Shown here: in pieces, positions 1-64,000 of the stretch
How positions within the stretch are numbered: the stretch's first letter is position 1
Layout: every line of letters starts with the position of its first letter
NCBI GenBank assembly: GCA_032622095.1
Contig: CP136063.1
Location: 84,297,980-84,361,979, forward strand
Direction of reading: 5' to 3'
DNA length: 64,000 bases
Source: Siphonodentalium dalli
Taxonomy: Eukaryota; Mollusca; Scaphopoda; Gadilida; Siphonodentaliidae
The notes under the pieces: generated by a model
The model's input: the letters and a program-made list of their open reading frames with translations, nothing else
What the model was told of the DNA's origin: nothing
Database searches by the model: none
Translations under genes and position numbers: made by a program

Positions 1-1600
1 AATGTCTCAAGTTCATGTTATATTTGTTTTCTCGTTAAAATAAAAGTCACTAAAAAAATTAAATATTTCAGCCATGCAGATAAAACAGCTGTCAGTGATG
101 TGATGATTGATTAACAATTTAGGCGAGAGTTCCTGTTGCTATGGTTATCACGAAGACCTGTTAGATAGCAACTGATGCTGCTTTATCTGGCGCTGCTGTT
201 TTTGCGACATAATTTATGCATGTTTGTAGATAAAACCTCATTAAAATGTGACAAGGTATACGCTGACCAGGAAATTATGTTGGCCAAATGTTTGCCATGC
301 ACACTGCGTTGGGTCATTTTACAGAAACTTTGACCAAATTGGAATATCTCAAATATGAAGATTATGATAACAAACTTTAAAAACATGAACATATAAACGG
401 AGAAACAAAAGAAACAAAACATAGAAAAGACCAGATAATCGATTTATATTAGAAATGTGCAGAAATGAGAGCCACACAGACACCTTAAATGAACTCTATC
501 CAGCATTGCACTACAAAAATGAAAATTAATTGGTCAATAATGTTGACAGGCATCAAGCAATTTTACAAAACACAACTTCATGCTTCAGTTGGTTACTGTT
601 GTCGGACATCAACTTGATATTGAACTTGGAAGTTCTGAAATAAATCTCATTTGAATTGAATTGTCATGTTTAATCCATATTTCTAGCAATTGCTTTGGAG
701 CAATTGCCATGAATTAACGTCCGTCGTCAGTTCATGCGGTAAACAGTTGTGATTTTTATGGACAACTGTTTTTTTTAATTAAATATGGGTATCTGTATTC
801 GGTTGGTTGCCATGACAACCAGGGACAATTTCTGTATTGCCACTCTCTTGAGTTGTGTTTACTTTCATCTCAGATACTCATGTCGAATATGGTGCTTTTA
901 TCACAAAACGCCAAATGAACGGGCTTCTGTGCTTTTTATTATAGGTTGGGGTTGATCCGGGTCCCCTTTCGTTCGAATTAAGGGTCCCAGTGGACATTAT
1001 TGTTGGCACGATTCCTCTGAGACAGACATTTCCCCAATAGTGGACACAACAAGGAAGCACCAATGCTGTTGATGGGAACACACATCCAGAATTGCGTAAG
1101 TCATCCCGGGAATATACATGGATATATTCCTGTATTTGCCGTGCTATTTTAAAACAATGTAAGTTACACTGCTTGTTTATAGGGGATTTTATGTGGTATG
1201 CCCTGGGTGGTGATCGTATGGCCTCAGGAGATACGAGTTGTCGGGTCATACCACCGTTTATCGCCTATGTAAAATTCGAATCTAATTTACTATAACCTTA
1301 AACAATAGAGCGCTCATGTTCGGTTTATTCCTTATACATGTATGGTAAAATAAACTACACTTCTGTGGAACACATTTAAAACGGCTGATAAATATATATG
1401 ACTTCGGTTAAAAAAAATGGAATATACCGTGGCAGTACAAGTCAGAAGAATTTGTATATTAAGTGCGCTATCTTCGCGCCCAATATCCCGCTAATATCGC
1501 AAGTATGTGGAAAGCTTATAAGCGCGCCGCTTGCGATATTGTTGGGATAACTCCAGCTAAATATTGCGATATTTAGAGGATATTATTTGGTTTGTGTGAT
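1..1600. other. AT-rich sequence without a supported gene
   Basis: No coding region, RNA gene or clear mobile element could be supported here. The open frames are short, lack recognisable motifs and look like chance frames. The stretch around 1440-1570 is rich in GCGATATT-like words resembling the repeats that follow, so at least the right part is probably old repeat sequence. Confidence 0.5.
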
Positions 1601-1612
1601 ATTAGGCCAAAT

Positions 1613-1680
1613 ATCAGCCCGATAACCTCATATCAGCCCGATAACCTCATATCAGCCCGATAACCTCATATCAGCCTGAG
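1613..1680. repeat. 19-bp tandem repeat, about 3.5 copies
   Basis: The unit ATCAGCCCGATAACCTCAT is repeated head to tail three times almost without change, followed by a partial unit. It is one arm of a larger palindrome: the next 50 bases (1681-1730) contain the reverse complement of the unit around a short GACCGAAGGTC-type centre. Confidence 0.8.
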
Positions 1681-1860
1681 ACCGAAGGTCGAAGGCTGAT
1701 ATGAGGTTACCGAGGGCTGATATCAGACCAATACTATCAAATCAACCAAGTATATATATAATATCCTATGTATTAAGTAGATCGCCTCTCATTAACAGTG
1801 TAATATCGACAACTCTTTCAAATGAGTGATGTCACAAAAATATATGTCTACACATTATCA
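1681..1860 (-). repeat. Interspersed repeat, inverted copy of 16965-17160
   Basis: The segment from about 1719 to 1860 reads as the reverse complement of 16965-17085. Shared landmarks include GACAACTCTTTCA next to a TGATGTCACAAAAA-like word and the phrase AACCAACCAAGTAT. The palindromic part around 1681-1730 forms a hairpin with the preceding tandem repeat. It is a non-autonomous element of unknown class. Confidence 0.6.
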
Positions 1861-1920
1861 TAGATATTTAGTCTATGAAATTATTTAGCAGTGTGATAGA
1901 ATTACGGCATGCATTTAATG

Positions 1921-2035
1921 AAACCATATTACTCGGATTTGTGATATCGTAAAACCATATTACTCGGATTTGTGATATCGTAAAACTATATTACTCGTAT
2001 TGGTGATGTCGTAGAATGATATTACTCGGTTTAAG
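1921..2035. repeat. 31-bp tandem repeat, about 3.5 copies
   Basis: The unit beginning AAACCATATTACTCGGATTT recurs at 1921, 1952 and 1983, with the last copies diverging, and a partial unit follows. No coding potential was seen. Confidence 0.8.
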
Positions 2036-2261
2036 GGCCAACTGAAGCGATATTAACCTAGTTCGATAACAAGCGGTTCTGGGCAAAAATGTCATATCGA
2101 AATGCGGTATATCGCTCTTAATAACACGTTTGGAGTGTTTTGCATCATATCAATAACTGGTGAGATAATATAGTATTAAGGGTTCACGGTCATTTTCCAA
2201 TATAGTTATTGGACTAAAATTATCAAAATAAAGGTCAAACTGGGCATCTATCAAGCTCGAA

Positions 2262-2400
2262 AAAGGCGTGCTCGGTATCGCGATAAAGGCGCAACTCAAG
2301 ATACAACTTGTTCTGATTAGTACTGTATAAAGTCAGTGTAATTATTATTTCGTGTATTTATCGATCAATATTACGTCTCCTGAATTACATTATACACAAT
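2262..2400. repeat. Putative terminal direct repeat of the Ngaro-like element (3' side)
   Basis: The phrase TATCGCGATAAAGGCGC followed by TTCTGATTAGTA is recognisably similar, by eye at roughly three quarters of positions over about 65 bases, to TATCGCAATAAAAGCGC and TTCTGATTGGTA at 8920-8965. The orientation is the same, as expected for the direct repeats of Ngaro elements. An unrelated repeat family inserted on both sides would give the same picture. Confidence 0.4.
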
Positions 2401-3378
2401 ATGAAGGTTCAAAGGAGCATACTTATATACGTTCAAACTATCAATAATTCTTTTTCCAGCACCACCATCGTACAGTGAATCTTCACGGAAAGAGAACGTA
2501 AGAACTTTTGGGGTTTATATTTATTTTGCCAAAAGTAAATTGAGGAGCTACGCTCCCCAATTATAATAATTTGATAAATACAATCAATCGTAATTTGAAC
2601 AAATTTCATATTCAATCATCAATGACAATGTAATTCATCATGATAATGATTTTCCAAATCAAATTCATCAGTATTCAAACGAATCATAGTTTCCTACAAA
2701 TTTCACGATAAACAATATTGTAAATTAATCAAATCAGATCTGAGTCAACAATTACAATATATATATGGGCTGAAGTAGATCATACATATATCCAATTATT
2801 ATATTTTAAACATATTTTTGGCTAAATCTGCCAAACCGAAGGTACACCAAAAATAAGTAAGTGATTAAGTTTCTAGCCTACCTGAAATTCTTCGGCTTTA
2901 ATTGATGTACCTGTATTGATGTAACAATCACAACCCAAGCCACTCTTGAGTGACTGGTAACAACATATTGCAATGCAAACAGCAGCCCGATATCCTCCAT
3001 GTAGAAATTATATATGCCACTGACTCAGTTGACTAACTGGAGCTGGCACTGCTAGCTTAGATGATTGACATATTGTGACTAGGGATCTACCTTCATAAAG
3101 ATGAGCTTTTAGCATACATGTATAAATATCACAAATATTAATTATTTACAAATTACAAAATAATATAACAAGTAATACAATTTTCTGAATAAAACTCCCT
3201 AGAGGACAGCGCGAGCTAGACCCCCGAGTCTCACCTTAAAGGATTATCTGGCCCAAGGTGACTAGCCCTGGAAAGCCTACCCAGCATGTGTGGGAGGGTC
3301 AATCCCAGTCCCCAGAGAGTTTCAAACAGTATAGCAAACCTACTGAGTTTATATTAGGTTAACAATATTTCATGACGA

Positions 3379-3912
3379 TTACATCTGCTTAATTAACTGG
3401 AAGAAAATTTTTGTTAGAACTTTTGATCCTAACATATTCAGGTGTAAACCACCATCCCTTCTGGCATATAATGATCTATCAGGATTGCCCCCTTTTAATA
3501 AAAATGGACGAAATGAATGACCAAATGTTATGTAATTACGATTACAAAGAGTCTTCAACTTGTTGTTTACTCTGTAAACCTTGTTAGCTGTGTACTGGTA
3601 ATAACATGGCCTCGGAAGAATAGCTGACATAGTGATTTTCACTTTGAGTTTCTTTAAAGTTCCAATTAGATTTCCGAATTCTGATTCTAAGTCACCTTCG
3701 GTCAAACCGTTAGCTATATCGTTTGTACCTACATGTACCAGTACACAGTCAAAGGATTGGATGAATGCCGATGAGTCCCGAACGTAACCTGCCAATCTGT
3801 TGATGGTATAACCACGAAGGCACTCAACATATGCACCGTCAATATCAGAAACAAATTTGATGATAGAGTCACCAAGTATCAATAATGTTTTTCCGTTTCC
3901 TGGAAAATAAAA
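3379..3912 (-). CDS. SGNH/GDSL hydrolase domain of the Ngaro-like element
   Basis: This encodes a putative esterase of the SGNH superfamily, a domain known as an accessory protein in many Ngaro and some CR1/L2-type retroelements; its role in transposition is not established. The visible blocks are the nucleophile block (LILGDSIIKF, Ser of GDS), the oxyanion Asn block (HVGTNDIANG) and the C-terminal Asp/His block (DGGLHLNMLGS), so the full Ser-Asn-Asp-His set is present. The frame is open for about 178 codons from the TAA at 3913-3915, which ends the recombinase in the same frame. The first ATG is not at the domain start: the domain opens at FYFPGNGKTLLILGDS. A CAG preceded by pyrimidines (TTTTATTTTCCAG) lies just upstream, so entry by splicing or stop readthrough is possible. 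It is the only undamaged frame of the element. It is unlikely to be a host gene, since it sits exactly where Ngaro hydrolases lie. Confidence 0.8.
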   Translation of the reverse strand, partial: FYFPGNGKTLLILGDSIIKFVSDIDGAYVECLRGYTINRLAGYVRDSSAFIQSFDCVLVHVGTNDIANGLTEGDLESEFGNLIGTLKKLKVKITMSAILPRPCYYQYTANKVYRVNNKLKTLCNRNYITFGHSFRPFLLKGGNPDRSLYARRDGGLHLNMLGSKVLTKIFFQLIKQM

Positions 3913-4950
3913 TTAGGGATTCAACAAAGTAGAAGCCATTCTTTGCGAAACAGATATTTTGTCGGCTGTGGAAAATTCTAAATATATTTTGTAGGCTTCA
4001 CTTTTCCAGTCACCATGTTGTTGAATCAATTCGGAGGGGACTTTTGATCTAAATGCCCATGAGGCTCCACCCCGTCTAAATGAATGGGATGAATATAGTT
4101 TAGGGTTTCGACCAGTTTGTGCCGGAAGGGCCGTAATTTAATTGTAAGTTCTCTGTATGTAATTGGTACTAATGTTTGACCAGCTCTTTTTACAAAGGCT
4201 GGAGAGCTATCTGAAGCTGGGATTAAGGAGATCATGTTTTTATATGCTTCAACTGGACAAAATTTGGAGCTAGGAATCGCTATGACTGGTATTGTCAAAA
4301 CACGCTGACCAAATTGAATGGTCTTGGACCACCTAATGGTAACTGAAAGATATTCTGGAAATATTGTAATATCCGAACGTTTCAATATATTGTTGCAGTC
4401 GGAAGCTCTACGAGTATTAGGGACTATATTAGATTTTCTTAACATTAGAAAAAAGGCAGTTAAAAAGAGAGACCAGAAAGTAACATCCAATTCTGAATTA
4501 AACTCTAATAATTCCCAAAATTCTAACAAAATATCTGGTGTAATAGGTGCCGCTCGAACAGGGCAATGTGGATGTAATCGTGAAAATACCCCTAATCATT
4601 AATTTGAGATAATAGGAGTCAAATGCTTCGAAATCAAAGTTCTTAACCACATGTAGAAACTTGATACCAGATAAATAATTCTGTATGGATGCTGATGATT
4701 TAAAGGATCTGCTCAAAAATTGAACATAACAAGCCAATGTTTTGACTGAGGCTGGTAATGGTTTAAGGCCAAAGTAAATACAAAATTGAAGATAGGTGAG
4801 CAGTTGGGTATGTAGATTCTTCTGTGTCCCTTCCGCAAAGGCTGCTTTATGTGATATTTTCATGTCTTCTTTCAAGACTTGTAGGGCTGCATCTACAAAT
4901 AGTAGGACAAAACCAGTCACAGTCAAACCTAGCCCCAAAAGTCATATGTC
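3913..4950 (-). pseudogene. Tyrosine recombinase of the Ngaro-like element, frameshifted
   Basis: The N-terminal core-binding part is read from about 4938 (AAFAEGTQKNLHTQLLTYLQF). The catalytic part holds the first arginine in LMLRKSNIVP, the H-x-x-R box as HSFRRGGASWAF, and the terminal tyrosine region in KIYLEF. The R-H-R-Y set is therefore present at the sequence level, but the frame shifts near 4585 and again near 4090, so no intact protein is encoded. The frame ends at TAA 3913-3915, directly before and in the same frame as the hydrolase. In the family this enzyme integrates the circular cDNA intermediate by site-specific recombination. Confidence 0.8.
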
Positions 4951-4961
4951 AAAGTGTCATA

Positions 4962-7400
4962 CTACCAGTCATGTGTAAAACCAAATATATGTGGATCTAC
5001 ACTTACTTCAATAAGGTCATTTGATAGGCCCCATTTTGATAATAAACTGAAAAATTTGTACTGAGCCTCAGGATCGGAATACCATCTTGACAGATAATCT
5101 GAAATCCTGTTTGATTTTGTATCTAAATAAACGGATCTTACTTCAAATTGATACAAGGCTGATAAATAGCAGATCTCGCGTAGACAAGATTGGAGAAATT
5201 TATTTACTGTTCTGCCTGAATTGTGACAGAAACTAAATTATCACAATATATCATGCGTTTCCCCATGAGCTGACTACCCCAGAGCTTCAGAGCAACGCAA
5301 ATGGTTAGCAACTCAAGGGCATTTATATCTAAGTGCTGTTCTTTGACAAATGATGGGAATTCAGAATGAAAGTACTGACAGTTAAAGAATCCCCCACAGC
5401 CTGACAAACATGAATCTGTTGAGAAATATTCATCAGGTGCGGACTATTCTTCTATAGACATAATTGAAATCCCATTATATTGTCTTAAAAATTTTGACCA
5501 CCATAAAAGGTCTTTACGAATGTATGATCTTACATTATATTGTCTACCGGGGGGAGATGCATTTATTTCTTTCAACCAACTAAGTAATCTAGAAACAAAT
5601 ATTCTACCAGGTTTAACACATTGGCTAATGAATTGTAATTTTCCCAATAAAGATTGTAATTCTGTCAAATAGGCCCTTCGTCGTGGAAGCCATGAATCAA
5701 CCAGTTTCAATTTCTTCCAGACGATCTTCCGTAATTCTAAGCATTAATGACTCTGTGTTAAATTCAATTCCTAGGAATGTCATAATTGTGGATGGAGAGC
5801 ATGCTTTTTCTAAGGATTCTTGCAAACCACAATTTTTTAGCAGATCACCTAACTGTTCATATGCTAATGAAGTTTTTGCGGGGTGATCAGCACCACAAAA
5901 ATCATCTAGATAGTTCAGAACATAGAAGTTCTGTCTTGCCATCATAAACGGAATAATGGATGACATTCGTTGAAATATATAGGCTTATGATTTACGGCCC
6001 ATAGGCAGAGCTGCATCAAAATACAATTCGTCATTCCACATAAATCCTAAGTGATGTACGTCACCTGGATCGAGATAAACTTGTCTGTATGATTTTTTTA
6101 AATCTTTCTTATATAGCAAACATCCAGGTCCTAATTTTTTAACTAATGCTACTAAGTCATCAACTGAGGGATAAGACACTTTAATAGGCAAAGCTAAATA
6201 GGTATCACCTGGGATTTTTGTATTTACTGAAGAATTGAATGGGAAACTTAAGTCAAAGATAACTCTACGTTCGGAAGAGTTTCTTTTGGGAACAGTATTA
6301 AGAGGAGAAACTGTGTGGTTGTTTGAAAATGGATTTTTTGAAAATGGTCCAATCACAGAATGTCTAGATATTTCTTCAGCCACATACTGAGACATTGCTG
6401 TTTGAAAATTAACAGCACCTTTGTGATTCTGAGGTATGTCAGTCTGGCAATTAACTGCATTGTCAAAGTGTATATTAATTGGAAAACCAAATTCCAATAA
6501 ATCTGCTATTTCATTGTCTGGGTAATCTACTAGTCCTTGGCGGATGAAAGGTATATTGAGTCTAGAATAAATTGGAATCTTACACCCTTTAAAATTTGGT
6601 AGGCCCGATTCGATGATAAGGCGATTGGCCTCAACCAAATATTCAGTTGATGTACTTAGAGCAGTAGGTATGCCAGGATCAATGCTTGAAGTTTGTCTGT
6701 TAGCCCTGGTTGAAGATTTATTCAAATTATCTTGTTTATTTGGTGATACATGAGTTTGGCATTCATATGTGCTACTATTATCTATAATATAATTAATATG
6801 ATCAGACAATTTGGATGCTGGAGATAACACATTTTCAATTTCAAACCGACATTCATTCGTGTCACTCAAATTATCATATAAATGAATGTCGGTCTCAAAT
6901 CCAGAATTATCTGATTGATCAGCAGAAGCCATCATTGGAATTATCGGTTGAAATGTATGATCAATTTTACCATTGCTAGTCTCTACTGACCAATCAAAGT
7001 TAGGATAACTTTTCCATTCAATGTATTTTGTATTGTTTACAACCAACTTGTTATCAGGCATGAATTTCTTATTATGATGTGAGTCATTTATTGTTGCAAT
7101 ATGATCAGACAATTTGGATGCCGGAGATAACACATTTTCAATTTCAAACCGACACTCATTTGTGTCACTCATATTATCATATAAATGAATGTCGGTCTCA
7201 AATCCAGAATTATCTGATTGATCAGCAGAAGCCATCATTGGAATTATCGGTTGAAATGTATGATCAATTTTACCATTGCTAGTCTCTACTGACCAACCAA
7301 GTTAGGATCACTTTTCCATTCAATGTATTTTGTATTGTTTACAACCAACTTGTTATCAGGCATGAATTTCTTATTATGTGAGTCATTTATTGTTGCAACC
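4962..7400 (-). pseudogene. Reverse transcriptase-RNase H of the Ngaro-like element, multiply broken
   Basis: RT motifs run along the - strand: SYPSVDDLVALVKKLGPG, motif A as LYKKDLKKSYRQV, LYFDAALPMG, and the active site as VLNYLDDF (the YLDD form usual in this order). The thumb/connection region (SLLGKLQF, PGRIFVSRLLSWL) follows. RNase H begins at FSTDSCLSGCGGF, continues to HLDINALELLTI and MIYCDN, and ends with NRISDYLSRW. Lesions seen: a one-base deletion near 7301 within a duplicated segment, an in-frame TAA at 5985-5987 between LPMG and the YLDD block, a frameshift near 5710, an in-frame TAG at 5444-5446 where a Trp is expected, and a frameshift near 5225. The protein would have copied the element RNA into cDNA. 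Confidence 0.85.
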
Positions 7401-7403
7401 GAC
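6798..7403. repeat. Tandem duplication of 303 bp inside the RT open frame
   Basis: Positions 6798-7100 and 7101-7403 are near-identical copies offset by 303 bases (101 codons), so the duplication itself kept the frame. The repeated peptide includes MMASADQSDNSGFETDIHLY. The distal copy later lost one base near 7301 and three near 7378, which breaks the frame there. It lies in the poorly conserved linker between gag and the RT core. Confidence 0.9.
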
Positions 7404-7426
7404 TGCCCTACGGACTTTGATTCCAG

Positions 7427-8591
7427 TCACTTCTGGTTAAAGTAGGGACAGGCAGAAGAGCTTTCTGGATGAGGCAGTTGGGACTGCCTGTCCTTAGAGT
7501 AACAAGTTGCACAAAAATGATGCACTGTTTTCAAAGTACCATTAAAGGACTTGGGATGTGGAGATTGTTCAAAGCATTTTTGGCGCTGAAAATCTGGGCA
7601 GAACCATTTATAGTTAATATTGGTCACATTGACATTTTTCCTGGTTTGTGTGCCAGAAATTTGAGAAACTGGTTGAGTGCTCAGGTTTGGTGGGAACCTT
7701 CTAGGGGCTTTGCTCCTAGTGCACCCAACCAGTAAGGCGGTTTCAATTTCTGCTGGATTGTCACCCCAATTATTATGCCCATATTCGATTCTTCGAATCC
7801 AAGCAGCATATAATTGCAGAAGCGCTTTCCACTCGTAAATTTCATAATAATATGAGAGTTTCTTCAAAAGTTTAAATCTGCCCTCAATCTCAACTTGGCT
7901 GGTAGCGGATGCGATGATCTCTAGCTCCCCTGCTACAAACTGATTGAAAGTTAGTTTAGTAAACTCTATGTCTCTTGTTACAAATTCAAGTTGTAGCATT
8001 GTGTGTGGGCATTTTTGAGGGAATTTGATTTTTGGTTTGGCTCCACCTGCCAAACCAGACTTTAACACTCTCTTTCTTCGAATTAGTGATGAGCTCTGAA
8101 TACTTCTATCACTGACACTACCGGTATCTGAGTCTGAATAGTCATTTTCATTGAGATCGAATACTTCAAATTCTTTAAGCAATATTTGTGCTTTTTGCTT
8201 GGATTTAACATCCTTTCTGAGTGAGTCAATTGTAAAGGCCCTACCTGTCTGTCTTCTGAGAAGTCCTTCCCTTTGCTGCAGCATTTCCATTTTCTCGCGG
8301 TCTACCTTCTGCCTCAGCTCATCGTTTCTTTGCTGTGCGTTTATAATTTTTCTTTCTGTCACCAGACGCTCATAATCATTTTGTAGGTCGACCATAGACT
8401 TTTCCAGCTGACTAAGGTTGTTCTCCCTTTCGGTGTCATCAGATTCGTTTTTCTGTGTATAGCTTCGGCTTTGTTTCAGCAGCCTCGTCTGATTCAGAAT
8501 CTTCCTCTAAATTATCACGATTGAAGCCGACACTGTCTAACACTCGGTAGTCGTGTTTTTTGGCTGATCTCGTTGATCGATAGGTAGCCAT
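7427..8591 (-). pseudogene. Gag-like ORF1 of the Ngaro-like element
   Basis: The natural start is probably the ATG at 8589-8591 (MATYRSTRSAKKHDYRV). A one-base change near 8465 shifts the frame, after which 322 codons stay open to TGA at 7427-7429. The protein has a charged coiled-coil-like N-terminal part (KIINAQQRNDELRQKVDREK), a central helical region, and a C-terminal Cys/His cluster (WFCPDFQRQKC, HHFCATCYSKD, LPHPESSSACPYF) of the type found at the end of Gag in Ngaro elements. It presumably bound element RNA in a particle. The RT frame follows at once, with gag ending just before the duplicated segment. Confidence 0.75.
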
Positions 8592-8907
8592 ATCAAATAT
8601 TGAAATGAAATTTCAATGAAATTCAAATAAAAGTCGGAGACTTATAAATTCAATGATCAATTATATAAAGTCAAAATGGCGCTGCCATATCAAAGATCAA
8701 TTTCTAGAGCTAAAGAAATTATTCGCGCGCTTTGTCGCTCAAAAATCATCATCATTATCGGGTTCCGAAATTTCTTCGACATGGATCAATTGTTCCTTGT
8801 AAGCTTAGGCCTGATATGCGCGATGGTACCAATAATGAGCGTGTGGGTCACTTCTGTGCGAAAAAATTGAAAACAGCTGGGAAATACATATCACATTTTT
8901 CTAACTT

Positions 8908-9010
8908 AAGCGCGGTCAATATCGCAATAAAAGCGCGCCTCAATATACCACTTCTTCTGATTGGTATACGTATACGGTATTTTGTGTTTTTATCAACCTA
9001 TCTTAAATAC
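8908..9010. repeat. Putative terminal direct repeat of the Ngaro-like element (5' side)
   Basis: This is the partner of 2262-2400 in the same orientation, about 320 bases upstream of the gag start. See that entry for the similarity; the assignment is tentative. Confidence 0.4.
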
Positions 9011-10214
9011 CTCCTTCCAAATTAAGTGGACAAAATTTAATCTTATAAGCAGATGGCGACGTGAACGTCACGAGCGGTGCTAATTCTGTGCCATTCACAT
9101 GCACGTCGGCCCGTTGCGAGCGGTGCTACCGAAGAGTCAATCGTAACAATATATATAGGATTTGTTCTATAAGAATCAGGGAGCTAAATGTGTTCCATAG
9201 TCGGGGAATGCTAGAGGTGAAGGTAACTGAAGAATGACCTTCACCTGATACACGGGCACGTTATTAAAGGATGAAATCTTGTTTATTTTATTAGTACGTC
9301 ATATCTAAATAAGTTAAACTGGTGAATTAATGGGGGGGGGGTATGTGAGTGGGAAATTTAAATCTGGCTGTGGGATAGCCCTGCCGTACACGTAGGGATT
9401 TATTTTAAAAAGTAAACACATGACATATGATTTTTCTTGCATTTTAGTGATCAACTGGTGTCAATCTAGCTGGGTAAACATCACTGGAGTGGCCTACAGG
9501 CTTAAATTCAGTGAATTTGGCTGACACATTAACACTGTCGTCTATGGGAAACCATTTAGTTCAGTGATTCCTATAATTGAGCGATGCGATCAAACTCCAT
9601 GCAGAGTTATCTCCCATCGCTCTGCTGAGATACAACTGCCACAAGGACATTGGGTAAGGATTTCTGTCATGATCTTAGTTCTTCTGTTTTAGGATTAAAA
9701 TTGTCTATGTCTGGCTAAGTTCATATTTTTCTTATCAATACCGAAAGAATTACCATTATTGCAAACTTTTGGTGGTCAAAATAAGATAATAGGTGACTAA
9801 ATATAGTTCCGATGATACGTAAAAATAGATGTATCGGTCCACAAATTACCATCCTTCCGGCAGTGATATATCGAAGTGATAACGGAGAGGGCACTGCAAG
9901 GAGTTTCCGATGCGATCGGAGCACTCGAGTGTTTTCGGATTTTTCAACGACGGATGTATACGACGTCACCGGATATGGAAACCATCGGCATTGTCAATTT
10001 CATTCGAGGTAAACAGAATGGCTACTTCAAATCCAATAGCTATAGCGGAATTTATATTTACTAGCGCAGTGGAAAAGCATGAAGCGTTGAAAATTATATA
10101 CTTTACATTGCAGTCCGGATCAATTAAGCACAGAACGCACATCGTTACCTCGATAAAAACATGTTCCAAGTTTATTCGACCGGATCAGTTGATAATACGT
10201 TTTGGAGCTTCATC
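9011..10214. other. Non-coding stretch without recognised features
   Basis: It contains an eleven-base G run near 9331 and several short frames. A + frame covering 9910-10224 overlaps other frames, has no known motif and runs into the repeat that follows, so it is not called. Confidence 0.5.
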
Positions 10215-10215
10215 T

Positions 10216-11075
10216 TTCAAATAGTATATGTGTGTGTAGTTTGACCAGGCGGTGGACGTTGTCGTATTGGCGAGCCCGTGTGGCGCCCGCTTCGCGCATG
10301 CGCAGACGAGATCTCGGAAACGGGTGGAGCTATCGACTTGACATTTGCTATGTGAATGTATCTTGCCCCGGATACGAATTTTATCGGGTCGCCGAGCCCG
10401 TGCGACGCCAGCTTCGCGCATGCGCAGACGAGATCTCGGAAACGGGTGGAGCTATCGACTTGAAATTTGGTTTTTTAATAGCCCGGACAACGTCGGACTC
10501 ATCGGCTAGCCTCATATATATTTTGAAGACCTCTGTTTGTATGTTTGTATGTTTGTATGTTTGTCATTTATACAAATCTACGATGCTCGACCGATCGGGA
10601 CAAAACTTGGTATGTGTGTGTGTAGTTTGACCAGGCGGTGGACGTTGTGGTATTGGCGAGCCCGTGCGGCGCCCGTGCAGCGCATGCGCAGACGAGATCT
10701 CGGAAACGGGTGGAGCTATCGACTTGAAATTTGGTATGTGAATGTTTCTTGCCCCGGATACGAATTTTATCGTATCGCCGAGCCCGTGCGACGCCAACTT
10801 CGCGCATGCGCAGACGAGATCTAGGAAACGGGTGGAGCTATCGACTTGAAAGTTGGTATGTGAATGTATCTTGCCCCGGATACGAATTTTATCGGGTTGC
10901 CGAGCCCGTGCGACGCCAGCTTCGCGCATGCGCAGACCAGATCTCGGAAACGGGTAGAGCTATCGACTTGAAATTTGGTTTTTGAATAGCCCGGACAACG
11001 TCGGGCTGGGTAGAGCTATCGACTTGAAATTTGGTTTTTGAATAGCCCGGACAACGTCGGGCTCATCGGCTAGTG
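10216..11075 (-). mobile_element. Retroelement-like repeat with 122-bp internal tandem units
   Basis: On the - strand the element starts with CTAGCCGATGAGCCCGAC and a hairpin ending TCCGGGCTATT. It continues with about 122-bp units containing AAATTTCAAGTCGATAGCTC and GCGCATGCGC, and ends in GATCGGTCGAGCA followed by a (CATACAAA)-type tail near 10530. The first copy spans 11075 to about 10512 with three units. A second partial copy with two units lies at 10512-10216. A 58-bp piece is duplicated at the 5' end (about 10967-11060). The 3' tail style recalls non-autonomous RTE-type retroelements; no protein is encoded. Confidence 0.6.
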
Positions 11076-11587
11076 TTGTATATAATGTGATCGGGTGATT
11101 CGAAAATTAAATTGGGCCTTTAAATTGTCAGTTTATTTTTTATTAGAAGGAATTAAAACACTGCGTCAGTTTTATTGACTTGTCTGTTTGATCAATGAGC
11201 CCACATACAGGCCCTTGTGGAAAACTATACCACACATACATGTACCACATGTTATCACTTGCTGCCAAGTGGATTTGTTTACGCAATGACGTAGAAATCA
11301 CCACGCTCGCTTCGCTGTCTGTATGGGCCTTTAGATCGAATGAGCCATGCCCTCTTAAGAGATATATACGATGCGCTTCCCGTTAACTTTTCTGGCAGTT
11401 CTGCATTCAGGGCTTGTCGGTGTTTGTGTCTGTTAAACTTGACGGTTTTCAAATAAAAAATTTAGCGGATTTTTCAAACATTTTCTAAATATTTTCTTGC
11501 GACCTCATTAGCTACATATAATGTTGAATTCGTCCGGGGTTTCGCCATAAAGTTCCATAGATGAGACTAATTGCTTGAAGTGTTCTC
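11076..11587. other. Non-coding, no recognised feature
   Basis: Only short chance frames. Nothing else was seen before the TIR element at 11588. Confidence 0.5.
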
Positions 11588-13182
11588 AGGGGGTGTTTAT
11601 ACATTACCCGGCGAAGATCGCATTCGCTTTAGCCGGCAGCGATAACAATAGAGTGTTTATACTTCGCCGGATAAGAATTACGCCTATCGGATACTCAGCT
11701 ATACGGTTTTCAACTTTTGGATAAAATGATTTCGTACAAGAACCTGATTGTCGTATGGATTCTAATTCGCTCTGCGGTTAAGTTAGATGTTTATCTGGGG
11801 TCATGTCGTCATGGGTGATTTCCTTTCAACAATTAACTCGAACAATATTATTGTGCCATCGCTGATAGACCAGCCCGCTTTTCACCTGTGTATACATGTA
11901 TATTGGTCAGTGTGCCAGTTTGATTGTCTCTAATCAGCTGTCCGTCGGTGGTCACGCACCTTGGTTATAAGCTATTATTATAAATACCAACTGATGATGG
12001 TACACGTACTCTGCATGTGCATGGTACATTTGTTGCGCATTCGAGGGAATTAATTCATGTACATGTATGTCCATATATATATATGGAAGAAATGGGATGG
12101 CACGTTTCTATGGATTCAAACTCAATGGACAATTAGTTCAATAATTTAAATCTGAGTGCGTCGTGGACATATGTACACAGGGACGGGTCTAGAGGGCCTG
12201 ATTTGGAGGTGTGGGACTGTTCATCTTTGGAATTTATCGACCGACCGTGGTTATGGCCAGGTGTGTGAATTTTTTTTAATCTGAACCCTGAAAATTGCAA
12301 AATCCTAGCATCCAGCCTTAAGATTTCCAATTGTTGGACATTTTCCAAACTTGACGCACCTCTAAGGTTGGATCATTTCCAACTGATGGCCATTTCAGTC
12401 CAACAAGTTGGCCAAAAAATAAGCAAATGTTGCCTAAAGAAAACACCAATAACAAATTGTTGAAAATAAAACTACGAGAACAATTTCAACATATTGCTGA
12501 TGTCAAATTTCCAACTATTGCCGTGTCAGGTATGAAATTTCCAGATTTTGAATATTTTGATTAAAGTTGGGATGAGACACCCCCATCGCCACGGCCCTAT
12601 ATACATGGACATGGTGAACGCCCGAGTAAAATGAAAAACATATTTTATTGTATAATGTGCAAACGGAAAATGTGTCACATTTGATTCGCGATGTTGAAAC
12701 TTATATATATAATATAAAATCCAATCCGAATGATTAGACACCAATTTGTAGATGTTTGCGACGAAAAGATCTCAAAACTGACAATGACCATGCTTTTGGT
12801 GCGACACTCACTTCACAGACTGTCTATGAACCCAAACAAACCATTAACAATGTTGTTTAAATATCTATAAAATTACCAATAGCAATACCTGAAAGTTTGA
12901 GTTGGATATTAATAATTTCGGCATTTCCATTTCTAAAAAGTTTTCATTTCACTATACTGCCCAACCATATCTCTAACAGGAAGCGGCCAGATGTTTACAG
13001 GTGTACAGCAATATCATATTGCAGTTCAGTGAGAACTAAAACGAAAACTATTAACAAGTAAAGGAGACACATGAATATATGCGTATCTTCGCCGGCGATG
13101 TGTAAACACTCTGCCCAACCTTCGCCGGCTAACGGGTTCGCCGGGTAACGGCTTCACCGGCTATGTGTAAACGTCACCTCAG
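11588..13182. mobile_element. Non-autonomous DNA transposon, about 1.6 kb, GCCGG-rich inverted ends
   Basis: The left end (GGGGGTGTTTATACATTACC, then CGGCGAAG and later AGAGTGTTTATACTTCGCCG) is matched by the reverse complement of the right end (GGTGACGTTTACACATAGCC, then AGAGTGTTTACACATCGCCG). A TCA flanks both sides and may be a 3-bp target duplication. The interior holds no transposase frame and includes the repeat at 12260-12540. Superfamily not assigned; PIF/Harbinger-like is one option given a 3-bp duplication. Confidence 0.6.
12260..12540 (+). repeat. Interspersed repeat rich in GTTGGAAA words, copy 1
   Basis: It shares order and wording with 32453-32745: AAATCCTAGCATC, TTTCCAACTGAT, CAAATGTTG, AACTACGAGAACAATTTCAA and a closing CAGGTATGAAAT. 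Both copies are in + orientation and clearly diverged. Family unknown. Confidence 0.75.
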
Positions 13183-13315
13183 TCTATGTTGTCTGTGAAA
13201 GTATTCCACCCAGTGGTCGACCACATCTTTGGTGTACTCTTACTTTTTGGGTAATTTCTGTTCTGGCTATAGTAGTATGAACCTATTAGTTATGCTGTAT
13301 ATAGAGAAGATCTAC

Positions 13316-13450
13316 AACTCGTCCCCAGTTTATAGCGGAATTTACCAAATTAATCTAGAAAAATTATGTCTGGACCGAGCCTTTGGCGAGGCCCAGACCT
13401 AATTTACTGGACGAGTTTTGTAAATTCTGCTATAAACTGGGGACGAATTG
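13316..13450. repeat. Palindromic element, about 33-bp arms
   Basis: CAACTCGTCCCCAGTTTATA on the left is matched by the reverse complement TATAAACTGGGGACGAATTG on the right. An inner hairpin is built from GTCTGGACCGAGCC and GGCGAGGCCCAGAC. A small fold-back element is the simplest explanation. Confidence 0.75.
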
Positions 13451-13678
13451 TTGATACTTTTTATTACATGATCCAAAACCTCGACAAAACATACTTAAAT
13501 CAACAAATGGGACGCGAAACTAACATCGGCTTCTGTAAAGCACGCGATGACGTTTCACGTAACTATGCGTTGTTTGCCCATGTAAAGAAATAGTCCCAGA
13601 TAAATAAAGACTCTTTGGCGTATTAATGGCGTATATTTAATGTATATGACATAACTTTTCAAACTCTTCATTCATTAA

Positions 13679-14261
13679 AGGGGTACTGTACGCCATTTTC
13701 ATTAAATTTCCGGTGACAACAACGATCTAATATCGATAATATATAGAAACATAAGTAATTTGAGTCGAAGATGTATTCTGTAAACGCTCAGGTTAATAGG
13801 CTATCTTAAAATTTAATAATTTAAAAGTTAATAATTTGATATAAATTGAATTTATGACTGGAGCCATAAAATGGCGTCAATTAAATTACGAATTACCGTA
13901 ATCAAAAACAGTAATTGAGGGATACTGGATTGTTAAACCGATCGCACACACGATCGCTTAAAATATTATGATGATACGGGGAGAACACTCAAGCCACTCA
14001 CTGACTAGCGACGATACAATAACTTAAATGATTATATGGGACTAGTATGCATATAATATAACTTTTATTTGATTCATTTGGTTGAAAACTTTACAAAAAT
14101 TACTCGACAACGACAATTTGTATTTTTGCATTCCGGTAAATTTGTCATCCGTAACATGACTTCGTACTCAACAGACTTTCAAATAATGGAAAAATTGTTA
14201 CCTTATTCTCCGACTCGGAGACTATAGAAACCAACAACAACATTTGGCGTACACTACCCCT
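13679..14261. mobile_element. TTAA-flanked MITE with AGGGGTACTGTACGCC ends
   Basis: The 583-bp element is bracketed by TTAA on both sides (13675-13678 and 14262-14265). Its ends are AGGGGTACTGTACGCCA and TGGCGTACACTACCCCT as an inverted pair. TTAA duplication is the hallmark of piggyBac-type transposition. A related element with TTAA flanks lies at 35989-36333, and a left end of the same family at 18105. There is no transposase frame. Confidence 0.75.
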
Positions 14262-14265
14262 TTAA

Positions 14266-14960
14266 GGGTTGATTGAAAAATATTGGAAGCTATAGTATTT
14301 TTGAGAGGAAGCGTGCGGATGTAAACAAACGACACACCGGAAGTCAAAGATCACCTGGCACTATTTCCTGTTATTAAACGAACGTTTGATATCACAATTT
14401 ATAGAATGGGTTTATTAAATGGAATAAGGGTAGGATCATGTAATAAATAGTTATCTCAACCGGAGAATGAATATCCGAAAGAAAAGTACACATATCCCGA
14501 ACGAACATATGAGATATCAAAGAAAAACAAGCAGTGGTACACATATACATGGTATATATAATATACTCAATTTGACTAACATTTTAGATGTAAGTTTACC
14601 AATTTCTCTACCCACCCCCACCCCCCCCCCCCCCCCCCCGCCGCCGCCCCCAATGCGTTCATTGGCAATATACGGATTACTAAATTTACAAAACTCAACC
14701 AGCGGACGATCATTACGTATTGTCAACGGCGTCCATCAAATACATTTATACCATATGAAGAACATACTAACACGGAACGCTCTTTTCTGTTCCATGTCGT
14801 CCAAATGGATGTTTTTGTTTGGCACCCAAACATGTACATCGTGTTCAAAGATGTATTGTTTTTACTTCAGTGGGTCTTTCTGTGACATATAATGGTCGCA
14901 GAAAGGTCAAGTATTTTATCGGCCTATTTCGATACAGGGAAAACACATACATTTCATTCG
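14266..14960. other. Non-coding; includes C-rich tract 14611-14653
   Basis: A 40-bp tract of almost pure C with a few A and G interrupts this stretch and creates proline/glycine homopolymer frames on the two strands. No gene is supported. Confidence 0.6.
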
Positions 14961-14964
14961 GTTT

Positions 14965-16430
14965 TATTTTATCTGAGAGGTCAGTAAAAATTTCTGTCGC
15001 ATATTACATACATTAATTATATACTTCATTGTTCGATATAAATCATATTCAGTAACTTTGTCTATGTCCTCTCGTATTCGTGGGCAATATAAATGTAGCC
15101 TATCACGTTGTAAGTTATTACACGGTGTTGTGTACAGTGTGTGATTCTTGTACGAGTCAAGGTTGTGGTGAAAAGTCCAATGTGACTTAACCACAACCTG
15201 GACGAATACAAGAAAACACATGTTGTGCACAACATTGTACAGTATATGTATACATGTGTTTTTCTTGTACGAGTCAAGGTTGTGATGAAAAGTCCAATAC
15301 CACTTTTATCCACAACCTGGACGAATACAAGAAAACACATGCTGTACACAACATTGTAGTGACATTTTTATTATACATTTGTGTGTTTATCCAAATAACG
15401 TCACCCGGAGTCCCGATAACTTTTATAAATATCATTTTGGATTCGCTTCGAGTCCAATATGACTTTCGGGAGTCCAATATGACTGTAGGGTGTTCAATAT
15501 GACTTTTTCCCGGATTATCATGTGACGGCTTTTGCCCCATCAGAAATAGTGTTAGTTAAGGGATGGATAATAATAATATAGAGTTATTATACAATGTTGT
15601 GTACATGCAGTATGTGTTTTTCTTGTACGAGTCAGGGTTGTGGTGAAAAGTCGTATTGGACGAGACACAGTTTCGAGTCCAATATGACTTTTCACCACAA
15701 CCTGGACGAGTTCAAGAAAAACTCATACTGTACAAAACATTGTATAGTATAATGACATTGTTATTATCCATCTGTATGTTTATCCAAATTTTGGGATTAA
15801 AACTTTAGTGGTTACTTTTGGTATTTGTCGGCACTTAATTCTCTATAAAAACCTGTATTTGATCATCAGAAAGCATGATTTGGAACAGTAAACACGGAAA
15901 TGAAAAAAAAACTCAATGCGGAAGTGAAACGTCTGCTAAATCCACCAGTGTTGCGCGCGCATCACAATTTCACCGATTCATTTCGCTATAGTTAATTCGT
16001 CACGGAGTCCCAATAAAAAAGTGATATTGCACACTTGGGAGTCCAATATGACATTCGGGAGTACAATATGACTTTTTCCCGGACTATCATGTGGCGGCTT
16101 TTGCCCAATCGGAAATGGTGTTAGTTAACGGATGGACAATAACCCGTAATTATTGGATATTCACATGGTTTCTAGAGGTACTGTGGTGGTGCAAAGTTTT
16201 TTGACTCTCAATTCTTGTCTGGTTTTATAAATATTCCATTTGGTCATTTTATCTGAGAACGTCAGCAACAATTTTTGTCGCATATTGCATATTTAATTCA
16301 TTGTTTGATATAATTTGGCCCATATTGGGTAATTAGTCATACACTACAATCTATTCAGTAAATGTCTATATTCTCGCGCATTCGTAACCAAAATATATAA
16401 CGTTTTGTCATACTTCACAATTAACCGTAA
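14965..16430. repeat. Partly duplicated block, direct copies about 1.28 kb apart
   Basis: The segment 14965-15100 (TATCTGAGAGGTCAG ... CTCTCGTATTCGTGG) recurs in diverged form at 16250-16400. The segment around 15405-15570 (AGTCCAATATGACT, TTTTTCCCGGATTATCATG, GTGTTAGTTAAGGGATGG) recurs at 16005-16145. Between them lie the hairpin units described separately. The block looks like a repeat that has duplicated in place. Confidence 0.65.
15119..15750. repeat. Three related hairpin units (15119-15238, 15237-15358, 15588-15750)
   Basis: Each unit has a left arm reading TCTTGTACGAGTCAAGGTTG and a right arm reading CAACCTGGACGAATACAAGA, separated by AAAAGTCCAAT-like sequence and bounded by TACAATGTTGTGTAC-type inverted ends. 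The first two units abut; the third has a longer loop. They look like fold-back elements of one family. Confidence 0.75.
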
Positions 16431-16964
16431 TAACTGTTGGATATTCACATGGTTTAGAGATTGCCTAAGCTACATTAAGCTATGAGCCAAATTCCGGTGG
16501 CCTGTACGTTTTTTTTGGTGAAATTGACACGTGACTTCCGCTTAGCAACTGTCTGGAGAGTGTAAAATTGCGGATTCGGAAGTTGACAAACGAGATGAAA
16601 ATAAATTTGTCAATTCCGAAGAATTCCCATGTGATTTAGGCATAATAGTTTCATTCAGAACAATTTCGTTAGTTAGCTTAATGAAAACCAGCGAAGACGT
16701 CATGGCACGGTTCACGACGTCATTTACGTCATGTTGGCTCAAATTGGCTGTGTGGGGGCAGAATCAAGACAATACTTGTCATGTCGTCTCCACCGGGGCC
16801 ATTGCATGCTGTTACATAAATTATTCTTTGCGTTATGTCGTCGATGAAAAACTAATTCGGGACACAGCGTGTGTTGTTGCTCCACTACGTGTCACGTATG
16901 AATCATATTATCGTGTTACGACATCACCAAGTGTCCTAAGTCTGCCTCACTGTTAAATGATGTG
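16431..16964. other. Non-coding, no recognised feature
   Basis: A short frame at 16681-16956 has no recognisable domain and no splice or homology support. The rest holds nothing identifiable. Confidence 0.4.
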
Positions 16965-17160
16965 CAGATATCGATTTTTTGTGACGTCACTCATCTGAAA
17001 GAGTTGTCCATCTTACATTGTTACTAAGAGGCGGTCTAATTAATAATAGAATTCTACTGTGTTGGCTTGATAGTATAGTCCTGCTATCAGCCAGAGGTAA
17101 CCTGATATCAGCCTTCGACAATCGGGCCTATTGTCAAACCAACCAAGTATTATCAACTAA
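16965..17160 (+). repeat. Interspersed repeat, inverted copy of 1719-1860
   Basis: It contains TGTGACGTCACTCATC, AAGAGTTGTCCA and a palindrome around CTATCAGCC ... GATATCAGCCTTCGACA. The region up to about 17085 matches the reverse complement of 1719-1860. Class unknown. Confidence 0.6.
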
Positions 17161-17489
17161 ATAATAAATTCATCATGATTTCCGATAAAAAAAAACACGT
17201 TGGCCATGCTTGCGTTGTTACTAATATAAGTAAATTAATATCAAGCCTTCGGGCATTGTTGTAAACATAAATCACGTGTATTTTAGCTAACGAAGTTTCC
17301 ACACATATACCACATACATATTCAGATAAAGATATACTGGACACACGAAGCGACACTAATGTATTTTACAATTTATCTCGGTGCATTGCGCGCTGAGGGA
17401 TAGTTGACCTTTTGTTATACTGGACGTCTGGTGCTGTGTATATATACACAACTGTAATGCATGTTTCTGTTATTGACGTTCTTCGATGA
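17161..17489. other. Non-coding, no recognised feature
   Basis: Nothing supportable was seen between the palindromic repeat and the trinucleotide tract. Confidence 0.5.
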
Positions 17490-17906
17490 TGTTATGATGA
17501 TGATAATGATGATGATGATGATGATGATGGTGGTGGTGATTGTGGCGACTATGACGACGACGATGACGTCGATGAAGACGATGCTGGTGATGATGATGAT
17601 GATGATGATGATGATACTGAAGACGACGATGACGACGACGATGATGATGATGAAGATGAATATGAGGATGAAACGACGACGACGATGATGATGATGATTA
17701 TGAGGATGATGATGGTGACGATGATGATGATAATGGTGACGGTGATGACGATGATTATGATGATTATGATGATGATGGTGATGATGACGATTATGATGAC
17801 GATTACGATGATGATAATGATGATGATGATGATCATTATGATGATGATGTTGACGACGATGATGATAATGGTGATGATGATGATGATGACGACGACGATT
17901 ATGATG

Positions 17907-17938
<32 letters not shown>

Positions 17939-17953
17939 GATGACGATGATAGT
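17490..17953. repeat. Degenerate GAT/ATG trinucleotide microsatellite, about 460 bp
   Basis: Almost every triplet is GAT, GAC, GAA or GGT in one register. This keeps several frames open and yields poly-Met, poly-His, poly-Ile and poly-Ser reading frames on both strands. The tract is simple sequence, not a protein gene. Confidence 0.95.
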
Positions 17954-17989
17954 ACAAATATGCACCTCTGCCATAGAAAAATGGCAAGC

Positions 17990-18104
17990 CAGACAACAGT
18001 GGCCCCCTTTTGTAAATATATGTATATATGTTAATTATTTAATACTCTGTATTCGCCACTTAATTGTGGCATTGAGTTAAATAAACAATCAATCAATCAA
18101 TCAA
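17990..18104 (+). mobile_element. Probable LINE 3' end with AATAAA and (AATC)n tail
   Basis: The sequence ends TGAGTTAAATAAACAATC followed by several AATC repeats, the form of 3' ends of invertebrate LINEs. No coding part is attached; the microsatellite lies directly upstream. Confidence 0.4.
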
Positions 18105-18265
18105 TAAAGGGGTAATGTACGCCCATTAATATATATCGATGGCCAGTTGTCAACTTTCAAAACATGAAATGTTCACAGGTTTTGAATATTGTCAGCCCAG
18201 AAAAAAATCCAATGATAGCCTCTTATAAAGAGCGTCAATGTTTCGTACGCCCATAACCGGCTACG
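18105..18265 (+). mobile_element. Fragment of the AGGGGTANTGTACGCC MITE family
   Basis: It starts AAAGGGGTAATGTACGCCC, nearly identical to the left end at 13679, and contains a CGTACGCCCATAA near 18246. The right end and TTAA flanks are not recognisable, so it is a partial copy. Confidence 0.5.
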
Positions 18266-18379
18266 ACCCCCCCCCCCCCGACAACACTCCCAGGCATGGG
18301 GTAGAGCCCCGCCCCTCCATGACACCACTCAGTGTATGCTGTTATAACTATATCCATTTAGTATAAAATTGTTTAATTT

Positions 18380-18740
18380 GCAACATATCCTCGCGCAAAT
18401 ATGCACATACTCGATCTATAATGTGAAATAGGTACATCATGTGATTATTTGATTCTGAAATAGCAGATAATGGACTCATATCCGTTATTTCGTTTTATGG
18501 CGCGGTCCAGAGAGAAAATACATGTTAAAGAGCGAACACCTGAAAAGTCGTGAGTTAGCTTATTTGTGTCATTATCCGCACATATTCTGCCTAGAATCGC
18601 CTCATTATGAATCGATAATGTGACTAAAGTGCTCTCATTTTCAGTACATTATCGACTCAAAATGAGGCGTTCTAAGCAGATTATCTACATAAAACAAGTT
18701 ATATTATAAGCATATTTGTGCGGATTTTCGAGAGAACAGG
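18380..18740 (+). repeat. Interspersed repeat, copy 1 of a ~350-bp family
   Basis: It matches 47035-47380 in the same orientation (AACATATCCTCGCG, TAATGTGAAATAGGTACA, GTGATTATTTGATTCTGAAA, ACTCAAAATGAGGCG). A diverged inverted copy is at about 32930-33190. An internal inverted repeat surrounds CTCATTTTCAG. Class unknown. Confidence 0.8.
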
Positions 18741-19025
18741 CTGTTAATTTGAGGCTGGAATATTATGGATAATCATATAAGCTCAGCGCTTCGAAGAGAA
18801 TTAGTCACTCCAAGTCAACCATCCCATCTCTCTTGACTTAGGCTTCCATTTACATAATACAGTGCGCTTTACTGTGCCATATATACTGCAACCCATAATT
18901 GCGCTGTTTACGCCCGTCTTCAAATACAGAAACTCTCAACACTTGTTATCCACTTGCGCAAAATTTTAATTACTTTTTTTGCTAACAGACCTGAACAGAC
19001 CAAATAAATCACTTTATTGGTCGAA

Positions 19026-19479
19026 GCAAGCCTGAGTTTAGTGTGGCTGTCATTTGTAGAATGAGGTCCCCAGAGGGTGAATTTAGTGACGCTATCCCGC
19101 ACGGTGCGCTAGCGTCACCAAATTCACCATCTGGTGACCTCATTATGCATGGTCTCATCTGCTATGGGAGACATAAACTCAGAATGGTCCCAAATGGTGA
19201 ATATAGTGATGTAGATCCATTGGGAACCTCGATTATGCAATGTGTTATCTGCCAACTTGGGGATATAGAGAAACTAAACTTGTAAAAGAAATAGAATCTT
19301 TGTGAAGAAGTTTCTAGAAATTTGATAATATACTTTCCAAAGAAGATGAGGCCTAAGCAAAAAGAGGTTATCAGGGGGTGAATTTAGTTATGCTAGCCCG
19401 CTATGCGGGATAGCGTCACTAAATTCACCCTCTGGTGACCACATTCTACAAATGACAAGCACACTAAACCCAGACTTGC
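19026..19479. mobile_element. Fold-back element with nested hairpins
   Basis: The outer arms GCAAGCCTGAGTTTAGTGTG and CACACTAAACCCAGACTTGC are inverted, continuing inward over about 75 bases. Each half also contains its own hairpin built on GGTGAATTTAGTGACGCTA. No protein frame was found, and no clear target duplication was seen. Confidence 0.75.
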
Positions 19480-21161
19480 GTCTATAAGCCAATCAAAGCA
19501 CCTCCTGTCATCAAGTGTACAATTCCAATATCGTCACATTTTACTTTGATCTCTTTGCGCATTATTTGAACAGCCGGCATGACACAATTTGCATTTTAGA
19601 AGCATGTCCTTTGGCACGGATTAGCATCAGAGTTCTCATTTAAAGCCACTTGCATGATATTAAAAAATCTTACATTTGAAGTTGGGATATCTACTCAAGA
19701 ACTGACAAGTCTGCAAACATATAATCTAAAACATAAAATTAAAGATGGATTATCTCTTTAGATAAATTTTTTTAAATAGTTGCGTGGGTATCAAATAATA
19801 AATATGAATTGAAGACCCCGGTCCGGAAAGGCTTCTATCAATTAATAATGATTTTATTTCGAATATTTTATTATGAAATGAGATGATTAAATGGGACACT
19901 TTATTGTTCTATTTTTAGAACAGACCATTCAGGCGATACCATATAGCGATGAAGATCATTAGGCTGTTCCCATAGCAGCGTTCCGAACGTTAGATATCCC
20001 AGATTGATTGTTTGTATTGTTTTATTCCATAGTTATAAGCGATACTGCGTCTAATTAAGGTTTATTTGTGACAAAATTACGCAATCAAATTTCTGGTCTC
20101 TGTTAACAGTAACCACTATTGTTCGTTAGCTGAACAACCGCAAGTTTTTAGACCAGAACATATTCGACATATAATCAATAATAATCGATAGAAGCATTTC
20201 CGGACAACAGTTTTCGATTCATATCTAATGTTTTATACCCAGTATATAGCTGTACAGAACATGTTTACAAAGAGATAGACCATCTTTAACATGGAAATAT
20301 ACGTGGAACATTATAAGTTATTGTGGTAGATTGACGGTAACATGGTGTGACTTTGATGTCTTGGAGTTTATATTCAACCGAGTCGAGAAGCGACGAGGTG
20401 AACACAGGCTCCAAGCCGTCAATGTTACACCATGTTACCCAATCTCTACCTGATCGCACCAGTCATACTTCCTTTCTGACTCTGTAACCGGATGGGTGCT
20501 GGTCTGGTTTCTATATTTAGCGTGGAGTTTTCCAGCAAAAATGGCGAAAACCGATCGCTCGAAAGTCTAATTTTCTATGTGCTTTGAGAACAATTCCCGC
20601 ACTAAAAACTTAATGACAGAATGGAGGATCAGAGCGTATATCGGTGACGATTTTCGCAAGCTACAAGTCAAAATCGCAGCAAAATAGACCTGCCACGCGT
20701 ATTATCGTGACATTGTCGTCCATGCGCGTTTATACGTTTGTGTTGATAAAATAATCGGAGAACCATGCAAATCACACCGTTTCGAAATATAGTTCTTTGC
20801 TTCTAGTGGGACTTTCCAAACTAAAGGTACGAAATTACACAAATTTTAATCGATATTTTGTGTGTTTAACAAGGGCAGCATGTTGCTCTGTTCGCTTAGT
20901 TTATATCTTAATATCGCGGAAGTCCACCAAATGTGGGGAAAATGTCGCCGATGGCAGCGGTCTTACCGAGTTATCAAGGGAGGTAAATCCTGCACGGACA
21001 GCCTTGGTCATTCTTTAGAAATTTGACATTTATTCCGACCTGACTGGTTTGGAATATGGAAATTTGTTTTTCAATAAATATGAGATATACGTGATATACG
21101 TGATTTATTTTGGGTGCATGGTTCATAAAACAATTACGCTTCTAATGATGTATAATAACTT
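19480..21161. other. Non-coding; imperfect palindrome at 20320-20455
   Basis: GGTAACATGGTGTGAC on the left is matched by GTTACACCATGTTACC on the right around a purine-rich centre, a fold-back element like others in the window. The rest has no recognisable gene; the short + frame at 20797-21018 has no known motif. Confidence 0.5.
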
Positions 21162-21896
21162 ATGATACTTATCGTTGAGAGTGTCTTGGAGGCGAGAATC
21201 TGTATAATAACAGAGTCTGTCCGAGTTGGAGCAAAGCGAATTTCTGAATCAGATCCACATTCACTCATCTATACCGCAGCTATGTCCAGTGATGAATTTG
21301 TCACCCCTGAACATGAATCAGTGAGACTCGGCATTCCAAAATTAAATGAAATTGTTCCCAATGCCTCAATTCACAAACAGATAAATGACATTAAAACCAA
21401 ATTGAAAGAAAGCCACATAGAGAATTATAAAACTGATATTTTCAACGATGACAAATGTTCGGGCGCGAATAAGTTAAGGACGTACCGTGTAGTCAAACAA
21501 CATTATACACAGGAACCTTATCTTAATATTGTCCAGAATATCGACACAAAAATTATGTTTTGTAAACTAAGAATTAGTAATCATAACTTGGAAATTGAAA
21601 AGGGTCGCCATAAACAGCCAAAAGTGTCACTTGATGAAATAATTTGTAGGAAATGTAACATGGAGGTTGAGAATGAAGAACACTTCCTTATGCGCTGCAA
21701 CACATATGATAAGATGCGTAAACACTTCTTTTATGAGATAGAGATGATGAGTGATAAATTTATTGGATTGAATGAAGGCCAAAAATTCCAATACATAATG
21801 CAAAATAACGAGCCTCATACATGCAACATAATCTGCAACATGGTCCGGACATTTTTCAAAGAAAGGTCAGATTCTGCTGATATAATAATTAAATAG
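21162..21896 (+). pseudogene. C-terminal fragment of a non-LTR retrotransposon protein
   Basis: A 244-codon open frame carries, near residues 150-190, KLRISNHNLEIEKGRH followed by the zinc-type cluster CRKCNMEVENEEHFLMRC (C-x2-C-x8-H-x4-C). This pairing is common at the extreme C-terminus of LINE reverse-transcriptase proteins from invertebrates. The RT and endonuclease domains are absent, so this is a 5'-truncated copy that happens to stay open. The + strand fragment at 61590-62234 on the opposite strand has the same cluster spacing. The first ~80 residues are not recognised and may not be part of the ancestral protein. Confidence 0.6.
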
Positions 21897-22199
21897 TTAC
21901 TGCAGTTATATGTATTATGTTGAATCATTGTTGACATTGTTATATATATTTCTTATTTTGACATCGGTCTCGTGTGGACGTTTTATGTCATTAAACTATC
22001 TATCGAAGGAGTAAAACATAACAGCCGGCATGCGTCAGACCTGCATGCGCTCATAACCGGAGTTCTTTTGAACCATTTTTAGACGGGATACTACAACTTG
22101 AGGAGTAATACTATCTCTCCTAATCTATATATGAGGCGCTTATGAAGCAGATACTATTGTTGTGTATTTTGAACCAGTTTGTCGATATATATATATATA
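21897..22199. other. Downstream sequence of the LINE fragment, no feature
   Basis: Probably the 3' untranslated part of the LINE fragment upstream; no tail was clearly recognised. Confidence 0.3.
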
Positions 22200-22550
22200 A
22201 CTAGCTGATGTGCCCGACTTCGTCCGGGCTATTTAGGGATTTCTTTGCCAGAAACATGTCTGTATGAGCGAAGTCAAGGACACGATCGCACGTGAAATTG
22301 GACCCGACCAAATTGTGCCCGGGATCAAACAAGGCCTACGTACAAATTTGAGTCGGATCGTTCGAGCCCCAGAAACATGCCTATTTGAGCGTATATGAGC
22401 GAGGTGAAGGATACGGTCGCACGTGAAATTGGAACCGCCCATATTGTTCCCTGGATCAAAGTAGACATACATACCAAATTTGAGTCTGATATGTCGAGCA
22501 GTTTCCGAGTCAATAACACGCATGCATACATACATACATACATACATACA
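22200..22550 (+). mobile_element. Retroelement-like repeat starting with the CGACTTCGTCCGGG hairpin
   Basis: It starts CTAGCTGATGTGCCCGACTT and CGTCCGGGCTATT. Two internal copies of a CAGAAACATG ... CACGTGAAATTGGA module follow, then AAATTTGAGTCGGATCG. It ends in AGCAGTTTCCGAGTCAATAA and a (CATA)n run. Both ends resemble those of the copies at 53770-54425 and, more distantly, at 10216-11075. The organisation fits a non-autonomous RTE-type retroelement; no protein is encoded. Confidence 0.6.
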
Positions 22551-22870
22551 TCGATTGTTTGATTGATTGGAGTTTAATGTCGCTTTCAGCAACTATGGCC
22601 ATGTCACGACATTGCCAGTTTTAATGGTGGGGAAAATCCGAACACGGCTAATCTAACAGTGATTTCAATGGCTGATATAGTAACTCGTCGATAATGTGTG
22701 GCAAACCACCGGCCATCGGCGAGTAACTGGCAACTCCATCAGAAAACGATATAGAGTTACAATGTCCATGATGGAAACATGTTGATTTCAACCCTCATCG
22801 CCAGAGCTCCATGGAGGGCGAGACGGCTTGGAGTTGTATCCCTAACCGACTGAGCCACCGATTCCCAGCG
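22551..22870 (-). mobile_element. tRNA-derived SINE
   Basis: On the - strand a polymerase III A box (TGGCTCAGTCGG, 22847-22858) is followed about 50 bases later by a B-box-like GGGTTGAAATC (around 22784-22794). A body of about 230 bases follows, then a 3' domain GCTGAAAGCGACATTAAACTC and an (AATC)-type tail. It is too long and lacks the folding of a functional tRNA gene. Its tail abuts the (CATA)n tail of the neighbouring element, so the two insertions meet tail to tail. Confidence 0.75.
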
Positions 22871-23319
22871 ATTAAGCAGATGGTGGGTTGTGAGTAGTTG
22901 ATCAACTGTGGGACAGCAATGGGAAAGCCGAGTACGCGGCAAACAAACACGATATCTGGTTTTCGGTTGTTTAAGGTGTTTAAAGGCCCACTTAATTTCT
23001 AAAATGTATTTTCAATGGAAGGGGAATAACTCAAAAAGGCCCTGACCGCATCTCCTCTAGTTGCCTGATCACGGAAAGGGGGGATGTCCGGAGGCAAATT
23101 TGTCTCAGACGAAAATTGCCCAACACCATGGAGTTGTGTTTTGTCGTCCTGGAGTATTTACTCGTGCATGGGTACCGAAATTATATCGTGAAAATGACTT
23201 GCTCCTGTTCTGTAGTCAGAATTTTAACAAATCTCATTCTGACAATGACGACTTAGTTTATATAAGTCGGACTTACATACTGGCGAAGAGTGTATTCTCG
23301 TCCTGCTAGGTCAAAACCG
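22871..23319. other. Non-coding, no recognised feature
   Basis: A phrase TTTAAAGGCCCACTTAATTT near 22980 is shared with 46478-46500, suggesting a repeat fragment. Nothing else was recognised. Confidence 0.4.
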
Positions 23320-24600
23320 ACATTCGACAACTTACATGAGGTGACTTGCCCGATCGCCCATGGATACAGCGGGTATTCGCTGCATGATACGATGTCCCTT
23401 TCCGTGGTCAGGCAGTAGGGTCGGTGCGGTCGGTGCCTTTTTGGATTTTGCGTACCGGACAATACTGGCCAAAAGTTAGGGGTTATCGGTGGCGTTTTGC
23501 TCGAGCTATCGACTTGGGATTGGAACTTTGGTACATGCAGGTCCATTCTGCACGATAGGGCATGCCCCATATCGCTCGGACCCCTAGGGGGGGTGCGGTC
23601 GGCGAGTGTTATTTTCTGCGTTTTTGTGTACATTTATAGCGAATTTTGACAACAGCTTATGGGTTAATTCATTCACTTCCGCTACAGCTAGCGACTTGTC
23701 CGATCGCCCATGGATGCATAGGGGTATTCGCTGCATGATATGATGTCCTTTACGTGGTCAGACAGCCAGATGGGGTGCGGTCGGTTCCTTTTTGGATTTT
23801 GCGTACCGGACGGAACAGGGCGCAAGTTATGGGTTAACGGTGCCGTTTCCGCTCGAGCTATTCGCTTCATGACATGATGTCCCTTTCCGTGGTCAGGCAG
23901 CCAGATGAGGTGCGGTCGGTTCCTTTTTGGGATTTTGCGTACCGGACGGAACAGGGCGCGAGTTATGGGTTAACGGTGCCGTTTCCACTCGAGCTATTCG
24001 CTTCATGATATGTCCCTTTCCGTAGTCAGGCAGCTAGATGAGGTGCGGTCGGTGCCTCTTTTTTTTTTGCGTACCTGACGGAACCGGCCGCAAGTTGCCG
24101 TTTCCGCTCAATATATCGACTTGCGGATTGGAAATGTGGTATAAACAGGTCTTTTCTGCGCGATAGTACATGTCCCATCTCGGTCGACCCCTGGGGAGGT
24201 GCGATCGGCGGGCGTTATTTTAGGCGTTCTTGCGTACTTCATAGCGAATTCGACAGCAGCGTATATTCACTTCCGATGCACCTAGCGACTTGCCCGGGCG
24301 CAGAGGGGTATTCGCTGCTAATATGATATCCCTTCCCGTGGTCAGGACGCTAAGGGGTGCGCGGTCAGTGCCTTTTTTGGGCCGCAAGTTAGGCGTTAAT
24401 GGTGCCGTTTCTGCTCGAGCTATCGACTTGGGGATTGGGAACTTTGGTACACACATGTCCATTCTGCACGATAGTGCATGCCCATCTCGCTCGGGTCCAT
24501 GGGGAGGTGCGGTCGGGTGCTATCCGGTGCGGTCGGGGCTGTTGGGTGCGGTCGGGGGCTGTCTGGTGCTGTGGGGTGCGGTCGGCTTTTAGTAGGACCA
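23320..24600. repeat. GC-rich degenerate tandem region, about five irregular units
   Basis: The phrases TATTCGCTGCATGATA, CCTTTCCGTGGTCAG, GGTGCGGTCGGTGCC, TTTGCGTACCGGAC and GCTCGAGCTATCGACTTGG recur in the same order near 23365, 23725, 23870, 24000 and 24310 with variable deletions. GC content is clearly above the surroundings. The CGAGCTATCGACTTG phrase links it to the 122-bp-unit repeat at 10216-11075. The overlapping frames on both strands are by-products of the repetition. Confidence 0.7.
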
Positions 24601-26345
24601 GACAACCCGTAAGAATGCTCAATACCTGTAAAATAGATCACGAGAATAATGAATTAACTATTTGACACCATAAAACGACCATCTGTACTTGTTTTAAACA
24701 TGAAAATAATTAGGTTGGACCCATGACTCCATGCGCCCGTTTATAAAAGGTTTTGGTAGCCAGATATTGACATCCAACAGAGAAAGTTTCAGCACCTTTT
24801 GAATTGTTCTCACCCTAGCAAGAATTACAATGATCGTCCATAAGCGGCAGAATCTACTTTGGCATGAAATGTCAAATCGGACCAGTGGATCTTTAAAGAT
24901 GCATTATCCGAATTAACGCTCGCAAATTAATATTTCCTTGGCTTCGGGAGTAAAAATATATGATTCTAGTCGTGGAACCCACCCATCAAAGCTCAGAATG
25001 ATCAGACATCGATGTTTGTAATCTATTATTTTTCACCACCGATAATTTCAGGTGGCCCAGTAAACAGTCGACGAGAAGACTGTCTCTGACCAAATTACGG
25101 ATGAAGATGGATAACTCTAAAATCAAGTGGCTTTTTTGTGTCAGATATTTGACAAACCAGCCAAATTTCTTTGAACAAAATGTTGATAAATAACAGGTTT
25201 TGGGCAATTTTATACTATAGTTGACTGTGGATAACATTTTTGGGCAATTACTCGATTCTTGTTGTTGTTGGAATATGATGATAAGGGGACCATCGAATCG
25301 GATTGAGTACCTTTAATTGAAAAACAAAATATTTTTTACACAAAAGCAGTGACATCTAAACAGGAAATCGTTGGTATCTATGAATGGAGAGGTAAACCAG
25401 ACCATGCGGACACATATGCCCGACCCATGTGGTCTGCTCGTTAGGCGTGAATAACGTTGAAATGCGATAGAATGCGCCAATCGATTCCATGCGCCCAAGA
25501 GATTTTTACCCTGAATTAATAGACGACGACAAGCGTGATATAATCTACCAGCATTTAAACCTATACCTGGTCCCACATGACTCGGGTAAGTGCTTTGACA
25601 CGCGCATAGCACCACGCTTTGTTTGCGTCTGTTTCCAATCGAAGAACTGTACGCAGAATCCAAGTCCTCGCCCATTGGCGAGGGCTGCCAGCGACCAGAA
25701 AGTCTGCTGCGCTTTCAAAGAATAATTGATCAGAAAGTACAATAAGATAGTTCATAGTGTTGCTATTCCACCATCAATTGTGTATCTTCTAATGGAGGGT
25801 GGGGATTACGAAGCGGGTCGATATTCACAGAAATATTTGGTTAAGCGTCGGTTGAATATTCTTAGTAGCGTAAGCAACGTCGTCTGGTGTTCATTAATTC
25901 GTTGTGTATTATATTGGAATATTATTGGATTGAAACAGTTCTTATAATTTTAGTAGCCCACACGATAAGGTAAGCATGGATTGTCAATATCACGATAGCT
26001 TAGAACAACACTGCCTCATTTCTCTTGGATATTATATTGAAATGAATTAAGGGGGTGTCAACTTGTCAAGTGACTGAATAGGGAGTTCCATTCAAATAAC
26101 CAGAGAAAAAATTAAAGATTTGGCATTATTTATAGCAGTGACTTCATACGGTATTGAAAACAATAGATATTTATCTGGCGGTCGGCTTGGAAACTGTTCC
26201 ACTAGAATTTGGATTGTACATATTTTTGAATTTTCTACTAATTTTTAAAAGAATGTCAGGTTTTGTAATTATATAAAACAAATTCAAAAATAAATTTATA
26301 GCAAAAAACATAATTTACCTAGCCCACCCGCCATTTAAATGTTAT
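24601..26345. other. Non-coding, no supported gene
   Basis: Several overlapping frames lie at 25313-25755 on both strands, around a somewhat GC-richer patch, but none shows a known domain. They may be a decayed element. The remainder is AT-rich and featureless. Confidence 0.4.
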
Positions 26346-26349
26346 GACT

Positions 26350-26625
26350 ATTTAACTCTGTCTATGCTAAATACTCATTGACGACTAGTTCCCTTGGGAC
26401 ATGTTCAGATAATAAGATATTTGAACATTTCCCATGGTTGTTTGTTGAACTTATTATCTGAACATTTCCCACCAATGAATATGAATAATTCTGCTCTGGT
26501 ATTATCTTTTTTCTGTCTATCGTCTGCTTTTATTACCTGAATACCCCTCCAAATGAATAATAAACCATTCGAATGTACACTGTTATAACTGAATGGGATA
26601 ATCTATTTAGTATAGACAATGCTAA
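26350..26625 (-). mobile_element. MITE of the CCCTTTCTATACT family (family B), reversed copy
   Basis: Its left end (TTTAACTCTGTCTATGCTAA, then ACTCATTGACGACTAG, CATGTTCAGATAATAAG) is the reverse complement of the 3' end of the element at 35308-35593 and of the 68-bp satellite unit. The right end TTTAGTATAGAC is the other terminal repeat. No coding. Confidence 0.65.
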
Positions 26626-26846
26626 TAATATGTCTGCTTCATATATAACTTTTACTCCGGAGATAGTTTTGAAATACTCAATCAAAATTGGTGCCTTTAT
26701 CTCCTTAACCTTTCTATGATAAATGGATTCTCCCATCAAGTTAAAAAAGTGTACGTCGGAATGGACCATTATTGATTTGGAGGGATGTACATGTAATATA
26801 AGAAGAAGACAGATAATAAATGGGCAGAATTAGTCGTATTTATTAA

Positions 26847-27209
26847 CCCTTTACCCAACAAACCGGCCAAAACCGGCCAAATAAAGCTTCAACAGCCTAC
26901 AATATCTTCGGTCTGTCTCAATAGAACCATACAAATATGGATATCATTGGAATCGGCTCCTTGACCACATTGTGATAGTTACAGTTATGCCCTGTGCCAA
27001 TGCATTCTCTTATATATGCGAGTCGACCATAGGTCGCCTCGCATATATAAGAGAATGCATTGGCCTAAAAAAAATCATTTTTTAACACTTTTTACCATTT
27101 TTTCTTACATTCTTTAACAATTTTATAATTTTTAATGTGTTAAGCCAATGCATTCTCTTATATATGCGAGGCGACCTATTGGCACAGGGCCCTTCTGTTG
27201 GGTAAAGGG
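26847..27209. mobile_element. TTAA-flanked MITE with CCCTTTACCCAACA ends
   Basis: TTAA at 26843-26846 and 27210-27213 brackets ends reading CCCTTTACCCAACA and TGTTGGGTAAAGGG. The interior has a near-perfect hairpin (CAATGCATTCTCTTATATAT with GCGAGTCGACC and its complement, about 26998-27063), and that arm is repeated again near 27146. The same hairpin occurs inside the element at 60594-61031. piggyBac-type by its TTAA flanks. Confidence 0.8.
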
Positions 27210-27244
27210 TTAAGGGAAATATTCAGATAGTAACTTAATTCAAC

Positions 27245-27345
27245 AACCGCGCGACCTATATATATGGTCATTTGTTGAACTTATTATCAGAACATTTCAG
27301 ACGGGATAACTACTCACCAACGAGTGTTTAGTATATACAGGTTTA
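27245..27345 (+). mobile_element. 3'-end fragment of MITE family B
   Basis: TTGTTGAACTTATTATCAGAA and GGGATAACTACTCACCAACG with GTGTTTAGTATATACAGG match the right end of the element at 35308-35593. The other end is missing. Confidence 0.6.
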
Positions 27346-27599
27346 ATGGAATAATATCTCATTCGAATACAACTTTATTAATTAGCTATAGGTTATCGGC
27401 CGCAATAAGTAGAACGCTGCCCCCATCATACGTAACAACAGTCGGCCAATAAGTGAAAAACACGGCCAATAAGTAGAAAGGCGGTCAATAAGTTAACTTA
27501 AATAACGTCATATGTATTTAGCTCGATCGGCAAAGAATACTGAGTCGATGGAAGATAGATTACAGCTGCTTTCGGATGAATTACGGTACGGACTGTCAC

Positions 27600-29330
27600 T
27601 GATCTTGAGAGTAAATATACAATACAATACAATAATTAATTTGTATAGCGCTCAATATTATGAGTACATATTCAACGGCGCTTTAGATTACATCGAGCTC
27701 ATGGCTTAATCAGCATAATACATGTACATGCACATATATCTAGGAATTAAATGCTACATCAAAGAGATATGTTTTGAGGCCGGTCTTAAACTTATTTAAA
27801 TCAGTGAATATTTTCAAGTGAGGTGGAATGCTATTCCATAGATGTGGACCTGCAAATGAAAATGCCCTATCGCCAAACGTTTTCTGTTTGTTGAAAGGAA
27901 TGTACAAAGGCATACTACTATCAGATCGTAATTCATATGTACACACATTTCTGTCTTTGATCATATCCTGCATGTATATACAATGGTGACATGTTATTAC
28001 GAGATTTGAATACAAGCAAAATAATTTTGAACATGATTCGATACTCCACTGGCAGCCAGTGTAATTGCTTGAGAACTGGAGTTATATGTTCATGCCGAAG
28101 AGTGTATGATACAACTCGCGCCGCAGCATTTGGCACTTTTTGCAGGCGATCACACTGGTAATCCGGTAGTCCATACAGTAAAGAATTACAGTAATCTAAG
28201 TGTGACGTGACAAAAGCATGGACCAATGTCTTAGTTGAGTCTACATCGAGGTATTGTCTATTTTGTCGGATTTTGTATAAACATCTGAACGCCTTCTTAC
28301 ACATATTAGAGATATGGTTATCCATTATCATGTTTGTGTCAAAATACGATCCCAGGTTGCGAACAGTGTCCTTTGTTGGTATGTCGGCGTCTCCCACATG
28401 AATTGAACTGATGTTGACTTTCTGAAGTTGTTGTCGAGAACCAATGATTATGAATTCAGTCTTATCGTCATTTATCATGAGTCGGTTGGTAATCATCCAC
28501 GCTCTAATGTCCACAATACAGTTCTCCACAATTTGACGGGCTTTAGTTTCGCCTCTCTCTGTCGGTCGAAATGAAAAGTATATTTGGGTATCATCTGCAT
28601 AGCCGTGAACATCGGGGAGGTGACTTTCAACAACTGAGACAACTTCCTTGTGGAACTCCGCACTCGATGGGGACATTTGTAGACTTTGAGCCATTAATGG
28701 ATATTTGCTGTGATCGGTTCGCGAGGTAAGATTTCAACCAGATAGCTGCAGTGCCGCGAACACCAAAGTCAGATTGTAGAGTATCTAAAAGAATATCATG
28801 GCGGACGGTGTCGAAAGCAGCGCTCAAATCTAGTAGCACAAGCAGAGTGACCTTTCTTGTTTCCATGCTGCAGAGAATATCATTTTGGACATTAAGCAGT
28901 GCGGTTTCAGTTGAATGGTGTTGACGGAAAGCAGAAGTGTTTATTGGAAGAGGTGCATGTTGTTCGCTGTGCCAAATGAGTTGATCTATCACTGCCTTTT
29001 CACACAATTTAGAAACGAAGGATAGGTTGCTGACGGGTCGGAAGTTCTTGAAAACAAGGTCGGCACCGGATTTCTTGAGAAGAGGGTGAACTATGGCTGT
29101 TTTCCAGCTACTGGGAACATGTCCTTGGCTTAATGATAGGTTTATCAACTGGGTGATGATAGGTATCAGGGAGTCACATTTCTTGAGTAGCGTTGTTGGT
29201 ATAGGATCGAGTTCACAAGATGCATTTGAAGAGCGTTTGATGATTTTAACGACGTCGTCATGTGGATGAACTACATGTATCCGTATCAATACCATTCCCA
29301 GTGGAAACAGACAGTACTGGGAAATCACTG
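27600..29330 (-). mobile_element. 5'-truncated CR1/Jockey-like LINE
   Basis: The element holds the reverse transcriptase remnant described next. On the - strand a 3' untranslated region ends in AGCGCTATACAAATTAATT and a (TTGTA)n-like tail near 27615, a 3' end style seen in CR1-group LINEs. The endonuclease domain and ORF1 are missing, as expected from 5' truncation during target-primed reverse transcription. A palindromic element lies just beyond the 5' limit at 29469. Confidence 0.85.
27740..29328 (-). pseudogene. LINE reverse transcriptase remnant
   Basis: The order on the - strand is FRPVSNLSFVSKLCEK, motif A as LLVLLDLSAAFDTVRH, motif B as GVPQGS, motif C as HGYADDTQIY, then LMINDDKTEFIIIG, LDYCNSLLYGLP and a C-terminal FGDRAFSFAGPHLWNSIP. 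About 45-50 bases between GVPQGS and YADD appear deleted, which also shifts the frame near 28640, and a second frameshift lies near 27975. The RT core is therefore inactive. Assignment to the CR1/L2/Jockey group rests on the motif B-C style and the RAFS...LWNSIP tail; the exact clade is not resolved. Confidence 0.85.
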
Positions 29331-29468
29331 CATGTTCTTCACAAAGTTCACAAGAATAAAATTGCTGGAATAATTGTTAATTTATTAATGCACACAATGC
29401 TATTTATCTATGTTAATATTTTCATCCTGTGAAACAAAAATTTCCAATGTTGCTAATTAATAAAATAC

Positions 29469-29600
29469 TTATTAGTTGGTTGTTTCCACATTGACCGAAA
29501 TATGAGGCCTCGGTCTGTCGTATTAGCCTTCGGCCTGTGGCCAATACGACAGACCTCGACCTCATAACTGGGCCAATATGGAAACAACCAATTAATAACA
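29469..29600. mobile_element. Palindromic element, about 60-bp arms
   Basis: The left arm contains TTGGTTGTTTCCACATTG and GGTCTGTCGTATTAGCC. The right arm is its reverse complement with few differences. The centre is TTCGGCCTGTGG. It is a MITE-like fold-back element with no coding capacity. Confidence 0.8.
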
Positions 29601-30489
29601 TATATTAGATCATATATGAATAGCTTGAAAATAATCAAACAGAACATCAACAATGATAGGTTGATAATCCTCATTCAGTGTTCGCGTGCGGTCGTTTTCT
29701 CTGCTGGCATCCATCATAATACGGCGCAAACACTTTTTTTTTATTTTAAATGACGTTGACTCAATAAATCAGACTCATTGTATTGTAGATCAGCAATGAT
29801 GTCCATACAACAAATTTATGTGTGCATTCATTCTATAGTATGGCCCATAACAAGATATATGTGTAAACAATTCGTATTATCTCATGATAGCTGACAAAAC
29901 AAAATGAAATGGCGAAAAAAAAAAAAAAAATTGTCATCACGAATGAGATAATTACCATATCCAACAAAAAATAACCGATGTTATGTTTATTATATGCTCC
30001 GCTCAGTCGGCCTATGGCTCAACTCGAATGAAGAGTAAAACAGTGCAAATCCGTATACCCAAGCTGAATCATGGTAATGAGATTATGCATAAAATATAGT
30101 TCCATTTTTTTCAGACAAATTGGTCGAGGGATAAAGGGGCTAACACCAATGTATGTTGAACAAAACAAAAATAATTGATCACATATATTAAAAAATTTCA
30201 ACATGAGCACTCCGGGCCTTTTAGTTTTTTTTAATTAATTCATCTTTACTGAATTACTTTTAATTGTAGCGCGGATAACGGTTTTTATCCGATGCAAAAA
30301 TACCACTGTTTGGTAGCTTGGCACATAATAAAACATGTAATCTGCAAAATGAGAAACAAATTGTTGCATACTGAAATTTCAGAATGGGCATAAAGATAAA
30401 TGTACAACTATTTACAAGGGCAGTTAAACTTAGAGATTATATTCATGATACTGAGCTGCGGATTTGGTCTCGTCCAATGGGGTTCAATT
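29601..30489. other. Non-coding, AT-rich, no recognised feature
   Basis: It includes an A-run near 29920. Short frames only. Confidence 0.5.
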
Positions 30490-30499
30490 CAAACATTTC

Positions 30500-30722
30500 A
30501 AACAATACATAATTCCATTTTAACACTGTATTAAATTACAATACAATAATATCCCGAAAGGTAATGGTCCATTAGATTTAAAACAGTGATAAATATACAA
30601 TTTTCGAAGAACATGCCCATCGATAGACGTAAACATTTCAAACACTACATACAATTACAATAATATCCCGAAAGGTCATGGTCCATTGGATTTCAAAAAC
30701 TGATAAATATACAATTTTATCG
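30500..30722. repeat. Tandem duplication of about 110-130 bp
   Basis: ATATCCCGAAAGGTAATGGT with GATAAATATACAATTTT at 30548-30606 recurs as ATATCCCGAAAGGTCATGGT with GATAAATATACAATTTT at 30662-30718, with a matching CAAACA/TACAT lead-in. Confidence 0.7.
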
Positions 30723-31266
30723 GCAACTGACGTTCTCCAACAACGACGCTACTGAACCACAGTGTCTAACTCATTAGTTGTTTTGAGCTCGTTATCAGCT
30801 CGAAAATCACACATGATTTTCCCATGCAAACGAACCGGAGCCCGTCAGTTTTGTAAATGTAAGGGTAGGAGCTGTTGAAAAGAAACGAGTCGGAGACCAC
30901 CATGACAACTCGTATTTCCAAAATGCATGCTTAGAACAAAAACGGCAGATCATATTGATTATATATAAACGCGATTGGACAGTATGTTGATGGTATATCA
31001 CAATTATCGTAAGTATCATGGCTTATCTTGTCTTTCTTCATCTCAAAACTGATGCCGAAGTTGGAATTTACGGATTTCAAGGCAAAATCTGGCTGATCGC
31101 CTCATTATATGGACAAACCCGGAAGCATCTATCAATCATCTTATAACTGTAGGTTCTGAACACATTCATCTCAATCCGAACAAATGGAGCGAAAGTATCT
31201 CGCCAAAACGACTTCCATCGACAGCGTAAGTTTTCAACCATAACACTGGCACTCTCATGATTGTTT
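30723..31266. other. Non-coding, no recognised feature
   Basis: Short overlapping frames only; no motif recognised. Confidence 0.4.
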
Positions 31267-31406
31267 TCCAACTGGAATCTCACAGGCATGGATTGTGGGC
31301 TATTCTGAATTTACCAGTAGTCTTTGAATGGCTAGCGGCCTGAGGGAGGAACAGGATCCACCATGCTTCGGCCCGGTGTGACAACATTTTGTTTAATCTC
31401 AACCTG
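31267..31406 (+). repeat. 140-bp repeat, copy 1, almost identical to 32313-32452
   Basis: Both copies run from CCAACTGGAATCTCACAGGC to TTTAATCTCAACCTG. The only differences I see are CCATGCTTC versus CCGTGTTTC. In copy 2 the GTTGGAAA-type repeat follows directly. Confidence 0.9.
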
Positions 31407-32312
31407 TGTTGTAACAATATAGAGATCCGGGGGGGGGGGGGCTGGGAACACCATAGAGTACAGGGGTAAACCTGTCTTCGGTAACATGGACAAAGGTGCG
31501 TAATAACCCTAGGTACACATTCCGAAGCGCCACACGGACAATTTTGAATGTCAAAATAAATATAGAATAAGTATAGAACGGCAGCGTACCAGTCAAACCG
31601 TTCAGCTAGTTTAAATCATAGGGATAGAAATATCACGAGGGCCACACACCAAGCAATATCCACAAAAATGATACTATACACGAATTATTGTAAAAAAGTA
31701 CACATAGACTTTCCTGATTGTACTATCGGGAAAAATTCTTAATTGTAAACAAAAGTGTATGCTTATGTATTGGCTGTACTGCCAGATGATAAATTTAGTG
31801 GTGTAACACAGCTATGTTCATATCGTACATAATTGCACGAATTGTAATGCACTTACAATTAATAAGGGGTAACAACATTATGAATTGAGGACTGTTACAT
31901 ATAAAGGGCTGGAGCCCGAATTTCATTAGCAGTGTATGTAGGGATTAAACTGAAAAAATGACCCAAATATAATATGAATTGTATAGAGATAAGTGTATAT
32001 AAAATGCATATGCATGCAAATGGAACGCTCTTTATAAGTGTTTTTAGTATAGTTTGCAAACATTATACTGCTACAGTAAAGTCTACACAATAATATTTTT
32101 ATGTTTGATTGTCAGCATAGCTTGATAACATTAGGAGGCGTAACTTATATACTTTGGAAAATGTTTACTAAGACCAAGCCGAAAATAGGTATTTAGAATG
32201 TTGGGAATCAGAAAATAATGGCCAGCAATTGGAGTCATCAGACGAGCGTCTCTGGTATTTTAACGAACTTCACATACAGTACGTTTCATTATTAGGTTTC
32301 GGTTCTTACGTT
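31407..32312. other. Non-coding between the two 140-bp copies
   Basis: Starts with an eleven-base G run near 31430. No supported gene. Confidence 0.5.
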
Positions 32313-32452
32313 CCCAACTGGAATCTCACAGGCATGGATTGTGGGCTATTCTGAATTTACCAGTAGTCTTTGAATGGCTAGCGGCCTGAGGGAGGAACAG
32401 GATCCACCGTGTTTCGGCCCGGTGTGACAACATTTTGTTTAATCTCAACCTG
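32313..32452 (+). repeat. 140-bp repeat, copy 2
   Basis: Offset 1046 bases from copy 1 in the same orientation and nearly identical, indicating recent mobility, duplication or gene conversion. Confidence 0.9.
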
Positions 32453-32745
32453 AAAATTACAAATCCTAGCATCTAGATTGGCCTCGAGCTTTCCAAAGTG
32501 CTGGACTTTTCCCAACTGCATGCTATGACATCCCAAAGGTTGGAAGATTTCCAACTGATAGCCATTTCATCCAAAAATTTGACCTAAAGTAGGAAAATAT
32601 GCAAATGTTGGTCTAAATACAACAAATTCCCCACTAATACATTGTTGGAAAATCAAACTACGAGAACAATTTCAACCTGGTGAAAATTTTCCAACCAATG
32701 TTGTGCCAGGTATGAAATCTCCAACTACTGAATTTTTTTTACCTG
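32453..32745 (+). repeat. GTTGGAAA-type interspersed repeat, copy 2
   Basis: Diverged partner of 12260-12540. It follows the 140-bp repeat without a gap, so the two may form one element of about 430 bp. Confidence 0.75.
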
Positions 32746-32929
32746 AGTTGCGGCTGGTGTTTCTATGAACACCATAGCTAAATACGCATGCAGTACCAAG
32801 TAACATCATAGGATGATCAGTTGACCAAGGTGCCTGTTTACATGTTTTCGATGCGTCGCAATATCGATTCGTTCGCGCTGGGTGTTTCTGGTATATTTCT
32901 AACCCTGTTCTCCTGAAAATAAACTCATA

Positions 32930-33220
32930 TTGAACTTATTTCAAAAACACATGTTAATAAGCCCATATCGTCATTATATGAATCTGAATTACGCTTATGA
33001 ACGTAAATCGACTTACCATATTCACGCTCTTTATAATGTGTTTTCACTGTGGCCCTCGCCATAAAATTGAATAACATGTCCACTGTGGGCTTATTTCATT
33101 ATCAAATAATTCCAATATGACACTACATGTGTAAATATTTATATCTATTATGAACCTATAATTTTGCACGGGGATATGTTGATTTTTCTCAAATAGGTTC
33201 ATAATCGACCTATAATATTC
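32930..33220 (-). repeat. Diverged inverted copy of the 18380/47035 repeat
   Basis: Reverse-complement landmarks include GGCCCTCGCCATAAAA (against TTTTATGGCGCGGTCC) and CATTATCAAATAA. The identity is visibly lower than between the other two copies. Confidence 0.5.
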
Positions 33221-33835
33221 ATATAGCGTCGGTAGCTTCTAAAAGGTTGTACCTCAGGAAAATCAAATTGTTCAGGAGATACAAAAAAAATATTTATCTA
33301 GGGAACAATAATTGGTATCTGCAACTAACTTTGCACAATAACCTCATATCACAGTTGTTATAATATTTGTCACTTTCATATTCAATTATTTGCTAATTGA
33401 TGAGAAAACGTGATGTTATGGTGTTATACGACTTATTGGAAGACAATTACAGGAATCTTGCTCGTACGACCTTTGTGACAGTTTGTTTTAACGATTCTCG
33501 CGTTAGTCCCCGTCAACCAGAACAATGAGGACACGCACTCCTGCAATTCTTCTTCAAAACAATCCAATAAGAATTATCCTACCATGCAGCTAGGAACGGT
33601 TTCGAGAATAAATTATACGACATTTTAGAATTAACGATAATTTTCGTGGCGAACCCATATACGACATTTTAGACCACGAATTTCCCTGAAGAAAAAAAGT
33701 TATCTGACGAATCTATGTAATCGAACCCGTAGATTCCGAAAATGCAATAAAAAGGTTCGCGCCAAATGGCAGGTACGACCTTTCAAAAGCCCACCGACGA
33801 TAGGTTCATATTGGAGTATTTGATTCTGAAATAAA
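33221..33835. other. Non-coding, no recognised feature
   Basis: Nothing supportable was found. Confidence 0.5.
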
Positions 33836-34510
33836 GAGAGTAGTTGGGCGCGAAGCGCCCAGGATGGTCGAAAAATTCGAGTGGTCTTTTCCTTCACCCC
33901 ACGATTTGTTAATTTGAGGATATCTGAACATAGAAAATCGTCATGTCCGAACGCTGTAAAAATTTAATTCAATGTTCTATGGGGTAGAGCCCACGAGCTT
34001 TAATACGGGATGTGGGGGTGCCCTAAGTGTCCCTTTAAGTTGGATGTTTGAGTAGTTGCTGAGCGAGTCGTATATATGGTGCGCTGACACGAGGAACGGG
34101 GCCCGTGTTATAAGGTTGAAATGGTGTTAGTTGTATTAGTTATGCCCGAGTACTCTGCAAACAAGCATTCTTAAAATTCAAGGACTTTCTCGGCATATAA
34201 ACATGTGTGTTGTACCCCCCCCCCCCCCCCGCAAATCGTACATTTTTGCGTCGACAGTTTATGGCAATACTATGTTATTATGTTAAGAGAGCTTTTGCAT
34301 TAGCTGTAACGTGTTGTTTAGATTTTTCTCTCTCCCTCCCATCCTCCCCTGGGCACGGGCGTAGATGGAAGCATGTATTGAGAAAATAATGATATATACA
34401 GTGTTTGGTAGACTTTAATAGCTGATAATATATGTGAATGGTATTAACAACAGATATATGCACGTTTTGTATGGTTTTTTTGTGTTGGTATTTTCGTTAT
34501 TTTGATTAAA
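33836..34510 (+). repeat. Interspersed repeat of ~650 bp, copy 1
   Basis: It starts AGTAGTTGGGCGCGAAGCGC, followed by CTTCACCCCACGATTTGTT, AGAGCCCACGAGCTTTAATA and GGGGCCCGTGTTATAA. It matches 44992-45690 in order and orientation, with a C-run insertion at 34216-34230. Both have a GGGCGCGAAGCGCCC hairpin near the left end. Class unknown. Confidence 0.8.
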
Positions 34511-34629
34511 ATTTTATATGTACATATTGGACAGTAACAGTGTGTTCTGATCCGTTCCTGACTCCCGAAGAATGGAAAGAACGGCAAACGGGCCGAACAT
34601 ATGTGGGTATGCCCTTCCCAAACTCGTGA

Positions 34630-34855
34630 AATTTCGAGTTGGGACCTTCACCTACAGTGAATTACATTATTAATGAACAGATAATAACTAAGAAATATAT
34701 TCCCCGCGTTATTTTTTCTACTTTAAAAGGTATAAGGTTCCCTGTCAAAACTTCAAAAAGTTCCCAGGTTTGTACTGGTGGAATATGATCTCTACGGGCG
34801 TTAGCCAGAGTATAGATTCATGGCATGATCTAGAGAACAGGCTGATCAGGGAGTC
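34630..34855 (+). repeat. MITE-like repeat copy upstream of the alpha-arrestin gene
   Basis: GGACCTTCACCTACAGTGAA, AAGGTTCCCTGTCAAAACTT, TTCCCAGG and GTGGAATATGATCTC match the inverted pair and tandem copies at 58590-59404. It ends about 190 bases before the ATG and so limits the unique upstream region. Confidence 0.75.
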
Positions 34856-34859
34856 AAGT

Positions 34860-34867
34860 TGACGTCA
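34860..34867. promoter_or_regulatory. CRE palindrome TGACGTCA
   Basis: A perfect cAMP response element consensus lies 175 bases before the alpha-arrestin ATG, just outside the upstream repeat. A related TGACGTGA is at 34990-34996. A single 8-mer has limited specificity, so this is only suggestive. Confidence 0.35.
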
Positions 34868-34959
34868 TATCCTAATTTCTCAGTCGGCTCTCCTGACGTA
34901 CATGCATCTCACCTCCGTCTTCTCTTATTTGTGTTGCAGATTCACTATAGACGTTAAAC

Positions 34960-34976
34960 CACGTGGATATCACGTG
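34960..34976. promoter_or_regulatory. Perfect carbohydrate-response-element-like pair of E-boxes
   Basis: The 17 bases CACGTGGATATCACGTG are two perfect E-boxes with exactly five bases between them, ending 65 bases before the alpha-arrestin ATG. This is the tandem E-box architecture to which MondoA-Mlx and ChREBP-Mlx heterotetramers bind, and vertebrate TXNIP and ARRDC4, both alpha-arrestins, are established targets of MondoA. The assignment here is inferred from spacing and location. The transcription start is unknown. A polypyrimidine-TGCAG acceptor-like site at 34930-34939 leaves open that this segment is part of a 5' UTR exon rather than upstream promoter. There is no TATA box at the expected place. 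Confidence 0.65.
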
Positions 34977-35041
34977 ATGTGTTTTTCTTGACGTGATGCG
35001 GAAATTCGATATTTGGCCTGTTTAATACAGCTCAGAACGCC

Positions 35042-35159
35042 ATGGGGAAGGAGGATAGTATCGAAATCATGCACAGTGGGCTAGGGAAGGTGCTACGCCC
35101 TGGCCAATCCATAGAAGGCACCGCATTTGTGACACTCAAAGACGAAACGAAAGTCAAAG
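35042..35159 (+). CDS. Alpha-arrestin (ARRDC/TXNIP-like) gene, exon 1
   Basis: The exon encodes residues 1-39 and the first base of codon 40. The start is the first in-frame ATG after TGA at 34994-34996, in a strong Kozak setting (GCCATGG). Residues PGQSIEGTAFVTL match the second strand of the arrestin N-domain, where alpha-arrestins typically read PGQ-x-V/I-x-G. The exon ends AAAG before GTGAGT (phase 1). Alpha-arrestins are cytoplasmic adaptors that recruit NEDD4-type ubiquitin ligases to membrane proteins; the TXNIP/ARRDC4 branch restrains glucose uptake. The C-terminal PPxY motifs that define that role lie outside the window, so the subfamily cannot be fixed. Confidence 0.85.
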
Positions 35160-35179
35160 GTGAGTATCGACTACATAAT

Positions 35180-35303
35180 TGCCAAGTCCGATTTTTTTAT
35201 CAACTCATATTTCCTTGATTATTTTTCAAATGTATTGATTATAATAATGTGATACATTGATGGAAAGAGCTCTAAGAAAAAATCGGACTTGGCACTGAAA
35301 GGG
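35180..35303 (+). mobile_element. MITE family A, left end truncated
   Basis: It begins GCCAAGTCCGATTTTTTTAT only about 20 bases inside intron 1 and ends TCGGACTTGGCACTGAAAGGG before TTAA (35304-35307). Complete relatives with TTAA on both sides lie at 46179-46420 and 56259-56461. Confidence 0.75.
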
Positions 35304-35307
35304 TTAA

Positions 35308-35593
35308 CTCTTTCTATACTGACTGGATTCTCCCATCAATCATAAAAGTATACATTTGAATGGTCTATCATTCATTTGGAGGGGTTTTCATGTATAATGG
35401 TCTATCATTCATTTGGATGGGTTTTTATGTAGTAAAGTCAGACGACAGACAGAAAAGAAGATAATACAATGACAGAATGATTCATATTCATTGGTTGGAA
35501 ATGTTCAGATAATAAGTATGGTCGTTTGTTTGAGTTATTATCTTAACATTTCCTAAGGGAACTACTCGTCAATGTGTATTTAGTATAGACCGG
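35308..35593 (+). mobile_element. TTAA-flanked MITE family B, complete copy
   Basis: TTAA at 35304-35307 and 35594-35597 brackets ends CTCTTTCTATACT and AGTATAGACCGG. The interior includes ATTCTCCCATCAAT, AAAAGTATACATTTGAATGG and a 3' part TGTTCAGATAATAAG ... TTATCTTAACATTTCC. The left TTAA is shared with the preceding family A element. The 3' terminal portion is the source of the 68-bp satellite at 37313. Confidence 0.8.
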
Positions 35594-35796
35594 GTTAATC
35601 ATGAATAGTTCTAACATTAGAGATTTATTGAGATAAATTCCCAACTGGAACGTAGTTTGTGTAACATGCTGTGAAAAGTAAAAACGTGAAAATAAAAAAT
35701 AAAACATTTAAACGCAAAATCCAGAAATGAAAATGTAAGAACATTTAAAATAACACAAGGGGATAGGGGTAGATCGCCTTGGTGACATGTACATTA

Positions 35797-35910
35797 CAAT
35801 TTCAGCCTGTCGAAATGACAGGCGCATTATAATTTCAGTCTGTAATTATGACAGGTGCATTATAATTTCAGCCTGTAATTATGACAGGTGCATTATAATT
35901 TCAGCCTGTC
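35797..35910. repeat. 33-bp tandem repeat, about 3.5 copies
   Basis: GCATTATAATTTCAGCCTG and TAATTATGACAGGT recur with a period of 33 bases (35824, 35857, 35890). Each unit contains a small inverted repeat CCTGTAATTATGACAGG. Confidence 0.85.
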
Positions 35911-35988
35911 GGTTCATTCATATCTTCGGTCTGTCAACATATTGTCAAAGTAAATACCCAATGTGTTGGAAAGTGTCATCATTCTTAA

Positions 35989-36333
35989 GGTGGTACGGTA
36001 CACTAAATCCGGCCATTTATGGGACCATCTCATTTTATACTCAAGATAATATATGCAACAAATGAATGAATTTGAGACATAGATAATGCAAAAATAGACT
36101 CAAGGGTCTATGAATGATGCAAACAACATGGTAATTATAATAAAAATGAATTTATGGCTGGAGTAATAAATTCATTTTTGTTATAATTACCATGTTGTTT
36201 GTATCGTTCATACGGTAAGTGAGTGTATTTTGCACTCATCCATGGCTCAAATTTATTCATTTGTTGCATATATTCTGTTGAGTATAAAATGAGATGGTCC
36301 CAAAAATGGCCAGATTTAGAATACAGGACCCCT
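35989..36333. mobile_element. TTAA-flanked palindromic MITE
   Basis: TTAA at 35985-35988 and 36334-36337 flanks an almost complete inverted repeat. The arms include CATTTATGGGACCATCTCAT, TATACTCAAGATAATATATG and CATGGTAATTATAA, meeting at TTATGGCTGGAG. The ends (GGTGGTACGGTACACTAAAT) resemble those at 13679, so they belong to one broader family. Confidence 0.8.
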
Positions 36334-36959
36334 TTAAAAGACTAGTATCACATTCCTGTATACTACAAAACTTTTACCATGTTAAGCATAATAATGCCTA
36401 TTATTGCACATTTCTATTCTCATATGACTTCATACCCTAGATTAATCTTATGAACTCCCATAGAATAATGGTTGCTTTTGGCACTTCATCAACTAAATAT
36501 AATGTCTGTCATAATGGCAGGACAAAACATTTCAACATGTCATATTAAACATTTTCGGTAGGATACAACATGTCAACTACCATGACATGCCAGTTATTTC
36601 AAAGTTACTCTAGAGGATTTAGGGGTGGTCCAATTGAGAAGTTTGTTCTCTCTGTAGGTTATATTTTGGAAAACCTTCGTAATAGCGAATCTTCGGAATA
36701 GAGACATGTCCCCATTTTGGACATTGTAATCAGAAGTGAACCTCATTTTTGTTGCATATGAATTATATTTTGGATATATTCTATCTTTATCCAATGGATA
36801 TCTCCCAGTCTTAAAGACATATTATGGACTTGCTCGAGTGCTTACAACTGATAAGTTAGTACGCTATGCCAGCCTGTGGAATGTAGCATTCTACTAACAT
36901 CGCCGAAAATTTCAAAGAATTCGACCATACCTCTCCATAGAAAACGCCGTCTAAACTAC

Positions 36960-37225
36960 GCTGAATTGTCAATATTTGTGCAACAAATGAATGAATTTGA
37001 GACATGGATGAGTGCAAAATACATTCATTTACCGTATTAACAATACAAACATGGTAATTATAATGAAAATGCATTTATGACTGGAGTCATATATTAATTT
37101 TCTTTATAATTATCATGTTGCTTACATCGTTCATGGAGCACATGAGTTATTTTGATCTAATCCATGGCTTAAATTAATTCATTTGCGTATATTCTGTTGA
37201 GTATAAAATGAGATGGTCTCATATA
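36960..37225. mobile_element. Partial second copy of the 35989 palindromic MITE
   Basis: ATTTGTGCAACAAATGAATG, ACATGGTAATTATAATGAAA, TTATGACTGGAGTCAT and GTTGAGTATAAAATGAGATG recur in the same order, with the outer ends missing. Confidence 0.7.
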
Positions 37226-37312
37226 AAAAAAGATGACATATAAATAACACTGCAGAAGGAGTCCTATTTATTGAGGGAAATGTTTAGAAAATAAGTTCAC
37301 AATGGTCGTTTA

Positions 37313-39262
37313 TTGAACTTATTATCTGAACATTTCCTATGGGATAACTACTCATCAATGATGCTTTAGTATAGAAAGGGTTAAACTTATTATCTGAACA
37401 TTTCCTATGTGGTAAATACTCATCAATGATGCTTTAGTATAGAAAGGGTTAAACTAATTATCTGAACAATTCCTATGGGATAACTACTCATCAATGATGC
37501 CTTAGTATAGAAATGGTTAAACTTATTATCTGAACATTTCCTATGGGATAACTTACTCATCAATGATGCTTTAGTATAGAAAGGGTTAAACTCATTATCT
37601 GAACATTTCCTATGGGGTAACTACTCATCAAAGATACTTTAGTATAGAAAGGGTTAAACTTATTATCTGAACATTTCCTATCGGATAACTACTCATCAAT
37701 GATGCTTTAGTATAGAAAGGGTTAAACTTATTATCTGAACATTTCCTATGGGATAACTTACTAATCAATGATTCTTTAGTATAGAAAGGGTTAAACTCAT
37801 TATCTGAACATTTCCTATGGGGTAACTACTCATCAATGATGCTTTAGTATAGAAATGGTTAAACTAATTATCTGAACAATTCCTATGGGATAACTACTCA
37901 TCAATGATGCCTTAGTATAGAAAGGGTTAAACTTATTATCTGAACATTTCCTATGGGATAACTTACTCATCAATGATGCTTTAGTATAGAAAGGGTTAAA
38001 CTCATTATCTGAACATTTCCTATGGGGGTAACTACTCATCAAAGATACTTTAGTATAGAAAGGGTTAAACTTATTATCTGAACATTTCCTATCGGATAAC
38101 TACTCATCAATGATGCTTTAGTATAGAAAGGGTTAAACTTATTATCTGAACATTTCCTATCGGATAACTTACTCATCAATGATGCTTTAGTATAGAAAGG
38201 GTTAAACTCATTATCTGAACATTTCCTATGGGGTAACTACTCATCAAAGATACTTTAGTATAGAAAGGGTTAAACTTATTATCTGAACATTTCCTATCGG
38301 ATAACTACTCATCAATGATGCTTTAGTATAGAAAGGGTTAAACTAGTTATCTGAACATTTCCTATGGGATAACGATGCTTTAGTATAGAAAGGGTTAAAC
38401 TTATTATCTGAACATTTCCTATGGGGTAACTACTCATCACAGATACTTTAGTATAGAAAGGGTTAAACTCATTATCTGAACATTTCCTATGGGGTAACTA
38501 CTCATCAAAGATACTTTAGTATAGAAATGGTTAAACTTATTATCTGAACATTTCCTATGGATAACTACTCAGCAATGATGCTTTAGTATAGAAAGGGTTA
38601 AACTAATTATCTGAACATTTCCTATGGGATAACTACTCATCAATGATGCTTTAGTATAGAAAGGGTTAAACTTATTATCTGAACATTTCCTATGGGATAA
38701 CTTACTCATCAATGATGCTTTAGTATAGAAATGGTTAAACTTATTATCTGAACATTTCCTATGGGGTAACTACTCATCAAAGATACTTTAGTATAGAAAG
38801 GGTTAAACTTATTATCTGAACATTTCCTATGGATAACTACTCAGCAATGATGCTTTAGTATAGAAAGGGTTAAACTTATTATCTGAACATTTCCTATAGA
38901 TAACTACTCAGCAATGATGCTTTAGTATAGAAAGGGTTAAACTCATTATCTGAACATTTCCTATCGGATAACTACTCAGCAATGATGCTTTAGTATAGAA
39001 AGGGTTAAACTTATTATCTGAACATTTCCTATGGGATAACTTACTCATCAATGATGCTTTAGTATAGAAAGGGTTAAATTTATTATCTGAACATTTCCTA
39101 TGGATAACTATTCATCAATGATGCTTTAGAATAGAAAGGGTTAAACTTATTAGCTGAATATTTCCCATGGGATAACTACTCATTAATGATGCTTTAGTAT
39201 AGAAATGGTTGAACTTATTATCTGAACATTTCATCAATGATGCTTTAGTATAGAACGGGTTA
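37313..39262. repeat. Satellite of 68-bp units, about 29 copies
   Basis: The unit runs TTATTATCTGAACATTTCCT, ATGGGATAACTACTCATCAA, TGATGCTTTAGTATAGAAAG, GGTTAAAC. Spacing of the GTTAAAC landmark is mostly 68 bases, with 67-69-bp variants and one 57-bp deletion unit near 38340. A block of six units starting at 37449 is repeated at 37859, a higher-order period of 410 bases. The unit equals the 3' terminal ~68 bases of MITE family B, including its terminal repeat and TTAA. No coding. Confidence 0.95.
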
Positions 39263-39655
39263 ATATGGTGATAAACTAGTATTTCTTCTGATGTTAGTTT
39301 TCAGACTGAAACATCACATTTCAGCTGATACTAACCTATCAAAGTGTTTGAGGTTACTATTCAGAAAGTATATGATTGCATGGGCGATCACGCTAAGTAT
39401 AATATGTTCACGCTTTTTGTCACGTTCCGGTGATCAAAAGAGGTCGTCACATACATGAAATACTTTTGAAAAGGGAATGCGAGCAAAATTTTTACTTTGA
39501 AATGAAAATGAAAATCCCCCTAATTAGTATTGATTATTACCACATGTACTAACAACATATAAATTGGTCACGGAACATGACCAATTACTAAGGTTGATTG
39601 AGGATCACGAATATCTTTAATCGATTATCAATGGAATGTCCTCTTAGCTTCTAAG

Positions 39656-40199
39656 GGTGAGTTTACATTGCTGTTGATCTGTATACAGATCTGTGTGAAG
39701 TCACGTGTCGCATATTACTGTGATCTCAAAATTATTACTGACAATGAACGCGCGCTCATCAGTACTCTGGTAATTGACAATTCACCATGAGTCGTCTCAG
39801 TTTAGGCCAGACAAAAACATTAATCAACTATCAGCAGACCAAAGCAGTTTATTCTTACACCAGTTGATAATGGTTCGAAGAAAGAATGAAAGGCACATGA
39901 GAACAACTCATATATGAATACACAATACACAACAGTCTACATGTACACAAATAGAAATAGGGCTACTTCATCTACCAGTACACAGGTTCTCGCTTACACA
40001 GTGTGAAATGCATGGGTTGAAACAATTAATGAAATAAGATTTGCCTGTCGCAATGCTTCGGTGTTAACCGTGACTTATAACGGACACGATTTTTGCTCAC
40101 ACGATCGAATACCGTTTTCTTTCTGTGTGCATTTCTATATCAACCCGTTTACACTAGTATGCGTGCAGAACTGTATACAGATCTACAGCAATGTACACC
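39656..40199. mobile_element. Small TIR element, about 544 bp
   Basis: The left end GGTGAGTTTACATTGCTGTT and GATCTGTATACAGATCTG is matched by the reverse complement of the right end (GGTGTACATTGCTGTAGATC, TGTATACAG). There is no transposase and no certain target duplication. Confidence 0.65.
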
Positions 40200-40369
40200 A
40201 AACCTAAACATTGTCTGATATCATAACTTCAAGTGTCACATAAATAACCAATTCAATATGTATACCACGACCAGGATACTCCAGTTTCCGCGATATAAAC
40301 TCGTTGCGATAACAGTATCAATGTTTACCATCGGTCACACGAAGATGACTGTCGTGCCTATATATAACG

Positions 40370-40545
40370 CTTGCTGTACAGAATGGATTATCCCATTAAG
40401 TTATAAAAGTATACATTGGAATGGTCTCTTATTAACATGGAGGGGTTTTCAGGAAAATTAAGTAGACAACAAATAATACAAGTACATGTGTACAGAAAAG
40501 GTCCTATTTGGTGCAGGGAAATGTTCATATAATAAGTTCAACTAC
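40370..40545 (+). mobile_element. Family B MITE fragment
   Basis: ATTATCCCATTAAGTTATAA, AAGTATACATTGGAATGGTC and AAATGTTCATATAATAAGTT match internal parts of family B. Both terminal repeats are missing. Confidence 0.6.
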
Positions 40546-41155
40546 CTATGGTCATTTTTAACTTTAATTCATTAAATATTTATTTAATCATATATATTTA
40601 TTTTTTGTTAGCTTTATGTATAAAGTTAAAATTCCTTTTTTGTAAATGTTAATATAAATCATAAAGTACATGTAATTTTTTCTATCAGTTGTTAATGTCA
40701 TAAGATCACTTACAAATTTGAAAATTAATTCATATATACATTGTATATGCTTAAGGGATGTGCTTTCCCTAAAGTAGAAATACGTCTAGCACCTCACTTG
40801 AATGTCAACATATATGACAGAAACAGAAATAAAAAAAATCAATACTTTGTCACTTACCAGTATATCTAAGTAAGTGGCTGACAGCGACAAATTTAAAGTT
40901 ATGGAATCCAAAGGTTATGTTTCAATCATATTTATGTTGTTTGGATAACAGATATTGATTTATGATTTTTTAAAGCTATATTTTAAATGATATATTGCTG
41001 CAACAATATTATTGTATATGACTTATTAAGTGTGTTGAATAAATTATTGGATTGAATTGCCGGATCCAGATTTCAAGGGGTAGGGGGTGGTACCATTTTT
41101 TCATAATCACCAATCCGTCGATAACAAGACTGTCGCATGTTGAAACCAGAAATTT

Positions 41156-41320
41156 AATCCTTTATATACTAAACGGTTTCTCCCATTCAGTTATAAAAGT
41201 ATACATCTGAACGGTTTATTATTCCGTTGGGGATGATAAAGAAGGATATATGAACAAGTACAGAAGGAATCCTGTTATTGGTTGAAATGTTCAGATAATA
41301 AGTTCAACGACTGACCTTTC
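41156..41320 (+). mobile_element. Family B MITE, 5' part
   Basis: It starts TAATCCTTTATATACTAAAC, then TTTCTCCCATTCAGTTATAA, AAGTATACATCTGAACGG, and stops after GTTCAGATAATAAGTTCAA. The 3' terminal portion is absent. Confidence 0.65.
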
Positions 41321-41430
41321 GGTCTGTTTCATAACGGGGTACGACAACCTGGGCCGATGTGACGGTCTAGTGGTAAGTGAGATTGGATAGATCTTCAGTA
41401 GATAACTTTAATCAGTATGTCTTCAGATTT

Positions 41431-41760
41431 CACCAATCAATCAATCAAAGTTTATTTGTACGTTACACCATGTATGGTCAAATGTACATTAACATAGAAT
41501 AACAAGACAAGAACATTGAATATGGAACAAAATAATAGCAACAAATACATATATGGATGTATATAGATGACAATGTAATTATGTGAGTTGATATTACGTC
41601 ATCAGCCAGCATCAAACCAGGATGGTCTCAAGTTGATAGGGCAATGTTCCTTTTTTTTTGTACTCGATTAACCAGTTCGTCACTTGGTTGCCAAGCACCT
41701 TTCTTTTTCAGTCCACAGTGGACGAAATATGCCATATATATTGATGTGGCACCACATGTA
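41431..41760 (-). mobile_element. LINE 3' end fragment
   Basis: On the - strand the segment ends AATAAACTTTGATTGATTGATTGG, a poly(A) signal followed by a (TTGA)-type tail. Upstream is a possible remnant of coding sequence (GNQVTNWLIEYKKK), which is too short to classify. Confidence 0.5.
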
Positions 41761-42194
41761 TCAGGCACCAATGGTGACAGCAACAATAGTATATAAAATT
41801 ATAAATATATAAATATATGTCTGGATGTAAGTGAATACAGTCGAGAACTGTGTAAATATGGAAATCGCATGGTGAAAACCCCATGTAAAACTCCGAAGAG
41901 CGATTACCCCATACAGCTTATGATATCTCGTTCCCATGACTCCCCTTTCTTCCCAATTCACACACACAGTTTTATATCACCATTGGAAAGCCTTGCTGAA
42001 ACTCATTAACATACCAGAGGTCAGAGGAAAGTTAACATACCAGGCTGTGATGGACAAGGCAGAGGTCAGAGGAATGCTAATTAATGTTGTGTAATAACAA
42101 ATAAGACCTTCCAACTGACCAGACATTTCGAAGGTTAAACAGTGAGTCTAAGAGATATCGAAGGTAAATTCCGTGCGACCAGTGATGTTACTGG

Positions 42195-42376
42195 TACAGT
42201 AATGCTCTAAGTAATCGACTTCTTAACCACAGCATAATTATGGGTAACTTTTCAGGATTTAGTCGAAAATATGGCTTTCCGATGAATGGTAACAAGCCAT
42301 ATTTCCGACTAAATCCTGAAAAGTTACCCATAATTCTGCTGTGGTTAAGAAGTCGATTACTTAGAGCATTACTGTA
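42195..42376. mobile_element. Near-perfect palindromic element with 83-bp arms
   Basis: The arms (42195-42277 and 42294-42376) are inverted copies differing at only about two positions around a 16-base spacer. The ends read TACAGTAATGCTCTAAGT and its complement. TA at the outer edges with CAGT-type ends suggests a Tc1/mariner-type MITE, inferred. The high arm identity indicates youth or correction. Confidence 0.85.
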
Positions 42377-42402
42377 GGTGGGGGTATATTACGTATCAGG
42401 TC

Positions 42403-42482
42403 GTTTGTTGAACGTATTATCTCAACATTTCCTACGGGATAACTACTCGTCAATGAGTATTTAGTATAAAAAGTGTTAAACC
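42403..42482 (+). mobile_element. 3'-end fragment of MITE family B
   Basis: TTGTTGAACGTATTATCTCA and GGGATAACTACTCGTCAATG with AGTATAAAAAGTGTTAAAC match the family B 3' end as a single unit, not in tandem. Confidence 0.7.
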
Positions 42483-43009
42483 GAAGCTAACAATCGTTGT
42501 CTTGGCTTCATGCAATTCAAAGACTCAGGAAACCAGTGGACACATATTTGTGCGTGGGTGGCCGTGTTTACTTAGAAACGAATTCGCTATTGAAATTCAT
42601 ACAATCGTGATCGACCGGGGTGCATGCCGATATAGTTGAACCCGGCTCCATTCAAGCGACGGGGATCGTTTCAGTCTCATTGATTGTACACTTCGCATTT
42701 GTACGACTATTTTTGTTTCAAAGTGCTTATTGTGCATGACTAATCGAATAGTTGTTGCGTCCCAGTTTCAAAGTTTACCTGATAATCAATGGACATTTCC
42801 ACAGCTGTCCATCATATAATCATTAGCAGATTATTATACATTCTGCCAATCAGCGACTGAACCGGTGTAGTGCAATGCTTTCACTTTCTTAATCTATAGA
42901 ACATGACAGGATTTTGAGAATAGAGATCATATACAAAAGATGAGAATGAGAAGGAACACACATAATTATTTATATAATATACCAAAATATCCAGAGGCCT
43001 ATGGTCATC

Positions 43010-43062
43010 ATCATTATCATCATCATCATCGTCGTCGTCATCATCATGATAATCATCATTCT
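43010..43062. repeat. Short CAT/CGT trinucleotide microsatellite
   Basis: CATCATTATCATCATCATCA continues with GTCGTCGTC and back to CATCATCATG. Simple sequence. Confidence 0.9.
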
Positions 43063-44141
43063 TTAATAATTTTTATCATATTTTAGAATTTTTCTTACAT
43101 TCCTTAAAAAATTTATAATTTTTTTAATAATTTGTTTTTACATTCTATAACAATTTTTATCATTTTGTCTTATATTCTTTAACAATTTTTTTTGGAAAAC
43201 AAATTCTTTAACAGACTTAAGAAAAGCCCCAAGTCTAACGATTAAAGACGACGCCAGTCTGATTTGACACCAAAGATAGCGGGACTGTCATAGTCCAATA
43301 TTGTTGGTGACATAAATGCAATATTACCAACGTTCTCTTTATGCTTGAAGTCCGATGACGACACATCGTACCGGACGCATGGCATGTAAGCTGATGTTGT
43401 ATTTCAGCATCAGTTAATTCATCATACGATCAGCGATTTTAAACAATAGTTTTCCTTTCACCGGGCTTCATTGCGAAGCGATTATACACGGACCAGCCTT
43501 GTGTAAATACTGTGACGAGATGCAAATTGCAAGCAATGAGCCACGTTGTGGTTCACAATGATAATCATGAAGATTCGCGAATGACATGAATCTGATCAGC
43601 ATGAACTTTGATACATCGATCAATAATAATCGATACATAATTGCAAACACATTTTTGTTTTCGAATTGTCATCACAGTTAAAGGGACCCAAGGCCTTCGC
43701 AGTGGGTAAATGTGCTAAAATTATAAAATTTTCAGTATATTATTTACATGTTAAAGGCGTATTAAGGGATTCAGAAATTTAAGTCTCCAGTTTACAAAAT
43801 AACACAATTGGAACAAGAGGTGGCACTTAATAAACACAATGAATGATAAGGGCAAGAACAAATATTATTTTATTTTACTTATTTACTCATTTATCTTTTG
43901 TAAGAAAGTGGCATCATATCTGTCTATTATCTGACAATCGGATATCGATTAAATGTCAAATAACATGCATGCTTTCAACATGTTATTCAGCGGTGTTGCA
44001 TTCAATTATATTCCACATCTTGTAACTGAAAGTCTGGAACCCTAAATACATCTTTAAATGTCCGTGAAATATTTTGAATCGCCGTGCTGTTTTCCCGCAC
44101 CCACATTATGTTATTAATTCATGTTCCGTATTACCATGTAT

Positions 44142-44244
44142 TAGGGTCCTGCGAATATTCGATATTCGATTCGATATTCGATTCGATTTCATGAACTCGA
44201 TTCGATATTCGATTTGATCAAAATCTCCAATTCGCAGGACCCTA
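44142..44244. mobile_element. hAT-type MITE, 103 bp, with perfect 8-bp target duplication
   Basis: CCATGTAT at 44134-44141 and 44245-44252 flanks ends TAGGGTCCTGCGAAT and ATTCGCAGGACCCTA, an exact 15-bp inverted repeat. The interior is a TTCGATATTCGATTCGAT-rich hairpin. An 8-bp duplication with AGGGT-type ends is characteristic of the hAT superfamily. Confidence 0.9.
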
Positions 44245-44530
44245 CCATGTATTATTGGTTATTGGAATAAAAGTATCAAACAAACAAGACACTAACACGA
44301 AGAAGAACATGAAGAAATAGATCAAATGGTTCTTATATTAATTACTGGCAGTTTTCCAACCAAGAAATTTCGTGTGTTGAAAGCATTGTTATGTAAATAA
44401 AACTGTTACAGTGATTTGTTAACAAACATCTCTAATAGTAAGTTCCAATATTTGAGTCTAAATTTTCACTAATTTCGTGGTTCGATTTCACAGTCAGTGA
44501 CTTCCAGTTCGGGTTCGAAAGAATGTTGGG

Positions 44531-44777
44531 TATATCCTTCATGTAAGAATATAAGAAACCACGCACCACCCGGCATTCTCAATATGTGTTGGGGTTAGGG
44601 TTAGGGCTAGGGTTAGTGTTAGGGTTAGGGTTAGGGCTAGGGCTATGGCTATGGTTAGGGTTATGGTTAGGGTTAGGGTTAGGGTTAGGGTTAGGGTTAG
44701 GGCTAGGGTTAGGGTTAGGGTTAGGGCTAAGGTTAGGGTTAGAGTTAGGGTTAGTGTATTCTTACACGAAGGACATA
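44531..44777. mobile_element. TIR element with a telomere-like (TTAGGG)n core, copy 1
   Basis: Inverted ends TATATCCTTCATGTAAGAAT and (complement of) TATGTCCTTCGTGTAAGAAT enclose about 175 bases of TTAGGG repeats with scattered GCTAGG and TATGG variants (44586-44760). Only the left sub-terminal part (AAACCACGCACCACC) is unique sequence. Leucine-glycine frames across the core are repeat artefacts. Confidence 0.8.
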
Positions 44778-44991
44778 CCGGTAGTTACGTTAAATTTAAC
44801 AGGTGGTACATATGGCAAGACATATGCACTATAAATGCGAATGGCCGGTATTTCTGATGCGATCGAAATTCGAATGGTCTTTATTTGTCGGTTTGTTTGA
44901 CGACTAAGGCCTGCTTTATAAGTGTTTGCGAACGAAGATATGCTATGCAATGCCTGTGTAGGTTACACTGGTGTAAATACATGAGAGAGAG

Positions 44992-45690
44992 TGAGTAGTT
45001 GGGCGCGAAGCGCCCGGGATGGTCGAAAAGATCGAGTGATCTTCTCCTTCACCCCACGGTTTGTTGTTGTTGGAGATATAGCACATAGAAAATAGTCATG
45101 TCTGAACCCGGCAAAAGCGGACATAATGAATTAATGTTATTTCTTTGATTGAATGGATTATTTGGGGAAGAGCCCACGAGCTTTAATATGGGGTGTGAGG
45201 GGTGACCCGGTGGGTCCCTTTAATATATGGTTGAGTATATGGTTGAGCTGAGCGTGTCATCTGGTGCGCTGAAAAAGGAGCGGGGCCCGTGTTATAATTT
45301 TAAAATAGTGTTAGTTTGTTAGTTGTTTAAAAAAAACAACCAACCGCAAGGCAGAGCGTGTGATTCAATGTGATTCAATGCGCCATCATACCGCTATTCT
45401 GCTATAGCCAAATGCGCAGAGACGGTATGTTTTGTTTATTTCGTTGTTACTGGATGTGCCGCCCTACATTCCATAGCACGGGCGTAGGTGAAGACTCTGA
45501 CAATTTTATGTGCAGAGTTGTTTGGGTTCCGATCAGTGAAGTAAATCTGAAGATTGTGTACAAGATAGACTTTAATTGTTGACGATGTGAATGGTTTTGT
45601 ACAGAGATATATGATTACATGGTTACATTCAATAGATTTTTTTTTTGGTTTTATATTTTTTTGGTAATTTCTTTATTTTGTTAAAATACA
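44992..45690 (+). repeat. Interspersed repeat of ~650 bp, copy 2
   Basis: Partner of 33836-34510 in the same orientation. Both contain TTGGGCGCGAAGCGCCC, AGCCCACGAGCTTTAATA, GGTGCGCTGA, GGGGCCCGTGTTATAA and a GGGCGTAG/AGACTTTAAT 3' part. Confidence 0.8.
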
Positions 45691-46178
45691 TTTCGGAGTG
45701 AAATCTATTATATAGGAGAGAATACAATAGACACTGGGCCCTGGTTGGTCAATAGCCTTGTGTGCTTTTTGCAAATCATCACACCTCTGCCCTATTATTT
45801 CCCATAGGTAAAATAGCCATTGGCACAAGAATTAACCCTTTTAGTGAAGTTTGAATTTTGTGGTGTGGCCTAAAATATGACATCACTTTTTAGTGCGGTT
45901 CTGACATCAGTTACGAAAATAAAGATTTTAAGGCGAATTCCCTGCTAGACGGGCATTTTTTTTGCATAAAAGTTTCCGCAGATGTCAATCTTTTAGATTT
46001 GAAGAAAATTTTGGACCCAGGATTTATAATGTAAACAGTATATGCTAAAAGGTTTGCACTGAGGCCTATGGAAAACATTTACACCATTATATCCTGTACA
46101 AACCAATTCCGGTATTCCATATATTTTCATTGTCCGACGATCGCCTCGCACAAAAACATCACACAAAAGTTCCATTAA

Positions 46179-46420
46179 CCCTTTCAGTGCCAGTCCGATT
46201 TGTGTATCACCCATATTTCCTTGATCATTTTTCAAATTTATTGATTATAATAATGTGATACATTGATGGAAGGAGCATTGATTATAATAATGTGATACAT
46301 TGATGGAAAGAGCTCTTAGAGCTCTTTCCATCAATGTATCACATTATTATAATCAATAAATTTGAAAAATGATCAAGGAAATATGGGTTGATACAAAAAT
46401 CGGACTTGGCACTGAAAGGA
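46179..46420. mobile_element. TTAA-flanked palindromic MITE family A
   Basis: TTAA at 46175-46178 and 46421-46424 flanks arms beginning CCCTTTCAGTGCCAGTCCGA and its complement, with an internal partial duplication of GATTATAATAATGTGATACA. The centre is AGAGCTCTTAGAGCTCT. piggyBac-type by its flanks. Confidence 0.85.
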
Positions 46421-47034
46421 TTAATAGGACTCTTTATATGCCAAGGCTTATGTGAGCTCAATTGTTATACTATTTAAAGGCCCACTTATTTTTTGAACCC
46501 CCAGATCACATATATAAAATATATGCCATATTATATACCATTTGAAAGAGGATTCTCCAAAACATTGTATTATCAACTTATCCGGTGTAATAAACTGTTA
46601 ACATGTTGTTTTTGTTGAGTTACTGACGTGTTTTTTTCATTTGGATTGTAGTTCAAATTGAATTATATTTCAATGCTAAATCTTAAAGATAGAGTTATAC
46701 CCCTACCATTGAAAATACGTTTTTAGTTTGAATTCTGGTGCATTCTGGGAGCCAAAGGGGGGAAAACTTTATATGATTTCAGCTGTTTTCTATTTCTCTA
46801 TGGGCCTCATCGTGAAGTCACTACAAATGGCAAGGTGAATCTTCTCTCGATATCAAAACAAACAATATAGCGTAACGAACATCATGAGGAATGTGCGTTT
46901 CTCGTGATTTCCGTTTGAACGGGAACTTGTAGTTCGCAACCAGCCTATTATCAACTAATGGCTGGCCTTATGGGACAAGTAAACCAAGCCATAATGACAA
47001 TAGAAATGTAGAGAAAATCGCTATGTGTGACTGT

Positions 47035-47380
47035 AACATATCCTCGCGGAAATACGCACATAATCGACTTATAATGTGAAATAGGTACAAAATGTGATTA
47101 TTTGATTCTGAAATAAGCAGATAATGGACTCTTACCCGTTATTTAGTTTCATGGCGCGGGCCACATTGAAAACACCTGTTTAGGAGCTTACCCCTGAAAA
47201 TTCATGAGTTGGCTTATGTGTGTTATTCCGCGCACATAATCTACATAGAATTGCCTATAATGAGTCGATTTTGTGACTAAAATGTTCTCATTTTCAGCAC
47301 ATTATCGACTCAAAATGAGGCGATTCTTAGCATAATATCTACCTGAAACAAGTTCTAGTATGAGCAGATAATGTACTCTA
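47035..47380 (+). repeat. Interspersed repeat, copy 2 of the 18380 family
   Basis: Same orientation and word order as 18380-18740, about 350 bp. Confidence 0.8.
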
Positions 47381-47456
47381 TGGTGACTGAAATTCTGAAA
47401 TATTGCGAGCCTCCACTTTGGAGAAGAATTTGTGCAGTTACTTTATAATGACAACA

Positions 47457-48475
47457 ATAAAATGTGTCCGCCGAGATATAGTCGGGTCATACACTCAATA
47501 AAATGTGTCCGCCGAGATATAGTCGGGTCATATATATGTATACCACTCAATAAAATGTGTCCGCCGATATATAGTCGAGTCAGACCACTCAATAAAATGT
47601 GTCCGCCGAGATATAGTCGAGTCAGACCACTCAATAAAATGTGTCCGCCGAGATATAGTCGGGTCATACCATTCAATAAAATGTGTCCGCCGAGATATAG
47701 TCGGGTCATACCATTCAATAAAATGTGTCCGCCGAGATATAGTCGAGTCATACCACTCAATAAAATGTGTCCGCCGAGATATAGTCGGGTCATACCATTC
47801 AATAAAATGTGTCCGCCGAGATATAGTCGAGTCATACCACTCAATAAAATGTGTCCGCCGAGATATAGTCGAGTCATACCACTCAATAAAATGTGTCCGC
47901 CGAGATATAGTCGAGTCATACCACTCAATAAAATGTGTCCGCCGAGATATAGTCGGGTCATACCACTCAATAAAATGTGTCCGCCGAGATATAGTCGGGT
48001 CATACCACTCAATAAAATGTGTCCGCCGATATATAGTCGAGTCATACCACTCAATAAAATGTGTCCGCCGAGATATAGTCGGGTCATACCACTCAATAAA
48101 ATGTGTCCGTCGATATATAGTCGAGTCATACCACTCAATAAAATGTGTCCGCCGAGATATAGTCGAGTCATACCACTCAATAAAATGTGTCCGCCGAGAT
48201 ATAGTCGAGTCATACCACTCAATAAAATGTGTCCGCCGAGATATAGTCGGGTCATACCACTCAATAAAATGTGTCCGCCGAGATATAGTCGGGTCATACC
48301 ACTCAATAAAATGTGTCCGCCGAGATATAGTCGGGTCATACCACTCAATAAAATGTGTCCGCCGAGATATAGTCGAGTCATACCACTCAATAAAATGTGT
48401 CCGCCGAGATATAGTCGAGTCATACCACTCAATAAAATGTGTCCGCCGAGATATAGTCGGGTCGTACCACTCAAT
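47457..48475. repeat. Minisatellite of 42-bp units, about 24 copies
   Basis: The unit is CAATAAAATGTGTCCGCCGA, GATATAGTCGAGTCATACCACT. Units are exactly 42 bases with few variants: G/A in GTCGRGTC, C/T in CCAYTCAAT, and a G/T change giving GATATATAG. One early unit carries an extra ATATATGT. Because 42 is a multiple of three and the unit lacks stops in three frames, 325-351-codon frames run through it on both strands. There is no sign of splice sites or a natural start, so it is treated as non-coding intronic repeat. Confidence 0.95.
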
Positions 48476-48576
48476 GGTTGACATCGTTCGCATGACAAAG
48501 AACAACAGATAGGAATTACGAATTGGGCACTACGTCACAAGAATTTGTACTCTTTCTATCATTTGTCGTGTTATGG

Positions 48577-48727
48577 TATATCCTTCATGTAAGAATACAC
48601 GAAACCACACACCCCCTCCATCACCATATGTGTCAGGGTTAGAGTTAGATTTAGGGTCTAGGGCTAGGGTTAGAGTGTTAGGGTTAGGGCTAGGGTTAGG
48701 GTTAGAGTTATGGTTAGTGTATTCTTA
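48577..48727. mobile_element. TIR element with telomere-like core, copy 2 (right end truncated)
   Basis: It starts TATATCCTTCATGTAAGAAT, shares the AAACCACACACC sub-terminal part with copy 1, then has about 85 bases of degenerate TTAGGG repeats and TTAGTGTATTCTTA. The right inverted end stops there and a CT microsatellite follows. Confidence 0.75.
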
Positions 48728-48733
48728 GATATA

Positions 48734-48734
<1 letters not shown>

Positions 48735-48775
<41 letters not shown>
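48735..48775. repeat. (CT)n microsatellite
   Basis: About 19 CT units follow a short (AT)n lead. Confidence 0.95.
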
Positions 48776-48777
<2 letters not shown>

Positions 48778-49639
48778 ATATAACAAATATAGTAAAACAA
48801 TTATGTTGTCATCGAACTCATTCGACATCAAACATTGTGCTTATATTAGCCCGTGTCCGAGAACAGTACATGACACCCCATCCCGCTAGAATGTATAACA
48901 TGAAATCGACCATCCATCCACAAGGGAGCGTTCAAGCAAAGCATGACGCTTAAAGTACACTTGCAAGCAGGTAATATTGTCATACCAGTGGTGCGATTGT
49001 TAGTGCTGTTTTTCCAAATCGTCGATTTTTTTTATGAATAGGTGATTAGAAATTTCTGCTTCGAGCAATGAATAATTAATTATCCTATAGTTGTTTTTTC
49101 TGGTTTCACGCGAGATGGGATGAGACAATTACGTCATGTCATACATATTAATAATTGTGTATGAATCTGAGTGAATATCATCACTGAAAGAAAAGAAAAA
49201 AAAGGTAAATATGTATAGTTGTATTTGGAAATTTAAAAAATCAGAAATATGCATGGTAGTAAGTAGAAAACCGCTTGGTTTTAGAGAGAGATAGAGAGAT
49301 GCACTGGACTGTACAATTAACGGGTTAAGATAAACTTCAATGTTCAATTCAATGTTCAATTCAATTTAATAGTAACTCTGGTCATCATAAAAGACATTAC
49401 AGAGACAATACATATGGCACAATTACGTATCATCAGTACATGTATACATGCACAACGAATCATTAAGCAGAGAATGCATGGTATACTATAATACATCGAT
49501 GTCGCGTTTAAAGGCATGTGAGGCCTTAGTTGTCGAAAATATTCATATTTGTTCTAATCACCGTAAACAGAAAAACATTAAAATGCGTACAGTTTCGTTC
49601 ATATATACCATGACCATCACGTAAACAGCATGTTATCAT

Positions 49640-49900
49640 AAACAATTTTTTTCCGCAACTCAAAAATATTTTTCCTGCAAGTCTTTTAGACTGTTTTTGC
49701 AATGAGGTTGGCTAAAACACATCTATATGTCAATATTAACATAAATGACAAATTTCATGATGATCAGACAAACAGTATAGCCTGTAGCCCATGCTAATGG
49801 ATTGAATTTTGAAATCCAAGATGGCTGCTGGCAGCCATGTTTTTTTTGACCGAATGACCCCAAAATGACTTGTTCCTATTTACATGTCAATGTTAACATC
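49640..49900. repeat. Probable old interspersed repeat with a CCAAGATGGCTGC phrase
   Basis: ATAAATGACAAATTTCATGA with TGATCAGACAAACAG and CAAGATGGCTGCTGGCAGCC is a style of decayed retroelement-like repeat also echoed at 52340-52370 and 53505-53520 (GTCGCCAGC phrases). Similarity is weak. Confidence 0.3.
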
Positions 49901-50984
49901 CATGACTAATAGTATGCACAGAAATTCATATACAGTTGTTTACAGTGAATTTTCCCCAGCAAATCTCTCTTTTAGTGTTTTAAAAGGGGGGTGGGTGTCC
50001 AAAAATGGTTGGAGAAAACGGAAAAAAAATTGGACGCGGGGGTGGGTGTGTTCCAACAAGGGTCTAAAGTCAAAAATCAGCATACGTGCCTGCAATTTTT
50101 TTCCGACTCCCCCCTGATTGGGGGTGGAAAAAGTTCGAAGAACTATTTTCTCATAAACGGACTCGTAGTCGTCGATTCTGCGAAAATGTTTTTGGACCAT
50201 CCGAAAAAAAATACAACCACAATTAGCTATTCGTAATTATCTGCAGTAGTTAGTTATAAAGGTGTTATTTAAGTCAAAAATGTTCATTTGCATGTGATAA
50301 TTGAGAGCGCTATTCTAAGGTGATAATGTATTGTACCTTCATATATTATGTGATCGAACCATTTGACACTCCAGTTGGATTTGGAATTAACAGATTGCTA
50401 ATTTCCACAACCAGAAATATCTTCACATGGAATGGGGCTAATAGGTTGTTCTGTTATTCATACAATTATAATAACTTCAGCATACAACACTAACAATATA
50501 ACGTCCGTAATAGGGAACCAAGTGGTTGCTCTGTTTACCCCCCCCCCCCCCTTGAAACAGAAGTCGATAAATAATTACAATGTACTTAAGATCAGACATT
50601 AGCAATTACCAATTATAAAACAAATTATCTGGATCAAGAGGCTAACAAAGTCTGCACCCAGTTCAGGCTTGATGTATCTTAAGGTAAGGTAAATGGAGTT
50701 GAATGTGTCGAGTATGATTTGGTCCCTGGATTTATTTAGTTATTGTGTCCAACGGTTGCAGGGTTTCGGAGCTGCGTAACAGTGGACTGAGGGTATATCG
50801 CAGACTTTGGGTTTGAAGATACTATAAATGATTCCATATTTGTATCACACTTCAAATTTTCAAATGCGCCCATGCACCATGTCCTTATTGGACTAGTCAA
50901 CTTCCCAACTTTGAAAAAGTGAAATTCAGGCTTCTACTATCGGGAACATTAATCCATCTAAATAAAATCTTTCTTTTTTTTCAG

Positions 50985-51107
50985 AGATAACAGTCGAGAT
51001 GCTCGGGGAGGCTCGAGTCGAGTGGCAAGTACGACAAGGCAGGGACAAGCGGACATTCACGGGCAGACAAAAGTTTTTTCACGAAGAAATCATGTTATTT
51101 TCAAAAG
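50985..51107 (+). CDS. Alpha-arrestin (ARRDC/TXNIP-like) gene, exon 2
   Basis: The exon follows an excellent acceptor and ends AAAG before GTGAGTA (phase 1), 123 bases. With the base from exon 1 it encodes EITVEMLGEARVEWQVRQG and on to FHEEIMLFSKG. LGEARVEW is the conserved G-x-A-x-V-x-W strand of the arrestin N-domain, and the following charged loop leads to the F-x-x-E-I-x-L strand that precedes the next exon in this family. Spacing from the PGQ motif in exon 1 is normal for the family, so no coding exon is missing between them. The next exon, which should carry the L-x-x-G-x-x-x-F-P-F-x-F region, was searched for by eye to 64000 and not found. Confidence 0.9.
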
Positions 51108-51924
51108 GTGAGTACCGTGCAATGTCGTCATTTATTTGCGCCCAAAATTACCTGTCCCGATACCACGTCATGTATGATTTAATTGTACAACAATTGATAA
51201 AATTGTGGTGACGCAGAGGTTGCTTATTTCGGCCAATTTGGCCGGTTACTTCATGTGAGTTTTTCATCTGACGTGTGTGTCGGAATAATGATGTGGAGGA
51301 TTTATGTAAATGTTAGCCCAAACTACATTTCCAAGTAACGATGGTTTTGTTGTTTATTTTGAGGAATAATACCGCGTCAGATGAATTCAGCCCAAATATG
51401 TTAACAGTTGTCGTGTAAAACATTCGGCAGTAAGTTAGCATTACTTAGTATTTGTGGATGTCCTTTAACATGGGGAAAATAGACTACTGCGCTTGAACGA
51501 GCATGTGAATTGTCGTTTTTAATGTATAGCAACTTTATAATCAATAACAGAGGCATTCTCTGTCAAATAAGGTCGCTCTATTTACGATACCAATTGGGGA
51601 ACTTTGTAAATTAAATTACGCGTAAACTTAACCTGCTGCAAATAGAAAAGATGTCGGAATCGGCGTACTCGCCCCATGGGCTAACTCGCCCAATCGGCGC
51701 GTGCCAACTCGGAATAAAAGGCCAACTCGGAATAAAAGATGCATACGGGGTGTTATATGGCGTTTGGTCCGTTGTTTCTCAATGAATATTATTGAAATTT
51801 GGTGTATATGTCCGGGCTGGGACATGGAATACAACAACGTTTGAATTGTTTTTAAATTTACAAATTTGTTGATTTTATTCATTTTGTTTTCGTTCTGAAA
51901 CACACTATAAAGTGTATATAATAT
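51108..51924 (+). other. Start of intron 2, no recognised feature
   Basis: It begins GTGAGTACC. The rest holds short frames only; GCCAACTCGGAATAAAAG is tandemly doubled at 51703-51738. Confidence 0.6.
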
Positions 51925-52222
51925 AATAACGAACACGAGACATACATAATTTATGAACTGTTAACAAAAGATATCAAATTCAATACATGACAAAGATGAC
52001 TCAGTGGAGTTTATAAAGTGAACATAAAAACATTGAGGTAAGAATCTTTTTAAGGAATTCAACTTTATTTAATGATAATAAACACATAAATTAAAATAAC
52101 AAACATGAGACATACATGATTTATAAACTGTTAACAAAAGATATCAAACTCAATACATGACAAAGATGACTCAGTGAAGTTTATAAAGTGAACATAAAAA
52201 TATTAAGGTAAAAATCTTTTTA
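51925..52222. repeat. Tandem duplication, offset 170 bp
   Basis: GAGACATACATAATTTATGA, AACTGTTAACAAAAGATATC and GACAAAGATGACTCAGTG recur 170 bases downstream with a few substitutions. Confidence 0.9.
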
Positions 52223-52239
52223 AGCATTACTAAACCGTT

Positions 52240-53760
52240 TAGCACAGTCCACTTCACTCATCCGATCATCACTAAACTTCATATTTATCTTGATATTGAT
52301 TTATCAGATGAGAGCTATCAAATATTTTTTTAATTTTATAGGAAAAAATGGTCGCCAGCGGCCATATTGCATTTACGTTATATGTTATCGCGTCATGTCG
52401 ATATCTAGTATTACTTAGAAATTTCACCTTTCCAGATTCATAATTGCTCCATTGACTGTAACAGATGGAATTATTCCCCTCTTCGGATAGAGTGTCACTG
52501 AAACTTTATTTTGTCAGACTGTCTGTATAGTCACTGATTATATATGGCAATAATCTGTAATAAGATGTAGCACTATTTTATTTTATATTTACATGCAGTG
52601 CTGTTTTTATACAACAATTCTAATCCCCCCTAGATCATCATGTGATCGACCATACATCGCGCGAGGACCTGGTTGAATTAAGGGGGGTTTTTGTGGATAA
52701 CTTCTGTCCTCAAGCTAGATTATACTTATGACATTTAATGGCATGTTTCTAACATGGAGGGTTAGATATGCGTGAGACACCACCACTCTTCAATTCACAC
52801 CAAGTTATCAGCTGTCATATTCGGATATTAGAACCCATAGCCATGATATATGGTTTATTTTGTGTATACTAGTAATATTGTTATTTTCAGTACCTTTATA
52901 TACCAGTACTGTGTATAACAATGCATATACATTAATCCATGTATACATGTATATTGATTCAACGGATTCAGTGGTTTTGTCCATCAGTCTATCAAATTTG
53001 CGGGGAAAACATGGCCACAAGCAGTACACCCTGTTAAATTTCGAATTTGAATCAATTGGCGCACCCTGCAGCCAGGTTTTATTGGAGAACTTTTTCTCAT
53101 GTGGATAGTTTGGGTCACCGCTAGATGTGAGCCATGTTTTGTTCTCAAGCTGTCCTTGTGAAGACATCACTGCCAGCGGTGATCTTGAATTTTACTATTT
53201 TTATGGCTAAATAATTTGGTTGATCCTACAGACGACACCCCTTGTCCGATCGTCACCAGATTCCACAATGATCTTCTGGATAACCAGGGGGAGAGTAATC
53301 TAATTTTCCCGAATTTCGTTAAAAAACATTACCACAGGCAGCAATTTGGTATCTTACTGTTTGATCCTCTTTTGCGTGACTGAATTGTTTAGCAACTGTA
53401 CAGTCATATCCCTCATCTGATAGTCACCACACTTTATATTGATATTCGGGCTGACAACTAGATGGGAGCTATCGAATGCTTTGAATATTTTTGGAAAACA
53501 TTGTCGCCAGCAGTCATCTTCTATTTTGGTTTTTATATACATGTATACCTCTTCATTCGGATAGCCAGTATTACGTAGGTACTTCAACTTTCCGCATTCC
53601 TGTCATCATTTGAAATATAAAAATTTACCTGATACCATGCACCCTTCAAAATTTGTTTCGTCGTATCTATTTTAATGACCCGTATGGTAATATTGATACA
53701 GATATATTTGTCAAACATTTCTTTGTACAATATACAGGTATTTAGTTTGTAACTAAATCT
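52240..53760. other. Non-coding with weak internal repetition
   Basis: Phrases such as GAGAGCTATCAAATATTTTT and GGTCGCCAGCGGCCAT (52310-52370) recur as GGGAGCTATCGAATGCTTTG and TGTCGCCAGCAGTCAT (53465-53520), with GATCGTCACCAGATTCCACA between. This looks like a highly decayed retroelement; no frame is supported. Confidence 0.4.
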
Positions 53761-53769
53761 AGAAATATA

Positions 53770-54425
53770 TAATAGTAGCTGGTGGACCCTACTTCGTCCG
53801 GGATGTTCCCCTCTGATTTTCGGAGAATTGCGCGATTTAACCTTGAATTGACCATTTTAAAGGTGAACGTCATGTCGGGTCACGATTTGACCCGCCCAAA
53901 ACACTCCCCGGACAAAGGTCACGACAAAAGTACCCGTCGAAATCCGCCCGGCTTTACCCGATTTGACCTTGAATTGACAATTTTGAATGTCAAGATCAGG
54001 TCAGGGTCATAATTTGACCCACCCGAAACACTCCTGGGACAAAAGTAACAGTAGGTATTATATTTCGTTGAAATACTTCGTTTTACCAGATTTGACCTTG
54101 AATTGATCTTTTTGAATGTCAAAGTCAGGTCGGGATCAAGATTTGACCCGTCCAAATAGTCCAGAAACATGCCTACATCAGCACGTTCGAGAACATGGTC
54201 CCACGTGAAATTGGACCCGTCAATATTGCTCCCGGGATCGAAGTAGTCCTACACACAAATTTTTAGTCGGATCGGTCAAGGTCCAGAAACATGCCTATGA
54301 GCGAGGTCAAGTTGACACGTTAAATACCAAATCCGAGTCGGATCAGTCGAGCAGTGTTAGAGTCTATAACACATACACACATGCATTCATGCATACACAC
54401 ATACATACAGACAGGTGTTCCAAAA
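53770..54425 (+). mobile_element. Retroelement-like repeat of the CTTCGTCCGGG type, copy 2
   Basis: It starts GTAGCTGGTGGACCCTACTT and CGTCCGGGATGTT. Three diverged units with TTTGACCTTGAATTGA and GGTCACGATTTGACCC follow, then the CAGAAACATGCCTA / CACGTGAAATTGGACCCG module shared with 22200-22550. It ends AGTGTTAGAGTCTATAACAC and a (CATA)n/CAGACAG tail. Confidence 0.6.
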
Positions 54426-54919
54426 TGTATAATCGATAGCTACAACAATTCTATGGTAGATAGTTCACGGCCGACCTGATGCATGCATCTTAGTTTTCTT
54501 GTACCAGTATTGCCCCGTGTGTGCCCCGGGTAGAATATGCCTACCGCCCCACTGCGAGGAGTAAGCAACCCCTAATGTGGCACCCTGTTTGCCGTGGTGT
54601 GCATCCAGTGAGTCCGGGGGTACCTGGGCGACCGTATCACGTTAGGAATCGGCTAACGGATACGGCGTAGTTCGTGGTCCTCTTTGGTCCCACGCCTCTT
54701 CGGGCGGGCGATTGAGTTGACACGGCTCAATCAATCGGATAGTTAAGCCTCTCTTCATTTTGTCAGATTACATTTCTGTCATGTGTTGTGTTTATTCTGT
54801 TCCTGTGTCTAGTTGTGTGTTGTGTTATTCATGTGTGTTGTTTCTTTCGTAGAAGGTCTCTTTGAATTTCGTCTTCAGGACTGTTAAATGTTTCAAACTT
54901 ATAATGTTCACACCTGTCT

Positions 54920-55271
54920 CACTGTTGGGAGGTACCGGGAGGCTGCTATATACAGTGGCTAAACGGGTCACCGCTTCAGCTATGTATCGTATCAGTATCA
55001 GTATCAGTCTTTGGCCTGACCATAATTCGAAGGGTAGTCCGATGCGGCTGCTTGGCTAGTTGTCCATTATTTCCTGCTCATATGACAACTCAAAACAAAC
55101 AAAACACTGTGGGGAGTTGCCGGGAGGCGGCTATATGCAGTGGCTAAACGCGTCACCGCTTCAGCTATGTACCAGTCTTTGGCCTGACCATAATTCGAAG
55201 GGTAGTCCGATGCGGCTGCTGGGCTAGTTGTCGATTATTTCCTGCTCATATGACAACGTAAAACAAACAAA
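54920..55271. repeat. Tandem duplication, offset 185 bp
   Basis: CACTGT, GGGAGGCTGCTATATACAGT and TCACCGCTTCAGCTATGTA with CGAAGGGTAGTCCGATGCGG occur in both copies (54920-55104, 55105-55271). The first copy has extra ATCAGT repeats. Confidence 0.9.
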
Positions 55272-55289
55272 AACGTAAAAATGATAACT

Positions 55290-55990
55290 CGCTAAGTTCC
55301 ACTGATTCTGAGGTATATCCTCAGTACTTGGTTCTTGGTTTTGATCAAGAAACATTCTGTATTTGTCATTGACAAAACGCTACAAGGCATAGTCGGACAA
55401 TTAAAATATGTCAAACAGATCAGGACTGGACCACTAAGTGGCTCTCTTCTGTTGAATGTTACAAAAATTCAATCTGACGCTGTTATGCAATTAATATCGA
55501 TTGCAGAAACACCAGTGTGTATTACACCTCGCAAGACATTGAGCTGTGTTGCGTACTCGCGATGTAGTTGATTTTTCTTAATCAGAGATATTGGCTGATT
55601 TGCACCACATGGAGTTACAGAAGCCCCTAGATGTTCAAGACAGTTGAAGGACAAAAAGTTCCTTTGACCTTCAATATGCGCGAACATCCACCCGCATTGA
55701 AGATTGGGTACATGAAAGAAGATTTAAGTACTTATGTTCCAAAATCCATTACGTTGATTTAACTGTCAGGGATATGGTCATGGTCAGGAACATTGTGAAA
55801 AAAAGCAAAGAAACCATATATGTATGCTGTTCTGATTCTGGGTATGACCATATATAAGGATTGCACAAAACCAACAGCATGTCTTTACTGTCAACGTGCA
55901 CGTGCTGCAATGGATCCTCATCTCCCATATACACTATGAATTCAAAATTCAAAGGTGTAAGGCTGAGCAACATCTATCCTATTTCGATAT
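55290..55990 (+). pseudogene. LINE ORF1 (gag-like) remnant
   Basis: Reading + frames across several lesions gives SVFVIDKTLQGIVGQLKYVK, IRTGPLSGSLLLNV, ISIAETPVCITPRKTL and later RTSTRIEDWVHERRFKYLC. The first part resembles the RNA-recognition-like region of ORF1 proteins from Jockey/Tx1-type LINEs in molluscs and other invertebrates, in which a hydrophobic K-x-VK-x-LR-x-G block precedes a VxxHxxLN block. A later stretch (near 56010-56090) with STKMCADASTQSD fits the linker after the zinc knuckles. Frameshifts occur at about 55560, 55650 and 55850. Recognition is from memory of the family style and is moderate. Confidence 0.45.
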
Positions 55991-56258
55991 AAACAAAAGT
56001 TGGCGCTCGACCATCGAGCTGTTACTCTGCGGCTGTTTCCACCAAAATGTGTGCTGATGCCAGCACTCAGTCAGACCAACAACATTCGTATATCGCAAGC
56101 AACACAATTTGACCAGACCGATATCACTCCGGTTCCTGAACCTGTGTCACAGGCCATGGAAACATCTAACGAAGTTGCAACAGTTGTTCCAAAAGAATCC
56201 ACTCAAATTGAGCCAGTTACTGCAACATATCACAGGCATGCTGATCCTGTTGCTTTAA

Positions 56259-56461
56259 CCCTTTCAGTGCCAAGGCCGATTTTTGTATCAACCCATATTT
56301 CCTTGATCATTTTTCAAATGTATTGATTATAATAATGTATCACTTTATTATAATCAATAAATATAAGAGCTCTTTCCATCGATGTATCACATTATTATAA
56401 TCAATAAATTTGAAAAATGATAAAGGAAATATGGGTTGATACAAAAATCGGACTGAAAGGG
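56259..56461. mobile_element. MITE family A nested in the LINE ORF1 remnant
   Basis: TTAA at 56255-56258 and 56462-56465 flanks CCCTTTCAGTGCCAAGGCCG and a shortened right end CGGACTGAAAGGG. The palindrome around GATTATAATAATGTATCAC is partly rearranged. Removing it would leave one TTAA in the surrounding sequence. Confidence 0.85.
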
Positions 56462-56600
56462 TTAAAACAAAAATCGCCAAAATTACTCAAACATTTCGAC
56501 TCTCAAAAAGAGAGGTTCACATTTGAACGTTCAAAGTTTGCCCAGATGCTTGATGAGAAACCATTAACTCTAAAAGACACTTAACAGTATTTGTCGATTG

Positions 56601-57783
56601 ACGCTGTCGGTTTGGGTGAAATATGACATTCACCCGACCGCAGGTTGACGCATTGGTAACGGTGCGTGCGCGATTCATCAAATATTTTAAGTGCCTTGTC
56701 AATGCAAAACCCGATGTGTGCGTTTTATATTATGCTTGCATACAAATCAGTTCTCGAATTTATATTCCTGACTCCAATTGGAAACATTTCCTCTTGTGTG
56801 CCTTTGTGTGTACATAGCTATCTAATACACTGTCTGATTTATACACAAAGATGCTTCGCTACGATCTGTTTTATACCTGATTCGGTTCTGATAGCGGCTA
56901 AAAGACGTTAAACTCCCAAGTAATCAATCATATACCAGTATTGATGGCCATACCAAATTAAAAAACAAATTCCTACAAGTTAAGCTACATCTTTAAACAA
57001 ATTAATTCATTTAAAAGCTAGAGTATACTCATACACCGCAATGAATAGTTCTACCAAAATTAATCTTCACGTATCCAGTTCAATCAGTTATCGCCATTAA
57101 TTCAACATTGAACAAATTATGTCGATGACGTCACATGGATTAATGATTGAAGCTTAAAGCAACATGGTGATCGCGATCCAAATACACTTGATAAAATTCG
57201 CTTTGAATTGTTCACGGTGTCGAAATATGTCGACAAATACCTGAAAATACGATCATTATATGTCACAGAAAGACGGATTGAAGTAATGAAAAATACAACA
57301 ACTAACACAAAATCTTACCCCAAGCAAATACTACGCCATATGTTGTATGCGTTCATTGAAATTATGGAATCGGAAACGGAGTAACACGCGACTGTCTCCA
57401 AACCGTCGGTTAAAACATCGGATAGCTGCTATCTGGAACTCAGGGTTTAGCGTGATATCTGTTGCAGGAGTTACTATACTTACAAAGGTGAAAGCGGTTA
57501 TAAATGTACCTTTATGAACATCTAATAAATGGTTGAGGTGTGTTTGATGTTCAAAATCGGGGTACAATCGATACATATTCTCCTCGTAAATTTCAGTTAT
57601 ACATATGAGGTTTGAACGATGACCGATGTTTGAATGTGCATTGTGAATTTCCACACCTCGTGTACTAGTTTATCCCGTCAGACAAACATTTATATGTTTA
57701 GACAATTTAAAAATTAAACCCGCTTTGGGTTAGAGACTTGATTGGCGACGTAGGCTTCTGGCCCCGAGCCTCTCTTCTCCGGA
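56601..57783. other. Non-coding; possible SINE tail at 56880-56935
   Basis: GATAGCGGCTAAAAGACGTT and AAACTCCCAAGTAATCAATC resemble the 3' end of the tRNA-SINE at 22551. The 107-codon - frame at 57331-57654 has no recognisable motif and is not called. Confidence 0.4.
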
Positions 57784-58539
57784 TATAAACACCTCAAAAA
57801 AAGAAAGTCCCCCCTAATATAATCAATAATATTTTATGAGATATTGGATGGATTTTGACGAAAATTTATGCAAATGTTTAGTGGTATCTGAGACACAACC
57901 TGTGCTGGGCACTGTCCTGTGGGTTATGCTATGGCCCGCTGAACACGAATTGAATGGAAGATGGGTGCTTTTCAAACGTGCAAAACACTGACGTAGAGTG
58001 GACAGTCACTCCGGTGTTCCATTATTCACACAAGCGGTCACTGGCTGTAAGTGTGGTCCAACAGTTACACTGAGTCCACGATAACATGCGGGATACATGT
58101 CCATGCAGGGCTGCAGGCCATTCAGTCTAACCACATTCCTTTGGAATGACAACTTGAAGAGCAACACAGTGTTATTTAATTAAGTCTCTTTGAAGCCATT
58201 TTTCAGTAAACCATGATTCCCACCATGTATACATTGAGGTACCAACAGATAAGGATGTTCCACGCCCATGCGACAAGTGGGGGACCAAGGCACAGCCGAA
58301 TTTCAATTTCAATGACTGTGATTACTCTACCTGTGTTTTGCAACTTTTGAAAAGTGCCCCTCTTCCATTCAATTCGTGCTCACTCAGTAATATTTCACCA
58401 CACAGCACAGTGCTTAGCACACATGATGTCTCAGGTACCGCAAATCATTTGTGGAAAGTTTAATCCAAATCCAATTAAATATCTCCGAAAATATTACAGA
58501 ATATATTAGGGGGGACTTTCTTTTTTTTAGGTGTTTATA
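57784..58539. mobile_element. TIR element, 756 bp, AAAGAAAGTCCCCC ends
   Basis: Inverted ends of about 37 bp read TATAAACACCTCAAAAAAAG and AAAGTCCCCCCTAATAT on the left and the same in reverse on the right. TA borders suggest a Tc1/mariner-type target. Further inverted words deeper inside (TTGAATGGAAGATGGG with CTCTTCCATTCAATTC; CAAAACACTGA / TTTTGCAAC) make it largely fold-back. No transposase frame. Confidence 0.75.
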
Positions 58540-58589
58540 TGGAAAGGCCATTTGCGGTACGAAAATAACAGTACTTTTTCACATTCTCA

Positions 58590-59404
58590 TAAAAATTATT
58601 AGATCATGCCATGAATATCTATGCTGGCTAACACCCGTAGAGATCATATCCCACCAGTATATAAGACCCCGGAACTTTTTGAAGTTTTGACAGAGAAACT
58701 TATAAAGTCTAAAAAATAACGCAGCGAATATATTTCGTAATTATTATCTATTCTTTAATAATGTACTTCACTGTAGGTGAAGGTACCAAGTCGACATTTC
58801 ACGATTTAAGTGACTTTGTGAGCTATTTTGCTTTGCGTTGCTTACAATTATGGAATTAATTCAATGTTTATAGATTCGATATCGGCTAACAAGAGTCAGA
58901 GAAAAGCATGCAATTTGGAACCTTCACCGACAATGAAGTATATTATTAATAATGTATTAATAATAACTACTTTCATCTCGTTATTTTCCGACTTTATAAG
59001 GTTCCCTGTCAAAACTTAAAAAAGTTCCCAGGTTTTGTGCTGGTTGAATATGATCTCAACGGGAGTTAGTCATGGCATGATCTAAAAATTATCACTTCAA
59101 ACCCAGGTTTAAGCCTTGTCGTTTAAACTCGAGATGACAAGTAGGGCATCGGATTAGTAGAATCGTTGTTGTCATAGTTTCCACTGGTGCACGTCGATGT
59201 TATTTTTTTTACTTTATAAGTTTCCCTGTCAAAACTCCAAAGAGTTCCCATGTTTTGTACTGGTGGAATATGATCTATATCTATAATTAAAAAATTATTA
59301 CTTCAAAACCAGTTTAAGCCTTGTCGTTTAAACTCGAGATGACGAGTAGGGCATCGGATTGTCGGAATCGTTGTTGTCATAGTTTACACGAGCGCACGTC
59401 GATG
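58590..59404. repeat. Inverted pair and tandem copies of the 34630 MITE-like repeat
   Basis: 58590-58790 is an inverted copy and 58905-59080 a direct copy (CCTTCACCGACAATGAAGTA, GGTTCCCTGTCAAAACTT), forming a fold-back pair. The unit 58991-59210 is then repeated at 59211-59404 (offset 220), including CCTTGTCGTTTAAACTCGAG and GGGCATCGGATT. Confidence 0.8.
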
Positions 59405-60589
59405 CACGGAAGCTATACTAAACACATGTCCCACGCTTGTTGTATGTGTGTGTGCTACATAAATACAGCATTATTATACATGCACATAATTCAAGTACAT
59501 TCGCAGTGTCTTCGATTTCTTCTTGTTTAATATTCTCTCAATAAGCTCTTGGGGCCGCCTGTGTCATGCCAACAAGACCCCACCAACCCTCAGGTAGTAT
59601 ATCGGGATGGTTGAGAGACAAGGAATCAACCTTTTGTTTGAATCCCATGGAACCATTTATGATTCTTAGTTAATAGACTAAAGGATGCTGGTGCGGGTTC
59701 TGTCGCCAACACTTACGGACACAATAGCGCGATACACACTGCGCTTTGTTCGTGGTCTCTAAGGCGCAGAGCAGAACGATTTCCAATACACACCACTAAC
59801 TGTTGGCATAGACCGTGAATGCTAGTTGACGGGTTCAATTTTAAATACGTAAAGTTAGACATTAATCTATAGTTTTGAAATCGATACATAGCGAAACAGA
59901 ACGGCTGTTTGTGCTACCAATGAGTTATCGGGTACCAATAATTCCCTTGTTTGCTCGCTCTCCGTCATCAAATCCAGCACGAACAAACCTATCATTATAT
60001 CAACAGAAAATCTCAGAGATGAGGGCACGATATACTGACTTTTTTCAGAATGAGCGGTCGGTATACAGATTTCCGTATCACATATATCATATCCGCCAGA
60101 TAGACAATTCCGTGCCAAAATAACCCTGTGCCAAACAGGTTTTTGGTGGTACATTAATAGTGACAAAAAAGCGAAATATTTGGAATCCCCACTCAGAAGA
60201 ATGTCCATTTTCATGGCGACATTTAGAGATTTGAAATAATACCAGAACCATCGTGATCAGAGTTACAGAAATGTTTGTCACACTCCACTGAACATGAAAA
60301 TAACAGTTGTTTTTTCTGTAACCAACGTGTCGAGAAATGGTCAAAATCTGCATTTTTCACATACTTTAAAGATACATAATCCGAATTAACGCTCCCAAAT
60401 TATATCCTCAGGTCTCAATGAAATGTGGTATGTACGCGTACACTCAAAACACTAAAGTGTTAAAATGGATATACCAACCAAGTATTTCAATTTCCCAATC
60501 CGTACAGTGCTGCATCTTGCACTTGGATTTCCAATTGTAACAACTTAGCAGAGTTCTGAAATCGGAATACCATGCACCTTTAACCCTTT
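59405..60589. other. Non-coding, no supported gene
   Basis: The - frames at 59867-60353 overlap each other and lack known motifs; a chance or decayed origin is likely. Confidence 0.4.
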
Positions 60590-60593
60590 GAGT

Positions 60594-61031
60594 GCCACTG
60601 GCCGATCTCGTCGGCCCTAATATACGTTCTGTAAAATCGGCCCTAAAAAAAATAAAAATAAAAAAAAAAAAAAAAAATTTAAAGATTTTTTTTTTTTTTT
60701 GGTTGAATTTTTTTTGGGTATGCTTAAGCATGCTATAGGGCATGTTATAATTCAAAACTATCACCAAGTATTCATAGTAATAATTTTGATGCCCATGAAA
60801 AACGTAAGATTCCCTGGCCCTAAACCTATAAAATAAGCCTGTTAAAGAATAAAAGAAATTATTAAAATTGTAAAAAATTGTAAAAAATAATAACAAATGA
60901 TGAAAAATTGTTAGGCCCATGCATTCTCTTATATATGCGAGGCGACCTATGGTCGACTCGCATATATAAAAGAATGCATTGGCACAGGGTATATGGGTTG
61001 ATACAAAAAATCGGACCTGGCACTCAAAGGG
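60594..61031. mobile_element. TTAA-flanked MITE with CCCTTTGAGTGCCA ends
   Basis: TTAA at 60590-60593 and 61032-61035 flanks CCCTTTGAGTGCCACTGGCC and CCTGGCACTCAAAGGG. The interior has A/T homopolymer runs and a hairpin (GCATTCTCTTATATATGCGA, 60922-60976) also found in the element at 26847. Its right part (ATATGGGTTGATACAAAAAA) is shared with family A, so these TTAA families are mosaics of common modules. Confidence 0.8.
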
Positions 61032-61035
61032 TTAA

Positions 61036-61259
61036 TAGTAGCATTGATACTACGATGATAAGGGACACTTGAAATTGCACTTACATGAAATTAGTACATG
61101 ACGTTTCTATGGCACGCCATTTGATTGGTGCGGAGTAAAACTTTTTATTGTCCGCCATTGTTTAAAATATTGATCAGGCCTATACAAGTTAGCAATGGAT
61201 GTTTTTTTTGTTTTTATCTCTCCCACATGCATGTCCTACATGCATCTTGTTTTATCATT
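61036..61259. other. Non-coding, no recognised feature
   Basis: Nothing supportable was seen. Confidence 0.5.
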
Positions 61260-62240
61260 TGTCGTTTAACTTCAGATTCAGATGTTTATTACGCCTTTCG
61301 TCGCATTTGACATAACAGGCGATTCAATTTCAAACAGTGTACATATTACATAATATAAATGTGAGGTGACATAATATACATACACAATATAGGTTGGAGT
61401 TATTAGTGTACTACATGTACATGGTATATTGATTGAGAGTATACTATCTTATAATGTGATAATGTTATCTTATAATTATTGGGGGTATATAATGTATGTG
61501 GGGCGATTCCCTGTACATATGTTGTATGAGGGTGGGCATTTGTTGTTGTTGTTTTTTTTGTTTGTTTTGTTTTTGTTTTTCATTGAGCCTCAGGAGTGGA
61601 TCATTAGTGTTTGGGCCTTTTTTAGATATATTGATAGATTTACTATGATCTTTCTGTTATTTGTATCGAAGAGGTCATGTAATTTAATTGTGTTCGGTCG
61701 GTTGCGATAGTAGGCTTTCAAATATTTAGTTCTGAGGGCAGTTAACCGAGGGCAGTTCATAACAAGGTGGTATTCATCGCCGAGTTCATCCATACAAAGA
61801 GTGCATCTTCGTTCTGAGTGTGGGGTGTTTGTCCAAGAACCAGTTTCCACCGGAAGTCGGTGGTTTCTGGTTCTGAATCTCAGTAGTGGCAGGACGATAT
61901 TGTTATCATCGAGAGATAGATATCGTGGTCTGCCGAAATTTGGCTTTATGCATCTATAAAATGCATATTTATTTGATTTTTCCATAGATGCTCGCCAGTC
62001 TGATATATAGATGTCCATAGTTCTGGTTTTTATGGCATTGGCAAACATTTTTGTGCAACTAACTGTTTGGTTTCTCCACGTATATGACATGCACGGTTTA
62101 TTCAGTTCAGTATTTACAAATTCTAGCCAGGGGATTTTCACATTTTCTAGAATGCGTACATTCATCATTATATTGTAAAGCATAAAAGGACCGCTGAGTG
62201 ATGACTGGCGTGGCACTGTCAGTCCACACTCCACAGCTGC
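61260..62240 (-). mobile_element. 5'-truncated LINE, 3' end
   Basis: On the - strand the C-terminal coding fragment is followed by a ~330-base 3' region ending GGCGTAATAAACATCTGAAT and CTGAA, a poly(A) signal and short ATCTGA-type tail. RT and endonuclease are absent. Confidence 0.65.
61590..62234 (-). pseudogene. C-terminal fragment of a LINE protein with CCHC cluster
   Basis: The 214-codon frame contains LLRFRTRNHRLPVETGSW and CTLCMDELGDEYHLVMNC (C-x2-C-x8-H-x4-C), then LRTKYLKAYYRNRP. This is the family signature already seen at 21162-21896 with identical cluster spacing. The frame is open to its natural-looking end, but everything N-terminal to it, including RT, has been lost. Confidence 0.65.
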
Positions 62241-62451
62241 AAATGATAAAACAAAATGTGGGGTGTGGGGACAGATTCAACAATGACATTTTAAAGGTGT
62301 TACGCCAACACCTTTAAGTGTTTAGCCCAACACCTTCAAGTGGTTACCCAGCACTTGATCATGAAAGTGTTACAATTCATTTCCAACACATATATTGTGT
62401 TAAACTTGTATGGAAAGTGTTTTATATAACACTTGAGTTATAATATACAAT

Positions 62452-62586
62452 TATCGCATTGTTTCGAGGTTGACATGAGGAATTGTCAACCCGAGGAAGT
62501 AAATATTCACCAAGGCCGAAGGCCGAGGTGAATATTGACTTCCAAGGGCTGACAATTCCTCGTGTCAACCAAGAAACAATGCGATA
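62452..62586. mobile_element. Palindromic element, about 60-bp arms, GGCCGAAGGCC centre
   Basis: TATCGCATTGTTTCGAGGTT on the left and its reverse complement AACCAAGAAACAATGCGATA on the right, with inner GAATATTCACC-type arms. The exact centre is GGCCGAAGGCC. Confidence 0.85.
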
Positions 62587-63599
62587 ACTGTTTTATTATA
62601 TGAAACGCTCTTTGATTGGACAAGACGTTGTGACGTTGAACGTCGCTGTGAAAACCTGATCTATTTTCAGGTCTGATAATAAGTTATGTTAACCCCTGAA
62701 GTATCTGACGTCACTCAGAACTGTTATTAACCTGTTGTTTCATTAATGAGGTGAACATCGTTAGATATCTCAAGTTTTTCGTTACGTTTTAACATAGGAA
62801 TTGGGGAAAGAAACTTATGTTCATATAATAAGAGTGTTTGCTACCCTCCTCCGTATTTTCCACCCTTCTGATTGGCCCATGTCCTGTCACGTGCCGGGCG
62901 ACAAATCACATTGTTGCCCGCTGAGCCGGGAGACATTGTTTTTGTCGCCCGCTTGATGTTATATTGCAAGAATATCTCCAAACACACACTGCAGTAACTC
63001 ATCTATTTCACATCACTACGACGTACTAAAATCATAGTTCTTATATACCCCACGGATTCTCAAAACACACCAGTTGTGGTGTTTGCTAATTTGCATATAT
63101 TTAGTGAACACTAATATTCGAACTTTTAAGTTGATACTTTTATCGGACAAGCGTTATTATGTACTTTTTATATCGAAACATCTCGGTGATCAATATATTC
63201 ATGTCGACATTATGGTGCAAGATTTAAAGAGTGGATCCCTTGAGGTTGGTTGGTTATAAATGTTTGCTGGTAGACAACGTAATGCATACGTTTGTCGCGA
63301 ATGAATGGTACTGTAAGCTTATCCATGATATCAGACCGCTCCGCGATGTCTGCAATGTGATCAAAGAAGTATTTTGTGTGAGGATCGCCATGTACTTGGG
63401 AGCACTGACACATATGAATGTACATTAATGAAATTGACAACTTCCCAATAGCTTTCGGGGAAGACCGTTATGAAATGAACATCGCGAGTAAATTCCGCGC
63501 ACAAGACGACATTGAATATGCCACATTTCAGAAGGCGATAACCATGGCGCCCGGTGAAGTGGTATGGCAGGGTGGTGGGAATGAGGGTGTTACCACAGT
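62587..63599. other. No supported gene
   Basis: Two overlapping frames at 63210-63618 (one per strand) read moderately protein-like, for example HGDPHTKYFFDHIADIAERS on the - strand and FPIAFGEDRYEMNIASKF on the + strand. They exclude each other, match nothing I recognise and have no splice support. Confidence 0.3.
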
Positions 63600-63815
63600 G
63601 GTTGGTAGTCGTGGGTAGAATGGAGCCGCATGCATTTTTTGGACTTCCAAGAAATGTGTGCGGCTTTAATATACTCTAGGCTGCCTGTTGCTGTGGGGAA
63701 ACATATTACAACGCACGTGTGTAACCTGTAAATTATATGTATATATGTTAATTGATGTTGTCTAAATGTCATTAATTGATTTACATAAACAATAAACTTG
63801 AATTGATTTGAATAA
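63600..63815 (+). mobile_element. Probable LINE 3' end
   Basis: The segment ends CATAAACAATAAACTTGAAT and TGATTTGAATAAC, a poly(A) signal and TTGA-type tail similar in style to 18085 and 41431. No coding part could be tied to it. Confidence 0.4.
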
Positions 63816-64000
63816 CATACCTATATGGCTTATTGGTTTACAATGCATGGACCGATATTGACGATTTAACCACCAAAAGGATCGTAAATAAACGCTGATT
63901 ATCAAACGCTTGACTATCTTTATGGAACAGAACTCCTATAGGACGATAAGTAGTTACTGAAAATATACATAATCGGGAAAGAAATTTAAGCAGTCGTGAC

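Follow-up and report, generated by a model that had tools for sequence, protein, structure and literature searches.

Within the 64-kb stretch of Siphonodentalium dalli DNA that was analysed (referred to as the window) we found a pair of perfect E-boxes close to the start codon of a gene which, judged by its sequence, is an alpha-arrestin. Two coding parts of this gene could be located:

35042–35159, + strand: first coding part of the alpha-arrestin gene, ending at the donor AAAG/GTGAGT, tied best of 7354 GTs
50985–51107, + strand: second coding exon, giving an Arrestin_N match when joined to the first; acceptor rank 2, donor tied best

The first coding part encodes the peptide MGKEDSIEIMHSGLGKVLRPGQSIEGTAFVTLKDETKVK, and scoring of splice sites over the whole window placed exon 2 in phase 15.8 kb downstream, with the donors of exons 1 and 2 tying as the best of 7354 GTs. 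Together both exons encode 80 residues that match Arrestin_N (PF00339) in Pfam with an E of 3e-08 and 34.2 bits at a cut-off of 24.9, and a stretch of human TXNIP of equal length reaches 34.5 bits. Neither exon alone matches Arrestin_N in Pfam, although the first 40–46 residues of human TXNIP, ARRDC3 and ARRDC1 do yield this family, at scores under its curated cut-off (E 0.0005, 0.004 and 0.2). The alpha-arrestin identity, part of the original prediction, is therefore secure because of the match that exon 2 adds, exon 1 alone being insufficient. An identification from exon 1 alone was rejected, as Pfam yields just a weak match to NMD3_OB (E 0.065–0.16) and a PDB search two ‘Scone’ proteins (E 0.03).

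The joined peptide aligns with TXNIP over 61 residues, gap-free across the splice junction, and its score of 69 was equalled by none of 2000 shuffles (mean 25.8). Local alignment scores were 66 for ARRDC3 and 52 for ARRDC1 in a comparison set without ARRDC4. For exon 1 alone no shuffle out of 2000 was as good against TXNIP or ARRDC1, and 106 were against ARRDC3, which is hardly significant; exon 2 alone is significant against ARRDC3 (11/2000) and neither against TXNIP (497/2000) nor ARRDC1 (715/2000). When TXNIP was searched with phmmer against 2095 six-frame fragments exon 1 ranked first (E 1.8), and the tblastn matches listed were led by a stop-containing sequence of the − strand (E 0.13) and included exon 1 at E 1.5, with exon 2 absent among them. 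Against PDB the best match of the 80 residues was a G-beta WD40 protein (E 0.0096), and after it came TXNIP (E 0.061–0.25) and ARRDC3 (E 0.49–0.57). Relatives of the joined peptide were confirmed for none of 10 pattern matches in viral_contigs and none of 103 in genome_contigs (prokaryotes). We do not assign the gene to a family member, as 80 joined residues are too few to settle orthology with ARRDC4 or TXNIP. Motif patterns for later arrestin exons gave nothing convincing in the window, and none of 11 in-phase internal exon candidates between exon 2 and position 64000 looked arrestin-like by eye, and later exons, where an Arrestin_C domain and PPxY motifs would be expected, seem to be situated outside the window.

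The neighbourhood contains several further features. On the + strand 945–1095 and 2460–2497 join in frame to an arrestin-like C-terminal sequence with a PPPSY motif (ELPPPSYSES) across the junction; 945–1095 holds one in-frame stop, and the 31 residues before it match no Pfam family. From reading by eye, the acceptor score and a weak match to ARRDC3 (E 2.7) these pieces are probably the 3' exons of a second alpha-arrestin copy with the orientation of the gene at 35042, which suggests arrestin copies in tandem, the upstream copy being perhaps broken and a pseudogene. Intron 1 of the arrestin gene includes a telomere-like array of the TTAGGG type (44588–44754, GTTAGG repeated 27.8 times with 88 percent matches), a 68-base minisatellite of 28 copies (37316–39232) and a 42-base minisatellite of 22 copies (47540–48475, 97 percent), the latter with several open frames, as its unit length of 42 is divisible by three. 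TTAGGG-type arrays fit many animal phyla and do not fit most insects or nematodes. Mobile-element-like sequence is found on the − strand at 3379–7301, where one ORF resembles a GDSL/SGNH hydrolase (PF13472, 40.9 bits) and both further long ORFs tested match no Pfam family, and we take this block to be perhaps a DIRS/Ngaro-type element. A LINE-type reverse transcriptase lies in two overlapping frames at 27933–29376, also on the − strand (PF00078, 65.9 bits in one match and 21.5 bits, a value under the cut-off, in the other).

Upstream of the arrestin ATG the following features are located:

34860–34867, no strand: CRE palindrome TGACGTCA, present 4 times in the window
34894–34899, + strand: TGACGT, CRE half-site-like
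34938–34939, + strand: AG at which a predicted 3' splice site ends; a pyrimidine-rich tract precedes it, the 56 bases upstream contain no further AG, and its score ranks 41st among the 6038 AGs of the two strands
34940–35159, + strand: predicted exon with 5' leader and first coding part, the 5' end being a prediction
34960–34965, no strand: E-box 1, context CCACGTGG
34971–34976, no strand: E-box 2, context ATCACGTGAT (10-mer unique in the window)
34977–34991, + strand: upstream ORF MCFS, its ATG adjoining E-box 2
34989–34996, + strand: TGACGTGA, CRE-like, present twice in the window
34996–35025, + strand: upstream ORF MRKFDIWPV

The two E-boxes, CACGTGGATATCACGTG at 34960–34976, are the sole exact CACGTG-N5-CACGTG in the window and end 65 bases before the ATG at 35042, both as the original prediction had it. 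A degenerate pattern (CAYGNG-N5-CNCRTG) finds no match in the window beyond the exact pair. Single CACGTG sites are not enriched (11 observed, 9.95 expected), and the number of N5 pairs expected per window is 0.0015 in an order-1 model or 0.0019 from the 11 observed sites, which lies below the rate of about one in a hundred windows that had been put forward as an upper limit. In line with this, none of 100 dinucleotide shuffles of the window and none of 60 simulated 64-kb windows of order 2 contained such a pair. The spacing is that of a carbohydrate response element (ChoRE), which is described as a pair of E-boxes with five bases between them (PMC3323566; PMC11900861).

With respect to the position of the pair the predicted 3' splice site is of importance, as it ends at 34939, only 20 bases ahead of E-box 1. 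An acceptor at least as good as this one within 110 bases upstream is found for 94 of the 3014 ATGs in the window, corresponding to a chance of about 3 percent. Fourteen AGs on the + strand score at least as high and four of them are preceded by at least 40 AG-free bases, with exon starts at 945, 8366, 34940 and 50985 (12 of 27 on the − strand); among the other three, the one at 50985 opens the proven exon 2 of the arrestin gene, and the one at 945 is the probable start of an arrestin exon. The matrix behind these scores represents general knowledge of animal splice sites and was used without training on this genome. Weaker AGs near the pair end at 34883 (rank 192) and 35030 (rank 349), and use of the latter would leave the pair intronic. 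Because of the acceptor score, the AG-free stretch and the presence of 50985 and 945 among the similarly good sites, we consider it likely by our own weighing that an exon starts at 34940 in some transcript. Both E-boxes would therefore lie in the 5' leader alongside two short upstream ORFs, and the pair probably sits in transcribed sequence. Thus the claim that the element is directly upstream of the gene holds for its closeness to the ATG, while a promoter position is weakened by the strong splice site. The acceptor also comes near to, without amounting to, the situation of a start far upstream with the pair in internal untranslated sequence, which had been named as speaking against the proposal. 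Hence the position argues partly against a promoter, even if elements shortly behind a transcription start can be active as well and transcription may alternatively begin further downstream.

The pair is part of a dense group of ACGT cores at 34862, 34896, 34951, 34961, 34972 and 34991. These six cores in 133 bases are packed more closely than in any other 150-base stretch of the window, and the richest such stretch of each of 60 simulated windows contained two (3 windows), three (44) or four (13), with an average of 126 ACGT per simulated window against 144 in the real one, so that this null is slightly low. Outside the region none of 2731 real overlapping 150-base stretches with a GC of 0.42–0.50 has more than three cores. 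As the ACGT core was picked after viewing the region, the density figure is to be taken as an indication. The cluster from 34862 to 34994, combining CRE-like sites with E-boxes, suggests a regulatory module. In a scan of 34501–35060 no TATA[AT]A was found, the nearest upstream CCAAT/ATTGG is at 34526, about 430 bases from the pair, and a CCAAT at 35104 is inside coding exon 1. Matches of 34800–35199 elsewhere in the window are short (14–33 bases), and no repeat was detected within 34600–35200.

We propose, with somewhat less than even confidence, that the pair functions as a carbohydrate-response-type element within a compact module (34860–34996) at the 5' end of the alpha-arrestin gene, acting via Mondo-Mlx. 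What favours this proposal is the gene family, as it includes the MondoA targets TXNIP and ARRDC4, whose promoters are described as occupied by MondoA (PMC2937306). Upon a rise in hexose phosphate both boxes would be occupied by adjacent Mondo-Mlx dimers, which would raise the arrestin transcript, and the arrestin would then reduce the uptake of sugar or other cargo. Here we infer the binding protein, the sugar response, the start site and the effect on the gene. Since the leader exon probably starts at 34940, the module may represent a promoter, either proximal or alternative, or may act from shortly within the transcribed sequence. A Mondo factor probably exists in S. dalli, because a single Mondo gene is described for invertebrates (PMC3323566).

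Perfect CACGTG boxes are common to other bHLH-zipper factors, and by their flanks TCACGTGA and CCACGTGG suit several of these families. It is therefore conceivable, if rather unlikely in our view, that the module is real and serves MITF/TFEB, USF, Myc-Max or similar factors at the E-boxes together with CREB/ATF at the CRE-like sites, the five-base spacing being incidental. The composition of the cluster is in agreement with this, as only two of the six ACGT cores belong to the pair and three of the remaining four are part of TGACGT, so that bHLH and bZIP factors besides Mondo-Mlx could use the module. However, such factors leave the exact five-base spacing unexplained, in a window where CACGTG sites are otherwise never spaced by 0 to 15 bases. 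Perfect E-boxes are also not diagnostic of a ChoRE, because natural ChoREs are described as imperfect matches to the E-box consensus that are bound by a heterotetramer (PMC11900861).

That the two boxes arose by chance in a transcribed 5' leader, without particular function, we regard as unlikely. Any known motif ahead of any known gene would have been noticed and occasional matches are thus expected; simple scaling of the window figures gives 23–30 such pairs per billion bases by chance, and the acceptor at 34939, one of the four + strand sites of at least its score that follow 40 or more AG-free bases, would place them in such a leader. Against chance stands the cluster of ACGT cores that surrounds the pair. 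Translational control by a leader hairpin that the two palindromes would form (CACGUG-GAUAU-CACGUG) is highly improbable. In its favour are the upstream ATG that adjoins E-box 2 and the ability to pair that any palindrome present twice has, this stem being reported by a bacterial promoter and terminator scan of little bearing on an animal gene. Against it, the hairpin is absent from the minimum-energy fold of 34940–35060, a segment folding no better than its shuffles (z −0.06, 92 of 200 as good). Rfam at gathering scores and ARAGORN gave no matches.

Returning to the Mondo-Mlx proposal, a comparison with the known targets shows likeness as well as differences. Unlike the natural ChoREs of MondoA/ChREBP-Mlx targets, whose boxes are imperfect (PMC11900861), the S. 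dalli pair has two perfect boxes and is probably located inside an exon. The Txnip promoter is described as containing a pair of ChoREs, both imperfect, some 80 and 170 bases upstream of the transcription start and as needing CCAAT boxes (PMC2791861). With Txnip the S. dalli gene shares a ChoRE-type element near the start of an alpha-arrestin gene, but it has one element instead of two, and CRE-like sites instead of a CCAAT within about 430 bases upstream; the distance of the CCAAT and the lack of a TATA[AT]A speak against the proposal. What the gene shares with Txnip is membership of the alpha-arrestin family, and the likeness to ARRDC4, the second human alpha-arrestin with a MondoA-occupied promoter (PMC2937306), is likewise at the family level. 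The candidate switch is thus a fair lead, with a rare pair at a fitting gene and a cluster that suggests regulation, and with the choice of the binding factor being a guess.

In the papers considered TXNIP and ARRDC4 appear as targets in vertebrate cells (PMC2791861, PMC2937306, PMC12339002, PMC6387238), and this includes the study of the worm MML-1, which describes both in human cells (PMC12339002). By word search, a study of fly Mondo-Mlx has ‘TXNIP’ solely in its reference list (PMC3616910) and the text describing the fly TXNIP homologue VDUP1 is without the word Mondo (PMC6099297). Mondo control of an invertebrate alpha-arrestin was found in none of the best-ranked papers, as judged by title and start of abstract in a collection that covers few subscription journals. 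A review considers glucose control of alpha-arrestins as maybe a general feature, and describes yeast as having no known Mondo homolog, yet its alpha-arrestins respond to the carbon source (PMC6387238).

The suggestion that glucose control of alpha-arrestins predates the split of protostomes and deuterostomes goes too far, as a circuit cannot be dated from a single site in a single species. It is a quite unlikely extension of our proposal that a sugar-feedback loop from Mondo-Mlx to an alpha-arrestin operates in this non-vertebrate through a canonical ChoRE and CRE-like sites and is older than Txnip, which has been called vertebrate-specific (PMC2791861). If an invertebrate alpha-arrestin is indeed a direct target of Mondo-Mlx, the feedback on hexose uptake known from vertebrates would be an old animal circuit that predates Txnip.
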